The notes beneath the pieces were generated by a model. That model saw only the letters and a list, made by a program, of their open reading frames with translations, had not been told where the DNA came from and did no database searches. Positions 1 to 64,000 of a stretch of DNA of 64,000 bases are shown here, piece after piece (within the stretch, counting starts at the first letter, position 1; each line of letters starts with the position of its first letter). The stretch covers positions 392,391 to 456,390 of the forward strand of contig PMTM01000006.1 of NCBI GenBank assembly GCA_003167365.1, given 5' to 3'. The DNA is from Spartobacteria bacterium (GTDB taxonomy: Bacteria; Verrucomicrobiota; Verrucomicrobiia; Chthoniobacterales; UBA10450). The translations under genes were made by a program, and so were the position numbers.

Positions 1-761
1 TGCAGCGGCACGTTTTGACCCGCGACGCCGATGTAGCTGCGCCGAATTTTTCCATCGCGAATAAGCCACGCGGCCACGAACTTCGCGGTATTGCTCGCGA
101 TCGCGAAACAAATACCCTGGGCCGGCCGAATCATCGCCGTGTTCACGCCGATCACTTCACCGGCCGAATTCACCAGCGGTCCGCCGGAGTTGCCGGGATT
201 CAACGCGGCATCGGTTTGAATGATGTTATCGATCAAACGGCCGGATTGCGAATGCATCGAGCGTCCCAACGCGCTAATCACTCCCGCCGTGACGCTGGCT
301 TGAAAACCGAGCGGATTGCCGATGGCGATGGCCAATTGACCGACGCGCAACGTCTCGGAATCGGCCAGACGCACATGTCCAAGTCGCGGCGCATCGATTC
401 GGATAACAGCGAGATCGGTGTCAGGATCATCGCCAATCAACTGCGCTGGATAATCGCGGTCCTGCGGAAGATTCACGATAATGCGCGACGCGTTATGGAC
501 CACGTGACTGTTGGTTAAAATAAATCCATCGGGCGCGATGATAAAACCGGAGCCGTTTCCGGCGACCTCGGTGGCGCGATCGCGATTGCTACGCTGGTGA
601 ACTTCGATATTCACCACGGCGGAAGCAACCCGCTGCACCGCACTGACGACCGTGCGCGAATATTCATCGAGCAACTGCTCGTCACGTTGCGCCGAATTTT
701 CGCGCTGCACATTTGGCTGGCCATCCGGCTGTCCCTCATTCAATAGGCGTTCGGCGACCAT
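1..761 (-). CDS. HtrA/DegP-like S1C serine protease (3' end beyond window)
   Basis: Trypsin-fold protease domain of the HtrA family, which degrades or refolds damaged envelope proteins. About 253 residues are visible. The catalytic triad reads clearly: His86 in TNSHVVHNA, Asp116 in DPDTDLAVI, Ser192 in NPGNSGGPL. The expected PDZ domain would lie past the left edge. The ATG at 759-761 is chosen because it follows a purine-rich GGGATGGGAGA stretch. No signal peptide or transmembrane anchor is visible after this start, so either it is cytoplasmic or the true start lies upstream. It is divergent from the antiporter gene, with 96 bp between the two starts. Family assignment is firm; exact role is inferred. 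Confidence 0.85.
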
Positions 762-857
762 TCTCCCATCCCTCTCAACCGAGTTTTTCATTGCAAATAA
801 GATCGACCTCAGTAACTCAGCGTCAACCGCGCTAGGCCGCGGTCGCCATTTCCTGCG

Positions 858-2444
858 ATGCATCAAACCGAAACCATCGTCCTCTTGCTCCTGCTGGTGG
901 CGACGCTCGTCGTCCTCGCGCGAAAACTGGCGGTGCCGTATCCAGTCCTTCTCGTCATCAGTGGACTCGCCCTGAGTTTTATTCCGCATCTGCCGGAGGT
1001 GAAATTGAATCCGGAGATCGTTTTCTTTTTCTTTCTGCCGCCGCTTATCTATCCGGCGGCGCTGTTTACTTCCTGGCGCGATTTCCGGAGCAACTTGCGT
1101 CCGATTCTCTTGCTCGCGATCGGCTTGGTCCTCATCACCACCGTCACCGTCGCGTGGGTTGCGCACACGATTGTGCCGATGCTTCCCTGGGCGGTGGCGT
1201 TCGCGCTCGGCGCCATTGTTTCGCCGCCGGATGCGATTGCGGCCACGGCCGTGGTCCGCCGGCTTTCGGTGCCGCGCCGGATCGAGACAATTCTGGAAGG
1301 CGAAAGTCTGGTCAACGACGCGACCGCATTGGTTGCTTTGCAATTCGCCGTGGCCGCACTTCTGACCGGGAGTTTTTCAATCGGGCACGCCGCCGTTCGT
1401 TTTGTTTTGGTGGCGCTCGGCGGAATTGGTTTTGGTTTTGTGGTCGGATTCGTGATGCGCTGGGTCCACCGTCATCTCGACGATCCACCGGTGCAGATCA
1501 CGTTCTCGCTGATTACACCGTTCCTGGCTTATTTGCTGGCGGAACGAATGCACGTCTCCGGCGTCCTAGCCACGGCGACGGCTGGAATTTATCTCGGCTG
1601 GTATTCACCACTGATTGTTAGCGCGCGTTACCGCCTGCAAGCCTTTGCGTTTTGGGAGATGGTCGTTTTTCTGTTGAACGGCGTCGTCTTTGTCGTAATC
1701 GGCCTGCAACTTCCCGGAATCCTGCGCGCCTTGCCGGGCGAATCGCTCACCACGCTGATTCGCAACGGATTGCTTATCAGCGGCGCCGCGGTGCTGGTGC
1801 GGATGGTGTGGGTCTTTCTAGCGGCTTATCTCCCGCGCTGGCTCAGCAAAAAACTGCGCGAAAGAGATCCGAGTCCACGCTGGCAGGACGTAACTCTGGT
1901 GGCTTGGGCCGGAATGCGCGGCGTGGTTTCTTTGGCGGCGGCCTTCGCGTTGCCATTTGCGTTGAATGACGGCACTCCGTTTCCGGGCCGCAGTTACGTT
2001 TTGTTTTTCACGTTCTTCGTCATTCTGGTCACGCTCGTCCTCCAAGGTCTGACTCTGCCGATCCTTATCCGGAAACTCGGCATTAAAGATGATGGACTGA
2101 CCGACGAAGAAGAGCGTGTCGCCAGACTCGAAGCAAACAACGCCGCCCTGGCCTACCTCGAAGAGGTCGCAGCCAGCGACGGCAGGCCCGTGGAAATCAT
2201 TTCGCGTTTACGCGCGGAATATGACGAGCGCGTGCAACAACTGCAACAGTGCGCCGACTGTGATGACGATCGCCGCGGTGAAATAGTGACGCCGCACTAT
2301 CAGCAGTTGCAACACGAAGCGCTCGGCATTGAGCGCCAAACCATCATCCGCCTGCGCAATCAACGCGTGATCAACGATGAAGCCTTGCGCCGCATTCAGC
2401 GCGATCTCGATCTGGCCGAAGCGCGCTTGACCAGCGGTCTATAA
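858..2444 (+). CDS. Na+/H+ antiporter, CPA1 (NhaP/NHE) family
   Basis: Inner-membrane antiporter exchanging protons for Na+ (or K+), for pH and salt homeostasis. The 528 residues hold about twelve hydrophobic helices up to residue ~405. The ion-binding motif [11 protein letters not shown] (about residues 148-158) carries the Asn-Asp pair of electrogenic-type CPA1 members, and [13 protein letters not shown] is the conserved arginine helix. The last ~120 residues form a charged cytoplasmic tail ([15 protein letters not shown] onward), probably regulatory. The ATG start lies directly after a short divergent promoter region shared with the protease gene. Substrate preference cannot be read from the sequence. 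Confidence 0.9.
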
Positions 2445-2466
2445 AATTACCGCGACCACGAGCTCT

Positions 2467-2591
2467 TGTCATGTCGAGCGAAGTCAAGACATCTCTCATT
2501 GCATCCCTGGTGTTGCGTTGCGCTCGATAGGAGAAAGCTCTCGACAAAATGTGAGGTCCCTCGGTCGCCGCGGCGACCTCAGGATGACAGC
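2467..2591. repeat. Dispersed palindromic repeat, copy 1
   Basis: Non-coding spacer after the antiporter and tolB, which converge here. It contains GAGGTCCCTCGGTCGCCG and CCTCAGGATGACA, elements that recur at 7622-7745, 10433-10525 and 13632-13745. These look like a family of short non-autonomous repeats with inverted halves around CGCCGCGGCGA. No promoter or terminator with a T-tract is obvious. Confidence 0.6.
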
Positions 2592-2592
2592 A

Positions 2593-3780
2593 TTACCGCG
2601 ACCAGCTCGGCTCGGTAATCTTTCCCAACCCGTCCAGAATCTTGCTCTTGTGACTATTAACAGTGTCGAGCATGTAAAGCGCGCCGCCTTGCGTGAATAT
2701 AATGTGACGCGAATCGGCGCCCCAGGCCGGATTCTCTCCGGATGAAACAATGCGTGTGCCGCCGCCAAGGTCGCAAATCGCCACTTGGAATTCGCCGCCA
2801 CCGCGCACGTTGAACGCAATTTTCTTTCCGTCCGGCGACCAGTTCGGCTCCGTGCAATAACCATGGCCGGTCGAGATTAACTGACCGGATCCGCCGGAAG
2901 CAGAGATGCGATAAAGCTGCGGCGAGCCGCTGTTGTCCGACGAGTAAATAATTTCGTCGCCGCTCGGCGACCAGGTCGGTCCCGATTCCACGCCGCGAGT
3001 ATGCGTCAGGCGCCGCGCGCCACCACCGCCCGCGCTGACGGTGTAGAGTTCCGGGTTTCCATCTTTGCTCACGCTGAGCGCAATCCGCCCGCCATCCGGC
3101 GAAAAGGACGCGCCGCTGTTCGTGCCCGGGAAATTAACGATGCGATTGCGCGCGCCACTGGCGAGATCGATCGCGTAAACATCCGGATAACCGCTTTGGT
3201 AACCGGTGTAAGCAATGTGGCGGGCGTCAGGGCTGATGGACGGATGGACGCTGATCACGCCGTCGTGCGTGAGCTGGCGCGCGTTCGAACCATCGTAGTC
3301 CGCGACATAAACTTCCTTCTTGCCGCTACGCGTGGCGATGAACGTTATCTTGCTGTTAGCGACACCTTTGTTGCCGGTTAGCGTCTCAATAATATCGTTA
3401 GCAAATCGATGTGCATTCTCCCGCGCGCTTCCACTATAACTTTTTGAAAGCACAGTGCCGCCGCTGCGATCGGCCACCTGCCCTTGCAAACTTCCGCCGC
3501 TCGCCGTGCCTTTCGCGGTGTAACTGGCATTGCCGCTCAAGATGAAGTAACCCGAAAGCGCCAGATCGTTCTGCAAAGTCTTTGTCGCCAGCGTACCTTC
3601 GCCGCCGCCAAGTGCTGAAACCGTCAGATTGATCTTATCGCCTTTGCTTACCGTAATAGTCGGTGGCTCTTCTTCGGCGAAGATCGACGATGATAAGATC
3701 AATATCGAAATGAGCACTAAGGCCGAGGTCTGCCGGCAAAATCTGAAATCTGAAATCTGAGATCTGAAATTCTTTGTCAT
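2593..3780 (-). CDS. tolB: TolB-like beta-propeller protein of the Tol system
   Basis: Periplasmic WD40-like (PD40) propeller that links the Tol inner-membrane complex to peptidoglycan-associated lipoprotein during division. At 395 residues it is close to the family's usual ~430. An N-terminal signal helix (ALVLISILILSSSIFA) precedes a TolB N domain, followed by repeated blades with motifs such as SPDARHIAYTG, SFSPDGGRIALS and SPDGKKIAF. Its ATG overlaps the stop of the upstream tonB/tolA-like gene (ATGA), so it is translationally coupled as last gene of the operon. Oddly, the first ~15 codons before the signal helix are built from a tandem heptamer (see 3739-3770). Confidence 0.88.
   Translation of the reverse strand: MTKNFRSQISDFRFCRQTSALVLISILILSSSIFAEEEPPTITVSKGDKINLTVSALGGGEGTLATKTLQNDLALSGYFILSGNASYTAKGTASGGSLQGQVADRSGGTVLSKSYSGSARENAHRFANDIIETLTGNKGVANSKITFIATRSGKKEVYVADYDGSNARQLTHDGVISVHPSISPDARHIAYTGYQSGYPDVYAIDLASGARNRIVNFPGTNSGASFSPDGGRIALSVSKDGNPELYTVSAGGGGARRLTHTRGVESGPTWSPSGDEIIYSSDNSGSPQLYRISASGGSGQLISTGHGYCTEPNWSPDGKKIAFNVRGGGEFQVAICDLGGGTRIVSSGENPAWGADSRHIIFTQGGALYMLDTVNSHKSKILDGLGKITEPSWSR
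3739..3770. repeat. Tandem heptamer repeat at the tolB start
   Basis: Four to five head-to-tail copies of ATCTGAA/ATCTGAG lie within codons 5-15 of tolB and translate as RSQISDFRF on the minus strand. Similar heptamer runs (GATTGCG type) occur inside the fused uvrA gene, so this is a dispersed short-repeat class rather than part of the protein fold. Confidence 0.7.
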
Positions 3781-4739
3781 TGTTCGGAATTTAATTCGAA
3801 GTTGATTCGGACATCGTAATGCTCGCCTTTGACGAGTCCGGCCGGCAGAGGATCAACTTGTGTGACCCGTTTCGCAACCGCCGTGACCGATTCATCGACG
3901 ATCACATTGTTAGACGGCTTGATAATTTCGAAATTGGAAACGCGCCCGTCTTTTTCAATTCGCAGTTTCACCAGTACGGCCAGCTTGGCGTCCGAGGGGA
4001 CGGCCGTCGTCGGCTGAACCCATTCGCTGTAAAAGCGATCGTGCAACATACTTCCGTACCAGCCAAACTGCGATTCGCCGCCGGCCCCGCCGGTGTGTCC
4101 GCTCGAACCCGGCGACGTTCCTTTGCCGTTCCCGCTGTTGGCGGCAATCGCTTTCGGCGGTTTTTGCGATGAATCGGTTTCACCGATGTCTGTTTTTCCC
4201 AGCGCAGCCTTCGCCAGCTTCTTCTTTTCCGCATCAGGATCGACCTTCTCCTCGTTCTCATCCGATTCAGCCGGCGTTGGTTTTGCTTTCGGCGACGGCT
4301 TGGGTGACGCCTTCGCTAGGATTATTTTTTTCGGCGACGGCTTGGGAGTGGGTTTTTGGGTTGGTTTCGGCGTTGCTTTGGGAGTCGGCTTCGGTGTGGG
4401 TTTGGGAGTAGCTGTCGCGCTTGGCGTCGGCTTCGGCGTAGATAATTGAATCTCGCTCTTCGCTGAAGTGAGAACGGGTTGTTCCTCTTCGCGTTCTTCC
4501 TTCTTTGGTGATTCCGGTTCGGGCCGAGGCATGGAAATCTTTGCTGTCTTTGGTCGCGTCGTGGCTTTCGGTTGTGATTGGGATGCGGCTCCGTCGCCCG
4601 CGCCGCCGTTCATCCAAACAACGCTTTGCGGGTTTGAAGCGGTGGATTCGTGGCTCCAGCGAACGAACCCAATGAAAAGCGCGACGTGCACCAATCCAAT
4701 GAGCGTGACGTTGCGCCAGAAGCGTGCGCCTTTCGACAT
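3777..4739 (-). CDS. TonB/TolA-like energy-transducing protein
   Basis: Inner-membrane anchored periplasm-spanning protein. One N-terminal transmembrane helix (VTLIGLVHVALFIGFVRW, residues ~11-28) is followed by a long Pro/Lys/Thr/Glu-rich linker with many TPKPTPKP-type repeats (about residues 55-155), then a C-terminal TonB-type domain (LVKLRIEKDGRVSNFEIIKPS ... YDVRINFEL). Position between tolR and tolB argues for a TolA role; the C-terminal domain and TPKP linker are more TonB-like. It follows tolR by 2 bp and overlaps tolB by 4 bp. Confidence 0.85.
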   Translation of the reverse strand: MSKGARFWRNVTLIGLVHVALFIGFVRWSHESTASNPQSVVWMNGGAGDGAASQSQPKATTRPKTAKISMPRPEPESPKKEEREEEQPVLTSAKSEIQLSTPKPTPSATATPKPTPKPTPKATPKPTQKPTPKPSPKKIILAKASPKPSPKAKPTPAESDENEEKVDPDAEKKKLAKAALGKTDIGETDSSQKPPKAIAANSGNGKGTSPGSSGHTGGAGGESQFGWYGSMLHDRFYSEWVQPTTAVPSDAKLAVLVKLRIEKDGRVSNFEIIKPSNNVIVDESVTAVAKRVTQVDPLPAGLVKGEHYDVRINFELNSEQ

Positions 4740-4741
4740 CG

Positions 4742-5158
4742 CTATTTCGATTCGACTTTCGTCGCGATCCCAACCTTGGTGATTTCGGCGCGTTGTAATG
4801 CGTCCATCAATGCAACCAGTTTTTGCACCGGCAATTCGCGATCCGGCCGAATCACCACCGCGACGTCGGGATTCGCTTGTTTAAGCTGAATCAGTTGCGT
4901 GGAAAGCGAGTCAAGATCGACCACATGATTGTTGAGCGTGATCGCCTCGTTTCGATCTATCGAGATCGTTTGCACTTGCGACGCATTGACGGGGGTGCTG
5001 GCTGCGCCGCTCGATGGGATAACGAGACTCATGCTGTTCTCGAGCAACGGCGTCGTGATCATAAAAATAATCAGCAACACGAATGCGAGATCGAGCAACG
5101 GCGTGATGTTGATCTCGCTCAGTGTGCTCAGGCTGTTGCGTTGGGAATAACGTCTCAT
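4742..5158 (-). CDS. tolR: ExbD/TolR biopolymer transport protein
   Basis: Small inner-membrane subunit that, with TolQ/ExbB, couples the proton gradient to TolA/TonB movement. The 138 residues show a short cytoplasmic start, one transmembrane helix carrying the essential Asp (ITPLLDLAFVLLIIFMITTPL, near residues 18-38), and a periplasmic domain ending IRPDRELPVQKLVALMDAL, the usual ExbD pattern. It is the second gene of the tolQ-tolR-tonB/tolA-tolB operon, 30 bp after tolQ. Confidence 0.93.
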   Translation of the reverse strand: MRRYSQRNSLSTLSEINITPLLDLAFVLLIIFMITTPLLENSMSLVIPSSGAASTPVNASQVQTISIDRNEAITLNNHVVDLDSLSTQLIQLKQANPDVAVVIRPDRELPVQKLVALMDALQRAEITKVGIATKVESK

Positions 5159-5188
5159 CGCTTCTGCATTGGACGTTGAGGCATCACT

Positions 5189-5944
5189 TTATCTTCGAAA
5201 GGCCCCTTCGCGCGTTCCGTGATCGACATATTTGTGCTCGAATTCCGACGCGAGCTCGGCCGCGAAATTGTCCATCTCGACGATGGCGGCGCGAATATTT
5301 GTCACCAGATAATTGTAACCAAACATCGCCGGGATCGCGACGCAGAGCGCGGTCACGGTGGTGATGAGCGCGCCGGACACGCCGGGCGCCATCGACGCCA
5401 AGCTCGCGGAGCCCGCCACGGCCACGCCGGTAAACGCATCCATCACGCCCCAAACCGTGCCGAGCAATCCGAGAAAGGGCGAGCCGCTCACTGCGGTGGC
5501 GAGCAAAATCATTTGCGACTCGAGACCGAGTGCGGTCTCACCGACGGCGCGTTCCATCGCGGCGTTGACTGCGCCCATTTGCGCCGGCGAAATTTTGTCG
5601 GCGATATCAAGTCGCGCGCGAAACGTTTCGTCCACTTCGGCCGAGCCGAGCATTTGAAACGTCATCTCTTTGCAACCCGCGCAATAAACACTGAAGAGAG
5701 GCGATCCCGAAAAACGCGCATTCTTCTCGAACAACCGAAGCGGTTGCCGATCTTGCCGGAAAGAATCGAGAAACCGCCCGTTCTGTTTTCGCGCGAACTG
5801 GATCACGCGCAATTTCGTGATCATGATCGACCAGCTGAAGATCGAGCCGATGGCGAGCAGGAGAAGGACAAGCCTGCCCGCGATCGTGGCGTGATTGAAC
5901 GCGAAGAGAAGACCGCCGGCCGCAATCAACTTCGCAATCAGCAT
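5189..5944 (-). CDS. tolQ: MotA/TolQ/ExbB proton channel protein
   Basis: Inner-membrane proton-channel subunit, 251 residues, first gene of the Tol operon. It has an N-terminal helix (LVLLLLAIGSIFSWSIMI), a cytoplasmic segment, and the conserved pair of C-terminal helices with SGSPFLGLLGTVWGVMDAF and APGVSGALITTVTALCVAIPA, the signature of the MotA/TolQ/ExbB domain. Order and spacing of the next three genes favour TolQ over ExbB. No pal gene is seen nearby. Confidence 0.93.
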   Translation of the reverse strand: MLIAKLIAAGGLLFAFNHATIAGRLVLLLLAIGSIFSWSIMITKLRVIQFARKQNGRFLDSFRQDRQPLRLFEKNARFSGSPLFSVYCAGCKEMTFQMLGSAEVDETFRARLDIADKISPAQMGAVNAAMERAVGETALGLESQMILLATAVSGSPFLGLLGTVWGVMDAFTGVAVAGSASLASMAPGVSGALITTVTALCVAIPAMFGYNYLVTNIRAAIVEMDNFAAELASEFEHKYVDHGTREGAFRR

Positions 5945-6075
5945 TTCCGCTTCACCTGACTAAGTAATAACGCACTTTCGACGAAGCGAAAGCGGGAGAT
6001 GGTCAAAACAGTTGTCTTAGCGTGGCACCCGAGCGCTTGGGTGACTACTTTGGTAATAGTACGGTTTGAATCGCG

Positions 6076-6561
6076 TCAGTTGTGCCGAAAAACGTACCCG
6101 ATGGTTACTATAGCGGCCAACGAATTGAGGAATGCGTGAATCGAGGCGACGATTACGAAGCCAATCTTCCAAGAAACGCGCCGCCACATCACATAGGCGA
6201 TTGACATAATCACCCATCCCGGCGCTATCACAAACGCCCGTTGAATTGAGAGGGACCCATCAAGAAAAGCAAAAATGACTGCGGAACACGCAACCAATAA
6301 CCATGCTGGTAATCGTAACCATCGCAGCAGCTCGATGATGCCAATCAAAAAGAATGACTCGATAAGTGGTGCAAGCACAAGCGCGACAAACTCAAACGCT
6401 GGCGAGCGATGTCCGAGAAACGTGCCAATCGGCGGCACCGGCAACCCAAACGCTATCTCAATCGCTTGCAGGAAACGGCTCGCGAACGTCGCGTAGCAAA
6501 CCATCACCACCACGAAAACAACTTTGGACTCACTGCGCGGGAGGAATGCAGATGCGTTCAT
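6076..6561 (-). CDS. CPBP-like membrane protein with degenerate active site
   Basis: Polytopic membrane protein of ~161 residues. It resembles CPBP (CAAX protease/bacteriocin-processing) proteins in layout: APLIESFFLIGIIELLR aligns with the EExxxR helix, and ASIHAFLNSLA with the HxxxN helix. The usual Glu-Glu is replaced by Glu-Ser and the Arg is shifted, so proteolytic activity is doubtful. The start at the Met of MNASAFLPRS is preferred; an upstream start at 6606 adds 15 residues. It is the only gene between tolQ and lgt and may be a later insertion. Confidence 0.6.
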   Translation of the reverse strand: MNASAFLPRSESKVVFVVVMVCYATFASRFLQAIEIAFGLPVPPIGTFLGHRSPAFEFVALVLAPLIESFFLIGIIELLRWLRLPAWLLVACSAVIFAFLDGSLSIQRAFVIAPGWVIMSIAYVMWRRVSWKIGFVIVASIHAFLNSLAAIVTIGYVFRHN

Positions 6562-6639
6562 CTTTAGTTCAAATCTAATAACGTAATTACTTCGTCCAAG
6601 CTTCAAACATAGTCAGATACGCCCGCTTCTCAGATTGTG

Positions 6640-7575
6640 TTAGATCGACATCTTCTTTGGAAATGCCGGCCGGATTTTTGCCACGGCGACAACTGCGACG
6701 CCGATCGCGATTAAAAAGAAGGAGAAGAATTGGCCGCGCGTAAAACCGGCAATCAACGTGGCATCCGGTTCGCGAAAGTTTTCGACGACGATTCGCACGA
6801 TCGCATAACAAATAAAGAAGAGTCCCGTCAAAACACCGTTCGGCTGCCGCATTCGGGTGCGGACGAACCACAGGATCGCGAACAAAACGATCCCTTCGAA
6901 AAACGCTTCGTAAAGCTGCGAAGGATGACGTGGCGTCAGAATTGTTCGCAGAATCTCTTTCACTTGCGGTTGTCGATGCACCGCGGCGACGATCGCTTCC
7001 GGTGTGGTCAGTGACGGATCGATCCGCGAGCAGGTTGCAATCGCGCGATCCATTTCATCGGTGTTGTCGAATAATTCCTTCGGGAACTGCATTGCCCATG
7101 AAACATGAGTCGCGCGTCCATAAAGCTCGCCGTTGATAAAATTGGCGCAGCGTCCAAAAAACAAACCGATCGGAGCGGCCACGACCAAATTATCACCGAG
7201 GTTCGTCCAGGAAAGTTTATGGCGCCACGCATAGTAGAATGTGAACCCCAGAATGCCGAGCATGCCGCCGTGACTGGCCATGCCGCCTTCCCACACGCGC
7301 AAGATCGACAACGGCTCGCGCAACATTTCCGGCTTGTAGAAAAAAACGTAGCCGAGCCGACCGCCGAGCAGCACGCCGAAGATAGCGGCACCTAAAACGA
7401 AGTCGCCCACCTGCGCCAGCGGCAGGTCCGCATAACCGCGTTTCGCCAGCCAACGGTAAATCCAATAAGCAGCGCCGAATGCGAGGACATAAGCCAATCC
7501 ATACCAGCGCGGCCCGATATCACCCCACAACCGGATGATGAAGGGATCGAAATCGTTTAGATAATAAGCGAGCAT
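6640..7575 (-). CDS. lgt: Prolipoprotein diacylglyceryl transferase
   Basis: Lgt transfers diacylglycerol from phosphatidylglycerol to the lipobox cysteine of prolipoproteins in the inner membrane, the first step of lipoprotein maturation. Visible family marks are the membrane core, GGRLGYVFFYKPE, and the signature GRCANFINGELYGR with conserved Asn and Arg. About 311 residues from the Met of MLAYYLNDFDP, which places the first helix as in other Lgt proteins; a start 13 codons upstream is possible. An insert of ~40 residues (TDEMDRAIATCSRIDPSLTT region) separates the signature from the last helices. Confidence 0.93.
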   Translation of the reverse strand: MLAYYLNDFDPFIIRLWGDIGPRWYGLAYVLAFGAAYWIYRWLAKRGYADLPLAQVGDFVLGAAIFGVLLGGRLGYVFFYKPEMLREPLSILRVWEGGMASHGGMLGILGFTFYYAWRHKLSWTNLGDNLVVAAPIGLFFGRCANFINGELYGRATHVSWAMQFPKELFDNTDEMDRAIATCSRIDPSLTTPEAIVAAVHRQPQVKEILRTILTPRHPSQLYEAFFEGIVLFAILWFVRTRMRQPNGVLTGLFFICYAIVRIVVENFREPDATLIAGFTRGQFFSFFLIAIGVAVVAVAKIRPAFPKKMSI

Positions 7576-7621
7576 TGGTGCGGCGATTGTCAGCGATGTT
7601 TGTGAAACCGGCAATCAAAAC

Positions 7622-7745
7622 GCGCGTGTGTCATCCCGAAGTCGCCGCGGCGACTGAGGGACCTCGCATTCGCAGTTAACGATATCAGTGTCCCGAGAAG
7701 ATCGTTCACCCTGTGCGAGGTCCTTCGCTTCGCTCAGGGCGACAG
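7622..7745. repeat. Dispersed palindromic repeat, copy 2
   Basis: Spacer between lgt and the fused uvrA. It begins TGTCATCCCGAAGTCGCCGC and ends GTCCTTCGCTTCGCTCAGG with GCGACAGCG, so the two ends are inverted copies. Near-identical ends occur in the copy at 13632-13745. The last bases overlap the 3' end of uvrA, whose final codons (KKALSP) are written by the repeat. Confidence 0.7.
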
Positions 7746-10700
7746 CGCTTTTTTTCTCGCGGCTGGGTTCAACACATCGCGCAAGAAAGGCGCGGTGCGG
7801 CTCACCCGATTCTTCGCGACTTCCTCCGGCGTTCCGAACGCAACGATCTCGCCGCCGTCTGCGCCGGCTTCCGGTCCAAGATCGACGAGGTAATCGGCCT
7901 CTGCGATCACGCTAAGGTTATGCTCAATCACAAGCACGGTGTTGCCTTCGTCCACTAATCGATGCAGCACATTCAGCAGCAATTCCACGTCGGCCATGTG
8001 CAAACCGATGGTCGGCTCTTCGAGCAAATACAATGTCGATCTTGGTTTTCGCATTTTGCGAATGCGTTCGTTCTGCGCCCGACCGATCCCACGCGTCAGC
8101 TCGGTAACAAGTTTCAATCGTTGTGCTTCGCCGCCACTCAATGTCGGACTCGGCTGACCAAGCTTGAGATAGCCAAGGCCGGTATCCACGAGCAACGAGA
8201 GTGAGCGCGCGATTTTTTGATGCGCGCTAAAAAACTCGGCCGCTTCTTCGATCGTCATCTCCATCACGTCACCGATGCTCTTTCCGTCATAGAGAACTTC
8301 GAGCGTCTGCGAATTGTAACGGCGCCCGTCGCAATCTTCGCATGGCACATAGCCGCTCGGCAAAAAATTCATCTCGAGCTTGATCACGCCCTGGCCTTTG
8401 CAGGTTTCACAACGTCCGCCTTCCGAGTTGAACGAAAACCGGCTGGCCGAATAACCGCGCACGCGCGAGACGGGAAGTTGCGCGTAAAGATTCCGGATCT
8501 CGTCGAAGACTTTGATGTAGGTCGCCGGCGTGGAACGCGACGTCTTGCCGATAGGCGATTGATCGACTTCGTAAACCGCTTCCAGCTTCTCAACTCCGCT
8601 CACGAGCTTCAACAATTCGTCATCTCCCGCGTTTTTCTTTTCATTCAATTCGTCCCGCACCGCCGGCCATAGAACATCGTGCATCAGTGTCGATTTTCCG
8701 GAGCCGGAAATACCGCTGATGACCGAGAGTCGGCCGAGCGGAAAACGGACATCGACGTTCTTTAGGTTGTTCGCGCGCGCTCCACGAATTTCGATCCAGT
8801 TTTCAACGTCGCTCAACGATCGGCGCGATTTGCGAATTGGGTGACAGAGGGGAGTTGTTAAACAACGTCCGGTCTCGGACTGCTTGGCTCGCTTGATGTC
8901 CCGCAAAGTTCCCTGGGCCACGACTTCTCCGCCGTGAATTCCCGCGCGCGGGCCAAGATCGACAATGTGATCCGCGCGCCGCATCGTTTCTTCATCGTGT
9001 TCGACGATGACGAGCGAGTTTCCCTTTTCGCGAAGCGCGGTCAGCGTTTCGAGAAGGCGCAGGTTATCGCGCGAATGCAAACCGATGGTCGGCTCGTCCA
9101 GAACGTAAAGCACGCCGCGCAAATTCGAGCCGAGCTGTGCGGCAAGCCGGATGCGTTGCGATTCGCCGCCGCTTAACGTCTTGGCCGAGCGCCCAAGCGC
9201 CAGATAACCGAGCCCGACGTTTTCCATGAAATGCAAACGCTGCCGAATTTCGGGAATCAAATCCGCCGCGATCGTTTGTTGCGTCCCACGAAATCGCAAT
9301 TTATCGATCTGACGCGCCGCCTCCGCGGCGGACAGTGCCGTAAAACGATCGATTGTCTGACCTTGCATGCGCACGTAGCGGGCGACCGTGTTCAAGCGCG
9401 AGCCGTGGCACGATGGGCATTCGTGCGCTTCGCTTTCATCAGTCCATTCGGATTCGCGTTCGGCCGCGAGTTCATTCTCCAAAACCGATTCGCCATTGTC
9501 TTCTGTGCCGGTTTGTAATTGGCGATTAAAGATTTCGCCGAACCCGCCGCATTCTTTGCAGGCGCCGTGGGGCGAGTTGAACGAGAAGAGCCGCGGATCG
9601 AGTTCTTCAAAGGCGCGTCCGCAACCCGGGCAACTCATCTCCGTGCTCATGACGGTCAGCCTGTTCCTGGCGTCGAGCAGATGCGCAGTGCCGCGTCCGA
9701 TTTGCAGTGCGCGCTGAACGAGATTGCGCGCTTTCAAGATTCGCCTGGCGTCGATCACACCGACAACAACGTCGATAGTGTGCTCTTTGAATCGCTCCAG
9801 TTTTCGGAAATGCGAAATCGGAACAAGGATGCCGTCGACATAAAGCGTGTCGAAACCTTGTCGCTCCGCCCAGCGTGCCACGTCAGTATGAAATCCTTTC
9901 CGCGCTTTCACCAGCGGCGCGAGCACTTTCAAGACACCGCGTTTAACGGCCGTCTCAACCTGCTTCACGATCGCCCCGACACTTTGTTTTTCGACCGACA
10001 AATCGCAGTCCGGACAAAATTGCGTTCCGGTCTTTGCGAAGAGTAATCGCAAGAAATGGTAAACCTCCGTGACCGTTGCTACGGTCGATTTGCCACCCCC
10101 GCGCGTCACGCGCTGCTCAATTGCGACACTCGGCGGCAATCCGGTGACAAGATCGACATCGGGTTTTTCGAGCTGCTCGACAAATTGCCGGGCGTAAGGC
10201 GACATACTGTCGAGGAATCGGCGTTGCCCCTCCGCGAAAAGAATGTCGAAGGCCAGCGTCGATTTTCCCGATCCGCTCAATCCAGTGACAACGACCATTT
10301 GGTCGCGCGGAATGTTGACGTCGATATTCTTGAGATTGTGTTCGCGCGCGCCATGGATCCCGATCATGCCGTTGTTCCCATTGAAATGAAATCGCGGAAC
10401 ACTCTCGGCAGCGCGCGCCAATTCAACGCTGTCATCCTGAGCGTAAGCGAAGGACCTCCCCGACCCGCTCGAGCCATTGCGGGGTCCATCGTCGTCTTCG
10501 CGACTCGGGATGATACGTAATCGTCCCGGCGATTTCGAAAGCGCTTTTCTCAAGAATCTTCCGGTGTGCGATTTGTCGATCTTGGCGATTTGCTCCGGCG
10601 TCCCGGTCGCCACAACTTCGCCACCTTCATTGCCAGCTTCCGGCCCAAGATCGATAATCCAATCCGCGCATTTGATCACCTCCAAGTTGTGCTCGATCAC

Positions 10701-13580
10701 GACGATCGAATGACCATGATCAACGAGACGCTGAAATAATTGCAACAGGATGGCCACGTCATCGAAATGCAAACCGGTCGTCGGCTCGTCGAAGATGAAC
10801 AGATTGCGGATTGCGGATTGCGGACTGCGGATTGAGTCTCCGTTCGTTGAACGTTGAGCATTTTCTGTTTCGGTGAGATGCCGAACCAACTTCAATCGCT
10901 GTGATTCGCCTCCGGACAGCGTGTTCAACGGCTGCCCGAGCCGCAAATAGGCGAGCCCAACTTCTTCCAGAATACCAAGCGGTTCCGACAAACTTTTTTG
11001 CTCGCCGATCTCCGCGAAAAACTGGATCGCCTCTCCGACGGTCATATCGAGCACGTCGTGAATCGATTTATCCTGCATCTTGATCTTCAGCACGTGCGAC
11101 TGAAAACGACGGCCTTCGCATTCAGCGCAGCGGACGTAAAGATCGCTCAAGAATTGCATCTCGATCTTTTCGAAACCGGTGCCGGAGCAGCGCTCGCAAC
11201 GTCCGCTCCCGGAATTAAACGAGAACGCGCTCGCGGTGAGGCCCTGCGACATCGCTTCCGGTTGCGCGGCAAAAAGTTCGCGTACGCGATCGTAGAGACC
11301 AAGATAAAGAACCGGCGTCGATCGCGGCGTGCGCGCGAGCGCCGATTGGTCCACCATCACGACATCGCCGATCCGATGCGCACCCGTGACCGATTTGCAT
11401 GCGCCGGGCTCCTGATCGGACGATTGTTCCTTTGCACGCGCGAGATGGCGATACAGAACGTCATGGATCAGCGTTGATTTTCCGGAGCCGGAAACGCCAG
11501 TCACGCAGGTGAAAATGCCGAGCGGAAGATCGACATCGATATTTTTCAAATTGTGCTCACGTGCGCCGGTGATCTTGATTGACGATTTCGATTTTCGCCG
11601 CGACTTTGGCACCGGAATGTTCTTTCGACCGGCGAGATAATCTCGCGTGAGTGATTGAGGCCCGCGCGCGTTCCTCAGAAAATCTTCGAGCGCGCCGCTA
11701 TAGACTAGTTCGCCGCCGCGCTCGCCGCGTCCGGGACCGATGTCGATTAGATTATCGGCAGCGCGAATAATCTGCTCCTCGTGTTCGACCACGAGCAGCG
11801 TGTTCCCTTTGTCGCGCAAGTTGTGCATGACACGGACGAGGCGCCCCACGTCGCGCGGATGCAGACCGACAGTCGGCTCATCCATGACGAACAGCGTATT
11901 GACGAGCGACGCGCCGAGACACGTTGTTAGATTTACGCGCTGGACTTCGCCACCACTGAGCGTGCGGGTCGATCGATCGAGAGTGAGATAACCGACGCCG
12001 ACTTCGCAGAGATAACTCAGGCGTGCACAGATTTCGTTGCGCAACATCTGCGCGGTCGAGTCGCGCGGCGAGATGTCGATCTTGGTCAGGAAATCGCGCG
12101 CATCGGAGATCGAGAGCGCGTCGAATTCCGGAAGGGTCGGCTGTAGCGGCGGTCTATGACCGCCGTTTTGATTAGTACGGCGGTCATATACCGCCGCCAC
12201 AGAAGAAATTTTGAAATTGAGCGCTTCGGGTTGAAAGCGTCCGCCGTTGCAACTCGGACAAGTCGTGTAAGCGCGATAGCGACTGAGCAAAACGCGCACA
12301 TGCATTTTGTAGGTCTTGCTTTCGAGCCAGCGGAAGAATCCGCGCACGCCGTACCAGCGATCGTTTTCGTAATCGTCATCGACACCATCCGTGCGTTTCT
12401 CGCCATTGATCACGAAGTCCTGGTCGGCTTTCGGGAGTTCTTCGAACGGAATGCGAATGTCGATCTCCTCGCGCGCGCAGGCCCGCAGTAAATCCTTTTG
12501 CGATTCGCCGAATTCTTCGCCGCGAAAAACACGGACGACTCCTTCTTTAATATTAAGACTGCGATCCGGAATCGCTTTGTTCAGGTCGATCGCGATCGTG
12601 CGCCCAAAACCGCGGCACTCCGGACAGGCGCCGAGCGGACTATTGAAACTGAACAAACCCGGAGTCGGCGGCCGGATGTCGAGATCGCAGTGCGCGCAAT
12701 GCCAGCCGGTCGAGAATGGAAGTTCCGGTCGAGAATGGAAGTTCCGATTGCGGATTGCGGATTGCCGGATCTCTCTGTATTTCGGCGTTGGGCGTTGGGC
12801 GTTTTCTGCTTCCGAAATCGGCACGACGTTGACTCGGCCTTTGCCGAATCGCAGCGCGGTCTCGAGCGCTTCAGTAAGTCGCGCGGTATTTACCGGTGAG
12901 ATTTCGATTCGGTCTTGGATGACTTGGACGCGCGCGCCGAGTCGCTTGATTTTCTTGTCCGAATCGACGCGGACGATTTCGTTGTCGATCCAAACGCGCA
13001 GATAACCTTGTTGTTGAATAAACTCGAAGAACTTGTGCGGTTCCGTTTTGGCGGGAATGGCGACCCAGAAATTGATCAGGACATTTTTGCCCGACAGTTC
13101 ATGCAGAACATGATCGGCAATCGACTTCGCGGTTTCCGGGCGAATCTCACGATCGCAACTCGGACAAAACGCGCGGGCGACGCGCGGCCAAAGCAACTTC
13201 AAGTAATCGTTGATCTCCGTCATCGTCCCCACGGTAGAGCGGGAACTTTTGACCGGGTTTGATTGCTCGATCGCGATGGCGGGCGGAATGCCGCGAATGT
13301 CGTCCACGCGTGGTTTGTCCATCCGATCGAGGAACTGCCGCATGTACGGGCTGAAGGTTTCGACGTAGCGACGCTGGCCTTCGGCATAGATTGTTTCGAA
13401 GGCGAGACTCGATTTGCCGCTGCCACTGGGACCGGTAATGACCGTCATTTTCCCGAGGGCAAGATCGACATCTACACCCTTGAGATTGTTCTGGCGCGCA
13501 CCGCGAATCTCAACCCAGCCCGCCTCAGGCGGGTCAACCGGCGCGGCGACGCGTCTCTTTTCGGCAACCTTTGAACCCAC
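7734..13580 (-). CDS. uvrA: Double-length (fused) UvrA excinuclease subunit
   Basis: UvrA-type ABC ATPase for damage recognition in nucleotide excision repair, about 1948 residues, twice the normal ~940. Residues ~20-1020 and ~1071-1948 are each a full UvrA. Four P-loops are readable ([36 protein letters not shown]) and four ABC signatures ([16 protein letters not shown] twice, LSGGEAQR), plus zinc-finger CxxC pairs in both halves. Fused UvrA of ~1790 residues is known in Chlamydiae. Unusually, four dispersed repeats are read in frame between conserved blocks (residues ~255-290, 460-481, 905-927, 1018-1049). A second, normal uvrA lies at 54887. Confidence 0.93.
10433..10525. repeat. Dispersed repeat copy 4, in frame inside fused uvrA
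   Basis: Carries GTCATCCTGAGCGTAAGCG at one end and GACTCGGGATGA at the other, inverted halves of the family seen at 2467, 7622 and 13632. On the coding strand it translates as [11 protein letters not shown] ... SFAYAQDDS and forms the linker between the two UvrA halves, without breaking the frame. Confidence 0.75.
10799..10865. repeat. GATTGCG heptamer repeat inside fused uvrA
   Basis: Tandem heptamers GATTGCG, GATTGCG, GACTGCG, GATTGAG followed by CGTTGAACGTTGAGC. It is inserted between the [15 protein letters not shown] block and the Walker B strand [14 protein letters not shown] of the second ATPase, and translates as [11 protein letters not shown]. In ordinary UvrA these two blocks are only a few residues apart. 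Confidence 0.75.
12137..12202. repeat. GGCGGTCTATGACCGCC inverted repeat inside fused uvrA
   Basis: A hairpin-forming repeat: GGCGGTCTATGACCGCCG and ACGGCGGTCATATACCGCCG flank TTTTGATTAGT. It is read in frame as [21 protein letters not shown] in a position where normal UvrA has a short connection after LNFKI. Confidence 0.75.
12709..12830. repeat. Composite tandem repeat inside fused uvrA
   Basis: Two head-to-tail copies of GGTCGAGAATGGAAGTTCC (12709-12727, 12728-12746), then GATTGCG heptamers, then GGCGTTGGGCGTTGGGCG. It is read in frame and adds about 35 residues ([19 protein letters not shown] region) near residue 270 of the fused UvrA. Confidence 0.75.
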
Positions 13581-13631
13581 TAACGACTATCCAGGATTGC
13601 GCCAACGTTGGCAAATTTCCGCAGCGAAAAG

Positions 13632-13745
13632 CGTGTCATCCCGAACGGATGTGAGGGATCTCGCAGTCGAAGCTACTGCTCACAAGAGATCGAAGAGTAT
13701 TCCATCACCCTGTGAGAGGTCCCTCGCTCCGCTCGGGATGACAAA
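13632..13745. repeat. Dispersed palindromic repeat, copy 3
   Basis: Spacer between the starts of uvrA and the end of pckG. Starts GTGTCATCCCGAACGGATG and ends GCTCCGCTCGGGATGACAA, i.e. inverted ends, with CACCCTGTGAGAGGTCCC shared with the copy at 7622-7745. Nothing else is seen between 13581 and 13763; any uvrA promoter must lie in or beside this repeat. Confidence 0.75.
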
Positions 13746-13763
13746 ACTTGGGCGCGATGACGA

Positions 13764-15572
13764 TTATCGACCAAGACGCGCCGCGAGTTTTTCACGCAAC
13801 TTCAACAACCGATCGGGCACAACGCCGCCGAGCGATTCGAAAAACCTCGCGTGGTCTGCGACTTCCTTTTTCCATTCGTCCGGTTTGACGGCGAGGAGCT
13901 CGTTCAGATTTTTGCGCGAAAAAGTTTCCATCTCGGCAATATCGACATCTTCATTTCGCGGAATCTGACCAATAGACGACTCACTCGCGCCACCGGAGTT
14001 TTCACAGCGGTCGATGATCCACTTGAGTACGCGCATGTTGTTACCGAAGCCTGGCCAAAGAAATTTTCCGTCGGAACTCTTGCGGAACCAGTTAACGTTG
14101 AAGATAAGCGGTGGATTGGTGAGACGTTTTCCGATCTCGAGCCAGTGGCGAAAATATTCGCCGATGTTGTAGCCACAGAATGGGAGCATGGCCATGGGAT
14201 CGCGGCGCACTTGTCCGACTGCGCCGGTCGCGGCCGCGGTCGTTTCCGAAGCCATGGTCGCGCCGATGTAAACACCGTGTTCCCAATCGAACGCCTGGAA
14301 AACCAGCGGCATCGTGTTACTGCGGCGTCCGCCAAAAATGATCGCGCTAATCGGTACGCCTTCGCCGTGTTCGACCTCGGGGTCGAGGACGGGATTGTTC
14401 ATCATTGGCGTCGCGAAACGGCTATTTGGATGGGCCGCTTTTTCTTTCGAGTCCGGCGTCCAATCGTTGCCTCTCCAATCGAGCGCGTGCTTGGGCGGCG
14501 GACCATCCTTGCCTTCCCACCAAACGTCACCGTCGTCGGTCAGCGCGACGTTGGTGTAAAGCGTGTCGTGCTCGATCGATTTCATCGCGTTTGAATTCGA
14601 TTTGTAACTCGTCCCTGGCACGACACCGAAGTAACCGTTTTCCGGATTGACCGCGTAAAGTTTCCCATCACGAATCTGCATCCACGCGATGTCGTCGCCG
14701 ACGGTCGTGACTTTCCAGCCTTTGAAATGCGCGGGCGGAATGAGCATGGCGAAATTGGTTTTCCCGCACGCGCTCGGGAACGCCGCCGCCACGTAATGTT
14801 TGCGGCCTTCCGGGGATTCGACGCCGAGGATAAGCATGTGCTCCGCGAGCCAGCCCTGTTTGCGCGCGAGATATGAGCCAATGCGCAGCGCGAGACATTT
14901 CTTGCTGAGCAAGACATTGCCGCCGTAGCCGGAACCGACCGAGATAATCGCGTTATCCTGTGGGAAGTGGCAGATGAACCGGCGCGCCGGATCGAGATCC
15001 AACAAGGAATGGACCCCGCGGTTCCACTCCGCTTTCACGTCATGGCCGAGCCGTTTCACGGCGACCGCGCCCATGCGGGTCATGATTCGCATGCTGAGTA
15101 CGACGTATTTAGAATCGGTGATTTCGAAGCCAACCTTGGCGAGCGGCGAGTCCGGCGGGCCCATGATGTAAGGGACGACGAACAGCGTGCGCCCGCGCAT
15201 CGCTCCCTTCAACAGTCCCTGCAACTTCGAATAAGTCTCGGCCGGATCTGACCAGTTATTGGTCGGGCCGGCTTCTTCTTTGGTCGGCGTGCAGATAAAA
15301 GTGAACTGTTCGACGCGGGCGACATCATTTGGATTCGAGCGATGCAGATAGGAACGGGGAACTTTTTCGTCGTTGAGTTTGATCAGGATTTTTTGTCCGA
15401 GGGCTTGCTCGATCAGGAACGCGTTTTCCTCTTCGGAACCGTCGCACCAAAAAATGTTCTCAGGCTGCGTGAGTCTGGCCACGTCCTGAACCCAATCGAG
15501 CACGGCTTGGTTCGTCGGTTTCGAATCGCCAATTCCTTTCGGCGGCGAGATAGCAGGTGAGAGGTTCTTCAT
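13764..15572 (-). CDS. pckG: Phosphoenolpyruvate carboxykinase (GTP)
   Basis: Converts oxaloacetate and GTP to phosphoenolpyruvate, CO2 and GDP, the entry step of gluconeogenesis, in the cytoplasm. The 602 residues match the GTP-dependent family length. Visible landmarks: PSACGKTNFAML (kinase 1a P-loop with the hyper-reactive Cys), VGDDIAWM (metal/kinase 2 motif), NPENGYFGVVPGTS, and FGGRRSNTMPLVFQAFDWEHGV. The gene stands alone with 178 bp of upstream spacer and the dispersed repeat downstream. Confidence 0.96.
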   Translation of the reverse strand: MKNLSPAISPPKGIGDSKPTNQAVLDWVQDVARLTQPENIFWCDGSEEENAFLIEQALGQKILIKLNDEKVPRSYLHRSNPNDVARVEQFTFICTPTKEEAGPTNNWSDPAETYSKLQGLLKGAMRGRTLFVVPYIMGPPDSPLAKVGFEITDSKYVVLSMRIMTRMGAVAVKRLGHDVKAEWNRGVHSLLDLDPARRFICHFPQDNAIISVGSGYGGNVLLSKKCLALRIGSYLARKQGWLAEHMLILGVESPEGRKHYVAAAFPSACGKTNFAMLIPPAHFKGWKVTTVGDDIAWMQIRDGKLYAVNPENGYFGVVPGTSYKSNSNAMKSIEHDTLYTNVALTDDGDVWWEGKDGPPPKHALDWRGNDWTPDSKEKAAHPNSRFATPMMNNPVLDPEVEHGEGVPISAIIFGGRRSNTMPLVFQAFDWEHGVYIGATMASETTAAATGAVGQVRRDPMAMLPFCGYNIGEYFRHWLEIGKRLTNPPLIFNVNWFRKSSDGKFLWPGFGNNMRVLKWIIDRCENSGGASESSIGQIPRNEDVDIAEMETFSRKNLNELLAVKPDEWKKEVADHARFFESLGGVVPDRLLKLREKLAARLGR

Positions 15573-15751
15573 GAATACGACTCCGAAAGTTTTCGCGAGC
15601 CCCGATCAATTCGGGGTTGTCGATCTTGCGATCGGTCCAAGAATGTGAAGGGATAATTTCCGCTGCTTCAGCCGCATCTCCAAGAAAAATCTCGCGTTAG
15701 GCGGCAGAGGGTTCGCCTTGCGTCAACGGAGGCGAGTGCGATTAATTAGTC

Positions 15752-16597
15752 ATGTTCGGAGTCACTACCTCCGATGATTACCGCCCAGTCGCATGGATGG
15801 GGCGTTACCCCGTCGATGTGACGACGATGCTCGTCGGAGCGCACATCGCGCTGGCGGTTATCGCTTGTATTCTCGTTGCGGCCGGCGCTGGGTTCTTCCT
15901 AAACGGCCTCCAATTCGACAGCGCCGAAGTGTTGTATCGCGGACAACTCTGGCGTGTCGTCACATATGCTTTTGTTCATTCTCCATCGGGACTTCTTTGG
16001 TTCGCGGTTGAGATGTATATGCTGTTTGTTTTTGGCCGCGAAGTAGAACGCTTCCTTGGTCAACGCGCTTACATTCTTTTGTACTGCATCTTGCTGGTAG
16101 CGCCGACGCTCGTGCTGACGATTTGGGGCCTTTGGCAACCTGTAGGGCTCGCTGGCTCCCCCGCGTTGCACTTTGGGATTTTCGTGGCGTTCGCGACAAT
16201 TTATCCGCGCGTTGAATTATTTCTCCGGATTATGGCCAAATGGGCCGCCCTGATCCTTGCCGCCATCTACACGTTGCAGTTGCTGGCTTATCACGCGTGG
16301 GCCGATCTCGCCGTGGTCTGGATAAGCATCGGTGCTGCGTTCCTGTTTGTGGAACTGCGCGGCGCTGGACCCGAGATGGTTTGGCTGGAGAATTTTAGAG
16401 CGCGGATGCAACCGAAGCCGAAGTTTCACGTTGTCCAGAAATCGAGCACGCGTCGCGTGGCCGACTCGGAAGATGTTTACGCCTCGGTCGATCCGATTCT
16501 CGACAAGATCGCGAAATCCGGGATCGGCAGCTTGACCGAGAGCGAACGACAGGCTCTCGACCGAGCGCGGAACCGCCTCCTCAAAAAATCAGAGTGA
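15752..16597 (+). CDS. Rhomboid-fold membrane protein lacking catalytic Ser, DUF6576-like tail
   Basis: 281 residues, about six transmembrane helices. The block LWRVVTYAFVHSPSGLLWF ... MYMLFVFGREVERFLGQR resembles the L1 loop and second helix of rhomboid proteases. The GxSG catalytic motif is absent (GLAGSPALHFGIF at the expected place), so it is probably a pseudo-rhomboid without protease activity. After the membrane part comes a soluble tail with DPILDKIAKSGIGSLTESE, a short helical motif found at the end of many bacterial rhomboid-like proteins. The 3' end overlaps the convergent ptsN gene by 9 bp. Confidence 0.75.
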   Translation: MFGVTTSDDYRPVAWMGRYPVDVTTMLVGAHIALAVIACILVAAGAGFFLNGLQFDSAEVLYRGQLWRVVTYAFVHSPSGLLWFAVEMYMLFVFGREVERFLGQRAYILLYCILLVAPTLVLTIWGLWQPVGLAGSPALHFGIFVAFATIYPRVELFLRIMAKWAALILAAIYTLQLLAYHAWADLAVVWISIGAAFLFVELRGAGPEMVWLENFRARMQPKPKFHVVQKSSTRRVADSEDVYASVDPILDKIAKSGIGSLTESERQALDRARNRLLKKSE

Positions 16598-17050
16598 CGG
16601 TGCGGCCAGCATTGTCTCAATAAACTCGGCGACGCTCTCGGCGTGGAGCAGCAATGTCCGCAACGGATCGTCTTTCGTTGCTCGCGCGATCGCACCGATA
16701 ACGATGAGATAATCGTTCAGCATCTTTTGCGGCACGCCGATCAAGAAAATGAGATGGGCGAGATCTCCGCTTTCATTCCACGGAATTCCGGCTTCGCTTC
16801 GTCCGATTCCGAGAACGATCTGATCGACAAGTTCCGTGCGCGCATGCGGGAACGCGACGCCGTACTCGGTCAAAGTTGAGCTGGTCCGTTCGCGCTCTCT
16901 CACTTCCTTGAGAAAATTTTCGGAGTCGCTGATTTCGTTGTTGGCGACGAGGAGGCCGGCAAGCTCGCGTAGCGCCTCGGCCTGCGTCGCGGCCTTCAGG
17001 GCAAGATCGATATGTTCTTTTTTGAGCAAATCGGAGAGAGCGAGGGCCAT
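16589..17050 (-). CDS. ptsN: PTS EIIA-like (PtsN) regulatory domain protein
   Basis: Single EIIA-fructose/mannitol type domain, 153 residues, in the cytoplasm. The phospho-acceptor histidine sits in TEYGVAFPHART (about residue 69), the expected motif. Such stand-alone EIIA-Ntr proteins relay phosphoryl state to regulate K+ and nitrogen/phosphate metabolism rather than import sugar; that role is inferred, as no EIIB/EIIC gene is nearby. Its start is divergent from, and almost overlapping, the DUF2270 gene; its end overlaps the pseudo-rhomboid gene. Confidence 0.88.
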   Translation of the reverse strand: MALALSDLLKKEHIDLALKAATQAEALRELAGLLVANNEISDSENFLKEVRERERTSSTLTEYGVAFPHARTELVDQIVLGIGRSEAGIPWNESGDLAHLIFLIGVPQKMLNDYLIVIGAIARATKDDPLRTLLLHAESVAEFIETMLAAPSL

Positions 17051-17056
17051 AAGCGG

Positions 17057-17833
17057 GTGCAGGATTTGTTGGATTATCCCGGCAAACGCAGTTATCCAGT
17101 TAATCGATCAGCTGTGGCAACTGAAAACATTCCTGGCGCACCGACCGATGAAGCGACCATCTCGCTGCAACGGAGCCTGTACGATCCCGGCTACGTCAAC
17201 GCGATGTCGCATTTTTATCGCGGCGAACTCAGCCGCATCATGGTTTGGCGGCAACGGCTCGATATCACTACGAACTGGGCCATTACCAGCAGCACCGCCA
17301 TTATCACGATCTCGTTTGCCAACGCTGGAGTTCCTCACATCATTTTCTTTTTCAATCTCGCGATCGTCTGGGGAATGCTCTGGATCGAGGCACGCCGCTA
17401 TCGCTTTTACGACGCCTTTCGCGCGCGCGTGCGCATGCTCGAGGCGCACTTTCTCGTGCCGATGGTGATGGAGAATCGCGACATGCTCCAGGGCGAATGG
17501 AAAAAGCTCGTCTGCGAAGATCTGATTCTTCCCTGTTTCAAAATCACCAAGCTCGAGGCGATCGGGCGCCGCTTGAAACGTAACTACGTTTTCATCTTCA
17601 TTCTCATTATGGTCGCGTGGATAACAAAGATCTTTCTCCACGCCGATCACGCGATGGACAGCATTCCCGATTTCTATCGTGCGCTGCGTGTCGGCCATAT
17701 TCCATCCTGGCTGGTGGCGGCAATCTTTGTCGGAACTTTCATCAGCGTCATCGGCATCACAATTTACGTCAGTAAGAAATCTTCAGGAGAAATCTCCGAG
17801 TTCGGCACGCATCGCTCGCTCTGGCAGATTTAA
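17057..17833 (+). CDS. DUF2270 integral membrane protein
   Basis: Predicted membrane protein of ~258 residues. The block SHFYRGELSRIMVWRQRLDITTNWAI and the helices after it match the DUF2270 family, whose function is unknown. Four hydrophobic helices: ITSSTAIITISFA, IIFFFNLAIVWGMLW, YVFIFILIMVAWI, and WLVAAIFVGTFISVIGITI. The start is uncertain. An ATG at 17012 lies inside the divergent ptsN gene; a GTG at 17057 is listed because it avoids overlap; GTG 17114 or ATG 17204 are alternatives. No strong ribosome site marks any of them. Confidence 0.75.
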   Translation: MQDLLDYPGKRSYPVNRSAVATENIPGAPTDEATISLQRSLYDPGYVNAMSHFYRGELSRIMVWRQRLDITTNWAITSSTAIITISFANAGVPHIIFFFNLAIVWGMLWIEARRYRFYDAFRARVRMLEAHFLVPMVMENRDMLQGEWKKLVCEDLILPCFKITKLEAIGRRLKRNYVFIFILIMVAWITKIFLHADHAMDSIPDFYRALRVGHIPSWLVAAIFVGTFISVIGITIYVSKKSSGEISEFGTHRSLWQI

Positions 17834-17873
17834 AGAAGTTGAGAGTTGAGGATTGATGGTTGAGAGAACCGCG

Positions 17874-18680
17874 ATGGCGGAATCTTCTGAGTCTCCCAAC
17901 TTTCAACTCTCAACTTTCAACCGTCTTTGCGACATCGTTGCGCAACTCCGCGCGCCGGGCGGTTGTCCATGGGATCGCGAGCAAACCCATGAGTCGCTGC
18001 TGCCGGCCTTAATCGAAGAGGCTTACGAAGTGGCCGGCGCGGTTCGCGCGAATGACGACGTGAATCTTCGAGAGGAACTGGGCGATTTGCTCTTGCTTGT
18101 GGTAATGAACTCCGAAATCGCGCGCGAAGCCGGCCACTTCAACATCGGCGATGTAATCAGCGAGGTGAGCGAAAAACTGGTGCGGCGGCACCCGCATGTT
18201 TTCGGCGAAAGCGACGCGCACGATAGCGGCGCGGTCTTAAAACAGTGGGAGCGGATCAAACGCGAAGAAAAAAAAGACGACTCGCATTATCTGGCCGGTT
18301 TGCCCGCGGCGCTCCCAGCGTTGATGCGGGCGCAAAAAGCGCAAAGCAAAGCGGCCCGGGTCAATTTCGATTGGAGCGAACTGCGCGACGTGATCGCGAA
18401 AGTCGAAGAGGAGCTCGACGAAGCGAAGTCGGCCACTGCGAAACAAGATCGGCAAGCGATCGAAGACGAAATCGGCGACCTGCTTTTTGCGGCCGTTAAC
18501 TTCGCTCGCAAGTCCAAGCTCGACGCCGAAAGCGCGCTGCAAAAAGCGACGGACAAATTCGTCGCGCGTTTCAACCGGCTGGAGGACGAATTGCGCTCTC
18601 AAGGCAAAAAACTTGGCGATGTCGATCTGGCCGAGCTGGACGCGATTTGGGATCGGATTAAGAAGACATTCAACGCTTAA
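17874..18680 (+). CDS. mazG: Nucleoside triphosphate pyrophosphohydrolase MazG
   Basis: Hydrolyses NTPs/dNTPs to monophosphates and pyrophosphate, a house-cleaning and alarmone-related enzyme in the cytoplasm. Two MazG domains in tandem: the first has CPWDREQTHESL, LIEEAYEV and LREELGDLLL (metal-binding EExxE/ExxD pattern), the second KVEEELDEAKSA and IEDEIGDLLFAAVN. About 268 residues from ATG 17874; upstream starts at 17853/17856 are possible. The N-terminus (PNFQLSTFN) is written by a short repeat, CAACTTTCAACTCTCAAC, mirrored by GTTGAGAGTTGAG just upstream. Confidence 0.93.
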   Translation: MAESSESPNFQLSTFNRLCDIVAQLRAPGGCPWDREQTHESLLPALIEEAYEVAGAVRANDDVNLREELGDLLLLVVMNSEIAREAGHFNIGDVISEVSEKLVRRHPHVFGESDAHDSGAVLKQWERIKREEKKDDSHYLAGLPAALPALMRAQKAQSKAARVNFDWSELRDVIAKVEEELDEAKSATAKQDRQAIEDEIGDLLFAAVNFARKSKLDAESALQKATDKFVARFNRLEDELRSQGKKLGDVDLAELDAIWDRIKKTFNA

Positions 18681-18757
18681 CGTTTCGATTTTCTGCATTC
18701 GATACGCGACGTTGGGCGTTTGCTTCTGCTTCCGCATCGGCCATATTCCCCGTCCCA

Positions 18758-19192
18758 ATGACGATTCTCCTCAATCTTCTGCTGTCAGTTTACGTCGTGG
18801 TGGCGTTGCTCATGACTCTAGTGATCTTGATGCAACGCCCGAAGAGCGAGGGATTGGGTGCTGCATTTGGCGGCGGCGTAACGGAAAATATCTTTGGCGC
18901 CCAAACGACTAACGTCCTGGTGAAATTTACCAGCTGGCTCGCCGGTATTTTTTTCGCGATCACCTTTGTATTGTCGATCTTGTACGCGCACCAGAGCGCC
19001 GGAGACAGCGGTCTGCGACGTGAGCTTATGAAACAACAAGCCGGCGCAGCTCAACCTTCACCGGTTTCTTCGCCCGCACCCGACTCTGGCGCGGGCGTTG
19101 TGCCCGCGGGCAGCGCGACGCCGGCAGTAACATCGCTACCGGCCGCTTCAGCAGTGCCTTCGCAATCGCCGGCGAAAAAACCGAAGCCGTAA
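18758..19192 (+). CDS. secG: Preprotein translocase subunit SecG
   Basis: Small SecYEG subunit, 144 residues. Two transmembrane helices (LLLSVYVVVALLMTLVILM and the second starting FTSWLAGIFFAITFVLSIL) flank the cytoplasmic SecG motif QRPKSEGLGAAFGGG. The C-terminal ~60 residues are a Pro/Ala/Ser-rich low-complexity tail, longer than in enterobacterial SecG but common in other phyla. It precedes the fluoride operon but is separated from it by the riboswitch. Confidence 0.95.
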   Translation: MTILLNLLLSVYVVVALLMTLVILMQRPKSEGLGAAFGGGVTENIFGAQTTNVLVKFTSWLAGIFFAITFVLSILYAHQSAGDSGLRRELMKQQAGAAQPSPVSSPAPDSGAGVVPAGSATPAVTSLPAASAVPSQSPAKKPKP

Positions 19193-19260
19193 CGATAGTT
19201 GCCGTTTTTCGACCGGCGCAGCTTGTTGATTATCGCCAGATTCGCAATTAGGATTGGAGC

Positions 19261-19315
19261 GGCAATGGAGTTTGCCTTCCCGAGAGGAGAACCGCTTGAG
19301 CTAATGACTCCTACC
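19261..19315 (+). promoter_or_regulatory. Fluoride (crcB) riboswitch aptamer
   Basis: Matches the crcB motif. Hairpin P1 is GGCAA (19261-19265) with TTGCC (19272-19276) around loop TGGAGT. The loop can form the expected pseudoknot with ACTCC at 19307-19311. The conserved 3' segment reads AGCTAATGACTCCTACC. It lies directly before crcB and overlaps the 5' arm of a terminator. Fluoride binding is expected to stabilise the pseudoknot and let transcription continue. Confidence 0.88.
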
Positions 19316-19346
19316 AATGTCGAGAGACAACGGTTGGAGTTTTTTT
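19308..19346 (+). terminator. Riboswitch-controlled intrinsic terminator
   Basis: CTCC-t-ACC (19308-19315) can pair with GGT-t-GGAG (19332-19339), with an inner GTC/GAC stem around loop GAGA, followed by seven T residues (19340-19346). The 5' arm is the same CTCCTACC used by the aptamer pseudoknot, so the two folds exclude each other. The GGAG of the 3' arm is also the crcB ribosome-binding site, 7 nt before the ATG, so the hairpin could block translation too. Confidence 0.8.
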
Positions 19347-19736
19347 ATGCTCAATTATGTTTGGATCAGTTTGGGAGGGGCGATCGGAACCGCGGCGCGC
19401 TTTTGGCTTTCCGGCGTCGTAGCGCAACGCTACGGCCAAACATTTCCCTACGGCACGCTCGCCGTTAACGTCACCGGCTCACTTATCATTGGGATGTTCG
19501 CCGCGTTGACTGAGCCCGATGGCCGCTGGCTGGTGAGCCCGTCATTTCGCCAATTTTTCATGATCGGGATCTGTGGCGGTTACACCACTTTTTCGTCGTT
19601 CAGTCTGCAAACACTCACGCTCGCGCAGGACGGCGAGTGGTTTCGCGCGGGCGCAAACTCAATTGCTTCGTTTGCCTTGTGTCTTCTCGCGGTGTGGCTC
19701 GGCCACGTTTCCGTCGCGTTGATCAGCAAAGTATAG
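19347..19736 (+). CDS. crcB: Fluoride channel CrcB/Fluc
   Basis: Small dual-topology membrane channel (129 residues) that exports toxic fluoride. Family motifs present: GGAIGTAARFWLSG, GTLAVNVTGSLIIG, and GICGGYTTFSSFSLQT, the last being the Na+ site/pore signature. Four hydrophobic helices. The ATG right after the terminator T-tract is chosen; an in-frame ATG ten codons upstream lies in the hairpin and is unlikely. It is first gene of the riboswitch operon. Confidence 0.96.
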   Translation: MLNYVWISLGGAIGTAARFWLSGVVAQRYGQTFPYGTLAVNVTGSLIIGMFAALTEPDGRWLVSPSFRQFFMIGICGGYTTFSSFSLQTLTLAQDGEWFRAGANSIASFALCLLAVWLGHVSVALISKV

Positions 19737-19744
19737 GAGGAACC

Positions 19745-20098
19745 ATGCAAATCCCGAAAGACGCCATGCTGCTGCGCATCTTCATTGGCGAAAGCGATCG
19801 ATGGAAACACCAGCCGCTTTACGAAGCGATCGTCATGAAAGCGCGCGAACGGCATCTGGCCGGGGCAACCGTTTTGCGCGGACCGATGGGATTCGGCGCA
19901 GCCAGCCGGATTCATACCGCGAAAATTCTGCGGCTCTCGATGGACCTTCCGATGGTGATCGAGATCGTCGACAGCGAAGAAAAGGTGAACGCGTTTCTTC
20001 CCGATCTGGAACAAATGATCGGCGGCGGGCTCGTCACCCTGGAGAAGATCAAAGTCATTCATTACCGGCCCGAGAAGCCGCCAGCGGAGAAAGAGTGA
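19745..20098 (+). CDS. DUF190 (PII/CutA-like) protein
   Basis: Soluble ~117-residue protein of the DUF190 family, ferredoxin-like fold related to PII/CutA. Visible: LLRIFIGESDRW, GATVLRGPMGFG, PMVIEIVDSEEKV and ITLEKIKVIHY-like ending. Members are often next to crcB and are presumed regulatory partners of the channel. A strong AGGAGGAACC site precedes ATG 19745, which settles the start. Its stop overlaps the next gene's ATG (TGATG). Confidence 0.88.
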   Translation: MQIPKDAMLLRIFIGESDRWKHQPLYEAIVMKARERHLAGATVLRGPMGFGAASRIHTAKILRLSMDLPMVIEIVDSEEKVNAFLPDLEQMIGGGLVTLEKIKVIHYRPEKPPAEKE

Positions 20099-21288
20099 TG
20101 TTGCAAAACATCTGGTTTGTCGCGGCGATGTGGATGGGACTGGCGCTCGCGGCGAGTCTCGTTTCGATCTGGACCGGCATCTCCGTCGCGCTGATAGAGA
20201 TTCTGGTCGGCGTGCTTGCCGGAAATTTTCTGCACCTTCAGGCGAGCAACGAATGGATCAACTTTCTCGCCCTGCTCGGCAGCGGCGTGCTCACATTTCT
20301 CGCCGGAGCGGAAATCGATCCGCGCTCGCTGAAGGCAAATCTGCGCGCGAGTGCGCTGATCGGCGTTATCTCATTCGCTGTGCCATTTGCGGTCGTCTGG
20401 TTGTTCGCCCAATTCGTTCTCGGTTGGTCGCTCCATCAGGCACAGATCGCAGGCATCGCGCTTTCCACGACATCGGTGGCGGTGGTTTACGCGGTCATGA
20501 TTGAAGGCGGATTCAGCGACACCGCGATGGGCAAAATGATTCTCGCGGCGTGTTTCATTACCGATTTCGGCACCGTGCTCGCACTCGGCGGATTCTTCGC
20601 GAACTTCAACGTCTGGCTGCTGGTCTTCGTGGTCGTCATGTGCGTCGTGCTCTGGTTCATGCCGGCGTGGACGAAGGGGATCCTCGACCGGTTTGGCACG
20701 ACGCGGGTGAGCGAGCCTGAAGTGAAGTTCATCTTTTTCGTTTTGTTTCTTCTGGGCGGTCTCGCGACCGCTGCGAAGAGCGAAGCGGTCTTGCCGGCCT
20801 ACCTGGTCGGCCTCGTTGTGGCAGGCGTTTTTCTGCGCGATAAGACGCTGGTTCATCGAATGCGCAGCATCGCGTTCGCGATGTTCACGCCGTTCTATTT
20901 CATTAAAGCCGGTCTTTACGTTTCACTGCCGGCGCTCTGGCCGGCCATCACGATTGTCGCCGTTCTCCTTCTGCTGAAGATGCTGACCAAGGTTGTCGGC
21001 GTCTGGCCACTGGCGCGAATGCATTTCATGAACCGACGCGAAGCCGCATACACGACGTTGCTCATGGCCACCGGTCTAACCTTCGGCACGATTTCCGCGC
21101 TCTTCGGATTTCAAAACAAGATCATCGATCAACGGCAGTACACGATCCTGGTGACGGTTGTGATTCTGAGCGCTTTTGTGCCGACACTCTTCGCTCAAAA
21201 ATTTTTCCAGCCAACAAAGGATGCGATGCACGCCTGGGGCCGCCTTTACCGGCGAAGGCTCGGCGTGCAGTCGGTTGAAGACACATGA
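20098..21288 (+). CDS. Cation/proton antiporter, CPA2 (Kef/NapA-like)
   Basis: Membrane antiporter of ~396 residues with about twelve helices. The core contains the unwound-helix and ion-site region TDFGTVLALGGFF and the stretch LSTTSVAVVYAVMIE typical of CPA2. No TrkA-N regulatory domain follows. Its start (ATG 20098, coupled to the DUF190 stop) places it inside the fluoride riboswitch operon, where it may help restore ion or proton balance during fluoride stress; this role is inferred. The gene is followed by a 4-bp overlap with the next ORF. Confidence 0.85.
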   Translation: MLQNIWFVAAMWMGLALAASLVSIWTGISVALIEILVGVLAGNFLHLQASNEWINFLALLGSGVLTFLAGAEIDPRSLKANLRASALIGVISFAVPFAVVWLFAQFVLGWSLHQAQIAGIALSTTSVAVVYAVMIEGGFSDTAMGKMILAACFITDFGTVLALGGFFANFNVWLLVFVVVMCVVLWFMPAWTKGILDRFGTTRVSEPEVKFIFFVLFLLGGLATAAKSEAVLPAYLVGLVVAGVFLRDKTLVHRMRSIAFAMFTPFYFIKAGLYVSLPALWPAITIVAVLLLLKMLTKVVGVWPLARMHFMNRREAAYTTLLMATGLTFGTISALFGFQNKIIDQRQYTILVTVVILSAFVPTLFAQKFFQPTKDAMHAWGRLYRRRLGVQSVEDT

Positions 21289-21749
21289 AAGAATCAATCC
21301 TTCCGCCTGCCGCACTGAGCGAGAACCATCGCCGCAGCATTTCCACGACATTGTACCTTGTGGATAAGGCGCTCTGCGAATGGGAACGCTGGGAGAAAGG
21401 AGATGTGCCGTCCGCTGCGATGTATCAGCAGCAGGACACGCTTTCGCTGGCACAGAAGCGCGAACTGCGTGGCAAGATTGCAGGGGTGCGCCAACTGATT
21501 GTGCGCTTGCGCGACGATCTCCAGCTCAAACCGAGCAGGCCGGCGACTTCGCAATTAATCGTGGGCCAAGCGACGGTGCTTTGGGAAATGCTGGCCGATC
21601 TTGAGAGCCGTTCCTTGCAAGGTTATGGCAACGTTCCCGAAGAACTGGCGCGCTACCTCGATCCGATCGGAAAACAACTTGCCGAAGAGATGAATGAAAT
21701 GTCACAATTGTTTTCACAACCGGTATCGAGCACGATTACGTCACGCTAG
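21285..21749 (+). CDS. Uncharacterised helical protein in the fluoride operon
   Basis: I do not recognise this 154-residue protein. It is soluble, has no signal peptide or membrane helix, and appears almost all alpha-helical, with charged heptad-like stretches (LSLAQKRELRGKIAGVRQLI, LARYLDPIGKQLAEEMNEM). Start ATG 21285 overlaps the antiporter stop by 4 bp (ATGA), so the two are translationally coupled and the protein is very likely co-expressed under fluoride control. A regulatory or scaffold role is a guess. Confidence 0.75.
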   Translation: MKESILPPAALSENHRRSISTTLYLVDKALCEWERWEKGDVPSAAMYQQQDTLSLAQKRELRGKIAGVRQLIVRLRDDLQLKPSRPATSQLIVGQATVLWEMLADLESRSLQGYGNVPEELARYLDPIGKQLAEEMNEMSQLFSQPVSSTITSR

Positions 21750-21772
21750 CGCCCTAGTCCGCATTAAATGTC

Positions 21773-22969
21773 GTGAAAGAGGTTAACCGAAAACCACTTT
21801 CTCTCAGCGCGACTGCTTTCCGGTTCGTTCTCGTTCTCGGCATCGGGAACTTCTTCGCGGATATGACGTATGAAGGCGCGCGCAGCGTCACCGGCCCTTT
21901 CCTCGGAACGCTCGGCGCCAGCGCGGCCGTTATCGGATTCACCGCCGGGCTTGGAGAACTGATCGGCTACGCGCTGCGTTCGATTACAGGAATCGTTGCT
22001 GACAAGACGGGGAAGTATTGGATCGTCACCATCGTCGGTTACATCATCAACATGCTGGCGGTGCCGGCGCTCGCGCTCGCCGGGAACTGGCCGCTCGCCG
22101 CGGGACTCGTCGTGGCGGAACGAACCGGGCGCGCGATCAGAAAACCGGCCACGGAAGCGATGCTTTCCTTTGCTGGGAAACAGATCGGGCGCGGCTGGGT
22201 CTTCGGTTTGAACGAAGCGCTCGATCAAGCTGGCGCAACGATTGGACCTCTCGTGATTTCTCTGACGTTGTTCCGGCACGGAAGCTATCAGAACGGCTTC
22301 GCGCTCCTTCTCATTCCGGCGGTGTTAACGATCGCGATTCTTTTCGCCGCCCGCTATTTCTTTCCCAATCCGCATCACCTGGAAGCAAGTCCTGAGATTC
22401 AAACCACGGGATTACCGAGGCCGTACTGGCTCTACATGATTGCGGCCGCATGTTTCGCCGCCGGATTCGCAGACTTTGCCCTGATCGCTTATCACTTTCA
22501 AAAAACCGCTTCAGTCGCGGCGAATCTAATCCCCATCTATTACGCGGTAGCGATGGCCATGGGCGCAATCGGTGCGTTGATTCTCGGAAAACTTTTCGAT
22601 GCGGTCGGACTTCCGGTACTTCTCGCGGGGTTCTTTTTGTCTTCAATTTCGGCGCCGCTTCTCTTTTTTGGAAACAACTGGATTGCGTTAATCGGCATGA
22701 TCCTTTGGGGAATCGGCATGGGCGCTCAGGGATCACTGCTTAACGCGATTCTCTCAGATCTAATCCCGGCAAACAAACGAGGCACGGCATTCGGTCTCTT
22801 CGACGCCGGCTTTGGCATCGCTTGGTTCGCGGGCAGTTGGCTCATGGGCATTCTCTACGGCAAATCAATCGCCGCGGTCGTCATATTTTCCGTCGCGTTG
22901 CAGCTCATTTCCTTGCCGATCTTTCTCCTCGTGAAAAAGAATCGCGGAGTATCTTCGGCTTCTTCGTAG
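21773..22969 (+). CDS. Major facilitator superfamily transporter
   Basis: 398 residues, twelve predicted helices. MFS features: DKTGKYWIVTIVGY (motif A-like loop 2-3), NEALDQAGATIGPLV after helix 4-5, and LIPANKRGTAFGLFDAGFGIAWF in the second half. The substrate is unknown. It starts with a GTG 23 bp after the 154-residue gene on the same strand, so it may be the last member of the fluoride operon, though an independent promoter is possible. Confidence 0.82.
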   Translation: MKEVNRKPLSLSATAFRFVLVLGIGNFFADMTYEGARSVTGPFLGTLGASAAVIGFTAGLGELIGYALRSITGIVADKTGKYWIVTIVGYIINMLAVPALALAGNWPLAAGLVVAERTGRAIRKPATEAMLSFAGKQIGRGWVFGLNEALDQAGATIGPLVISLTLFRHGSYQNGFALLLIPAVLTIAILFAARYFFPNPHHLEASPEIQTTGLPRPYWLYMIAAACFAAGFADFALIAYHFQKTASVAANLIPIYYAVAMAMGAIGALILGKLFDAVGLPVLLAGFFLSSISAPLLFFGNNWIALIGMILWGIGMGAQGSLLNAILSDLIPANKRGTAFGLFDAGFGIAWFAGSWLMGILYGKSIAAVVIFSVALQLISLPIFLLVKKNRGVSSASS

Positions 22970-23044
22970 CTCAATCGCATTCGCTGCGATTTGGAATGCC
23001 AAAGATAATGTGAATCCAGTGAAGTTATCGAACGTTCGGTGGCG

Positions 23045-23641
23045 TTACTGATCATTTAATCCCTTTCCATTGAGAATTTGCTGCATGCATTTTTCAACCC
23101 TTGACTCCCGAGTTTTGGATTGTTTGGCTGCAGAAAAATAGAGGATGTATCCTCTTTGCCGTCCCGGCGTCAGCGCAACAAAAGCCTTTTTGAAGGCGAG
23201 GTCTTCATCGAATCGATTTTGTAGTTCTTCAGGAATTTTGAATTCTGAAGTCTTTTTGTAATTCACTTTCAAACCGGCTTTCTCCGCGGCAATGGCTTCG
23301 CGAACATAAGCCTTCAAAACCGGCGCCATCGCAGCTATTTGTCGAACATTGGTGAACCGAATTTGGCGCGCAGCCTGCACATTCTCGGTTTGTTGGATGA
23401 GAATTCCTTTGGCGTCCTTTAGCAGAGCGCCTTTGCAAAACAAAAGCGCACAGAATTCTTTAAATCCTTGGATGATAACGATGTTACTTTTCTGAAACGT
23501 GTAACAAGGTTTACCCCACTTCAATTCTTCGGTCAGCCCACAGCCAAGAAGGATCATTCTCAATTTCTCCATTTCTTCCTGCCACTTTTTGGCTTTTCTT
23601 AAATATCCATCAACTGCGATGACTCGGTGGGGCACGCTCAT
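23045..23641 (-). CDS. YdeI/OmdA-like DUF1801 family protein
   Basis: 198 residues, cytoplasmic. N-terminal DUF1801-like part (ELKWGKPCYTFQKSNIVIIQGFKEFCALLFCKGALLKD pattern, described here by position ~38-75) and C-terminal OmdA-type tail FKKAFVALTPGRQRGYILYFSAAKQSKTRESRVEKC. The biochemical role is unknown. Its ATG overlaps the stop of the VOC gene (ATGA). This pair is the leftmost part of the cassette-like block. Confidence 0.82.
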   Translation of the reverse strand: MSVPHRVIAVDGYLRKAKKWQEEMEKLRMILLGCGLTEELKWGKPCYTFQKSNIVIIQGFKEFCALLFCKGALLKDAKGILIQQTENVQAARQIRFTNVRQIAAMAPVLKAYVREAIAAEKAGLKVNYKKTSEFKIPEELQNRFDEDLAFKKAFVALTPGRQRGYILYFSAAKQSKTRESRVEKCMQQILNGKGLNDQ

Positions 23642-24024
23642 AGGTCTAACGCACTAATCGTGACGTAGTATCCGTCCGGATCCCGGAGCGAGAATTCCTC
23701 TGTTAGAGTATTCGGGTTCGCGTGCGGCTCCTCTTCGAGCGGGGCGACGAGCGCGCGTGCCCTTTTCAGCGACGCATCGAAATCGTCGACGCGGAAGAAC
23801 AAGAGGAGTCCGTTGCCAGGTGTCGCATTGTCCCTGCTCATCAACGTCGGATGCTCGTGCGCGCCCCACTGGTGGAGGCAGAGCAGGACAGTTCCATCCG
23901 AATCGAGGATCTGACCAAAGTAGGAATGGCCCGGTCGTGTCTCGGGCTGGCCGAAGAGTGACTGGTACCATTTGAAGCTACTCGGCACATCGCTTACGCC
24001 GATGACCGTCCAGATGCGTTTCAT
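23638..24024 (-). CDS. VOC (glyoxalase/bleomycin resistance) superfamily protein
   Basis: 128 residues, a single VOC module pair (betaalphabetabetabeta repeated). Features: IGVSDVPSSFKWYQSLFGQPE, VLLCLHQWGAHEHPTL, LLLFFRVDDFDASLKRARAL, and FSLRDPDGYYVTISAL, the usual ends of the two modules. Metal-binding residues His/Glu cannot be fixed with certainty. Function could be antibiotic sequestration or an unknown metal-dependent reaction. It has typical cassette-gene size and lies between the YdeI-like gene and the first attC-like site. Confidence 0.85.
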   Translation of the reverse strand: MKRIWTVIGVSDVPSSFKWYQSLFGQPETRPGHSYFGQILDSDGTVLLCLHQWGAHEHPTLMSRDNATPGNGLLLFFRVDDFDASLKRARALVAPLEEEPHANPNTLTEEFSLRDPDGYYVTISALDL

Positions 24025-24040
24025 GACATTTCTCCCGTCG

Positions 24041-24117
24041 GTCTAACAAAGATTATGCCGCATTTCGCGGCCTAATTCCTTCAACCTTTCCATCTTCGCT
24101 GCATCGCGTGGTTAGGC
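24041..24117 (-). repeat. attC-like site 1
   Basis: Reads GTCTAAC ... GTTAGGC on the plus strand; on the minus strand GCCTAAC starts 17 bp after the DUF3303 stop codon. Inside is a perfect small hairpin GCCGC-atttc-GCGGC and the paired arms GATTATGC and GCATCGC, offset by one base as in true attC sites. Confidence 0.72.
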
Positions 24118-24134
24118 CACGCCATCTCACAACA

Positions 24135-24449
24135 TCATTGGGCTTTGAGCTCATCGCGAAATGCAATCGCTTCCTGTTCCACGCGGACCGCGTCCATGAC
24201 GGGAACCACGGGGCGAGCCTCGAACACAAACGCAGGCAACATCGAGCAGAACTTGTGCACCGCCAACGGATCGTCGCAATCCAACATCATATACCCGCCC
24301 CAGTCACCCACCCGGATCACGAACAACTCGATCTTGAAATTGGCGGGCGCCTTCCATTGCGTAAAAACCTCCAGAATACGCTTCTGGGCATTCTCGTATT
24401 CGATGGGTGAACCTTGCGGACGTTCGGACCAGGTGAGCATGTATTTCAT
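24135..24449 (-). CDS. DUF3303 small protein
   Basis: 104 residues, starting MKYMLTWSERPQGSP and containing ILEVFTQWKAPANFKI and GGYMMLDCDDPLAVHKF, the pattern of DUF3303, a dimeric alpha/beta-barrel-like fold of unknown role. Cassette gene: the stop codon is followed by attC-like site 1, and attC-like site 2 lies upstream. Confidence 0.8.
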   Translation of the reverse strand: MKYMLTWSERPQGSPIEYENAQKRILEVFTQWKAPANFKIELFVIRVGDWGGYMMLDCDDPLAVHKFCSMLPAFVFEARPVVPVMDAVRVEQEAIAFRDELKAQ

Positions 24450-24501
24450 AGGTATTTTATATGGTTGGTTTGATGTGAACCGAAATGCAGTTGTTCCAGT
24501 G

Positions 24502-24622
24502 GCCTAACGCGGATTATGCCGCATTTCGCGGCCTGATTCTATTATGATCCGCTGACTACGCGTTTCATGATTCTTAATTTATCCTTCAGCCTTTTCATCG
24601 TTGCTGCATCGCTTGGTTAGGC
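24502..24622 (-). repeat. attC-like site 2
   Basis: Ends GCCTAAC (24502-24508) and GTTAGGC (24616-24622), 121 bp. On the minus strand the GCCTAAC supplies the TAA stop of the GNAT gene. It contains the same GCCGC-atttc-GCGGC hairpin as site 1, and a right half (TTAATTTATCCTTCAGCC) shared with site 4. Confidence 0.75.
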
Positions 24623-25048
24623 CGTGTCGACGTTGATCGAAAAGTAATGCGCTTCCATCGACATGCCCTTGCGCAGATAAAAACGGTGAGCATCCGTCCG
24701 ACGGACATTGGACACCAGACGCACTTGCCGGCAGCGATGTTGGGCGGCCAGGCTGATCAGCCAATCGAACAACGCGCCGCCGTAGCCTTTGGAACGGTCG
24801 GAAGCTTTCGAGACCAAGTCTTCGATTTCAAGATACTTTCCGCCCGCCAACCACTCCGAAATTCTGTAACCGGCCACCGCCCTGATTTCCGCGCCTTCGC
24901 TTAGATAGGCAAGTCCGAGGCCGGTTGTCTTGCCGAGACGACGAACCAACGGCACAAAGCTATCTTGCGATAGATGTGACCTTAGTTCTGACATGATTGG
25001 ATAACACGCGGCAATTTCCTCGTCCGTTTCTGCAATGCACACTTTCAT
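24617..25048 (-). CDS. GNAT-family N-acetyltransferase
   Basis: About 143 residues from the Met of MKVCIAETDEEIAACYPIM. The acetyl-CoA signature region reads KASDRSKGYGGALFDWLI (R/QxxGxG/A), preceded by LEIEDLVSKA. Substrate unknown. The stop codon TAA (24617-24619) lies within the GCCTAAC end of attC-like site 2, as is common for cassette genes. Confidence 0.87.
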   Translation of the reverse strand: MKVCIAETDEEIAACYPIMSELRSHLSQDSFVPLVRRLGKTTGLGLAYLSEGAEIRAVAGYRISEWLAGGKYLEIEDLVSKASDRSKGYGGALFDWLISLAAQHRCRQVRLVSNVRRTDAHRFYLRKGMSMEAHYFSINVDTA

Positions 25049-25071
25049 GGAGGATAGATTTATCGTTGCAG

Positions 25072-25157
25072 GCCTAACGAAAATTATACCGCATTTCGCG
25101 GGCTGATTCCTTCGGCCTTTTTCTCTCAACACTCAACTATCAACATTCTTAGAACGC
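25072..25157 (-). repeat. attC-like site 3 (one arm degraded)
   Basis: Left arm GCCTAACGAAAATTATACCG with the inner ACCGC-atttc-GCGGG hairpin is intact. The right arm should be GTTAGGC but reads CTTAGAACGCC next to the RibD-like stop codon. Probably a decayed site that no longer recombines. Confidence 0.6.
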
Positions 25158-25160
25158 CGC

Positions 25161-25724
25161 CTATCGCACCTCGTAACGAAGCCCCACCGTACCGCTTTTG
25201 TAGGCTTTGACCTCCGCCAGATGCAGGGCGATGTCTCGGTCGAGCTTGTCGAAGAAGGGGATCCCATCACCAATCAAGATCGGTAGGATCGAATAACGGA
25301 CTTCGTCGGCTAGCCCGAGACGAAGGCATTCCCCGGAGACTACACCGCCTCCCACAAACCAGATGCTACGGAACGTCGGCCGCAGGCGCCCATTCACGAG
25401 CTGCGCGAGATCGCCGGAGTAGAACTCGACGGTATCCCGGGTCCGCGGCAGCTCGCGACGAGTGAGGACGAAGGTGGGTTTGTCGCCGTACGACCACCCC
25501 AACCCTTTGGCCTCAAAACTCAACGCGGTCTCATATGTTCGCGATCCCATGACGTAACAGTCGATCGTCTTGAGGAACGCCTCGACGAATTCGGGGTCCA
25601 TCGTGTCCCCGCCTGCGAATTCGTCGGACGTCTCCATCCAGTCGACGCTCCCGTCCTTTCGAGCGATGAATCCGTCGAGGCTCGCCGCCATGTGGATCGT
25701 TACCTGAGAATCAGTGTTTGTCAT
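25161..25724 (-). CDS. RibD C-terminal-like dihydrofolate reductase family protein
   Basis: 187 residues, NADPH-dependent reductase fold (RibD_C, YwjB/YyaP type). Features: VTIHMAASLDGFIARKDGSVDW, YVMGSRTYETALSF, PTFVLTRRELP, RSIWFVGGGVVSGECLRLGLADEVR, then the final LHLAEVKAYKSGTVGLRYEVR. Family members reduce uracil/pteridine-like substrates or act as unknown-function reductases; trimethoprim resistance cannot be assumed. Cassette gene flanked by two partly decayed attC-like sites. Confidence 0.88.
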   Translation of the reverse strand: MTNTDSQVTIHMAASLDGFIARKDGSVDWMETSDEFAGGDTMDPEFVEAFLKTIDCYVMGSRTYETALSFEAKGLGWSYGDKPTFVLTRRELPRTRDTVEFYSGDLAQLVNGRLRPTFRSIWFVGGGVVSGECLRLGLADEVRYSILPILIGDGIPFFDKLDRDIALHLAEVKAYKSGTVGLRYEVR

Positions 25725-25741
25725 CGTTTCGCCCTGCCGCC

Positions 25742-25816
25742 CGTTTCATAATTCCTAATTCATCCTTCAGCTTTTCCGCAGAGCGGCCAGCGGTTGGCTC
25801 CAGCAATTAGTTAGGC
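25742..25816 (-). repeat. attC-like site 4 (one arm degraded)
   Basis: Right end GTTAGGC at 25810-25816, 4 bp beyond the zinc-ribbon gene's stop codon. The inner part CGTTTCATAATTCCTAATTC and ATCCTTCAGC is closely related to site 2. The opposite end near 25742 lacks a clear GCCTAAC. Confidence 0.6.
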
Positions 25817-25820
25817 GCCA

Positions 25821-26234
25821 TTAGTAGTAGCAACGATAAAGGTGAAAAACAAAAAACGCGGTAATCGGAACGAGAATACATAACATGCAACCTTGGCTGC
25901 TAGGCGGGGTTGATAACTCGCTGTCGTCTTCCGTGTAGAAGGTAACGATGCTCTTTGCGTAAGAGTTACTGCATTCGCACTTCGGACACGTCCATCGCGA
26001 AATTCCTAGGTCACACCGTGTACAATAAATACCGTCGCCGCGTCCGCTGATCTTGCAAAATCCAAATTCGATTCCTCCACAATTTGTGCAGGCTTCCAGA
26101 GGAAAAGTTGCTTCGCATTTTACGCAATTGCGCACATGATTGAACAACGATCCCGCAGGCGAAGTAGAATAAACGGTTATTGTTGATATGTTTCCTTCGT
26201 TGTCTCTTGCGTGATCTTTGTAAGAGCGTTTCAT
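25821..26234 (-). CDS. Zinc-ribbon protein with C-terminal membrane helix
   Basis: 137 residues, not recognised as a named family. Four CxxC knuckles suggest two zinc ribbons: CVKCEATF, CTNCGG, CTRCDLG and CPKCECS. A C-terminal hydrophobic helix (CMLCILVPITAFFVFHLY) would anchor it in the membrane with the ribbons in the cytoplasm. The DNA is clearly more AT-rich than flanking core genes, which suits a foreign cassette. Confidence 0.7.
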   Translation of the reverse strand: MKRSYKDHARDNEGNISTITVYSTSPAGSLFNHVRNCVKCEATFPLEACTNCGGIEFGFCKISGRGDGIYCTRCDLGISRWTCPKCECSNSYAKSIVTFYTEDDSELSTPPSSQGCMLCILVPITAFFVFHLYRCYY

Positions 26235-26295
26235 ATGTAGTCTGACGATACCAAGAGATCAGCGACTACAGCAGCGAGAAATGACGTTCGCATGC

Positions 26296-26349
26296 TCTTA
26301 ACACTAGGCATAAGGACAGTCCGCGGTTCGCTGCATCACATGGTTAGGC
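26296..26349 (-). repeat. attC-like site 5
   Basis: 54 bp, ends TCTTAAC and GTTAGGC. On the minus strand it reads GCCTAACCATGTGATGCAGC, then a GGAC-t-GTCC mini-hairpin, then TTATGCC and GTTAAGA: arms pair as an imperfect attC fold. Translating this site gives the peptide NHVMQRTADC, which explains that ending of a spurious minus-strand reading frame. Confidence 0.68.
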
Positions 26350-26424
26350 CTTTTGGGCGACTCTGAAAGCAATCGCTCAGACATTCGGGTTGCGTACGCG
26401 CTACGAAAGTCTACGATAACTTTT

Positions 26425-26550
26425 ATGAGCAGAAAATCTAAATCAGCCGACAAGTCGCGCCGGCAAACGACGAGATCTGCAGACAAATCGCGAAGACAAA
26501 CAACGCGATCCGCAGACAAGTCGAGGCGGGCGTGGGCGAGCGGCAGATAA
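26425..26550 (+). CDS. Basic repeat peptide (SADKSRRQTTR repeats)
   Basis: 41-residue Lys/Arg/Ser-rich peptide on the plus strand, opposite to the cassette genes. After MSRKSK come two complete and one partial copy of SADKSRRQTTR. The DNA copies differ at many third positions, yet nearly all changes are synonymous in this frame (Ser TCA/TCT/TCC, Arg CGC/CGA/AGG), which argues for selection on the peptide. The stop TAA falls in the arm of the next degenerate attC-like site. A TTG start at 26353 would add 24 residues. Function unknown; nucleic-acid binding would suit the charge. Confidence 0.5.
   Translation: MSRKSKSADKSRRQTTRSADKSRRQTTRSADKSRRAWASGR
26443..26529 (+). repeat. 33-bp tandem repeat, 2.6 copies
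   Basis: Units at 26443-26475, 26476-26508 and 26509-26529 (partial). Each encodes SADKSRRQTTR (last unit SADKSRR). Units diverge almost only at synonymous positions. Confidence 0.85.
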
Positions 26551-26652
26551 CGAGGAACCACTAATTCGAGCCGCGCAGTGCGCGTGCAACCGACTCGGTG
26601 CTTTGCGAAACGAAGCATCCCGCATCCGTTGCGTCCAAAGTATTTCTTAGGC
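26545..26652 (-). repeat. Degenerate attC-like site
   Basis: Left end AGATAACGAGGA resembles the GCCTAACGAGGA start of other sites; right end is CTTAGGC, which contains the TAA stop of the 67-residue gene on the minus strand. Length 108 bp. Arms are too diverged to be sure of folding. Confidence 0.4.
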
Positions 26653-26850
26653 AGCGCCGCCATCCCCTTCGTTCGCGTCACTAACCTGATAGACGCCCTT
26701 CACCAACTCTCGGCTAAATTCTGCGACTGGAACTGCGTCGACAAAGAATCTGACGTTCCACAACGCCCCGCGTATCTCCACATAGCGAAAGGATTCCGCC
26801 TCGACACTAGCGGAGCTACCGTCCAGGAATTCGACGCGGTAAGTATTCAT
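26647..26850 (-). CDS. Small hypothetical protein (67 residues)
   Basis: Reads MNTYRVEFLDGSSASVEAES ... ALWNVRFFVDAVPVAEFSRE, a regular alternating beta pattern that looks like a small folded domain rather than noise. No family recognised. Stop codon lies in an attC-like end and a GCCTAAC element lies 31 bp upstream of the start, so it fits one cassette. Confidence 0.6.
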   Translation of the reverse strand: MNTYRVEFLDGSSASVEAESFRYVEIRGALWNVRFFVDAVPVAEFSRELVKGVYQVSDANEGDGGAA

Positions 26851-26881
26851 GTGGTGCTATCGCAGTAGGCGATTGCTGAGA

Positions 26882-26940
26882 GCCTAACGAGGATTATGCC
26901 GCATTTTGCGGTCTAATTCTATTATAGATAGATGACTAAA
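26882..26940 (-). repeat. attC-like half site 6
   Basis: GCCTAACGAGGATTATGCCG with the GCCGC-attttGCGGt hairpin is nearly the same as the left arms of sites 1-3. The matching GTTAGGC arm is missing: the sequence runs instead into the terminator and methyltransferase remnant. Marks the break point where foreign DNA entered the array. Confidence 0.6.
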
Positions 26941-26952
26941 GCTCAACGAAAC

Positions 26953-26976
26953 GGGCGAGGTGCTTCCACCTCGCCC
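26953..26976 (-). terminator. Strong hairpin, probable terminator of the 43-residue gene
   Basis: Perfect 9-bp stem GGGCGAGGT/ACCTCGCCC with a 6-base loop. On the minus strand it is followed by GTTTCGTTGAGCTTT, a weak T-rich tail, and lies 26 bp after the stop of the small minus-strand gene at 27003. Confidence 0.6.
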
Positions 26977-27002
26977 GCTCGGCTTTCTCTTCCTCGAATT
27001 GT

Positions 27003-27134
27003 TTAATACTTAATCCCCGAAATGGATTTGTATTCGTCGCTGCGGCGGCCGAACTGGCTGGCGACCGCGGCTTTGGCTTGTTGGAAGCGTCCTTGCGCTA
27101 AGCAGCGCCACGATCGCCAAGCTCGCGAAAACAT
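27003..27134 (-). CDS. Small basic protein (43 residues)
   Basis: Begins MFSRAWRSWRCLAQG and ends FGRRSDEYKSISGIKY. Composition is Arg/Ser/Gln rich with net positive charge. The well-formed end and the terminator hairpin just downstream support a real gene. No family can be named with confidence. It is divergent from the methyltransferase remnant, 45 bp apart. Confidence 0.45.
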   Translation of the reverse strand: MFSRAWRSWRCLAQGRFQQAKAAVASQFGRRSDEYKSISGIKY

Positions 27135-27179
27135 TTCACACCAATCGACAATTCGCTCGCTGTCCGTTATCTATTATTT

Positions 27180-27340
27180 ATGCAACCGATTCGAAGCGAA
27201 ATTCGCCAAGGTGATTGCCTCGATGTCCTGGCCGACTTTGACGACGAGTCATTCGATTTGATCGTCACGTCCCCGCCCTATGCCTGCGCGTGTACGCGTA
27301 TGGCGGTGTGAAGCCGGATCCAGACAAACGAATACAATCA
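27180..27340 (+). pseudogene. DNA methyltransferase 5' remnant
   Basis: The first 35 codons read MQPIRSEIRQGDCLDVLADF then DESFDLIVTSPPYA, the start of an N4/N6-type DNA methyltransferase with its catalytic (S/D)PPY motif. A frame change after PPYA leads to TGA at 27311. In the +2 frame the family's next motif, YGGVKPD, is still visible at ~27297-27317. All the rest, including the SAM-binding FxGxG motif, is missing, and the nuclease gene starts at 27341. This is an R-M methylase deleted to a stub. Confidence 0.8.
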
Positions 27341-28276
27341 ATGAGCTACGAAGCTGCGATGCTCAAACAATTGGCCATGCCAACGCGCCAACAAGTCGGG
27401 GAAGCGCTGCTCCGAGCGTTACTAAAACATGGTGGAGTCGTTAAGGAGTTTGGTGCCGGTCAAGAAATCGTTATTGAATTAGCTGACGAATGCGAACTGA
27501 ATGACCTGCAGCGTTCAGCCTTCCTAGAAACAATATATCGAAAGGAGAATCGCTTAAAAAAATCAAACCTTTGGCATCGCTTGCTCTTTCGAGCGGCAGA
27601 TTCTCTTGCGAAAGAAAACCTAGTTACGCGCCCAACGCAGACCGTTCGACTCACTAACAAAAGAGAATGGATGTTAACCGAAAAGGGCCTCGATCAAGCG
27701 TTGGCACTCTGCAACATACCAGCTGCGGAAAAGGATGACTTATCTACCAAGTCTTATGAGGTTCAGAAGATCGTAAAGAAACTTTTGGAGGCCTCGACAC
27801 CAAACAATTATGACCCCTTTGATAGGAAGAAAACGTCCAAAAGCATAACCAGGGAATCTGTTTTGCGAACTCGTGGCTTTCGCCAAGCAGTTATCGAAGC
27901 TTACAGCCATAGATGTGCTGTGTGTGGACTGAAGGTCAAATCGCCGGATTTGATAACGTGGGAGGTGCAAGCCGCGCATATCGTTCCCAACGGTTTGCTT
28001 GGCCGAGACGATGTTTGCAACGGGGTCGCGTTGTGTCACCTCCATCATTGGGCGTTTGATGTCGGCTGGTTTACCCTAATGGATGACTACAAACTTCAAG
28101 TCTCACCAAAAATTCACAGCTTGCCGGCAGGAGTCGGGAAGATTGGTGACTACGAACTGTTCGGAGCGCTAGCAGCGAAACGTACTAAGATATCCTTGCC
28201 CGACAAACATGCGATCTACCCGCACCGGAATGCGATTGGTTGGCACCGCCAAAACGTTTTTCATTACGGTTCTTAG
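27341..28276 (+). CDS. HNH endonuclease, probable type II restriction enzyme
   Basis: 311 residues. N-terminal ~150 residues look like a winged-helix-rich DNA-binding part; the C-terminal HNH domain (about residues 188-260) has HRCAVCGLKV, QAAHIVPNG, and NGVALCHLHHWAFDVGWF, so the His-Asn-His and a CxxC/CxxH zinc site are intact. Position right behind a methyltransferase stub indicates the R gene of a restriction-modification pair. It is AT-rich against its surroundings. With its methylase gone, the nuclease must be silent, inactive, or covered by another methylase. Confidence 0.85.
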   Translation: MSYEAAMLKQLAMPTRQQVGEALLRALLKHGGVVKEFGAGQEIVIELADECELNDLQRSAFLETIYRKENRLKKSNLWHRLLFRAADSLAKENLVTRPTQTVRLTNKREWMLTEKGLDQALALCNIPAAEKDDLSTKSYEVQKIVKKLLEASTPNNYDPFDRKKTSKSITRESVLRTRGFRQAVIEAYSHRCAVCGLKVKSPDLITWEVQAAHIVPNGLLGRDDVCNGVALCHLHHWAFDVGWFTLMDDYKLQVSPKIHSLPAGVGKIGDYELFGALAAKRTKISLPDKHAIYPHRNAIGWHRQNVFHYGS

Positions 28277-28288
28277 GAGGAATTATGT

Positions 28289-28474
28289 ATGAAGTATCAC
28301 GGTAACAGAGTTATTTACTCTATAAATATAAGCGATGTTCAAGCGGTATCCGCTCGGACTCTCAAGCGCGCGCTGACGGATAACGAGATTGCTTTGGTTC
28401 ACGAATCAGTCGGCGATTTCATCGACTGGTTTCATGCTATCGAGAGCGCGATTCACAAACACGTCGGTCAATAA
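28289..28474 (+). CDS. Small hypothetical protein after the HNH gene (61 residues)
   Basis: Starts MKYHGNRVIYSINISDVQAV and contains ALTDNEIALVHESVGDFIDWFHAIE, a plausible small alpha/beta protein. A perfect AGGAGG site 8 nt before ATG 28289 settles the start; the ATG at 28285 is out of frame and short. It is in the same operon as the nuclease, 12 bp after its stop. The stretch after its stop is coding-like in another frame, so this may be the front half of a frameshifted gene. Confidence 0.6.
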   Translation: MKYHGNRVIYSINISDVQAVSARTLKRALTDNEIALVHESVGDFIDWFHAIESAIHKHVGQ

Positions 28475-28479
28475 GAATC

Positions 28480-28668
28480 GGATATAAGCAAATTTTACGA
28501 CCGATCGGGTATCGCGCAAAGGAACGGAACGAAGAATTCGCCGCCGAATACGCGAAGGTACTCAATCGCTTTACAGAACAGTTCATAACCGACTTCTGCG
28601 ATAAGGGCGGCTCAATTGATTGGGACAAGCTGTTGGCCTTTAATTCTGGACGAGCAACGCCGCGTTAA
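28480..28668 (+). pseudogene. Coding remnant after a frameshift
   Basis: Frame +1 relative to the 61-residue ORF reads GYKQILRPIGYRAKERNEEF and then AAEYAKVLNRFTEQFITDFC to a TAA at 28666, with clear codon structure but no start codon. It is either the 3' half of the preceding gene broken by an indel or a truncated gene from the R-M island. Confidence 0.5.
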
Positions 28669-28674
28669 AGGATT

Positions 28675-29070
28675 CTAGGCATCGTCGACCGCCACCGTTT
28701 CGACCCACTGTGCGCGCCAAGCAGGGGCGTTGAATGGGTCGGCAAAGTATTGGGTTTCATGCGACACTTTTCCATCCCGGAACTCCATCATGCTCACGGT
28801 ATAGACGCGCTTGCCTTCGTAGATAATCACGTACTCGGTGATCCAGAGATTGCCCTGGCCTACGATTCGGCGGACCGAAAACCCCGATGGCCTGCCCGGA
28901 TGATGACTGCGAAGCGCCTGCAGGTTACTCCGGCCGCGAATGACCTCGCCTGATTGTGGATACTCACACACGACGTCGTCGTGGTAGATTTGATGTTCGG
29001 CAACTTGATCACCCGCAGCAGACGCGGCCCAATGCCGATCAATGGCCATCCGAATGTTCTGCTCTTCCAT
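28675..29070 (-). CDS. SnoaL-like (NTF2-fold) protein
   Basis: 131 residues, cone-shaped NTF2-like fold. Features: MAIDRHWAASAAGDQVAEHQ, YHDDVVCEYPQSGEVIRGR, and WITEYVIIYEGKRVYTVSMM followed by EFRDGKVSHETQYFADPF, as in SnoaL/limonene-epoxide-hydrolase relatives. Reaction unknown. It resumes the cassette series after the R-M insertion and is followed upstream (to the right) by the best attC-like site. Confidence 0.85.
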   Translation of the reverse strand: MEEQNIRMAIDRHWAASAAGDQVAEHQIYHDDVVCEYPQSGEVIRGRSNLQALRSHHPGRPSGFSVRRIVGQGNLWITEYVIIYEGKRVYTVSMMEFRDGKVSHETQYFADPFNAPAWRAQWVETVAVDDA

Positions 29071-29078
29071 TAGCGGTC
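29039..29078. repeat. 40-bp direct repeat, copy A (SnoaL start)
   Basis: The first codons of the SnoaL-like gene and its leader. An exact copy lies at 30466-30505, 1.4 kb away, where it serves as the end of the second GNAT gene. Confidence 0.9.
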
Positions 29079-29148
29079 TCCTTTAGCGTTTACGTGTTTA
29101 ATCGAGCGATTGGCTAGGTTTTAACTGTGCCATCACGGTGTAAAGGAG

Positions 29149-29271
29149 GCCTAACGAGAATAAGATGAGCAACCGCTGACGAGGGCGAGCTTTCTCATTT
29201 TCTTCTACTTTCTAATTTCACCTCCGTAATCTTATTTCCGGTCAGCGGTTCGCTCCATCGCATGGTTAGAC
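29149..29271 (-). repeat. attC-like site 7 (best conserved)
   Basis: 123 bp, ends GCCTAAC (29149-29155) and GTTAGAC (29265-29271). Arms GAGCAACCGCTGAC and GTCAGCGGTTCGCTC pair perfectly apart from one extra G on one side, the asymmetry expected of the extrahelical bases in a genuine attC. On the minus strand it overlaps the 3' end of the next gene, whose last residues (NHAMERTADRK) are encoded by the site. Confidence 0.8.
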
Positions 29272-29525
29272 CTCCTGCGTCTGTCTCGACTGATAGCCAC
29301 GAGGGTGAACCAAAGCCCTCCTGCGGAACCGACAATAGTCGACAAGAATATGACATTGTCGCCAGTTTTCAGTTCGGCGAACACATCGTCGAACGTGTAC
29401 AACCGTGACAACGGAGTATGATAATACATCTTGTTGGTGTATTTCGAGTCGCCATGCATACGGATGCCAAGACCCACAAGAATCATCACGGCGGCGATGC
29501 CCATTAAAATGATGGGGTATTTCAT
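29232..29525 (-). CDS. Small membrane protein (97 residues), cassette gene
   Basis: Two hydrophobic helices: IILMGIAAVMILVGLGIRM at residues ~4-22 and DNVIFLSTIVGSAGGLWFTLVAI at ~56-78. No family recognised. The last ~13 residues are read through the attC-like site, a common trait of cassette genes that lack their own stop before the site. Confidence 0.65.
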   Translation of the reverse strand: MKYPIILMGIAAVMILVGLGIRMHGDSKYTNKMYYHTPLSRLYTFDDVFAELKTGDNVIFLSTIVGSAGGLWFTLVAISRDRRRRSNHAMERTADRK

Positions 29526-29600
29526 TCAGCTAAGGTACGCGCAAAACTCCAGTGAAACTAGAAGAAGCAGTGTCAACATTTCCGAAGGGACACTTCATGG

Positions 29601-29754
29601 GTCTAACTAGGATTAGACGAAATAAATTGGCCTAATTCGGTTATAGAAGAACGCGGGAGGAAACAGGGCATGTTCGAAGATTATCAATTCTTGTCGGCGA
29701 AGTAAATGTTCTGTAGCAGTTCGCTGTCCTGATTCGAGATGCTCTCTAGTTGGC
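29601..29754 (-). repeat. Degenerate attC-like site 8
   Basis: Left end GTCTAACTAGGATTAGACG; right end GTTGGC overlaps the CPBP stop region, with one base lost from GTTAGGC. About 115 bp of it (29601-29715) is an imperfect direct copy of 30997-31110. Confidence 0.55.
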
Positions 29755-30459
29755 TACATCGCCTTCGCTCTGAACTTGGCGCAACACGAGCCACGCTACC
29801 AACCCTTGTCCGATGTCAATGAGTGCATGCAATGCCATGGCCGGCCAGAGCGATTCGGAAATCAGCACCACTAGCGTAAGCAGACTGCCGACGATACCAG
29901 TCCCTACTATACCTTTTACTCCCTGGTATGCGTGCGCGAACGCGAATACCACCACCGAAAATGCAGCTGCGCCCCACAGCCCGAACATCGGCTGAAATGC
30001 CCAGATGAGGTACCCGCGAAAGAGGAACTCTTCACAAAACCCAGCCGTCAGCGATAGCGCCATCCACAAACCCAGTTCGGATCGCGTATGTGGTGAATAT
30101 TTTTCGGCATCTGGGTTTCCCAGTTTGATCCGCTTTGAACGCTTGCTTCGTGTGATCTTAAGGACGGTTCGGCCGTAAGTCATTGCCAGCGCCAACACGA
30201 GACCGATTGCGCCCCATAGTCGCCACCCGTGAGGGATAATGAGTCTGAGCGCTCCCCAAGCTCGTGCCTCGATCAACCACACCGCAATTCCGGCGGCAAC
30301 AAGCGTCCACAACATGGTCATCCAAGCCGACCAAATCCATATCCGCGCCCGACCTGGATTAGTTTGTGACCGCCGAAGGAACACGGGCCACAGCACGAAA
30401 TAATCAAGCAACAATAGGATCGCTATAAGCGCCAAATAGAGGAAATCAGGTCTTGTCAT
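29746..30459 (-). CDS. CPBP-family intramembrane glutamic endopeptidase
   Basis: 237 residues with about seven helices. Active-site motifs are intact: FCEEFLFRGYLIWAF (EExxxR) and VFAFAHAYQG (FxxxH), then MALHALIDIGQGL (HxxxD/N). Family members are membrane proteases related to type II CAAX prenyl endopeptidases, in bacteria often linked to bacteriocin processing or immunity. Cassette gene; contrast with the degenerate relative at 6076. Confidence 0.88.
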   Translation of the reverse strand: MTRPDFLYLALIAILLLLDYFVLWPVFLRRSQTNPGRARIWIWSAWMTMLWTLVAAGIAVWLIEARAWGALRLIIPHGWRLWGAIGLVLALAMTYGRTVLKITRSKRSKRIKLGNPDAEKYSPHTRSELGLWMALSLTAGFCEEFLFRGYLIWAFQPMFGLWGAAAFSVVVFAFAHAYQGVKGIVGTGIVGSLLTLVVLISESLWPAMALHALIDIGQGLVAWLVLRQVQSEGDVAN

Positions 30460-30465
30460 CGAAGC

Positions 30466-30505
30466 TCAATGGCCATCCGAATGTTCTGCTCTTCCATTAG
30501 CGGTC
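30466..30505. repeat. 40-bp direct repeat, copy B
   Basis: Exact copy of 29039-29078 (start region of the SnoaL-like gene), now between CPBP and GNAT. The GNAT gene's last codon and TAA stop lie inside it, so the repeat marks a recombination joint within the array. Confidence 0.9.
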
Positions 30506-30988
30506 GAGATCCAGGCGAAGAATGTATTCTTCCGTGTCTTCGCCTCTGCCATTGGCGAAATCTTTGTTTGTTCCGGTGATTTTAAAACCGCATTTCTGCA
30601 GCACTCTTATCGACCCGATGTTGTCCGTTGCGGCCCTGGCGAAAATCGGCCGATCTACCACAAGGTGGAGCATCCTATTGAGCGCTTGAGTCGCTAATCC
30701 TTTTCCCCAGAATTCCCTTCCCAGCCAATAGGTGACTTCCAGGTTTTCTCCATCCGGATAGCACGCTATGTGACCAGCGACTTGTCCCTCGGCCACGATC
30801 GTCCTGTTGGTGTTTTGTGACGAATTCAAAATTTTATCCCAATGGGCGTCGAAAGCTACCTTGTCCTTTGGGTCTTTACTGACGAATGCTGCCATCCTAA
30901 TCGCTTCCGGGTCGAGTTGATGCTCATAGAAAGTTTCGAGATCGGAAGACTCGACTTCCCTAATCGTGATACTCTCAGATCTACTCAT
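30497..30988 (-). CDS. GNAT-family N-acetyltransferase (RimJ/RimL type)
   Basis: 163 residues. Features: ITIREVESSDLETFYEHQLD, EVTYWLGREFWGKGLATQAL (the acetyl-CoA loop), and ARAATDNIGSIRVLQKCGFK, the usual N-x-x-S-x-R-V-L-x-K-x-G-F end of RimJ/L-like enzymes. Substrate unknown. Last gene of the cassette series on its right side. Confidence 0.9.
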   Translation of the reverse strand: MSRSESITIREVESSDLETFYEHQLDPEAIRMAAFVSKDPKDKVAFDAHWDKILNSSQNTNRTIVAEGQVAGHIACYPDGENLEVTYWLGREFWGKGLATQALNRMLHLVVDRPIFARAATDNIGSIRVLQKCGFKITGTNKDFANGRGEDTEEYILRLDLDR

Positions 30989-30996
30989 TGTTTTTT

Positions 30997-31110
30997 GCCT
31001 AACGAGGATTAGACGAAATAAATTTGCCGAATTCGGTTATAGGCGAACGAGGAAGGAAGCAGGATATGTCCGAAGATTATCGATTTTTGTCGGAGAAGTA
31101 AATGTTCTGT
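30997..31110 (-). repeat. Terminal attC-like half site 9
   Basis: Starts GCCTAACGAGGATTAGACG and is ~80-85% identical by eye to site 8 over ~115 bp, sharing AATGTTCTGTA at the end. The GTTAGGC arm is absent; a Pho-box-like promoter of the core genome follows at once. It marks the right border of the array. Confidence 0.55.
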
Positions 31111-31117
31111 AACGCGG

Positions 31118-31145
31118 CTGTCACATTCGACACGCAAACGTAACA
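31118..31145 (+). promoter_or_regulatory. Pho-box-like site upstream of the LpxH-like gene
   Basis: CTGTCAC (31118) and, at 11-bp steps, GACACGC (31129) and GTAACAA (31140). The terminal GTAACA followed by ~7 nt and CTTTTGCCG is shared with the sites at 32088, 38169 and 52571. Expected to bind phosphorylated PhoB. Confidence 0.6.
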
Positions 31146-31195
31146 ACACTCCTTTTGCCGGCATCAGGCTGACGCTGTTATTTTTGGAGCGGAGG

Positions 31196-32044
31196 ATGCC
31201 AACACTTGATGCTCCCAGGTTTACTTTTCCGCAGCCGCCGCTGATTCCGGCGACGCTTTCACCTCGGCGCGTCCGGGCGGCGTGGATTTCGGATGTGCAT
31301 CTCGGGACGCGCGGAAGTAATGCGGCATTGTTGTTGGATTTTCTGCGCGAGTACGAAGTGCAGACGCTCTACGTGGTGGGCGATCTGATCGATATCTGGC
31401 AAATGCGCCGGGGCCGTTACTGGCCGCAGCAGCACAACGACGTGATCCAAAAGATTCTGCGCAAGTCGCGCAAGGGGACGCGGGTCATTTATATCCCGGG
31501 AAATCACGACGAGTTGCTCGGCGATTTCTACGGTATCTACGGCAACATCGCGATCCAGCAGCGCGCCATTCATCAGACGGCGGACGGACGCCGCATCCTG
31601 ATCATTCACGGACACGAGCTCGATACCGTGGTGCAAAACGTGAAGTGGCTGGCTTACGTGGGCGACGCTGGTTACCAGTTTCTGCTCTCGCTCAATCCGC
31701 TCATTAATTTTGTGCGTCGTCGCTTCGGACGCGGTTACTGGTCGCTCAGCGCTTACGTGAAGCAGCGGGTCAAGGACGCGGTCAGTTTCATCGGGAAATT
31801 TGAGGAGGCCGTGGTCAAATATGCCGAAAAGTATTCGGTCGATGCAGTGCTCTGCGGACACATCCATAGCGCTGCCATCCGTAAGTTTGGCGCCGTCACT
31901 TATTATAACTGCGGCGACTGGGTCGAAACTTGTTCCGCGATGATCGAACGCGAAGACGGCGTCATTGAAATCGTGACCTATGGGGCACCGGGCGCAGCAC
32001 GTTTGATGTCGGCGCTCGCGACCGACGATGCAGCAGTTCGCTGA
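31196..32044 (+). CDS. LpxH-like metallophosphoesterase
   Basis: Calcineurin-like phosphoesterase of ~282 residues, similar to UDP-2,3-diacylglucosamine diphosphatase. All metal motifs are present: ISDVHLGT, VVGDLIDIW, IPGNHDELL, HGHELD and LCGHIHSA. Start ATG 31196 follows GGAGCGGAGG; a TTG at 31184 is also open. Its Pho-box-like promoter suggests that it is induced by phosphate starvation, so it may act on a phospholipid or nucleotide-sugar diphosphate to release phosphate rather than in lipid A synthesis. Confidence 0.85.
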   Translation: MPTLDAPRFTFPQPPLIPATLSPRRVRAAWISDVHLGTRGSNAALLLDFLREYEVQTLYVVGDLIDIWQMRRGRYWPQQHNDVIQKILRKSRKGTRVIYIPGNHDELLGDFYGIYGNIAIQQRAIHQTADGRRILIIHGHELDTVVQNVKWLAYVGDAGYQFLLSLNPLINFVRRRFGRGYWSLSAYVKQRVKDAVSFIGKFEEAVVKYAEKYSVDAVLCGHIHSAAIRKFGAVTYYNCGDWVETCSAMIEREDGVIEIVTYGAPGAARLMSALATDDAAVR

Positions 32045-32087
32045 CCATCTGTATTTTCTGACCAGGTATCGGCAAGACATGGCCGCG

Positions 32088-32105
32088 ATGTCACACAAAC
32101 GTAAC
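32088..32105 (+). promoter_or_regulatory. Pho-box-like site upstream of pstS
   Basis: ATGTCAC (32088-32094), 4-bp spacer, ACGTAAC (32099-32105): the 7-4-7 layout of a Pho box. It sits 47 bp before the pstS start. Confidence 0.7.
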
Positions 32106-32152
32106 AGTAAAGCTTTTGACTGGTGAAGCGTGGTTGCAGCAGGCTGAGGCCT

Positions 32153-33172
32153 ATGAATGCAACGAACTTTGTTTCCAGACTGCTGTTTTCCCTGGGATTT
32201 GTAGCCTTCGCGATCGGCGCGCAAGCACAAATGACCATTAACGGCGCGGGCGCCACATTTCCCTATCCAATCTACTCAAAGTGGTTTGACGAATACGCGA
32301 AAGTCGATCCATCAGTTCGCTTTAATTATCAATCCATCGGGTCTGGCGGAGGACAGAAACAGATCCTCGCGCAGACAGTCGATTTCGGCGCCTCCGACGG
32401 CCCGATGAGTGATGACAATCTGGCCAAAGCGCCGGGAAAACTGCTTCACATTCCGACTGTGGCCGGCGCGGATGTCGTCACTTATAATTTACAAGGAAGC
32501 CCAACCTTAAAACTGGATGCGGATGCAATCGCTGCCATCTTTCTTGGTCAGATCAAAAAGTGGAATGATCCCAAGCTGACCGCCTTGAATCCCGGCGTAA
32601 AATTACCCGATCAGGAAATCGTTGTGGTGCATCGCTCCGATGGCAGCGGCACGACATATATTTGGACCGACTACCTGAGCAAAATCAGCCCAGAATGGAA
32701 GCAAAAGGTGGGCACGAACACATCTGTCAATTGGCCCGTGGGCCTGGGCGGCAAAGGCAACGAAGGCGTCGCCGGCCAGATCAAGCAAACACCGGGCGCG
32801 CTCGGCTACATCGAGCTGATTTATGCGATACAAAATAAGATGCCTTACGCGGACGTAAAAAATTCGTCCGGCGAATTTGTAAAGGCCTCGCTCGAGTCCA
32901 CGACCGCCGCGATGGCCACCGCGCAGATCCCAGACGACTTCCGGTTCTCGATTACGAACTCGCCGGGAAAAGATGCGTATCCGGTTTGCGGCGCAACGTG
33001 GCTGCTCGTTTACGAACAGCAAAAGGATGCTGTGAAAGGCAAGAAGCTTGTGGAATTTTTGAAGTGGGCCGCAAAAGACGGCGAGAAGATGGCGAAAGAT
33101 CTCCAGTATGCGCCGTTGTCTGACAACCTCCGGGAACGCGTTCTGAAGCGCGTCGACGAGATCAAGATGTAA
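32153..33172 (+). CDS. pstS: Phosphate ABC transporter substrate-binding protein
   Basis: Periplasmic phosphate receptor of ~339 residues. Signal peptide NFVSRLLFSLGFVAFAIGAQA ends before QMTINGAGATFPYPIYSKW; phosphate-loop residues read GAGATFPYP, SIGSGGGQKQ and HRSDGSGTTYIWTDYL. Start at ATG 32153 gives a normal signal peptide; the GTG at 32123 would add ten residues. First gene of pstSCAB-phoU, behind a Pho-box-like site. Confidence 0.97.
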   Translation: MNATNFVSRLLFSLGFVAFAIGAQAQMTINGAGATFPYPIYSKWFDEYAKVDPSVRFNYQSIGSGGGQKQILAQTVDFGASDGPMSDDNLAKAPGKLLHIPTVAGADVVTYNLQGSPTLKLDADAIAAIFLGQIKKWNDPKLTALNPGVKLPDQEIVVVHRSDGSGTTYIWTDYLSKISPEWKQKVGTNTSVNWPVGLGGKGNEGVAGQIKQTPGALGYIELIYAIQNKMPYADVKNSSGEFVKASLESTTAAMATAQIPDDFRFSITNSPGKDAYPVCGATWLLVYEQQKDAVKGKKLVEFLKWAAKDGEKMAKDLQYAPLSDNLRERVLKRVDEIKM

Positions 33173-33194
33173 CCGTAGGGACTGAAGGATCCGG

Positions 33195-34184
33195 ATGTCG
33201 ATGATGATCACTCCAGCGGCTCCGTCGCTGGCAGGTTCCATCGCGGCGAAAATGAAGCCGCCGTCGCGCTTTGGCGACAAAGCGTTCGAGTGGCTCACGC
33301 TCGCGATGGCGCTCGCGGTCGTAGGGCTCGTTTTTCTAGTGGGTTGGCAACTAGCGCGAGGTTCCTCATTGGCGATTCAGCGCTTCGGTTTTCATTTTCT
33401 TACAACATCGACATGGGACCCGGTGGCAGAACAGTTCGGGGCGTTGCCGTTTATTTACGGCACGGTGGTTTCATCATTGCTTGCATTGATCATCGCCGTG
33501 CCATTGAGCATTGCGACCGCAGTTTATCTTACGGAACTCGCACCAGTGTGGATTCGGCAACCACTCGTTTCTCTCATCGAAATGCTGGCCGCAATCCCAA
33601 GCGTGATTCTCGGCCTCTGGGGGATTTTTGTAATGATTCCGTGGTTGCGAGATCATCCGTTTCCGTTTCTGAAGAAGCTGTTTGGTTGGACACCGTTTTT
33701 TAGCGGTCCGATCTATGGTGTAAGCATGCTGGCGGGCGGAATCATTATCGCGATTATGATTTTACCCATCGTTACTTCGGTTTCGCGCGAGATTTTGCGC
33801 AGCGTGCCGAATTTGCAGCGTGAAGCAGCTTACGCTCTCGGCGCGACGCGGTGGGAAGTGACACGAATCGCGGTCCTGAGTTATGCAAAGAAAGGATTGT
33901 TCGGCGCGGTGATTCTGGGGCTTGGCCGCGCGCTAGGTGAAACAATGGCGGTCACAATGGTCATCGGCAACACGCCCCAGATCGCAGCGTCGCTTTTTGC
34001 GCCCGGGTACACGCTCGCGAGCGTGATTGCGAATGAGTTCACCGAAGCTACCACCGATATGTACCTGCAGGCGCTTTTCGAAATCGGGCTCGTTCTTTTC
34101 GGGATTACGATTCTGGCCAATCTCGTCGCGCAATTACTTCTGAAAACGATGACCACAAAGATGACGAGTCGCGTCGCGCAATAG
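33195..34184 (+). CDS. pstC: Phosphate ABC transporter permease PstC
   Basis: 329 residues, six helices plus an N-terminal segment. The EAA loop reads REAAYALGATRWEVTRIAVL, followed by GLGRALGETMAVTMVIG, characteristic of PstC. It follows pstS by 22 bp and precedes pstA by 1 bp. Confidence 0.97.
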   Translation: MSMMITPAAPSLAGSIAAKMKPPSRFGDKAFEWLTLAMALAVVGLVFLVGWQLARGSSLAIQRFGFHFLTTSTWDPVAEQFGALPFIYGTVVSSLLALIIAVPLSIATAVYLTELAPVWIRQPLVSLIEMLAAIPSVILGLWGIFVMIPWLRDHPFPFLKKLFGWTPFFSGPIYGVSMLAGGIIIAIMILPIVTSVSREILRSVPNLQREAAYALGATRWEVTRIAVLSYAKKGLFGAVILGLGRALGETMAVTMVIGNTPQIAASLFAPGYTLASVIANEFTEATTDMYLQALFEIGLVLFGITILANLVAQLLLKTMTTKMTSRVAQ

Positions 34185-34185
34185 C

Positions 34186-35043
34186 ATGCAAGCAACCGCC
34201 GCAAACCATGCCTGGCGCAAAATCAAGAGCGCGCTCGTTTCCGCGCTAGCGTTCGTCTCCGCGATTTTGGTAATCGCGCCACTCGGTCTGGTCTTTTTCT
34301 ATTTGGTGAAGAGCGGCGCGAGTTCGGTGAACTGGGATTTTTTCACGCAGCTGCCGAAACCGGTTGGCGTGGTCGGTGGCGGCATGGCGAACGCGATCGC
34401 CGGCTCGTTCGAATTACTCGGCCTGGCCGCGATGATTGGTGTGCCGATCGGCGTGCTCGGTGGGGTTTATCTTGCGGAATACGGCTCGACGCGGACGAAC
34501 TCGCTCCTGCGTTTTATCGCGGACGTGCTGAACGGTGTGCCATCCATCACATGGGGAGTGGTCGTTTATGGCCTCGTTGTTTTGCGCTTCAAAGGCTTTT
34601 CCGCCTACGCCGGCGGCCTCGCCCTGGGGTTCATGATGGTGCCCTTGATCATGCGCACGACGGAAGAAGTGCTTCTCCTCGTCCCTAATGGCTACCGCGA
34701 AGCGGCGCTCGCGCTTGGTGTGAGCCGCTGGAAAACAATCGTGCACATTGTCATGAAGACGGCGTCGAAAGGAATCGTTACCGGCATCTTGCTCGCGCTC
34801 GCGCGCGTGGCAGGCGAAACGGCGCCGCTTCTTTTCACGGCGTTCGGCAATCGCTTTTGGAATCACAGCCTGAGCGAACCCATCGCCGCGCTACCATTAC
34901 AAATTTTCAGCTACGCGATTTCTCCCTACGAAGACTGGCATCGGCAGGCGTGGGCTGGGGCGCTCGTGCTCGTAATCATGATCTTTTTCATTAACGTCCT
35001 GGTGCGATTTCTCACCCGCGACCGGATGGCAAATCCGACGTAA
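34186..35043 (+). CDS. pstA: Phosphate ABC transporter permease PstA
   Basis: 285 residues, six helices. EAA loop REAALALGVSRWKTIVHIVM, then ALARVAGETAPLLFTAFGNR, the PstA signature. Pairs with PstC to form the channel across the inner membrane. Confidence 0.97.
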   Translation: MQATAANHAWRKIKSALVSALAFVSAILVIAPLGLVFFYLVKSGASSVNWDFFTQLPKPVGVVGGGMANAIAGSFELLGLAAMIGVPIGVLGGVYLAEYGSTRTNSLLRFIADVLNGVPSITWGVVVYGLVVLRFKGFSAYAGGLALGFMMVPLIMRTTEEVLLLVPNGYREAALALGVSRWKTIVHIVMKTASKGIVTGILLALARVAGETAPLLFTAFGNRFWNHSLSEPIAALPLQIFSYAISPYEDWHRQAWAGALVLVIMIFFINVLVRFLTRDRMANPT

Positions 35044-35049
35044 TCCTCT

Positions 35050-35895
35050 ATGATTGAAACCCCAGCAGCACTTCGACCTTCTGTCGCGCACGAGCGCGCC
35101 AAATCCATCATGCCCTCAAGCGAATCAAATACGACACCGCTGCCGACTTTTGAAGTGTCGAATCTTTCCATTTGGTACGGGGAAAAACCGGCTATTCAGG
35201 ATGTCACCATCAACATTCCTTCCAAGACCATCACGGCGATCATTGGTCCGAGCGGTTGCGGCAAATCTACATTTCTTCGCTGCCTCAATCGAATGCACGA
35301 ACTGATCCCGCGTACTCGCATTGAAGGGAAAGTTTTGTTTCAAGGTCAGGACCTTTACTCTCCTGGTTCCGATCCGACCGTCGTGCGCCGGCGCATCGGC
35401 ATGGTTTTCCAAAAATCAAACCCTTTCCCTACGATGTCGATCGCGGAAAACGTCGTCATCGGCCTGAAACTAAATGGCGTGCGCAATCGCACATTGCTTG
35501 ACGAACGTCTGGAAAACTCGCTGCGCATGGCCGCGCTCTGGGATGAGGTGAAGGATGACTTGCGCAAGCCCGGTATGAGCCTTTCCGGCGGACAACAACA
35601 ACGGCTTTGCATCGCACGCGCCATTGCGGTCGAACCCGAAGTGCTACTCATGGACGAACCGGCCTCCGCCCTTGATCCGATCGCGACAATGAAAGTCGAG
35701 GAGCTGATTCACGAATTGAGTGCCAAGTACACCATCGTCATCGTCACCCATAACATGCAACAGGCGAGCCGAGTGTCGGATCGCACAGCCTTCTTTTATG
35801 TCGGCAAATTGATAGAGTTCGGTGAAACCACCGAGATCTTCGCGGCCCCCAAAGAGAAAAAGACCGAAGATTATATCACCGGCCGCTTCGGCTAA
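35050..35895 (+). CDS. pstB: Phosphate ABC transporter ATPase PstB
   Basis: 281 residues (or 261 from the Met at 35110). Walker [11 protein letters not shown], signature [17 protein letters not shown], Walker [14 protein letters not shown], switch His in [17 protein letters not shown]. The C-terminal [17 protein letters not shown] is typical of PstB. Drives uptake in the pst operon. Confidence 0.97.
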
Positions 35896-35901
35896 TTTTG
35901 A

Positions 35902-36582
35902 GTGCCGGCGGACAAACACATTCTTAGCCGTTTCGACGAAGCCCTGGAGGCGTTGCGCGGGGATGTCCTAATGATGGCCAGCCTAACCGAGAAAAATTTG
36001 CGCAACGCGATGAGATGCCTGGTCGATCGAGGAAGTAATCTTTGCAGCGCCACTATTGCCGACGAAGGCGAAATCGATGAATTGGAGAAGAGCATCGATG
36101 CCGACGGGGTCGAGCTTCTTCGTGGTTTTCAGCCGGTTGCGTCGGATCTGCGACAGATCGTTTCGATAATCAAGATTTGCAGCAATCTTGAGCGTATTGC
36201 CGACCAGGCAGTGAATATCGCGAAGCGCTGTCGCAAACTGAATCGCGACCCGAACCCCAGCGATACCGAGCAGATAAACGCGATGTTCGCTCAAGCGATC
36301 GGCATGGTTCAAGATAGTATGAGCGCTTATCGGATGTCCGACGTAAATCTCGCTCGATCGGTCTTAGAGCGGGACAAGATGCTCGATCAGATGAACCATG
36401 ACCTGGCGACCACACTTACCACGACGATGGGACTAGTGCCCGAGCGCATAACTGATTATCTGAATTTGCTGTTTATTGCGCGGCATCTCGAACGTGTGGG
36501 CGATCATGCGGAAAACATTGCTGAGGATGCGATTTACGCCGCGTCCGCCGAGGATGTCCGTCACAACAAAGTGCAGGCATAA
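35902..36582 (+). CDS. phoU: PhoU phosphate-uptake regulator
   Basis: 226 residues, two PhoU three-helix bundles. The metal-binding pattern appears twice: DEGEIDELEKSIDADGV (ExxxD) and around LERVGDHAENIAEDAIY. GTG start 6 bp after the pstB stop. PhoU damps Pst transport and signals phosphate sufficiency to PhoR. A paralogue is at 51638. Confidence 0.95.
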   Translation: MPADKHILSRFDEALEALRGDVLMMASLTEKNLRNAMRCLVDRGSNLCSATIADEGEIDELEKSIDADGVELLRGFQPVASDLRQIVSIIKICSNLERIADQAVNIAKRCRKLNRDPNPSDTEQINAMFAQAIGMVQDSMSAYRMSDVNLARSVLERDKMLDQMNHDLATTLTTTMGLVPERITDYLNLLFIARHLERVGDHAENIAEDAIYAASAEDVRHNKVQA

Positions 36583-36641
36583 TGCTTTTGTTCAGACGCT
36601 GTAACGGCCTGATCTCTGCCGGATCCGTTTGACATCGGCCA

Positions 36642-36657
36642 GTGTGCATGTGCACAC
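36642..36657. promoter_or_regulatory. 16-bp perfect palindrome
   Basis: GTGTGCA-TG-TGCACAC in the 177-bp gap between the convergent phoU and pit genes. No promoter or T-tract adjoins it, so operator or terminator function is not established. A short open frame across it (to 36830) encodes one hydrophobic helix but overlaps pit and is not called. Confidence 0.4.
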
Positions 36658-36759
36658 ATATCAGCGAGTTCATTCCTCTAATCTCCGCGCTAATCTTAGC
36701 CGCCGCTTCCATCGCAGTCGCATTTATTACGAGAGGTCGCGATCGGAAACAAAGCGGTC

Positions 36760-37839
36760 CTAAGAGCCGATTATCGGCTGTAACAAACGGAAGAAGCCGT
36801 AGGCGAGCAGGCCGGTCGCGGGGATCGTGAAAATCCAAGCCCAGATGATCCTTTCAGCTACGATCAAATCCAGTGCCTTCCAGCGTTTGGCGATTCCGAC
36901 CCCCATAATAGAAGTGGTAATGGCATGAGTGGTTGAGACGGGCATCCCGAGATTTCCGGCGACGAGCAGGATGGTCGCGGCAGTCGATTCGGCGGCGAAA
37001 CCGTGAATGGGTTTCATGGTGACAAGCTTGTGTCCCAACGTCCGGATGATGCGCCAGCCACCCGCCCATGTGCCAGCTGCCATGACCAGGGCGCAGCTCA
37101 CCTTGATCCAGAGATGAATCTCAAAGTTGGGCGTGTGCAGGAAGCTCAACAGGGGGGGGAGATTTTCGAGTTTGCCCGCTTTGGTCGCAGTAAAAGTGGC
37201 GAGCGCGATAATGCCCATCGTCTTTTGTGCGTCGGCAAAACCGTGTCCCCACGCCATGTATCCGGCGCTAAAGAGTTGAAGCTTGCCGAAGACGCGATTC
37301 ACAACCACCGGTCGCCACTTATGAACGAGAAAGAAGAGCAGGTTCATGATCAGGAATCCGCCAAGCAAACCGGCAATTGGGGAACAAATCATCGGCAGAA
37401 TTACCTTAGGGAGAAGTCCATCCCAAACTGCATGACCGTGACTGTCGATCTTGTGCAACGACCATTTGATGACGCTCCAATGTCCACTGGCTGAGGCCAG
37501 TGCCGCACCGCATAGACCGCCGATGAGCGCGTGACTAGAGCTGGTGGGCAAGCCGAGCCACCACGTGAGAAGGTTCCAGCAGATTCCGCCGAACATGGCC
37601 GCGAGAATTGTAAGCATCGTGACGTAGGCGGTATCGACCAGTCCGGCTCCGACCGTTTTGGCGACGGCCTCGCCGGAGAGCGCACCAAGTAGATTAAAGG
37701 CAGCCGCGAGCAAAACTGCGGCGCGTGGCGTAAGGACTCTTGTCGATACTACGGTGGCAATGGCGTTGGCCGCATCATGGAAGCCATTGATGTACTCGAA
37801 AACAAAAACAGCAAAGATGACCAGCAGCAGGAAGAACAT
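36760..37839 (-). CDS. pit: Low-affinity phosphate permease, Pit family
   Basis: 359 residues, ten or more helices. The repeated PiT signature is present twice: EYINGFHDAANAIATVVSTRVL near the N-terminus and AGNLGMPVSTTHAITTSIMGVG near residue 300, with WWLGLPTSSSHALIGGLCGAAL between. It imports metal-phosphate using the proton or Na+ gradient. Downstream of a tiny membrane-protein gene in the same direction. The usual DUF47 (PhoU-like) partner of Pit is absent here. Confidence 0.95.
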   Translation of the reverse strand: MFFLLLVIFAVFVFEYINGFHDAANAIATVVSTRVLTPRAAVLLAAAFNLLGALSGEAVAKTVGAGLVDTAYVTMLTILAAMFGGICWNLLTWWLGLPTSSSHALIGGLCGAALASASGHWSVIKWSLHKIDSHGHAVWDGLLPKVILPMICSPIAGLLGGFLIMNLLFFLVHKWRPVVVNRVFGKLQLFSAGYMAWGHGFADAQKTMGIIALATFTATKAGKLENLPPLLSFLHTPNFEIHLWIKVSCALVMAAGTWAGGWRIIRTLGHKLVTMKPIHGFAAESTAATILLVAGNLGMPVSTTHAITTSIMGVGIAKRWKALDLIVAERIIWAWIFTIPATGLLAYGFFRLLQPIIGS

Positions 37840-37848
37840 CGCGCACTT

Positions 37849-38019
37849 CTATTTGCCCGGTTGGGTCTTGCGAGGCGAGAAGAGAATGCGGCTAAGAACT
37901 GTAATGACGCCGGTGACGGCGACCGTTATTACCGTCACCTTGTTGACTCCAGAAGAGAGAAGAAGAAGCACGGACGCAGTCGCGCCTGCGATTTGCGCGA
38001 CGCCGAACAACAGCCGCAA
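37849..38019 (-). CDS. Small two-helix membrane protein upstream of pit
   Basis: 56 residues from a TTG start, the only one available after an in-frame stop. Reads LRLLFGVAQIAGATASVLLLL, then NKVTVITVAVTGVITVLSRI and a basic tail FSPRKTQPGK. Two hydrophobic helices and good codon structure argue for a real gene; its stop lies 9 bp before the pit start, so the two would be co-transcribed. Not recognised as a family; an accessory role to Pit is inferred only from position. Confidence 0.45.
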   Translation of the reverse strand: MRLLFGVAQIAGATASVLLLLSSGVNKVTVITVAVTGVITVLSRILFSPRKTQPGK

Positions 38020-38168
38020 GATCGCCTACCAGAATTCGCGATTGGTGTCGCGATGTGAACTAGGCGTCATCACGTCGGGTTCTATTTTAGCAACAACCCG
38101 TTTCCCGCACAGCGACATCCAAACGCGTCATGCGTAAATCAAACCGGATTTCGGGAACGGCGTCGAGG

Positions 38169-38186
38169 CTGTCACACGAACGTTAC
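38169..38186 (+). promoter_or_regulatory. Pho-box-like site upstream of the arsenic operon
   Basis: CTGTCAC (38169-38175), 4 bp, ACGTTAC (38180-38186), then CTTTTGCCG. The following ~75 bp, including CTGTTA and GGAGGATGC-AACA-TTG, parallels the leader and start of the LpxH-like gene at 31118-31210, so this is a duplicated Pho promoter with its gene lost. Confidence 0.6.
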
Positions 38187-38263
38187 AATACTTCTTTTGC
38201 CGCGTTCGTTTCACCTCTGTTAATTTCCGAGATAACAGGAGGATGCAAACATTTGCCATCGCC

Positions 38264-38292
38264 TTGACTATATTCCCGTACAGGAATATTGA
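38264..38292 (+). promoter_or_regulatory. Ars promoter with palindromic operator
   Basis: TTGACT (38264-38269) and TATTGA (38287-38292), spaced 17 bp, look like -35 and -10 boxes. Between them lies a 7+7 inverted repeat ATATTCC ... GGAATAT (38270-38289), a plausible ArsR operator that would block RNA polymerase. The GTG start at 38298 lies at the expected transcription start, so the mRNA may be leaderless. Confidence 0.6.
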
Positions 38293-38297
38293 TTGGA

Positions 38298-38759
38298 GTG
38301 AAACTAAGCGAGCTGAAGTCGATTCTGGAATCGCAACCAGACAAATTCCCCCGATTTATCCTGCCTGACGGCGACCAAGTTCCTGCCAATTTCCACCTGA
38401 CGGAAGTCGGGCACGTCGCGAAGAACTTCATCGACTGCGGAGGCACGATCCGCAAGACGGAGAGCAGCGTTCTGCAACTATGGGTGAATGACGGCGACGC
38501 GGACCACCGGTTGAACGCCGGCAAGATGGCCACGATCCTGGCGCTCGGTGAACGTGTCCTGCCTCAGTACGATCTTGAAGTGGAAGTCGAATACGACAAC
38601 TACGCCATCTCACAATTCCCGATCACCGGTTTCGAAACCTCGGGAGATCATCTCGATTTTACGTTGACGACAAAGCACACCGATTGTCTCGCGAAAGAGA
38701 AGTGTGGCGTCGGCGACAATTCCTGTGCGCCGCAGCCGGCCGCGGCAGCGTGTTGCTAG
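38298..38759 (+). CDS. DUF6428 protein of the arsenic operon
   Basis: About 153 residues. N-terminal [19 protein letters not shown], then [20 protein letters not shown] and a Cys-rich end ([18 protein letters not shown] ... CC). The family is regularly found in ars operons and is of unknown function; the cysteine-rich tail could bind arsenite or transfer it to ACR3. GTG 38298 is preferred; TTG 38289 is possible. First gene of the operon, 13 bp before acr3. Confidence 0.78.
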
Positions 38760-38772
38760 GAAAGGTCGGCTG

Positions 38773-39858
38773 ATGGGAGTTTCCAGAACACCGCTCGAGA
38801 AGCTCTCGTTCCTCGACCGGTTTCTCACGCTCTGGATTTTCCTCGCCATTTTGGTGGGGGTTATTCTCGGGGTTTTCGTTCCCGGTGTGCCGGCCACCTT
38901 GAATCGGCTGAGCGTTGGGACCACGTCCGTTCCGATTGCGGTCGGGTTGATTTTGATGATGTATCCGCCGCTGGCGAAGGTGAGATACGAAGAGCTGGGG
39001 GACGTGTTTCGCGACGGCAAGGTGCTGACCCTCTCGCTGGTGCAGAACTGGCTGATCGGTCCGCTCCTCATGTTCGTCCTGGCGATAGTCTTTCTGCGGG
39101 GTCACCCCGACTACATGGTGGGCCTGATCCTGATTGGCCTGGCGCGTTGCATTGCCATGGTGATCGTTTGGAATGATCTCGCCAAGGGTAGCGCTGAATA
39201 CTGCGCTGGGCTGGTGGCCTTGAATAGCATCTTCCAAGTGCTCTTCTATGCCCCCTTTGCTTACCTTTTCATCAAGGTCCTGCCTCCACTGCTGGGAATT
39301 CCACTGGGCTCAATTGATCTCTCGAAGATCACCATGGCGAGTGTGGCGACCAGTGTCTTGATCTATCTTGGTATTCCATTTTTCGCCGGGCTTGCGACGC
39401 GAGTGTCGCTGCTGCGCCTCAAGGGCCGGGCGTGGTACGAGCGCGAGTTTATTCCCCGCATCAGTCCTCTGACTCTGGCGGCGCTGCTTTTCACCATCGT
39501 GGCGATGTTCAGCCTCAAAGGAATGGAGATTGTGCGCATACCGCTGGACGTGCTGCGCATCGCGATCCCGCTGCTCATCTATTTTGTGGTGATGTTTTTC
39601 CTGAGTTTCTTCATGAGCAGACGGCTGGGAAATGACTATGAGCGCTCGGCCACCCTGGCTTTCACCGCAGGCAGCAACAACTTCGAGTTGGCGATTGCAG
39701 TTGCCATTGCGGTGTTCGGGCTGAACTCGGGTGCGGCCTTCGCCGCAGTGATAGGCCCGCTGGTCGAGGTGCCGGTCATGATCGCACTAGTCAAAGTATC
39801 TCTGCAATTTCGCACCGGCTATTTTCAGCCGCGCGGCGGGTCGAGCGATAGAAGTTGA
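38773..39858 (+). CDS. acr3: Arsenite efflux transporter ACR3
   Basis: 361 residues, ten helices. The conserved catalytic cysteine lies in [18 protein letters not shown], and the second motif [17 protein letters not shown] is present. It exports arsenite using the proton gradient. ATG 38773 is chosen; it gives the usual start [18 protein letters not shown]. Between DUF6428 and arsR. Confidence 0.96.
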
Positions 39859-39871
39859 ACCACTTGTTCAG

Positions 39872-40315
39872 ATGGACCTGATTCAAATCTACGAATGCTT
39901 CTGCGATCAGACCCGGTTGCGCATTTTACATTTGCTAGCGCAAACTCCGCTCTGCGTTTGCCATTTTCAGGAGATTCTCTGCGAGCCGCAGGTGAAGATT
40001 TCCAAGCACCTCGCCTATTTGAGAGAGCGAGAAATGGTCGTGGCCGAGAGGCAGCAAAATTGGATGATTTATTCGCTGCCGAGGAAACGCGCTTCGGAAC
40101 TCGAGGCGAACTTGAAATGCCTGCAAGATTGCGTGCAGAGCGATCCGATCTTCAAACGCGATCTCAAAGCTCTGTCGAAGCTCCGTTCGACGTGCTGCGA
40201 ACCGGATGGAATTTTGGCGACGCTGGAGCGACAACGACGACGCGCTCCGTTTCGTCCTGGAGCCGCCGGGAACAACTTGCAAGGCGCGGGACCGCGTCGA
40301 GAGCGGAAACGCTGA
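39872..40315 (+). CDS. arsR: ArsR-family arsenic repressor
   Basis: 147 residues, winged helix. CFCDQTRLRILHLLAQ starts the fold; the metal site is LCVCHFQEILCEPQVKISKH, with the CxC in the recognition-side helix as in ArsR; further Cys at the C-terminus (SKLRSTCCEPD). Likely binds the palindrome at 38270-38289 and is released by arsenite. The last ~35 residues are Arg-rich and unconserved. Confidence 0.93.
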   Translation: MDLIQIYECFCDQTRLRILHLLAQTPLCVCHFQEILCEPQVKISKHLAYLREREMVVAERQQNWMIYSLPRKRASELEANLKCLQDCVQSDPIFKRDLKALSKLRSTCCEPDGILATLERQRRRAPFRPGAAGNNLQGAGPRRERKR

Positions 40316-40349
40316 ATCTTGCTGTATGTAAGAATTAGGAAATTAGTTT

Positions 40350-40796
40350 ATGAAAAAAAGAAGAGTCTTATTTATCTGCGTTCATAACAGCGCGCGCAGC
40401 CAGATGGCCGCGGCGTTGCTCAACAAAATGTGCGGAGATGTTTTTGAAGCCCATAGCGCGGGGCTTCAGCCCGGCGTGCTCAATCCGCTGGCAGTGGAGG
40501 TGCTCCAGGAAATCGGGATCGACATCTCACAGAACAAGACGCAAGCCGTGTTCGACGTTTTCGTTTCGGGCCAGCTATTTCCATTCGTGATCACGGTTTG
40601 CAGCGAAACAGAGGCGAAAGGTTGCCCGATCTTTCCCGGAGTGACGACGCGTTTGCATTGGCCGTTTCCCGATCCTTCCCAGTTGACCGGTACGTGGGAA
40701 GAGAAGTTGGAGGGAACGCGGGAAATCTTGAAAGAGATCGAGAACGAGCTGCAACAATTCTGCGACGAGCAGTGCGTCGCATCGCTACAGTCGTGA
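40350..40796 (+). CDS. arsC: Arsenate reductase, thioredoxin-linked (LMW phosphatase fold)
   Basis: 148 residues. P-loop VLFICVHNSARSQMAAALL (Cx5R), Asp of the general acid in WPFPDPSQLTGT, and the redox cysteines CSETEAKGC. Reduces arsenate to arsenite for ACR3. Last gene of the ars operon. Confidence 0.94.
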   Translation: MKKRRVLFICVHNSARSQMAAALLNKMCGDVFEAHSAGLQPGVLNPLAVEVLQEIGIDISQNKTQAVFDVFVSGQLFPFVITVCSETEAKGCPIFPGVTTRLHWPFPDPSQLTGTWEEKLEGTREILKEIENELQQFCDEQCVASLQS

Positions 40797-40847
40797 TTTC
40801 AACCGAAAGTTCTTGGAATTTGTTCCGAAGAAGATTGAGTCGCTAGG

Positions 40848-41324
40848 ATGAGTTTGTCGAAGAATGGGTCTGCCCGCGAGATCGAACGCAAGTTCTTAAT
40901 CAAACGGCTGCCCGCGGAGCTGAAACGTTTTCAAAGTTCTCCGATTGCGCAGGGCTACCTGGCGAACGAAACCGGCGGCCGGCACGTCCGCTTGCGAAAA
41001 CGAGGGAAGAGCGCGTCGCTCACTTTCAAGGTTGGCCGCGCAACCAATCGCGAGGAACGCGAGATCAAGCTTAGTCCTAGACAATTTGCCGCGCTTTGGC
41101 CGGCCACAGCCGGGAGAAGATTGCGCAAGCTCCGCTACTACATTCCGTGGAAAAATTTAATCATCGAGATCGACATCTATCGCGGCAGCAACAAGAACTT
41201 GATCGTGGCCGAGGTGGAATTTCCGACTCAGGCCGCTCGTCGAAAATTTAAGCCGCCGGGATGGTTTGGGCCGGAGATCACGGGAAACAAGCGCTACAGC
41301 AACGTAAGACTGGCCACCGAGTAA
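40848..41324 (+). CDS. CYTH domain protein (inorganic triphosphatase-like)
   Basis: 158 residues, a single CYTH barrel. The N-terminal EIERKFLIKRLP is the hallmark ExExK-type motif; further charged strands HVRLRKRGKSASLTFKVGR, REEREIKLS and LIIEIDIYRGSN line the tunnel. CYTH proteins hydrolyse tripolyphosphate or thiamine triphosphate; tripolyphosphatase activity is likely given the phosphate-rich context but is inferred. Confidence 0.88.
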   Translation: MSLSKNGSAREIERKFLIKRLPAELKRFQSSPIAQGYLANETGGRHVRLRKRGKSASLTFKVGRATNREEREIKLSPRQFAALWPATAGRRLRKLRYYIPWKNLIIEIDIYRGSNKNLIVAEVEFPTQAARRKFKPPGWFGPEITGNKRYSNVRLATE

Positions 41325-41418
41325 AACGGATCTCCGCGCAAGTGTTCGGGGACACCCTACTGGAAAATCCTGTCATTTTCCTCTAGCGCCGGATAACGTT
41401 GCGAAACAAATTAATCTT

Positions 41419-41577
41419 ATGAAAAATTATACGAAGATCCTGTTTTCGATTCTGGCGGCAGTGGTTTGCACAGCAGCTCTTGCGGCGGACAAGCCGAGTT
41501 GCAAAAAGAGCGGCAAAAATTGTCCCATGAACGACAACAAGGAGTGCAATTGCGGGAAGAGTTGCGACTGTAAGTAA
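41419..41577 (+). CDS. Exported cysteine-rich metal-binding peptide
   Basis: 52 residues. A signal peptide (NYTKILFSILAAVVCTAALA) is followed by a 30-residue mature part with seven cysteines: SCKKSGKNC, NDNKECNCGKSCDCK. The CxC and CxxxC spacing resembles metallothioneins or copper scavengers. It is convergent with cusA, 16 bp from its end. Not in any family I recognise; a periplasmic copper/silver buffer is inferred. Confidence 0.75.
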   Translation: MKNYTKILFSILAAVVCTAALAADKPSCKKSGKNCPMNDNKECNCGKSCDCK

Positions 41578-41593
41578 AAGGAACACGTAATCG

Positions 41594-44500
41594 TCATCCG
41601 CGCGACGATTCTTCCTCTTTCTCTTGCAAGCCGCGTTTTTTCCAGATCAAGAAGATCACTGGATAAACTAGCAATTCGAGAAGGGCGCTCGTCACAACTC
41701 CGCCAACCATCGGCGTCGCGATGCGCTTCATAAGATCAGCGCCGGTCTGCGTAATCGGCGACCACATGATGGGCAGTAGTCCGAACAAAATTGCGCAGGC
41801 TGTCATAATTTTTGGACGCAGACGCTGCACGGCGCCTTCGTGAATTGCGGCATGAAGATCGACCATTGATTTCATTCGGCCTTCGGCGCGAAATTTTTCC
41901 CAGGCGTGATCGAGGTAAAGCAACATGACCACACCGGTTTCCGCATCGAGGCCGGCGAGGGCGAGCAAACCGACCCAAACTGCGACGCTCATGTGATAAC
42001 CGAGCAGATAAAGCAACCAGAATGCGCCGATGAGGGAGAACGGTACGGCCAGCAGAACGATGCAGGTTTTCACAACTGAGCGGGTGTTGAAATAAAGCAG
42101 CACGAAAATGATCAGCAGTGTGAGCGGCACTACGATTTTCAGACGCTCCTCGGCTTGCTTGATGTATTGGAACTGACCGGCCCATTCGATGTAATAGCCG
42201 GCTGGAAATTTGATGCGCTCAGAGATGCGTTTCGACGCGTGGCGCACGTAACCGTCGATGTCGCTCGTTACCGGATCGACCAAGACAAAGCCAACAAGCT
42301 GACCGTTCTCATTGCGAATGCTCGGGGGACCGGTGCGGTAGCGAATGTCGGCGACGAGCGAAATTGGAATCTGCGCTCCGGTCGGTGTTGGAACCAATAC
42401 GCGTTTGAGTGAATCGAGGTCCTGCCGAAAATCAGGCGCATAGCGCGCGCGGACCGGATAACGTTCGCGGGCTTCCACCGTCGTCGTGATGGTCTTACCG
42501 CCAATCGCTGTTTCAACAACGTCATTCACGTCGCCGACGGTCAAACCGTAGCGCGCAGCGGCTTCGCGGTTCACATCGAAGTCGAGGAAATATCCACCGA
42601 CGGTACGTTCGGCAAAGACACTGCGCGTGTCGGGAAGATCGGCCATCGCTTTCTCGATTTGCACGGCCAGGTTCTCGATGCCTTGCAAATCCGGTCCGAA
42701 AACTTTTATCCCTAGTGCGCTGCGGAAGCCGGTGGTCAACATTTCCGTGCGCGTCTGGATTGGCATCCAGAAGATGTTCGCCATACCCGGAATGCGCAGG
42801 TTCATGTTCAGTTCGGCAAGGAATTTTTCCCACGTCATGCCGCGCGGCCATTGATCGAACGGTTTGAGCGACACGATCGTTTCAAACATGGAAAGCGGCG
42901 CGGGATCGGTTGAGGTGTCGGCTTGTCCAGCTTTACCGAAAACGGTCGTGACCTCGGGAAATGTTTTCAGTTGTCGATCTTGAATCTGAAGAATCTTGGT
43001 TGCTTCGGTGATGGACATTCCCGGCACCGCGGTGGGCATGTAGAGCAACGTCCCTTCATTCAGTGGCGGCATGAATTCTTTCCCGAGTTTTGCGAAAGGG
43101 AAAATTGTTAAGACCAGAAGCAACAGGGCACCGAGCAAAACGAACCGGCGGAAACGCAGAACAAAATTCAAGACCGGTTCGTAAACGGAAATCAGAAATC
43201 GATTCAGTGGATTCTTCGCTTCGGGAGCGATTTTTCCTCGGATCAACAAAGTCATCAGAACTGGCGCGACCGTGATCGCCAGCATTGCGGCGAAAAACAT
43301 CGAGAACGTTTTTGTAAACGCGAGCGGCTTGAATAGGCGCCCTTCCTGCGCGGTGAGCGAAAAGACCGGCAGGAAACTGACGGTGATGACAAGTAGTGAG
43401 AAGAACAATGGACGCCCAACTGTTTTCGCGGCGGCGACGATCACTTCGATTCGTTCGCTGTTGTTTGGTTCGCGGCCGTTCTGCTCTCGGAAATGCTCCA
43501 GCGCTTTGTGTGCGTTCTCGACCATGATGATGGCCGCATCGATCATCGCGCCGATCGCGATCGCGATTCCACCAAGCGACATAATGTTGCTGGTCAGATG
43601 CGAGTAAAACATCGGGATGAACGACGCGAGGATCGCGATGGGTAGCGTGATGATCGCGACCAAAGCCGAGCGGACGTGCCAAAGAAAGATGAGACAGACG
43701 AGCGCGACGATGATGCATTCCTCGATCAATTTCTCGCGCAGCGTTCCGATGGCGCGGTAAATCAATTCGCTGCGATCGTACGTCGGCACGATGCGCACGC
43801 CCGCCGGCAACGACGATTTGATACTCTCGATCTTACGTTTAACGCCTTCGATAACGTTCAGCGCGTTTTCGCCGTAGCGCATTACGACGATTCCACCAAC
43901 GACTTCGCCTTTGCCGTCCAATTCGGCCACGCCACGTCTGAGCGCTCCGCCGAGATGAACTTTGCCAATGTTCTTCACATACACTGGCGTTCCGTTCTCG
44001 ACTTTGAGTACGACGTTCTCAATGTCCGCGATGTTTTTGAAATAACCGCGGCCGCGGACGAAATATTCCGTGGTCGCAACCTCGAAAGTTTTTCCGCCGA
44101 CATCGCCGTTGCTGGACTTCACTTGCTTGACGACGTCACTCAACGGAATGCTGTGCGCGAGTAACGCATTGGGATCGATATCGATCTGATATTCCTTCAC
44201 AAAGCCGCCGACGGGCGCGACCTCGGCGACGCCTTTCACCGATTCGAGCGCATAACGTAGATTCCAATCTTGAATTGAACGTAGCTGCGCAAGATCAAGC
44301 TTCCCCGAATCATCCACCAGCGCGTACTCGAAAACCCAACCCACGCCGGTCGCGTCCGGGCCGATCGTCGGATTCACCCCTTCGGGAAGTGTGCCCCGAA
44401 TCGAGTTGAGATATTCGATGACGCGCGAACGCGCCCAATAAATGTCCGTTCCGTCTTCAAAAATGACGTAAACGAACGATTTGCCAAACATCGATTCGCC

Positions 44501-44749
44501 GCGGACAAATTTCACTTTTGGTGCAGCGATGAAAGTCGTCGAAATTGGATAAGTGATCTGATCTTCGACCAGATCGGGCGACCGTCCTTCCCAATCGGTG
44601 TAGACGATCACCTGCGCGTCGCTCAGATCGGGAATCGCATCGAGAGGCGTTTGTCTAAGCGCATACACTCCGGCACCGATCGCAAAAAGCGTGAAGACAA
44701 ACACGAGGAAGCGATTCCTCACGCTTGCTGCGATGATGCGTTCGATCAT
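41594..44749 (-). CDS. cusA: Heavy-metal RND efflux pump, CusA type
   Basis: 1051 residues, inner-membrane proton-driven pump. RND landmarks: YVDWEGRSPDLVEDQ-like start (VIVYTDWEGRSPDLVEDQIT), GGIAIAIGAMIDAAIIMVEN in helix 4 region with the proton-relay Asp, and two six-helix bundles. The porter part has MPIQTRTEMLTTGFRSALGI, with the methionines characteristic of Cu/Ag binding in CusA. Third in the cusCBA operon, 9 bp after cusB. Confidence 0.93.
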   Translation of the reverse strand: MIERIIAASVRNRFLVFVFTLFAIGAGVYALRQTPLDAIPDLSDAQVIVYTDWEGRSPDLVEDQITYPISTTFIAAPKVKFVRGESMFGKSFVYVIFEDGTDIYWARSRVIEYLNSIRGTLPEGVNPTIGPDATGVGWVFEYALVDDSGKLDLAQLRSIQDWNLRYALESVKGVAEVAPVGGFVKEYQIDIDPNALLAHSIPLSDVVKQVKSSNGDVGGKTFEVATTEYFVRGRGYFKNIADIENVVLKVENGTPVYVKNIGKVHLGGALRRGVAELDGKGEVVGGIVVMRYGENALNVIEGVKRKIESIKSSLPAGVRIVPTYDRSELIYRAIGTLREKLIEECIIVALVCLIFLWHVRSALVAIITLPIAILASFIPMFYSHLTSNIMSLGGIAIAIGAMIDAAIIMVENAHKALEHFREQNGREPNNSERIEVIVAAAKTVGRPLFFSLLVITVSFLPVFSLTAQEGRLFKPLAFTKTFSMFFAAMLAITVAPVLMTLLIRGKIAPEAKNPLNRFLISVYEPVLNFVLRFRRFVLLGALLLLVLTIFPFAKLGKEFMPPLNEGTLLYMPTAVPGMSITEATKILQIQDRQLKTFPEVTTVFGKAGQADTSTDPAPLSMFETIVSLKPFDQWPRGMTWEKFLAELNMNLRIPGMANIFWMPIQTRTEMLTTGFRSALGIKVFGPDLQGIENLAVQIEKAMADLPDTRSVFAERTVGGYFLDFDVNREAAARYGLTVGDVNDVVETAIGGKTITTTVEARERYPVRARYAPDFRQDLDSLKRVLVPTPTGAQIPISLVADIRYRTGPPSIRNENGQLVGFVLVDPVTSDIDGYVRHASKRISERIKFPAGYYIEWAGQFQYIKQAEERLKIVVPLTLLIIFVLLYFNTRSVVKTCIVLLAVPFSLIGAFWLLYLLGYHMSVAVWVGLLALAGLDAETGVVMLLYLDHAWEKFRAEGRMKSMVDLHAAIHEGAVQRLRPKIMTACAILFGLLPIMWSPITQTGADLMKRIATPMVGGVVTSALLELLVYPVIFLIWKKRGLQEKEEESSRG

Positions 44750-44758
44750 TTCTGTTTC

Positions 44759-46066
44759 CTAGCGACGCGGTGTCGCCGGTTCGAAATCGTTCAACGCGCC
44801 TTGCACTTTCGACTCGGCGTCGATGAGGAAATTTGCGCTCGCGACAACACGTTCGCCTTCCGCCAAGCCGCTCTTCACTTCGTAATGATCGCCGATTTGC
44901 TCGCCCAACTCGACAACACGCGGTTCGAGCTTTCCTCCGCCTTTATCGACAAACGCGATCTCGCGCGAGCCGGTAGGCATCACCGCGCTGGCCGGCACAG
45001 TGAGGCCTTCGCCCATGTCCATCCCCAGTTCGACGTTCGCGTACATCCCGGGCCGCAGTTTGAAATCGGGATTCGGAATATCGATGCGCACCTTCGCGGT
45101 GCGTTTTGCTTGATCGAGAAATGGATTGATGACCGCAATTTGTCCTTCGAAGCGTTCGTTGGGGTACGAACTGGTCGTGACGGTTACGGCCTGGCCGGTT
45201 TTCAACATCGATAATTCGCCTTCGTAAAATTCAGCCGAAACCCAAACGACCGAGAGATCAGCAATGTCAATCAAGTGATCGCCCACCTTCACGTTGACCC
45301 CTTGATGCGCGGGTACTTCCTGGACGACGCCGCGAAAGGGCGAGCGAAGTGTCAGCGACTCGCCCGGCTCACGCTTCCGTTCGATCTCAGCGATTTGTTC
45401 GTCAGTGACATTCCACTGACGCAGACGCGATTCTGCCGACGCGATCAATCGTTCGGGTGTTACGCGCGCGTCTTTAGATTTTGCTTCGTCGCGCATGCGC
45501 AGAAGCATGACTAGCTCGCGCTCAGTCGTAAGCAGGTCCGGGCTGTAGATCGACATAAGGGGCGCGTCCTTCTCGACGAGTTGACCGGCGGACGGGACGA
45601 ACAATTCTTTCACGTATCCATCCACGCGAGCAACGAACGCCCAATGCTTTTGCAAATCGGGCTCGACGGTTCCGACGGCGCGAATCGTGTGATGCAATGG
45701 TCCACGCTTCACCGTTGCGTAGCTGACACCGATTTGCTGCTGCCGCTCGACCGGGACGACAAATTCGTGTGACGGTGCGCCGCTCGTCTGCTTGCCACTT
45801 TGCATCCCCGGCATTCCGGCCATGCCTTGCATGCCGCCGCCGCTCGACGGCTCGGATGTCGATGGTGAAGCGGTTTTTTTCATGACCGGCACGAGATCCA
45901 TTCCGCAGATTGGACATTTGCCTGGCGCTTCCGCGTGCACCGAAGGGTGCATCGTGCACGTGTAATAATCCACGTCCGGTGGTTTTGTTGGTTTATTGGA
46001 TTTCGAGCAAGCGGGACTGATGAGAAGCACCGCGAGGACGAACAATTTGAGTGGTATCGATTTCAT
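44759..46066 (-). CDS. cusB: RND periplasmic adaptor with heavy-metal-binding domain, CusB type
   Basis: 435 residues. Lipoprotein-type signal ending LLISPAC. Then a heavy-metal-binding domain, YYTCTMHPSVHAEAPGKCPI then CGMDLVPV (residues ~35-62), a Met-rich linker (GGGMQGMAGMPGMQSGK), and the adaptor core VPVERQQQIGVSYATVKRG ... VGTVEPDLQKHWAF. Joins CusA to CusC. Start overlaps the cusC stop by 4 bp. Confidence 0.93.
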   Translation of the reverse strand: MKSIPLKLFVLAVLLISPACSKSNKPTKPPDVDYYTCTMHPSVHAEAPGKCPICGMDLVPVMKKTASPSTSEPSSGGGMQGMAGMPGMQSGKQTSGAPSHEFVVPVERQQQIGVSYATVKRGPLHHTIRAVGTVEPDLQKHWAFVARVDGYVKELFVPSAGQLVEKDAPLMSIYSPDLLTTERELVMLLRMRDEAKSKDARVTPERLIASAESRLRQWNVTDEQIAEIERKREPGESLTLRSPFRGVVQEVPAHQGVNVKVGDHLIDIADLSVVWVSAEFYEGELSMLKTGQAVTVTTSSYPNERFEGQIAVINPFLDQAKRTAKVRIDIPNPDFKLRPGMYANVELGMDMGEGLTVPASAVMPTGSREIAFVDKGGGKLEPRVVELGEQIGDHYEVKSGLAEGERVVASANFLIDAESKVQGALNDFEPATPRR

Positions 46067-47370
46067 TTTGGTACCTTTATTTTGGTTGAAGGGAAAACAT
46101 CGAGATCAGCGCCGATAACGGCTTCCAGTTCGGCCAAGGCCGCGTGGTAATCGGCGATGTGCTGTTGCCCCATCGCTTCGAGATCACGCAAATTCCGTTG
46201 TGCGGTGATCCATTCGAGAAAACTGGCCTTTCCCGTTTCGTAGGAGAGCTGATTGGCCTCGAATGCTTGACGCGCTTGCGGCACTAGTTTGTCGCGGAAA
46301 AGATCGACGTGATGTCGGGCGGTGTGGACCTTTTCCAACGCATCCCGCAATAAACCGAGCGATTCCGCGTTTGTGAGTTCAAGCCCGTGGTTAGCGGCGG
46401 CGAGGTTTTCTTTCGCTTCACGAACAGCCGCCGAGTATTTGCCGGGATTTACCCACGGCACAGTAAAGGAGATTCCGGCGTCGACTTCGCTCGTTGTTTG
46501 CGCGGAATCGTTGTAACGCAGCGCCTGAACTGTGACGGCTGGATCAGGAATCCAGTTTCGGCGAGCCAATTCCAGTCGCGACTCTTCCATGTCGAGCTTC
46601 GCTCGCGCGATTTTCAGCTCCGGACGGTTTGCGAGTGCAAGTGCGCGCGCTTGGTCCATCGAAACGTCGAGTGAGTTGATTCTTGTTTCTTCCGGTTGAC
46701 CAACCGCAGCGAAAGCGTCGCGATTCATCAGAACATTGAGCTGCGATTCTTCAGCCGAAGTGTTCCGTAAAATATCTTGCTCGGATTCGAGCAGCTTGCT
46801 GGCTTCGACCTCGCCCGCGAGTGCGTCTGCCGCGTTTGCTTGGCCGACTTCGTAGCGAGAGCGACTGACTTCAGCGATCTGGCGCAACGACACGAGATTT
46901 TTTCGATTTAATGCCAGTTGGGCGTACGCGTTGGCCAACCGAAAGTAGGACGCACGGGTTTTCGCCAGCACGTCCAATTGTTCACGACGCGCCTGTTCAA
47001 AAGTTGCGAGTGCGTCCGCCGCGGCAATTCGTGCCCGCGCTAAATTTTTTCCTGTGATCGGAATGACTTGCTCGACGGAGAGTGTCTGATCGGTGAACGC
47101 GTTCGGCGCGACATCGACAAAGCGCGCGGCGCGCGAGTTGCCGCCGACTCTGAGATCGTCCCAGGCGGTTGCTTGCTTGACGCGCTCTTTCGCGGCGTTC
47201 CATTTTCTCAGCGCCTGCTGGATCGCGGGATTGTTCGCCAGCGCGACGGTTGTTACATCGCGTAGCGAAATGAAACCATTGGGCGCTTCGAGTCCGATGT
47301 CGTCGGGCTTCTCAGCGCGAATGATTGACGTTAAAGCTAAATATAAAAGTAATCGGTAAAGTGTTTTCAT
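46063..47370 (-). CDS. cusC: Outer-membrane efflux protein, CusC/TolC family
   Basis: 435 residues with an N-terminal signal sequence (LLLYLALTSIIRAEK). Two OEP repeats: DVTTVALANNPAIQQALRKW and ARALALANRPELKIARAKLD, the paired alpha-helical coiled-coil hairpins of TolC-type ducts. First of the three efflux genes. Confidence 0.92.
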   Translation of the reverse strand: MKTLYRLLLYLALTSIIRAEKPDDIGLEAPNGFISLRDVTTVALANNPAIQQALRKWNAAKERVKQATAWDDLRVGGNSRAARFVDVAPNAFTDQTLSVEQVIPITGKNLARARIAAADALATFEQARREQLDVLAKTRASYFRLANAYAQLALNRKNLVSLRQIAEVSRSRYEVGQANAADALAGEVEASKLLESEQDILRNTSAEESQLNVLMNRDAFAAVGQPEETRINSLDVSMDQARALALANRPELKIARAKLDMEESRLELARRNWIPDPAVTVQALRYNDSAQTTSEVDAGISFTVPWVNPGKYSAAVREAKENLAAANHGLELTNAESLGLLRDALEKVHTARHHVDLFRDKLVPQARQAFEANQLSYETGKASFLEWITAQRNLRDLEAMGQQHIADYHAALAELEAVIGADLDVFPSTKIKVPK

Positions 47371-47441
47371 CTGTCCGGAAGAGGGTTTGAACGCGTGACG
47401 TGCCGGTAAATGGGCACACCTCGGGTGTCAGGCTCTTCGGA

Positions 47442-47795
47442 TCAGGTGAGGCGAATGCAGATGAGCGCGAACGGCGCCGGTAAATGTGCGGCGTTCTTTG
47501 CGTTAGAAAATACACCCGACTGTTTCGTCGCGGCTCGCGGCAGCGTTGCTACCACAATCGTCGACGGCAAGAACACAATGTTCTGCTGATCGGACCCGGG
47601 CTTGGTCAGTGGTGGCACCGGCGGCGGGGTCTTTTTCTGTGACGTCGCGCAGCAAGCTTTATTTGCGCAGCATCCTGATTCGCACGCTTTTTCACTTGCG
47701 ACACTTGACATTGTGCACGCGGCCGCTGGGAGCTTCATCGGCGCGATAATGAGCGCAATTGCGACCATCACCGCCAAGCTAATCTTGCTGCGCAT
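47442..47795 (-). CDS. Exported cysteine-rich protein upstream of cusCBA
   Basis: About 117 residues from the Met of MRSKISLAVMVAIALIIAP, which is a signal peptide; a GTG ten codons upstream is possible. Mature part starts ACTMSSVASEKACESGCCAN and then KACCATSQKKTPPPVPP, i.e. seven cysteines in ~25 residues, followed by a proline-rich and hydrophobic tail. Unknown family. Same direction as cusC, 71 bp apart, so probably co-regulated with the metal pump. Confidence 0.65.
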   Translation of the reverse strand: MRSKISLAVMVAIALIIAPMKLPAAACTMSSVASEKACESGCCANKACCATSQKKTPPPVPPLTKPGSDQQNIVFLPSTIVVATLPRAATKQSGVFSNAKNAAHLPAPFALICIRLT

Positions 47796-47889
47796 GACGC
47801 TGCTTCTTAGCACAATCAACGCCACGCGTCGAAGCCTAACCCGTTTATTCTTCGCGCGGCCTGCCGAAAATTAACCCGCCGAGATGCGG

Positions 47890-47929
47890 CTGTCACCGGA
47901 TCGTCACCCGATCTTCACTATTCGTAACA
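47890..47929 (+). promoter_or_regulatory. Four-unit Pho-box array
   Basis: Heptamers CTGTCAC (47890), TCGTCAC (47901), TCTTCAC (47912) and CGTAACA (47923), each exactly 11 bp apart, i.e. one helical turn. Two PhoB dimers could bind side by side. It lies 83 bp before the 58-residue gene on the plus strand and upstream of the divergent cysteine-rich gene. Confidence 0.75.
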
Positions 47930-48011
47930 TGACTTCGGCTTTCTACCGGCGTATCGAAGCGGCGAAGAGTTGCCAGCTAAACGAGCAACCGCATCAGCCC
48001 TTTTTACCCGC

Positions 48012-48188
48012 ATGAAAACAATATCACCACGAACCCGTTCTTCCTTTCTCGAACTAAGCCGAAAATTCCTGCACTCGGAAAGCCAATGGCATTTTGTCAC
48101 TGAGCTTCTCCTTTTTGGTGTGCTCACTGCAGTCAGCGCTTGGCCTTTGCTCTCATTGGCCAATGCAGTCGCGACCTCGATCAAATAA
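48012..48188 (+). CDS. 58-residue membrane protein behind a Pho-box array
   Basis: ATG 48012, 58 codons. Begins MKTISPRTRSSFLELSRKF and has one hydrophobic stretch (VTELLLFGVLTAVSAWPLLS), so probably a single-pass inner-membrane peptide with a basic N-terminus. No family recognised. The strongest Pho-box-like site of the window sits just upstream, so it should be induced by phosphate starvation. A TTG start at 47970 would add 14 residues. Confidence 0.6.
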   Translation: MKTISPRTRSSFLELSRKFLHSESQWHFVTELLLFGVLTAVSAWPLLSLANAVATSIK

Positions 48189-48193
48189 GCGGC

Positions 48194-48655
48194 TTACTTC
48201 TTGGTAAGCTTTGGGGTAATCAACCAAAGAAGCCGGCCATTTTTCCAAGAGCGATCGAGCTCGATTAGGGCGACTCCGGCTTTCGAAAGCTTGAGCGCTC
48301 CGCCGGTCAATGAAGTGATCGTTTCGGTGAAGTCCGGTTCGTGACCGACCAGCATCAAACTTTCTTCCGGATATTTATTTAGCAATCGCTCCAGTCCGGC
48401 GCGGCGGAAGCCGGGCGCGAGCAATTTGTCTGCGCAGTATTTCACTTTGAGGTGCTCCGCTGTAATCTCCGCGGTTTGCGCGGCGCGCGGCAACGGGCTG
48501 GTCACGATAAGAGCGGGACGTGCTTTGGCGCGTTTGAGAAACGCCGCGACCTCGCGCATTTCCTTTTTCCCGCGCTTAGTTAACGGGCGCTCATCATCGG
48601 ATTTTTTCCAGTTCGGCCAATCGGCCTCGCCGTGCCGGAGAAAATAAAGTTCCAT
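48194..48655 (-). CDS. sixA: Histidine phosphatase SixA
   Basis: 153 residues, phosphoglycerate-mutase-like fold. RHG motif in LYFLRHGEADWPN, second arginine in TSPLPRAAQTAE, second histidine in LMLVGHEPDF. SixA removes phosphate from histidine of HPt domains in E. coli. Here it ends an operon of phoU-ppk-kinase-sixA, 6 bp after the kinase gene, so a role in phosphate signalling is attractive but unproven. Confidence 0.9.
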   Translation of the reverse strand: MELYFLRHGEADWPNWKKSDDERPLTKRGKKEMREVAAFLKRAKARPALIVTSPLPRAAQTAEITAEHLKVKYCADKLLAPGFRRAGLERLLNKYPEESLMLVGHEPDFTETITSLTGGALKLSKAGVALIELDRSWKNGRLLWLITPKLTKK

Positions 48656-48661
48656 CTCGAT

Positions 48662-49351
48662 CTATAAGATACGCCATTTTGGGCGGCGGGTTCGGGGATC
48701 CAATTGCCAAAGGCGGGTTCCGCCCAGAAATGCATTCCGGTTTTGCCCGCGTTCCACTCCCTCCGGGAGCCGGCTGAAGCGTTTCACATTTCCACCGCCC
48801 AGCACCACATAATCGGCAATGAGAGATTTTTTCAATTGCGCGACCGCGTGCTCGACTTCGCGCTTCCACTCTTTTTCGCCGAGCAAAACCAAGCCCGGCT
48901 TGCCCAAGGAATTTTCAATGATCCTGTGGTCGCAATAGGGGAGATCTCCCAATTCGAGGGGGAGCACGGTTTTCGCCCAGACAAAAGTGGAGCCGAGTCC
49001 GGTGCCAAGTCCAAGAAAAAGCATTCGGCCTCCGCGATAACTCCCAAGCGCTTGCATGGCCGCGTCGTTGATCACGCGCACCCGTTTACCGAGCGCTTTC
49101 TCGAAATTGAATCCGACCCATCCTTTGCCGAGATGCTTGGGCTCGTCGACGATGCGTCCATCGCGGACGGGTGACGGGAATCCAATCGCGACCGCGTCGA
49201 AGTTCCAATCCTGCAAAAGCGGTTTCATTTGCGAGACTATTTCTCGCGGCGTCATTTTCGGGCCCGATTTAAATTTCCGTTTCTCTGCGCGAGAGATCAT
49301 CAACTTGACGTGCGAACCGCCGATGTCGACGACCAGGACCTTTTTGTTCAT
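48662..49351 (-). CDS. ROK-family kinase, probable polyphosphate glucokinase
   Basis: 229 residues. N-terminal phosphate loop LVVDIGGSHVKLMIS; the ROK middle reads VAIGFPSPVRDGRIVDEPKH and LFLGLGTGLGSTFVWAKT. The usual ROK zinc motif is not seen, as in polyphosphate/ATP glucokinases. Its ATG overlaps the ppk stop (ATGA), so both enzymes of polyphosphate making and use would be produced together. Substrate is inferred from context. Confidence 0.8.
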   Translation of the reverse strand: MNKKVLVVDIGGSHVKLMISRAEKRKFKSGPKMTPREIVSQMKPLLQDWNFDAVAIGFPSPVRDGRIVDEPKHLGKGWVGFNFEKALGKRVRVINDAAMQALGSYRGGRMLFLGLGTGLGSTFVWAKTVLPLELGDLPYCDHRIIENSLGKPGLVLLGEKEWKREVEHAVAQLKKSLIADYVVLGGGNVKRFSRLPEGVERGQNRNAFLGGTRLWQLDPRTRRPKWRIL

Positions 49352-51594
49352 GACTGCGGTAGTTTGGTAATCGGAATTAATTTTGCGGCTCGCTCTTTCT
49401 TGGATCGAGAAAGTTTTTTCGTCTGACGACGGGAACGTTCCCGGAACTGAAGCTGAGCTTGCTCGCGCGGCTCGGTTCCTTCCGGCTTCAATCGCCGATA
49501 ACTTCCGTCCGGCTGCAGTTCACGCGCTTTCACGCGGTCGTGTAAAAACTTTGGCAACACGCCGTTAACAATCTCATCGCGCAAGGCCGGGTTCTCGATT
49601 GGAAAAGCGACTTCCACGCGTCGCAAAAAATTGCGCGGCATCCAGTCCGCGCTCGAGAGGTACAGGTCGGGCTGGCCATCGTTCGCAAAATAATAGATTC
49701 GGCTGTGCTCGAGAAAGCGACCGACAATACTAAAGACGCGGATGTTCTCGCTTAAGTTCGGGATCTTCGGGCGCAAGCAGCAGATACCCCGCACGATGAG
49801 GTCGATTGTGACCTCTGCGCAGGAAGCTTCGTAAAGTTTCTCGATGATCTCTTGATCGACCAGTGAGTTCAGTTTCGCGATAATGCGGCCCGGTTTTCCG
49901 GCAAGCGCGTGATCGCGCTCGCGTTCGATCAAACCGATCAAGCGTGTTTTGAGATCGAAGGGCGCGACCATCAATTTTTTCAACCCGGGATAACCGGCCA
50001 GGCCGGTCAGCGTATTAAAAACGCTTGCGACTTCATCGGTCAATTGTGGCTCGGACGTGAAAAGACTAAAATCGGTGTAAGTGCGGGCGGTGCGCGGATG
50101 ATAGTTGCCCGTACCGAGGTGCACATAGTGACGAAGCCGATCGGTATCGCGCCGGACGATTAGCAGCGCCTTGCAATGTGTTTTCAATCCAACGACGCCA
50201 TAGATGACGTGCGCTCCGGCTTCCTCGAGGCGCCGCGCCCACTGAATGTTTACGGCTTCATCAAAGCGCGCTCGCAGCTCGACGATCGCCGTCACCTGTT
50301 TTCCCGCATTCGCCGCTTCGATAAGAGCTTCGACAATCGGTGAATCGCCGCTCGTTCGATAAAGCGTGATCTTGATGGCGAGCACCTGCGGATCTTGAGC
50401 CGCTTCCTCAATCATTTCGACGATTGGATCGAAACTGTCGTAGGGATGGTGAAGCAACACGTCCTGGCGGCGCAGCACCTCAAAAATATTCACGTGCGGA
50501 GGCAGGGCCGGATCGCGGGCAGGTTGAAATGGCCGGTCTTTCAATTTCGCAAACGCGTCGTTGGCCAGAAGCGGCGCGAGGTGCGTCATGGATAACGGGC
50601 CATCGAGTTTGTAGACGTCCGCGTCGGTTAGGTCGAAAAACTCCAGGAGCAGCTCGCGAAAATCTCTCGGGCAATCAGTTTCGACTTCCAGACGCACGGC
50701 GTCGCCGCGACTGGTGCGCCGCAGTTCCTGTTCGATCGTGCGCAATAAATTTTCCGCCTCTTCATCATCAATGTAGAGGTCGCTATTCCGCGTCACCCGG
50801 AAAGCGTGCACGCCATCGAGAATCAAACCGGGAAACAGTTCGCCAATGTGATGCTTGACGAGCGACGCGAGGTAAATGTAATCCCACGGCTCATCTTCGC
50901 CTTTGCCGCGCGGCATGGCGATGAGCCGCGGAACAACGCGCGGCACTTGCACGATGGCGTGAAGGGGTTCGCTGCCACGCTGCGCCTTCGCGCGCACGAG
51001 CAAGTTGTGGCTTTTGTTGGAGAGCTGCGGGAATGGATGACTTGCGTCGACCGCGAGCGGCGTCAGCATCGGAAACACTTCCTCCTGGAAATAGCGGCGG
51101 GCCCAGGCTGCGCGTTTCGCACTGAGCTGCGCAACATCGCGAATCCGGATTCCATTCTTGGCCAGCTCCGGGAGCAGCTCATTTTTCCAGAGCGCGTACT
51201 CCGCGGTCACCAGTTCACGGACGACGCGTTGAATGCTGTTGAAGGTTTCAGTTGGACTTAGTCCGTCTGGCCCAACGTCGCTCGTCTCGCTCTCGATCTG
51301 TTGTTTGATGCCAGCTACGCGAATCTCGAAAAATTCATCCAGGTTCGAGCTGAAGATGGTGAGAAACTTTACGCGTTCGAGCAACGGCTGCGTCGGATCC
51401 TGCGCTTCTTCCAAAACGCGGCGATTGAACTCAAGCCAGCTCAGCTCGCGGTTGATGAAGTTTTCGTGGGTGGACGATTGCGGCGTTGGAACCGAATCAA
51501 TCGGGCTTGGCAAAACTTGGCCCGAGGATTCTTCGCTTGTCACTTGGGCGGTCGTTGGCTCCATCTGGGTCGCAGTTAAGGCTCCGGGCCGCAA
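49348..51594 (-). CDS. ppk: Polyphosphate kinase 1
   Basis: 748 residues. N domain starts FINRELSWLEFNRRVLEEAQ; the catalytic part has the autophosphorylated histidine in GLKTHCKALLIVRR and GTGNYHPRTARTYTDFSLFT, and the second histidine region near LERDHALAG-like residues. Makes inorganic polyphosphate from ATP. Located behind phoU2 in a Pho-box-headed operon, so polyphosphate storage is coupled to phosphate signalling. Confidence 0.96.
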   Translation of the reverse strand: MRPGALTATQMEPTTAQVTSEESSGQVLPSPIDSVPTPQSSTHENFINRELSWLEFNRRVLEEAQDPTQPLLERVKFLTIFSSNLDEFFEIRVAGIKQQIESETSDVGPDGLSPTETFNSIQRVVRELVTAEYALWKNELLPELAKNGIRIRDVAQLSAKRAAWARRYFQEEVFPMLTPLAVDASHPFPQLSNKSHNLLVRAKAQRGSEPLHAIVQVPRVVPRLIAMPRGKGEDEPWDYIYLASLVKHHIGELFPGLILDGVHAFRVTRNSDLYIDDEEAENLLRTIEQELRRTSRGDAVRLEVETDCPRDFRELLLEFFDLTDADVYKLDGPLSMTHLAPLLANDAFAKLKDRPFQPARDPALPPHVNIFEVLRRQDVLLHHPYDSFDPIVEMIEEAAQDPQVLAIKITLYRTSGDSPIVEALIEAANAGKQVTAIVELRARFDEAVNIQWARRLEEAGAHVIYGVVGLKTHCKALLIVRRDTDRLRHYVHLGTGNYHPRTARTYTDFSLFTSEPQLTDEVASVFNTLTGLAGYPGLKKLMVAPFDLKTRLIGLIERERDHALAGKPGRIIAKLNSLVDQEIIEKLYEASCAEVTIDLIVRGICCLRPKIPNLSENIRVFSIVGRFLEHSRIYYFANDGQPDLYLSSADWMPRNFLRRVEVAFPIENPALRDEIVNGVLPKFLHDRVKARELQPDGSYRRLKPEGTEPREQAQLQFRERSRRQTKKLSRSKKERAAKLIPITKLPQS

Positions 51595-51637
51595 GAACGA
51601 TAACGCGCGAGATTCAATCCGCCGCGACCGCCATTGC

Positions 51638-52324
51638 TTACGCTGGGGCTACAAAAGGTTGATGTCGGATGTCTTCGGCCGCGGCGGCGTAGACAGCGTC
51701 CTCGGCGATGTTGGTGGCGTGATCGCCGACGCGTTCGAGACAGCGCGAAATAAAAATCAGATTGAGATAACCGCGCAGTTGATCCGGATCATGCGCCATG
51801 CGTTCGATCAATTTGCGACCGGCTTGACGATTCAATTCATCCAGTTTGTCATCGCGTGGCACGACGGCACGCGCCAACTGCACATCTTCCCGAACATAGG
51901 CATCCACACTGTCTTTGAACATCGACATGGCGTGCTCGTACATCGGGGCGATTAGTTTAACCTCCGGCAAGGGCGGATGTTGATTTAGCTTGCGCGCGCG
52001 TCGCGCGATGGTTGTTGCCTGGTCGGCCATGCGTTCGAGATTGGAAGAGAGTTTCATCGCCGAAACGACCCGGCGCAGATCGGACGCCACCGGTTGAAAC
52101 CGAAGCAGAATATCCACACCGTCCTTGTCGATCTGCTTTTCCAGTTGGTCGATTTCCTCGTCGTCGGCAATTGCGTTTGCGCAAAGATCGTCATCGCGCT
52201 CCATCAATCCCTTGTTCGCGCGATCGAGACTGCGCTCGGTCAAGCTCGCCATCATGAGCACATTGTCGCGCAGTGAGGCAAGTGCTTCGTCGAAAGTCCC
52301 GAGAATATGTTTTGGTGCAATCAT
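51638..52324 (-). CDS. phoU: PhoU paralogue (second copy)
   Basis: 228 residues, two PhoU bundles. Metal motifs ADDEEIDQLEKQIDKDGV and LERVGDHATNIAEDAVY. About half identical by eye to the PhoU at 35902. Its ATG overlaps the stop of the pstB remnant (TAATG). Followed by ppk, 43 bp downstream. Confidence 0.93.
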   Translation of the reverse strand: MIAPKHILGTFDEALASLRDNVLMMASLTERSLDRANKGLMERDDDLCANAIADDEEIDQLEKQIDKDGVDILLRFQPVASDLRRVVSAMKLSSNLERMADQATTIARRARKLNQHPPLPEVKLIAPMYEHAMSMFKDSVDAYVREDVQLARAVVPRDDKLDELNRQAGRKLIERMAHDPDQLRGYLNLIFISRCLERVGDHATNIAEDAVYAAAAEDIRHQPFVAPA

Positions 52325-52560
52325 TAGCCCTCCCCGATCAACCGAAGCGTCTGGTAATATAATCCTCCGTTCGCCTTTCGCTTGGATTTGAGAAAATCTT
52401 TTTGGTCGACCCCAAACTTTACTAAACGGCCTAGGTAAAAGAAGGCCGTATGATCGGAGACACGCCCGGGCTGCGGCATGTTGTGCGTAACGATGACCGG
52501 CAATCGCGGGGCGACAGTTTCCATAATACCAACGATGCGAAGCCGTCTCGAACCCGGCAA
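52324..52560 (-). pseudogene. pstB 3' remnant (about 55 recognisable codons)
   Basis: From METVAPRLPVIVTHNMPQPG onward it aligns with the C-terminus of PstB ([20 protein letters not shown] in the intact copy), including VSDHTAFFYLGRLVKFG. Everything before the switch histidine, including Walker A, signature and Walker B, is gone. It is the scar of a deleted second pst operon whose promoter and 3' genes (phoU, ppk) survive. Confidence 0.85.
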
Positions 52561-52571
52561 ACCAATAAATG

Positions 52572-53855
<1,284 letters not shown>

Positions 53856-53861
53856 CCGTGG

Positions 53862-54554
53862 TCAATCTTCCCGCAGGCGATAACCAAAACCGCGCACAGT
53901 CTCGATAACGTCCCCCGCCTTTCCCAGTTTTTCGCGCAAACGCCGCACATGCGTGTCCACCGTGCGGGTGTCGATGATGCTTTCGTAACCCCACACCTCG
54001 TTCAGCAAACGGTCGCGCTCCTGCACGCGCCCGCGGCGTTGAACGAGCGTTCGCAGAAGTTTAAATTCGATGCTCGTGAGACTGATTCGTTTGCCGCCCA
54101 CCGAAACCTGGTGGCGCGCGGGATCGATCGTAATCGCTCCGGCGCTGAGGTGTTCGCCTTCCTTGGCCTCGCCACGCCGCAAAATCGCTTGAATGCGCAA
54201 GATGACTTCGCGTGGACTGAACGGTTTGGTGACGTAATCGTCCGCCCCAAATTCCAGGCCAACGATGCGATCGATTTCCTCCGCCTTCGCCGTCAGCATC
54301 ATGATCGGAATGTGCCGGGTTGTGGGATCGGTTTTCAAAACTTTGCAAACTTCGAGACCCGTCATTTTCGGCAGCATCAAATCGAGAATGATAAGGGCCG
54401 GTTTTTCCGTGCGTGCCTTATTCAAGCCTGAAACGCCATCGCTCGCGGTCGAAATGATGAACCCGCCCGCTTTTCGCAAGTTCAGCGTGAGAAGATCTAT
54501 AACGTCTCGTTCGTCTTCGACGATCAGAACCGGCTTGCTGGACGGTGTGTCCAT
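53862..54554 (-). CDS. phoB: Phosphate-regulon response regulator PhoB
   Basis: About 230 residues (start at the Met of MDTPSSKPVLIVEDERDVI; an ATG three codons upstream is possible). Receiver domain with acidic pair EDE, phospho-Asp in LIILDLMLPKMTG and Lys in MMLTAKAEEID; winged-helix output domain with SLTSIEFKLLRTLVQRRGRV and TRTVDTHVRRLREKLG. Presumed to bind the Pho-box-like sites in this window. Confidence 0.96.
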   Translation of the reverse strand: MDTPSSKPVLIVEDERDVIDLLTLNLRKAGGFIISTASDGVSGLNKARTEKPALIILDLMLPKMTGLEVCKVLKTDPTTRHIPIMMLTAKAEEIDRIVGLEFGADDYVTKPFSPREVILRIQAILRRGEAKEGEHLSAGAITIDPARHQVSVGGKRISLTSIEFKLLRTLVQRRGRVQERDRLLNEVWGYESIIDTRTVDTHVRRLREKLGKAGDVIETVRGFGYRLRED

Positions 54555-54574
54555 CCGCAGCAACCTTCGCGGCG

Positions 54575-54817
54575 CTACTTCCCGCCGGCCTTCTCGTTCA
54601 GCGCCTGCGTGAATTCTTGCAAGCTCGAGACGATCTGCGGCGCTTTGGTCAAGACGGTGCTGGCCAGCTTTTCCGAGTAATCGGGACGACGTTGCGACAT
54701 TTCGGAAAGCGCCATCATTACCGCTAACGCGTTATTGATTGAGTGCTTGATCTCGCTGAATTTCTTCTGCAAATGGGCCAATTCTTCAGGCGTAACGTTG
54801 CGGGCAGACTCACTCAT
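54575..54817 (-). CDS. Stand-alone DHp-like helical protein upstream of phoB
   Basis: 80 residues from ATG 54817, all helical. [20 protein letters not shown] looks like the first helix of a histidine-kinase dimerisation domain, with His25 followed by Asn28/29 in the H-x-x-N-N order of some kinases; a second helix [20 protein letters not shown] completes a hairpin. There is no ATPase domain. It is the first gene of the operon with phoB and phoR (20 bp before phoB). Could act as a phosphotransfer or kinase-binding partner; function inferred. Confidence 0.6.
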
Positions 54818-54886
54818 GGTCGGGCGATTTCGCTGGAGAAAAAAGGCGGCTGTGCTTGACTTAAAGGTTCGACATTCATCGTCAGA

Positions 54887-57775
54887 ATGCCTGCGGAAGT
54901 TATCAAGATAAGTGGTGCGCGCCAGCACAATCTAAAAAATCTCCACGTGGAAATTCCACGTGAGAAATTAGTCGTTATCACGGGCCTAAGCGGCTCGGGA
55001 AAATCCTCCCTCGCCTTCGATACGCTCTATGCCGAAGGGCAGCGGCGCTACGTGGAAAGCCTCTCCGCCTACGCGCGGCAATTCCTCGATCAAATGGAGA
55101 AACCGGACGTCGATTTTATCGAAGGACTTTCCCCGGCGATCGCGATCGAGCAGCGTAGCGCCGGCGCTAATCCACGATCGACCATCGCCACCACAACCGA
55201 AATCTACGATTACCTGCGCGTCCTTTTCTCGGCGATTGGCCAACCCCACGATCCGCTCACCGCAAAGCCAATTTTCCGCCAAACGCCGCAGCAAATTGTC
55301 GATCAAATCCTCGCTTACGATTCGGGAACAAAAATAATCTTGCTCGCGCCGCTCGTGCAAAATCAGGTCGGCGAATTTCGCGATGTAATCGAAAAGGCGA
55401 AACGCGAAGGTTTTGTCCGTGTCCGGATTGACGGCGACATCGTCGAGCTAAGCCAGCCGGAACCGATTCGGCCAAAAAAGAATCAACGCCACACAATTGA
55501 GGCGGTCGTCGATCGATTGGTCCTGCGTGACGGGATTCGCGTCCGATTAGCGGATTCGGTCGAAACAGCGCTGCGATGGGGCGGCAACCGTATCGTTGTG
55601 CTGCGCGAGCGGAGTAATGGAGTAGCGGGCGCGCAATGGGACGAGCTCCGCTATTCGACTGACTACGGAAACGCGGAGTCAGGTTTCACGTTGGACGAAC
55701 TGACGCCGAAACATTTTTCGTTCAACAGTTATCTCGGCGCTTGCCCGGCTTGTCACGGATTGGGAACACAATCGCTCTGTGATCCAGATTTGATGATCTC
55801 TGATCCGGCGAAGACGCTGGCTGAAGGCGCAATCACACCATGGCGTCGCGGGACGAAGCGGATGCAGGCGTATTACCGGCATTTGCAGAATGCGCTCATC
55901 AAACATTTTCATGTCGATCAAGACATGCCGTTCGCAGAGTTACCCGAGCCGTTTAAAGAGGCGCTCTACTTCGGCACTGGCGATGAGGCGATCGAAATGA
56001 GCTTCGGAAGCAATGGCAAAAGTAAGGTCGCAAAGCCATTCGAAGGACTGGTGCCGCAAATGCAACGGCTTTACGAGGAAACGCAAAGTCAGTTTACGCG
56101 TAACCGCATCCGCGCGTTCATGACGAGTGTGCCCTGTAAAGTTTGTAACGGCGCGCGCCTTAAGCCGGAAATCCTTGCCGTCACGATCAAAAATCGACAA
56201 GGGCGCGAGCTAAACATTCATCAATTCAGCGAACAAACGATCGAAGCGGCGGCTCGTTATACCAAAAGTCTTGATCTTACTGCGCAACAGCGAGCAATCG
56301 CGTCGGAAGTCGTCCGCGAAATTCAATCGCGTCTGCAATTTCTGGTCGAGGTCGGACTGGGATATCTGACGCTGAATCGCGAGAGCGGGACGCTCTCCGG
56401 CGGCGAAGCGCAACGAATTCGACTGGCCACACAAATCGGTTCTGGTCTCGCCGGCGTCCTTTATGTTCTCGACGAACCTAGTATTGGGCTCCACCAGCGC
56501 GACAACGCGCGCTTGCTCGAGACGTTGCGATGTCTCCGCGATCTGGGCAATTCCGTCATCGTGGTTGAGCACGACGAAGAAACAATCCGATCGGCCGATC
56601 ACATTATCGATCTTGGTCCGGGCGCGGGTCCCCGCGGCGGGGAAATTGTTGCGCAAGGGATGCTGGGAGAAATTCTTCGCGCGAAGAATTCTTTGACGGC
56701 GGATTACTTATCCGGTCGCGCGCGTATCCCGATTCCAAAACAACGCGTGAAACCACGATCCATCAGCGATTCCGATGGTTGGCTGACGGTCGTTGACGCG
56801 GCAGAGAATAATTTGAAGAAGATCACCGTTCCCTTTCCACTCGGCGCGCTGACTTGCGTGACTGGCGTTTCCGGCAGCGGCAAGTCCACTTTGGTGGATG
56901 ATATTCTGCGGCGCGCGCTCTTCCGTTATTTTTATAATTCGAAAGAAAAACCGGGTGCGCATCGCGCCATTCGAGGAATCGATCAGATCGACAAAGCGAT
57001 CGTAATCGATCAAAGCGCCATCGGGCGCACGCCGCGTTCGAATCCGGTCACTTACACCGGGGCGTTCACACCGATCCGTGAATTGTTCGCGCAACTGCCG
57101 GCTGCGCGGGTGCGCGGTTACGATGCGGGCCGTTTCAGTTTCAATGTCAAAGGCGGGCGCTGCGAAAATTGCGAAGGCGGCGGCCTAATTAAGATCGAGA
57201 TGCATTTTCTGCCGGACGTTTATGTCGGGTGCGAGGTTTGCCATGGTCAACGTTACAATCGCGAAACGCTGGAGATTACATACAAAGGAAAAAACATTGC
57301 CGACGTTCTCGAGATGACGGTGGACGAAGCAGCCCGGTTTTTTCGCAGCGTGCCGACCATTTCGGATAAACTGAATACATTACTCGACGTCGGGCTTGGC
57401 TATTTGCGGCTCGGGCAGGCTGGGACGACGCTTTCCGGAGGCGAAGCGCAACGCGTGAAACTCGCGACTGAACTGGCGAAAAAGGCAACCGGTCGCACAA
57501 TGTACATTCTCGATGAACCGACAACCGGATTACACTTCGCGGACATCGAAAAATTGCTGCAAGTGCTCATGAAATTGCGCGATGCCGGGAACACGCTTGT
57601 CGTGATCGAGCACAACCTCGAGATGATCAAATGCGCGGACTGGATTGTCGATCTTGGTCCGGAAGGCGGTGAGCGCGGCGGCGAGATTGTGGCCGCCGGA
57701 TCGCCGGAAGAAATTGTCGATGTTGCGGGAAGTTATACCGGGGATTATCTGCGACCAGTGTTGGAGAGAAAATGA
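54887..57775 (+). CDS. uvrA: UvrA excinuclease subunit, normal length
   Basis: 962 residues, the canonical size. Walker A motifs GLSGSGKSS (~33) and GVSGSGKST (~663), signatures [17 protein letters not shown] and [17 protein letters not shown], zinc-finger CxxC pairs CPACHGLG and CKVCNGARL in the first half and CENCEGGG ... CEVCHGQRY in the second. With the fused copy at 7734 the window has two uvrA genes. Starts divergently from the phoB operon, overlapping its leader region; the downstream TPR gene overlaps by 4 bp. Confidence 0.97.
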
Positions 57776-60237
57776 AAACGCGCAACGCCCAGTGGGAAAA
57801 AATGATCGTCCTGGCGCTATCGATCTTCATTTGGCACACAGGCCGCGCTGAATTTTCGGCGGACCTTTCGGACGCGACGGAGCCGTTAATAGACGGCGTG
57901 CCGGAAGTTGCGGTGGTGCGGTTGCGCGGATTGCTCAATCGAAATCTTTCTGAGGCGGAGTGGCGCGCCACCGGGGAGAAATTGGCAGAGGCGTTACTCG
58001 CGACAAAGCAACCGGCGGAGGCGCTGCAATTGTTGGACGACGCCCGGTTGCGCGAAATTTCATCATCGAAGTTTTGGCGGGCGCAAGCGTTGGTCAGTTT
58101 GCACCGGCCGTCAGAAGCGCTGCCGATCTATGAGCAGATCGCGACCGATGAAAAGTCGCCATTTCGCACAAACGCAACGTTCGGCGCTGCGGAAATGTTG
58201 CGCGCGCTAAATCGGCCAGACGAAGCGTTACAGAAGTTTGCAATTCTTTTCCGCGATCCGGTTTGGAGCGTTCAGGCGCGGCTTCGTTCGGCAGAATTGT
58301 TTCTCGACAAAGCGGACGCTCCGAACGCGCGCCGCATTCTTGATGCGGCCCAACCGAAATCGGCGGCCGACAAAAAAGAGCGAGAGTTCCTGCGGGGCCG
58401 CGTGGAAATGGTTTCCCAGCGGCCGGAACGAGCGGCTCATGTCTTTCAATCGCTTTTGCAAAGGTCGCGTGGTGCAAGCCACACTGTCCTGCTGGCCTCT
58501 TTATTCGGATTTGGCGACGCGCATTTGCAAATGAAGACGCCGGAAGTCGGGGACGATGTGCTGGAGGATTTTATCGAACATCATCCACAAGATTTCGATC
58601 TTGCCCGGGTTTTTGCAAAGCTGGATGAGCTTTATCGTGCCGAACGCAGACCGGCGCGTAACGAGCTCGAAAGATGGATTCGGGAGGGCGATCAACCGAG
58701 GCGGGCGTTTGCACAATGGTATCTCGCTCGGATGGAACTCCGCGCTGGGCATCGCGACAGAGCGTTGCAGTTATTCTCGGCCTTACGGGAAAGCAAGACG
58801 AAAGCGGTGGGCCTGGCCGGCGCGTTTCTTGAATTCGCGGAGATCGAGATGCAAGATCGACATTTCGACGAGGCCATCTCGATCCTGGTTGAGGCGCGCT
58901 TGCTTCGGCCGGAAAGAACATTGCTCGATCGAATCGATTTACTAGCCGCGCAAGCGGAGTATCGGGCAAAGCGATTCGAGGCCGCGGCGTCCAAGTTCGA
59001 GCAGATTGCGCATTCCTCATCGCCGTGGGCGAAATTGTCGATGTTCAACGCGTCACTGGCGTGGTTACAGGTGGGCAACAACGCGCGTTTTCTGGCTGAT
59101 AATGACGATCTGGAAAAATCGAACGGCGATGAAACGCGCGCGGAGTTGCGCTTGGAAGAGGGGCTGGTGCAGGCTGCCAAAGGAGACAAGAACGCCTCCG
59201 ATTCGTTACGAACTTTTCTGCGCGATTTCCCGAACGACAAACGGGCATCGGAGGCCTGGGTGGCACTGGCTGAATTGGCCTTTCAAGCGGCGCCGCCGCG
59301 TGTGGATGAAGCGCGAAAGGATCTCGCTCGCGCGGCAGAATTGAAGCCGACCTCCGCGGCGACTGAGCGCGCAGACTCTCTCATGATTTGGATTGAAGAT
59401 GCAGCAAACGGGAATGACGCAAGAGTGCTTGAATTGGCGAAAGAGTTTCTCGAGCGACATCCTGCCTCTCCAGTAGTGGCCGACGTTAGATTGAAATTGG
59501 CTGAGGCTTATTACCGGCGTCAGGATTTCGCGAACGCGCAAACACAATTTGAGATTTTGGCGGAGCAGAATCCGTCGGGGCCACTCGCGGAGAAAGCGCT
59601 TTTCTTCGCCGGCGAATCGGCAATGTCGAGCATGGTGCCGCAGGCGCTCGATCGCGCGATGGATCTTTTCGAGCGAGTCATGCGCTCAAATGGCGAGTTG
59701 AAATGGACGGCGCGCAACGAACAGGCCGCGATCGAGCGAAAGCTTGGCAAACTCCAGGACGCGCTCACATTATATGAAGAGGTCCTGAAGAACGATGCGC
59801 GACCGGCCGAGAAAATGGAGGCGCTGTGTGGCAAGGGTGATGTTCTTTTCGAAATGGCGGGGAACGATCCGAAGAATTACGGGCGCGCGATAGAAGTTTA
59901 CGACAAGCTGACGGCAGACGCAGCGGAGCAGATTCAGTGGCGGAATCAAGCGCTGTTCAAGAAGGGATTATGTCTGGAGAAAGAGGGCAACGAAGGAGAG
60001 GCACTGACGGCATTCTACGAAGTCCTCGATAGCGAAAAACGACCGAATCGGCCGAACGAGCTGTTTTGGTTCTACAAAGCGGGATTCAACGCCGCTCGTC
60101 TCTTGGAAGGTGATTCCAAATGGCAATCGGCGGCCGCCATTTACGAAAGATTAGTTGCAGCTGGCGGATTACGAAGCGAAGAAGCTAAGGCGCGCCTTAA
60201 CCGGCTGCGATTGGAACGTTTCCTTTGGGAAGATTGA
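57772..60237 (+). CDS. Exported tetratricopeptide-repeat protein
   Basis: 821 residues. N-terminal signal (MIVLALSIFIWHTGRAEFSA) followed by TPR units over most of the length, e.g. KQPAEALQLLDDARLREISS, RPSEALPIYEQIATDEKSP and KLGKLQDALTLYEEVLKND, with similar helices to the C-terminus. TPR proteins scaffold protein complexes; here a periplasmic or outer-membrane role is inferred. Start overlaps the uvrA stop by 4 bp, suggesting coupled translation although no functional link is evident. Confidence 0.8.
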   Translation: MKTRNAQWEKMIVLALSIFIWHTGRAEFSADLSDATEPLIDGVPEVAVVRLRGLLNRNLSEAEWRATGEKLAEALLATKQPAEALQLLDDARLREISSSKFWRAQALVSLHRPSEALPIYEQIATDEKSPFRTNATFGAAEMLRALNRPDEALQKFAILFRDPVWSVQARLRSAELFLDKADAPNARRILDAAQPKSAADKKEREFLRGRVEMVSQRPERAAHVFQSLLQRSRGASHTVLLASLFGFGDAHLQMKTPEVGDDVLEDFIEHHPQDFDLARVFAKLDELYRAERRPARNELERWIREGDQPRRAFAQWYLARMELRAGHRDRALQLFSALRESKTKAVGLAGAFLEFAEIEMQDRHFDEAISILVEARLLRPERTLLDRIDLLAAQAEYRAKRFEAAASKFEQIAHSSSPWAKLSMFNASLAWLQVGNNARFLADNDDLEKSNGDETRAELRLEEGLVQAAKGDKNASDSLRTFLRDFPNDKRASEAWVALAELAFQAAPPRVDEARKDLARAAELKPTSAATERADSLMIWIEDAANGNDARVLELAKEFLERHPASPVVADVRLKLAEAYYRRQDFANAQTQFEILAEQNPSGPLAEKALFFAGESAMSSMVPQALDRAMDLFERVMRSNGELKWTARNEQAAIERKLGKLQDALTLYEEVLKNDARPAEKMEALCGKGDVLFEMAGNDPKNYGRAIEVYDKLTADAAEQIQWRNQALFKKGLCLEKEGNEGEALTAFYEVLDSEKRPNRPNELFWFYKAGFNAARLLEGDSKWQSAAAIYERLVAAGGLRSEEAKARLNRLRLERFLWED

Positions 60238-60238
60238 T

Positions 60239-61237
60239 CTAGGCGCTCCTTTTCCAGCGCATCCGGTCGCGAAGTTTGCGTCCCGTTTTCTCGATGAGAT
60301 GTCCCTCGCTCTCTTTTAGCAGCTTCTTGTAACGGCGCCGGCCGCTTTTTATTTCGCGAATAAATTCGCGTGCGAACTTGCCTGAGCGAATCTGGCGCAA
60401 GATCATCTCCATCCGTTGTTGCACAGACCGATCGATAACTTGCCGCCCAACCGTCAGAGCTCCCCAGCTTGCCGCATCGGAGATCAACGCATGCATTCCG
60501 GAAATTCCGGCTTCATGAATGAGATCGACGATGAACTTCAGTTCGTGGAGGCACTCAAAGTACGCCAGCTCCGCTGGATAGCCGGCGCGCACGAGCGTTT
60601 CGAATCCAGCCCGAATGAGTTGGCTCGTTCCACCGCAGAGCACGGCTTGTTCGCCAAAGAGATCCGTTTCCGTCTCCTCTTTGAAAGTTGTCTCGATCAC
60701 GCCCGCGCGCGTGCAACCAATGCCTTTCGCCCAAGCCAGTGCCGTCTTTTTCGCGAAACCGGTGAAGTCTTGATGAACCGCGATCAAGCCGGGAGCGCCA
60801 CGGCCAGCAACAAATTCCCGGCGCACCATTGGTCCCAACCCTTTCGGCGCGACCATGACAACATCGACATCCTTTCGCGGAATGATCGTTCGATATTGAA
60901 TGGCAAAGCCGTGGGCAAAGAGAAGCGTTTTCCCTGGCCGAAGATGCGGAGCGATCTCCTTTTTGTAGATCGCCGGCATCTCGGTATCGGGCAGCGCAAG
61001 GAAAATGACATCTGCGCGGCACACTGCTTCCGCTGTATCGAAAACTTTGAGTCCGCGGCCGCGCGCAGCCGCGCGTGACTTACTGGGAGGGCGCAACCCG
61101 ACCATGACGGTAAATCCACTGTCCTTCAAATTGAGCGAGTGGGCCTGGCCCTGCGCGCCAAAACCGATTACGGCGCACGTTTTCCCCTTCAGCCAGCGAA
61201 GATCAGCATCTTTATCAGTGTAAATGCGCGCGGCCAT
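60239..61237 (-). CDS. ilvC: Ketol-acid reductoisomerase
   Basis: About 332 residues from the Met of MAARIYTDKDADLRWL; class I enzyme of branched-chain amino acid synthesis, converting acetolactate to dihydroxy-isovalerate with NADPH and Mg2+. GFGAQGQAHSLNLKDSG is the dinucleotide loop; metal ligands fit LFGEQAVLCGG and ELAYFECLHELKFIVDLI. Stands alone: no ilvB/ilvN neighbours, ending 1 bp from the convergent TPR gene. Confidence 0.96.
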   Translation of the reverse strand: MAARIYTDKDADLRWLKGKTCAVIGFGAQGQAHSLNLKDSGFTVMVGLRPPSKSRAAARGRGLKVFDTAEAVCRADVIFLALPDTEMPAIYKKEIAPHLRPGKTLLFAHGFAIQYRTIIPRKDVDVVMVAPKGLGPMVRREFVAGRGAPGLIAVHQDFTGFAKKTALAWAKGIGCTRAGVIETTFKEETETDLFGEQAVLCGGTSQLIRAGFETLVRAGYPAELAYFECLHELKFIVDLIHEAGISGMHALISDAASWGALTVGRQVIDRSVQQRMEMILRQIRSGKFAREFIREIKSGRRRYKKLLKESEGHLIEKTGRKLRDRMRWKRSA

Positions 61238-61323
61238 GGAACGCCGAAGGAAGCCGCCGATGCTAAACAATCACCGGGCGAAGTCAAACGATGGGGACCG
61301 ACCAGTGCGCGATTCGCGCGCGC

Positions 61324-63465
61324 TCAATTTACGACGGATTGGGACTTAGCGAAGGCTTGCAAACGATCTACCTGCGCAATTGCCGCGCGTGCTTCGTCCG
61401 TGCGTCCCATTTTCTCGAGAATATTCGAAAGCATGACATATTGCCGCGGTTCATCTGGCTGACGGGAGATCGCGCGACGCTGCGCGACGCAAGCCTCTTC
61501 GAGGCGGTTCTGATTTACGCGCGTTAACGCAATGAGGTCCAAAGCCTGTGTGTCGTGAATATCGAGCAAGCTGGCGCGGCGAAGCGCAGCCTCGGCAAGA
61601 TCGACATCGCCTTTCTCAGTGTATAAGCGACCTAAAGCCATAGCGGAACCGAAATGCCACCAATTATTTTCGGTGAATGGACGAACGAGCGCGATGGCAC
61701 GGTCGAGCTTATTATCTTCGCGCAGCATCTCACTCTCAGAGCTAATTAGCTCCCAAGTTTCCGGATAATTGCGGTGCGCCGCCTCCAGCACGTTGATCGC
61801 GTCGGTATTGTTATGTTGGGTGTGATACAGGCGAGCAAGATTGAGCGCCGCTATCCAGGTGCGCGGATACTCCTTGCGGGTTTCAGGCGCTGCCTCAGTC
61901 GCGGCGATGAAAACGGCTTTCGCCTCATCCTCCTTCCCTTGATGCACGAGTGCATCGGCTAAATTGTTGCGCGCGATCGGATAGTCAGGACAAAGCTGCA
62001 GGGCCCTTCGATAAATACGCTCTGCGGCAGCATACTCGCCGTGTTGGACATAAGTTTGACCAAGTAGAAGGGCGATGCGAATGCTCTCACCTCCTGCGGC
62101 CATCGTATGCCGAGCAAATAATTCGTTCGATAGCCAATCTCCGCTTCGAACCGTGCTGCGAACTCCGAGAGCAATCACCGCGCACGAGGCAAACACGATA
62201 CTGGCCCTGCGCCAAGACGACGGGAAAGCCAGTGCAATTCCAGCAAGGAAAATCAGCAGGCCGATGCTGGGCACGTAAAGCCAGTGTTCTGCAACAGTCG
62301 CGTTAAGTTCGATCAAATTTGAAGTCGGGAGATATGCCAGGAGAAACCACGCGGCGCCAAAGATGCGAAGGCGCTGTCCACAGTCTGAACGAAGAGCACC
62401 AAAAGCAAACATTGCGATCATGAGCGCGCCTGCGATGGAAAGGTACTCGAGCACGATCAAATCCCTTCGCATCTTTTCGCTGTGGAGCGCGCGAGGATCC
62501 TCGACGGTGCGTTCCATGTGAAGATTGGCCGGGAAAAACATAAGCCGGCCGTAATCGCCAAGGGCCCTGCACATCAGAACCGCGCGTTCCGGAGCACTCC
62601 GGCCAGAGAAGAGCGGGGTTTGAATCTGCCCGCCGGGTAAATGACGCAGCCCGGCGTAGAGTCCGAACATCGACAAGCAGGCAACGAGCACGATGCATTT
62701 GCGACGAAGCGCGGTCGATTTTTCAAAAACAAAAAGATAAAAAAGAAAGAGGACTATGAGAACGCAAGCACTCTCGCGCGAGCAAAGGCTGAGCGCCCCA
62801 ACGGACCAAGCCAACGTATAGACGGCACCGCGAACGAACGATCGAGAAATTTCCCTAGCCTTAAGAAACAACAGCCAGCCGCCGAAAGCGAAGAATAAGG
62901 CGAGACTATCCGCACGACCAGAAACATAATCGACGGCTGCGCTATGAACCGGATGCACAACCCAAAGAAGCGCTACCAAGAATGCGATCAGTGAAAGGGC
63001 GAGGGCATCGCGGTTCGCGGAAATGGCGGGTTGTTGACCGCGCCAAGTCAACAAAGGCGGGAGCAGCTTGCGAAGAAGAAAGTACAAGAAAACTGCGCTG
63101 CCAACATGGAACAAAACGCTCGAGAGATGGAAGCCATAAAAATTGTTGTTCCATAGAAAATAGTCGGCCATGTAAGTGATGTTTTGAACTGGCCGGTAGT
63201 GAGAGGCGTACGATTCTGGGAAGAGCGAATGGCGAAATGTTTCAAGAATGAGCAGCGGACTTTTGACAAACGGATTCGTGTGAATGAGGAAATCATCGTC
63301 CCAGATTTGTTCGCCCTGGAGGGCGGGGAAATGAACGACGAATCCCCCGACAATTAGCACAACTACGTGCAGCCAGGTCTTACGAAAATATGCGGCCCAT
63401 TTGGGCAGTACCAACCACGCATGAATACTTTCGATTAACCGCTGAAAGTTGTTGACCTCCTTCAT
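61324..63465 (-). CDS. GT-C-type membrane protein with TPR tail (TMTC-like)
   Basis: 713 residues. About eleven N-terminal helices; the catalytic-type acidic pair is WDDDFLIHTNPFV, and HYRPVQNITYMADYFLW follows, as in TMTC O-mannosyltransferases and related GT-C enzymes. The last ~260 residues form TPRs: QTYVQHGEYAAAERIYRRAL, PETRKEYPRTWIAALNLARL, and so on. A role in protein or polymer glycosylation at the membrane is inferred from family. Confidence 0.8.
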   Translation of the reverse strand: MKEVNNFQRLIESIHAWLVLPKWAAYFRKTWLHVVVLIVGGFVVHFPALQGEQIWDDDFLIHTNPFVKSPLLILETFRHSLFPESYASHYRPVQNITYMADYFLWNNNFYGFHLSSVLFHVGSAVFLYFLLRKLLPPLLTWRGQQPAISANRDALALSLIAFLVALLWVVHPVHSAAVDYVSGRADSLALFFAFGGWLLFLKAREISRSFVRGAVYTLAWSVGALSLCSRESACVLIVLFLFYLFVFEKSTALRRKCIVLVACLSMFGLYAGLRHLPGGQIQTPLFSGRSAPERAVLMCRALGDYGRLMFFPANLHMERTVEDPRALHSEKMRRDLIVLEYLSIAGALMIAMFAFGALRSDCGQRLRIFGAAWFLLAYLPTSNLIELNATVAEHWLYVPSIGLLIFLAGIALAFPSSWRRASIVFASCAVIALGVRSTVRSGDWLSNELFARHTMAAGGESIRIALLLGQTYVQHGEYAAAERIYRRALQLCPDYPIARNNLADALVHQGKEDEAKAVFIAATEAAPETRKEYPRTWIAALNLARLYHTQHNNTDAINVLEAAHRNYPETWELISSESEMLREDNKLDRAIALVRPFTENNWWHFGSAMALGRLYTEKGDVDLAEAALRRASLLDIHDTQALDLIALTRVNQNRLEEACVAQRRAISRQPDEPRQYVMLSNILEKMGRTDEARAAIAQVDRLQAFAKSQSVVN

Positions 63466-63641
63466 GTCGATCTTTGCATTGCAATGTGCATTGTTTCACG
63501 TCCCAAAAGGTAGCGGTCTTAAGGACCAAAAGGAGACCAAAAAGAGGCATCAGCGACGTCGGATAACCCAGCGAACGCAATTGGCGGGACATAGAGGAAA
63601 TTCACTTTGGCTCGAGAATCCGGGCTGGCCTGAGATTTTCA

Positions 63642-63693
63642 CGATTCATTTCCTGCCACTCCCGCTCGGCGGGAATGACAGGTAAATGAATCG
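63642..63693. repeat. Large imperfect inverted repeat
   Basis: Arms CGATTCATTTCCTGCCACTC and its near complement ending AAATGAATCG surround a CCCGC-tcgg-cGGGA core. It sits 8 bp beyond the pilin-like gene's stop. A T-tract is lacking. It may be a variant of the dispersed repeat family (TCATTCCCG ends). Nothing else is seen in 63466-63641. Confidence 0.6.
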
Positions 63694-63701
63694 TGCAGCC
63701 T

Positions 63702-64000
63702 TTAGTTATGGCCGTACGGCGACCAGAAGTTGGCATCCGCGACGTCCGACAGGGATGTCCAGGCAGTGTTAGAGGCCTTTGGCAGCGAATCGACGGCCTG
63801 GGCACCATAGCCCGCACCAAAGATATCCGCTCCGGTGTTGTAGAGGATCGAGCCCTTCTTCAGGTAGTTGGTCCAATCGGCTGTGTTCACTACCGCGGCG
63901 CTCGCTCGGTTCGTCTCGATCGCATATTGATCGACGGCGGCGTCGATCAAGCGCAGATCGTTCAGAATTCTGCTCGCTTGCGAGCGTTTGCGGGCACGGA
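63702..64000 (-). CDS. Type IV pilin/pseudopilin-like protein (5' end beyond window)
   Basis: About 99 C-terminal residues: NDLRLIDAAVDQYAIETNRA, WTNYLKKGSILYNTGADIF, and the end FWSPYGHN. The first residues resemble the region after the cleaved N-terminal helix in prepilin-type proteins (LRLIDAAVDQYAIE). The N-terminal methylation site and signal lie outside the window. Assignment is by general pattern only. Confidence 0.5.
   Translation of the reverse strand, partial: RARKRSQASRILNDLRLIDAAVDQYAIETNRASAAVVNTADWTNYLKKGSILYNTGADIFGAGYGAQAVDSLPKASNTAWTSLSDVADANFWSPYGHN

Follow-up and report, generated by a model that had tools for sequence, protein, structure and literature searches.

Genes and remnants at the locus

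The window, a 64,000-nucleotide stretch of contig PMTM01000006.1 from a Spartobacteria bacterium, carries an intact HNH nuclease gene that is flanked by remnants of a methyltransferase gene (M) and of a restriction endonuclease gene (R). The following features are present.

27180..27284, + strand: 5' stub of an N4/N6 DNA methyltransferase (M), residues 1-35 of ~290
27299..27319, + strand: out-of-frame continuation of M (YGGVKPD), residues ~41-47, where intact homologues read ...SPPYADQRKxTYGG...
27341..28276, + strand: HNH nuclease, 311 aa, with an N-terminal winged-helix-like domain and a C-terminal HNH_2 domain
28289..28474, + strand: ~60-aa companion ORF conserved beside the HNH gene, coding for a predicted three-helix protein
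28483..28650, + strand: C-terminal stub of an EcoO109I/PmeII-family restriction endonuclease (R), residues ~189-244 of 253

The M stub begins with an ATG at 27180 that opens MQPIRSEIRQGDCLDVLADFDDESFDLIVTSPPYA and ends with motif IV (TSPPYA) at 27284. Fourteen nucleotides without a match to M separate TSPPYA from YGGVKPD, and about 20 bases lie between the latter segment and the conserved start of the nuclease. The family is PF01555 and is PvuII-M-like, and Type II methyltransferase HMMs match the stub with E 2e-8. The nuclease frame is uninterrupted from the conserved start at 27341 (MSYE...) to 28276, and includes an HNH_2 domain (PF13391, E=1.4e-10); a mechanically assigned ORF start at 27290 falls within the M remnant.

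When scored against a profile derived solely from nuclease-free loci, with a background of 271 random windows, the M stub gives p=2.4e-18, and the R stub, scored in the same manner, gives p=6.5e-29. The R stub is also detected in a search with the plasmid enzyme (E ~3e-10) and in a full-length search (E 4e-15). Both remnants can thus be assigned to EcoO109I/PmeII-type Type II R-M families, and adjacent intact PF01555 and PF14511 genes are absent because both are stubs. An earlier note on this DNA had described the start of a methyltransferase, a loss of frame, YGGVKPD in another frame and then an intact HNH nuclease, all of which we confirm. The extent given there (27180-28276) is too short, since the small ORF and the R stub belong to the same locus.

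Surroundings of the locus

The window also carries sites that resemble attC, with GYCTAAC...GTTAGRC pairs and internal complementarity (24041-24117, 24502-24622, 26240-26349, 29149-29271, 29601-29715 and 30997-31111). These stand between small genes mostly on the minus strand, and the M-HNH-R unit has the opposite orientation. In the window's genome, no integron integrase scored as high as the curated cut-off, and the series looks like a cassette array without an integrase. As for a possible gene-cassette origin of the M-HNH-R unit, attC-like sites surround it, but no attC of its own was identified. Half of an attC-like site lies beside the unit at 26882-26925, as if interrupted by the unit or by a deletion. 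A perfect 40-bp direct repeat (29039-29078 and 30466-30505) is found 1.4 kb apart within the array, and a fluoride riboswitch is located at 19252-19320 (Rfam RF01734, 48 bits).

The restriction partner of M

On plasmids of Salmonella, Acinetobacter and Aeromonas, intact M genes of the stub's family precede a PmeII-family nuclease and not an HNH nuclease. This plasmid partner, annotated as PmeII family, corresponds to PF14511 (RE_EcoO109I, E 3.9e-73). The same family is present in 59 of 395 Bacteroidota genomes, and the loci retrieved from these are mostly adjacent M-R pairs without an HNH gene and are usually intact. Searched with the plasmid enzyme, the window and about a dozen relatives show a C-terminal R remnant close behind the HNH gene. 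Judging from these matches, the dead system consisted of M and an EcoO109I-type R; the HNH gene sits within it and is not the widowed partner of M.

R stubs also occur where the HNH gene is missing: beside a Dam-like methylase (L098:3989-4342), beside another putative R-M pair (L099:4013-4387) and alone (L097:3717-4028).

The HNH nuclease could instead be the cognate restriction enzyme of M, with the methylase lost by deletion in the window lineage. Although the adjacency, the shared strand and the upstream M stub are what this explanation predicts, M's cognate nuclease family is PF14511, whose stub sits downstream, and many relatives carry an intact HNH gene without M under purifying selection. 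We therefore consider it very improbable.

These results change how the locus is to be read. The earlier note had inferred a restriction nuclease left with a stub of its methyltransferase; M is indeed destroyed and the nuclease intact and maintained in relatives (dN/dS ~0.1), but the nuclease is not M's partner. The intact M-R pairs that it proposed to look for in relatives do exist, with an R of the PF14511 family in place of HNH. Its expectation that losing M before the HNH nuclease should be lethal falls away, because M's real partner is the EcoO109I/PmeII-type R whose stub lies downstream. Protection by another methylase is no longer needed as an explanation, although three further PF01555 methylases were found elsewhere in the window's genome. 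The suggestion of a recent deletion is contradicted by the occurrence of the same arrangement in many phyla.

The HNH nuclease and its small companion

The H, N, H and cysteine residues of the nuclease are invariant among 33 aligned relatives. Its predicted structure (pLDDT 87) has a winged-helix-like N-terminal half; Mrr_N matches to this part in relatives are weak (E ~0.015) and lie under the Pfam cut-off. The best fold matches of the HNH half are TagI and VcaM4I (Foldseek E 6.5e-5 and 3.8e-4), with EcoKMcrA and ScoMcrA lower among the matches. The fold and the PF13391 match together place the catalytic domain with those of the Type IV HNH enzymes. No SRA, SBD or EVE reader, nor any other reader of modified bases, was recognized in the N-terminal domain. 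We rejected an assignment to the phosphorothioate-dependent SBD-HNH enzymes (NF045808), because the score is 100 bits against a cut-off of 180, the match covers profile positions 104-283 only, and the N-terminal domain of that family is absent.

Values of dN/dS are 0.09-0.14 in most close pairs of relatives (0.29 for L012/L038), indicating that the HNH protein is maintained despite the dead M. The gene is evidently under purifying selection (dN/dS ~0.1). Ten of the 43 nuclease genes in our survey (described below) are broken or cut by contig ends. The nuclease may spare its host by cutting modified DNA, a possibility that we judge somewhat short of likely and that draws on the fold similarity and on survival without M. 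Modification dependence, as the earlier note had offered, is plausible from the matches to enzymes of the TagI, VcaM4I and McrA types, but a reader domain was not recognized. Alternatively, rare cutting sites might be how the host is spared.

An all-against-all comparison of flanking ORFs revealed that the ~60-aa ORF is located directly 3' of the HNH gene in 29 loci. Three helices are predicted for its product (pLDDT 92), and neither family searches nor comparison with PDB and other folds gave a significant match. The conserved pairing suggests that the HNH gene and the ~60-aa ORF are a two-gene module that occupies a dead M-R locus, wherein the small protein might regulate or restrain the nuclease.

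Remnants flank the nuclease in many phyla

A scan of bacterial genomes yielded 42 HNH relatives from many phyla with ~49-69% identity, and 43 loci were compared. Remnants were counted with the profiles from nuclease-free loci, set against the 271 random windows, combined with full-length searches. Of the 43 loci, 26 have an M stub, an R stub or both beside the HNH gene; these loci come from many phyla, and the stubs differ in their end points. In many relatives an M-family gene directly upstream reaches up to the nuclease and breaks off at a residue that differs between loci. The M remnants are between ~15 and ~256 residues long, and almost all retain the start of M (one exception is L043); the R remnants keep the C-terminus. 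In all flanked loci, the position and orientation of M and R relative to the HNH gene are constant. No remnant was found in ~17 of the 43 loci, some of which end at contig ends. Two of four newly sampled loci (L116 and L128) have remnants and two (L129 and L131) have none; L128 carries M residues 1-52 in front of the nuclease and the last 15 R residues behind it, on a contig of at least 4.19 Mb.

The window's genome is a draft of 24 contigs, which might invite the view that the layout is an assembly error or sequencing artefact, the outcome that the earlier note named as refuting its reading. However, the window's contig is at least 697 kb long, and the same layout recurs with other end points in independent genomes, including the long L128 contig. 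We give this explanation almost no credence.

The HNH gene is scarce, being present in 6 of 395 and 1 of 399 genomes. No intact M adjoining the HNH gene was found among the loci examined, and in 40 HNH-bearing genomes no intact M of the stub's family was found, the closest being 42% identical. This fits mutual exclusion of HNH and M, in a sample too small to claim it. The epigenetic conflict described for PcaRCI and PcaRCII indicates why an active methylase might be incompatible with a modification-dependent enzyme in one cell (PMC8989522).

The HNH gene is also found in the interval between gatA and gatB (gene names by our reading of the sequences) in Burkholderiales (L026:4837-6167, L027:4406-6075 and L028:4902-5928). 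Both gatA and gatB look complete at these sites, and L027 has an extra small gene between gatA and the HNH gene. Because the HNH copy from Accumulibacter (L028) is not sister to the Comamonadaceae copies (L026 and L027), the data suggest at least two entries at gatA/gatB.

Evidence for repeated entry

The M sequences that flank HNH genes are not monophyletic (AU p=0.0025), requiring nine changes of which at least four are forced by supported branches, and neither are the R sequences (AU p=4.5e-10; seven changes, at least five forced), in tests that are weakened by the long branches of decaying flanks. Between L031 and the HNH-free locus L081, M identity is 92%. The M sequences of L007 and L031 are 89% identical whereas their HNH proteins share 59%, and over all pairs the correlation between M and HNH identity is 0.16. 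The polyphyly of both flanks argues that takeover was repeated, and by these comparisons the module took over EcoO109I-type M-R loci several separate times.

A different history would begin with a single ancestral insertion that created a four-gene unit (M, HNH gene, small ORF and R), which spread horizontally; M and R would then each have decayed on their own, and recombination between the unit and resident M-R loci would have reshuffled the flanks. The identical gene order and orientation everywhere would be expected from such a unit, as would the similar junction repeat in L007, L031 and L039. L002, L003 and L006 also speak for it, as their M stubs differ in length (37, 204 and ~195 residues), yet their HNH proteins (84-88% identical) and spacer sequences are related. 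Indeed, erosion after insertion is certain, and a single event may therefore underlie some of the differing end points. However, neither flank forms one clade, M and HNH identities are barely correlated, an intact M beside the HNH gene was not found, and the HNH gene is present at gatA/gatB too. We regard a single insertion as distinctly unlikely.

Another explanation is that the M-R locus is a replacement hotspot for defence genes, where the module is one of several arrivals by ordinary recombination and its own nuclease has no targeting role. L098 and L099 carry other modification genes beside R stubs of the EcoO109I-type family, a second methyltransferase lies directly downstream in L002, and L027 has the extra gene between gatA and HNH. 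A hotspot does not predict that the module should stand at a constant place and in a constant direction with respect to M and R in every flanked locus, nor that so rare a gene (see genome counts above) should have remnants of one R-M family at 26 of 43 loci. This leaves the explanation rather unlikely, though less so than a single insertion.

Two unrelated methylases share a preceding N-terminal segment, KKRIDLTxKKYxxVKSKVxEQ (in L116 upstream of the M stub, and at L099:1576-1640), which suggests domain swapping at M starts.

A proposed route into the M/R junction

At intact loci, R starts within the 3' end of M or just after it, so that the two genes overlap or nearly abut. M is preserved as far as codon 256 in L007, 222 in L022 and 205 in L116, and R resumes in these loci at codon ~8-16 without its original start. 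L024 has its R-side break at codon ~8-16 as well, but its M stub is shorter, at 73 codons, and R later lost an internal part. In the least eroded insertions, the end of M and the start codon of R are thereby both missing. Neither target-site duplications nor defined module ends were identified, nor was cleavage of a target. A search for gene conversion at the junction returned only a repeat common to L007, L031 and L039, which is not conclusive. This palindromic repeat (GGGCTTTCCGCTACTATCCCTAACGC-like) is located between the M stub and the HNH gene (L007:4940-4990, L031:2220-2300 and L039:4900-4985), and further diverged copies are found in the L007 genome.

The explanation that we consider probable is that the HNH gene and the ~60-aa ORF are an independent module, which has invaded EcoO109I/PmeII-type loci repeatedly at the junction of M and R. 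Because the ORFs overlap or nearly abut, entry would remove the M 3' end and the R start codon in one step. M and R would die together, and thus the usual lethality of losing M first would not arise. The module would keep the 5' end of M, and probably the M promoter, as a leader, and the dead remainder of M and R would erode to variable stubs. The window appears as a strongly eroded example. Within this explanation, the layout, its recurrence, flank polyphyly and nuclease conservation are demonstrated at the level of sequence.

How the module moves is less certain. The same site is occupied repeatedly and the phylogeny of the element is decoupled from that of its flanks, as is typical of homing; the preserved function of the host gene, another hallmark of homing, is absent at the R-M loci, where M and R are destroyed. 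Because repeated site preference and flank decoupling are what homing produces, the module might pass from one M-R locus to another through homing-like, homology-directed replacement, which the nuclease itself may initiate by cutting, a proposal that stops a little short of being likely. More tentatively still, the module could be a homing-type parasite specialized on addictive R-M systems, for which a single junction event would disarm post-segregational killing and install a methylase-independent nuclease. No HNH relatives were found in viral contigs, and no plasmid match covered at least 80% of the query.

R-M systems are thought to be hard to lose, since losing M first kills the cell. Our comparisons across many phyla point to a recurrent route around this addiction, in which a foreign nuclease module inserts at the meeting point of M and R and eliminates the two together. 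If true, this would be a natural mechanism of R-M loss and would add a nuclease and partner module to the repertoire of defence and selfish genes. It also warns that a dead methylase need not have been the partner of the intact nuclease next to it.

Comparison with known systems

In the part of the literature covered, we found no description of a nuclease and small-protein module at the M/R junction of EcoO109I-type loci. Several known systems share some of its features.

Intact nucleases near corrupted methyltransferase genes have been catalogued as solitary restriction endonucleases (PMC3488263). The window likewise has an intact nuclease beside a methylase pseudogene, but its nuclease is not cognate and the cognate R is also a stub. 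Some of the published solitary enzymes may be worth re-reading in this light.

EcoO109I/PmeII-type Type II R-M systems (M of PF01555 and R of PF14511) belong to the same families as the window stubs and occur as intact pairs in plasmids and Bacteroidota, whereas the window has only dead stubs of the two genes, separated by a foreign module.

The Type IV HNH enzymes TagI, VcaM4I, EcoKMcrA, ScoMcrA and PcaRCII (PMC8989522, PMC7461809) have in common with the window nuclease the HNH fold, a putative N-terminal DNA-binding part followed by a C-terminal HNH domain, and the lack of a cognate methylase. The window nuclease differs in having no recognized SRA, SBD or EVE reader, in its conserved small companion ORF, and in an activity that is so far putative.

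The ShiLan element is an out-of-frame homing HNH gene inside a phage DNA methylase (PMC11855218). This element and free-standing homing endonucleases resemble the module in that an HNH gene resides in a methylase locus, the distribution is patchy and the flanks do not track the nuclease. In contrast, the host system is destroyed in the present case, and the module, which includes a second small gene, sits where M and R meet in bacterial R-M loci.
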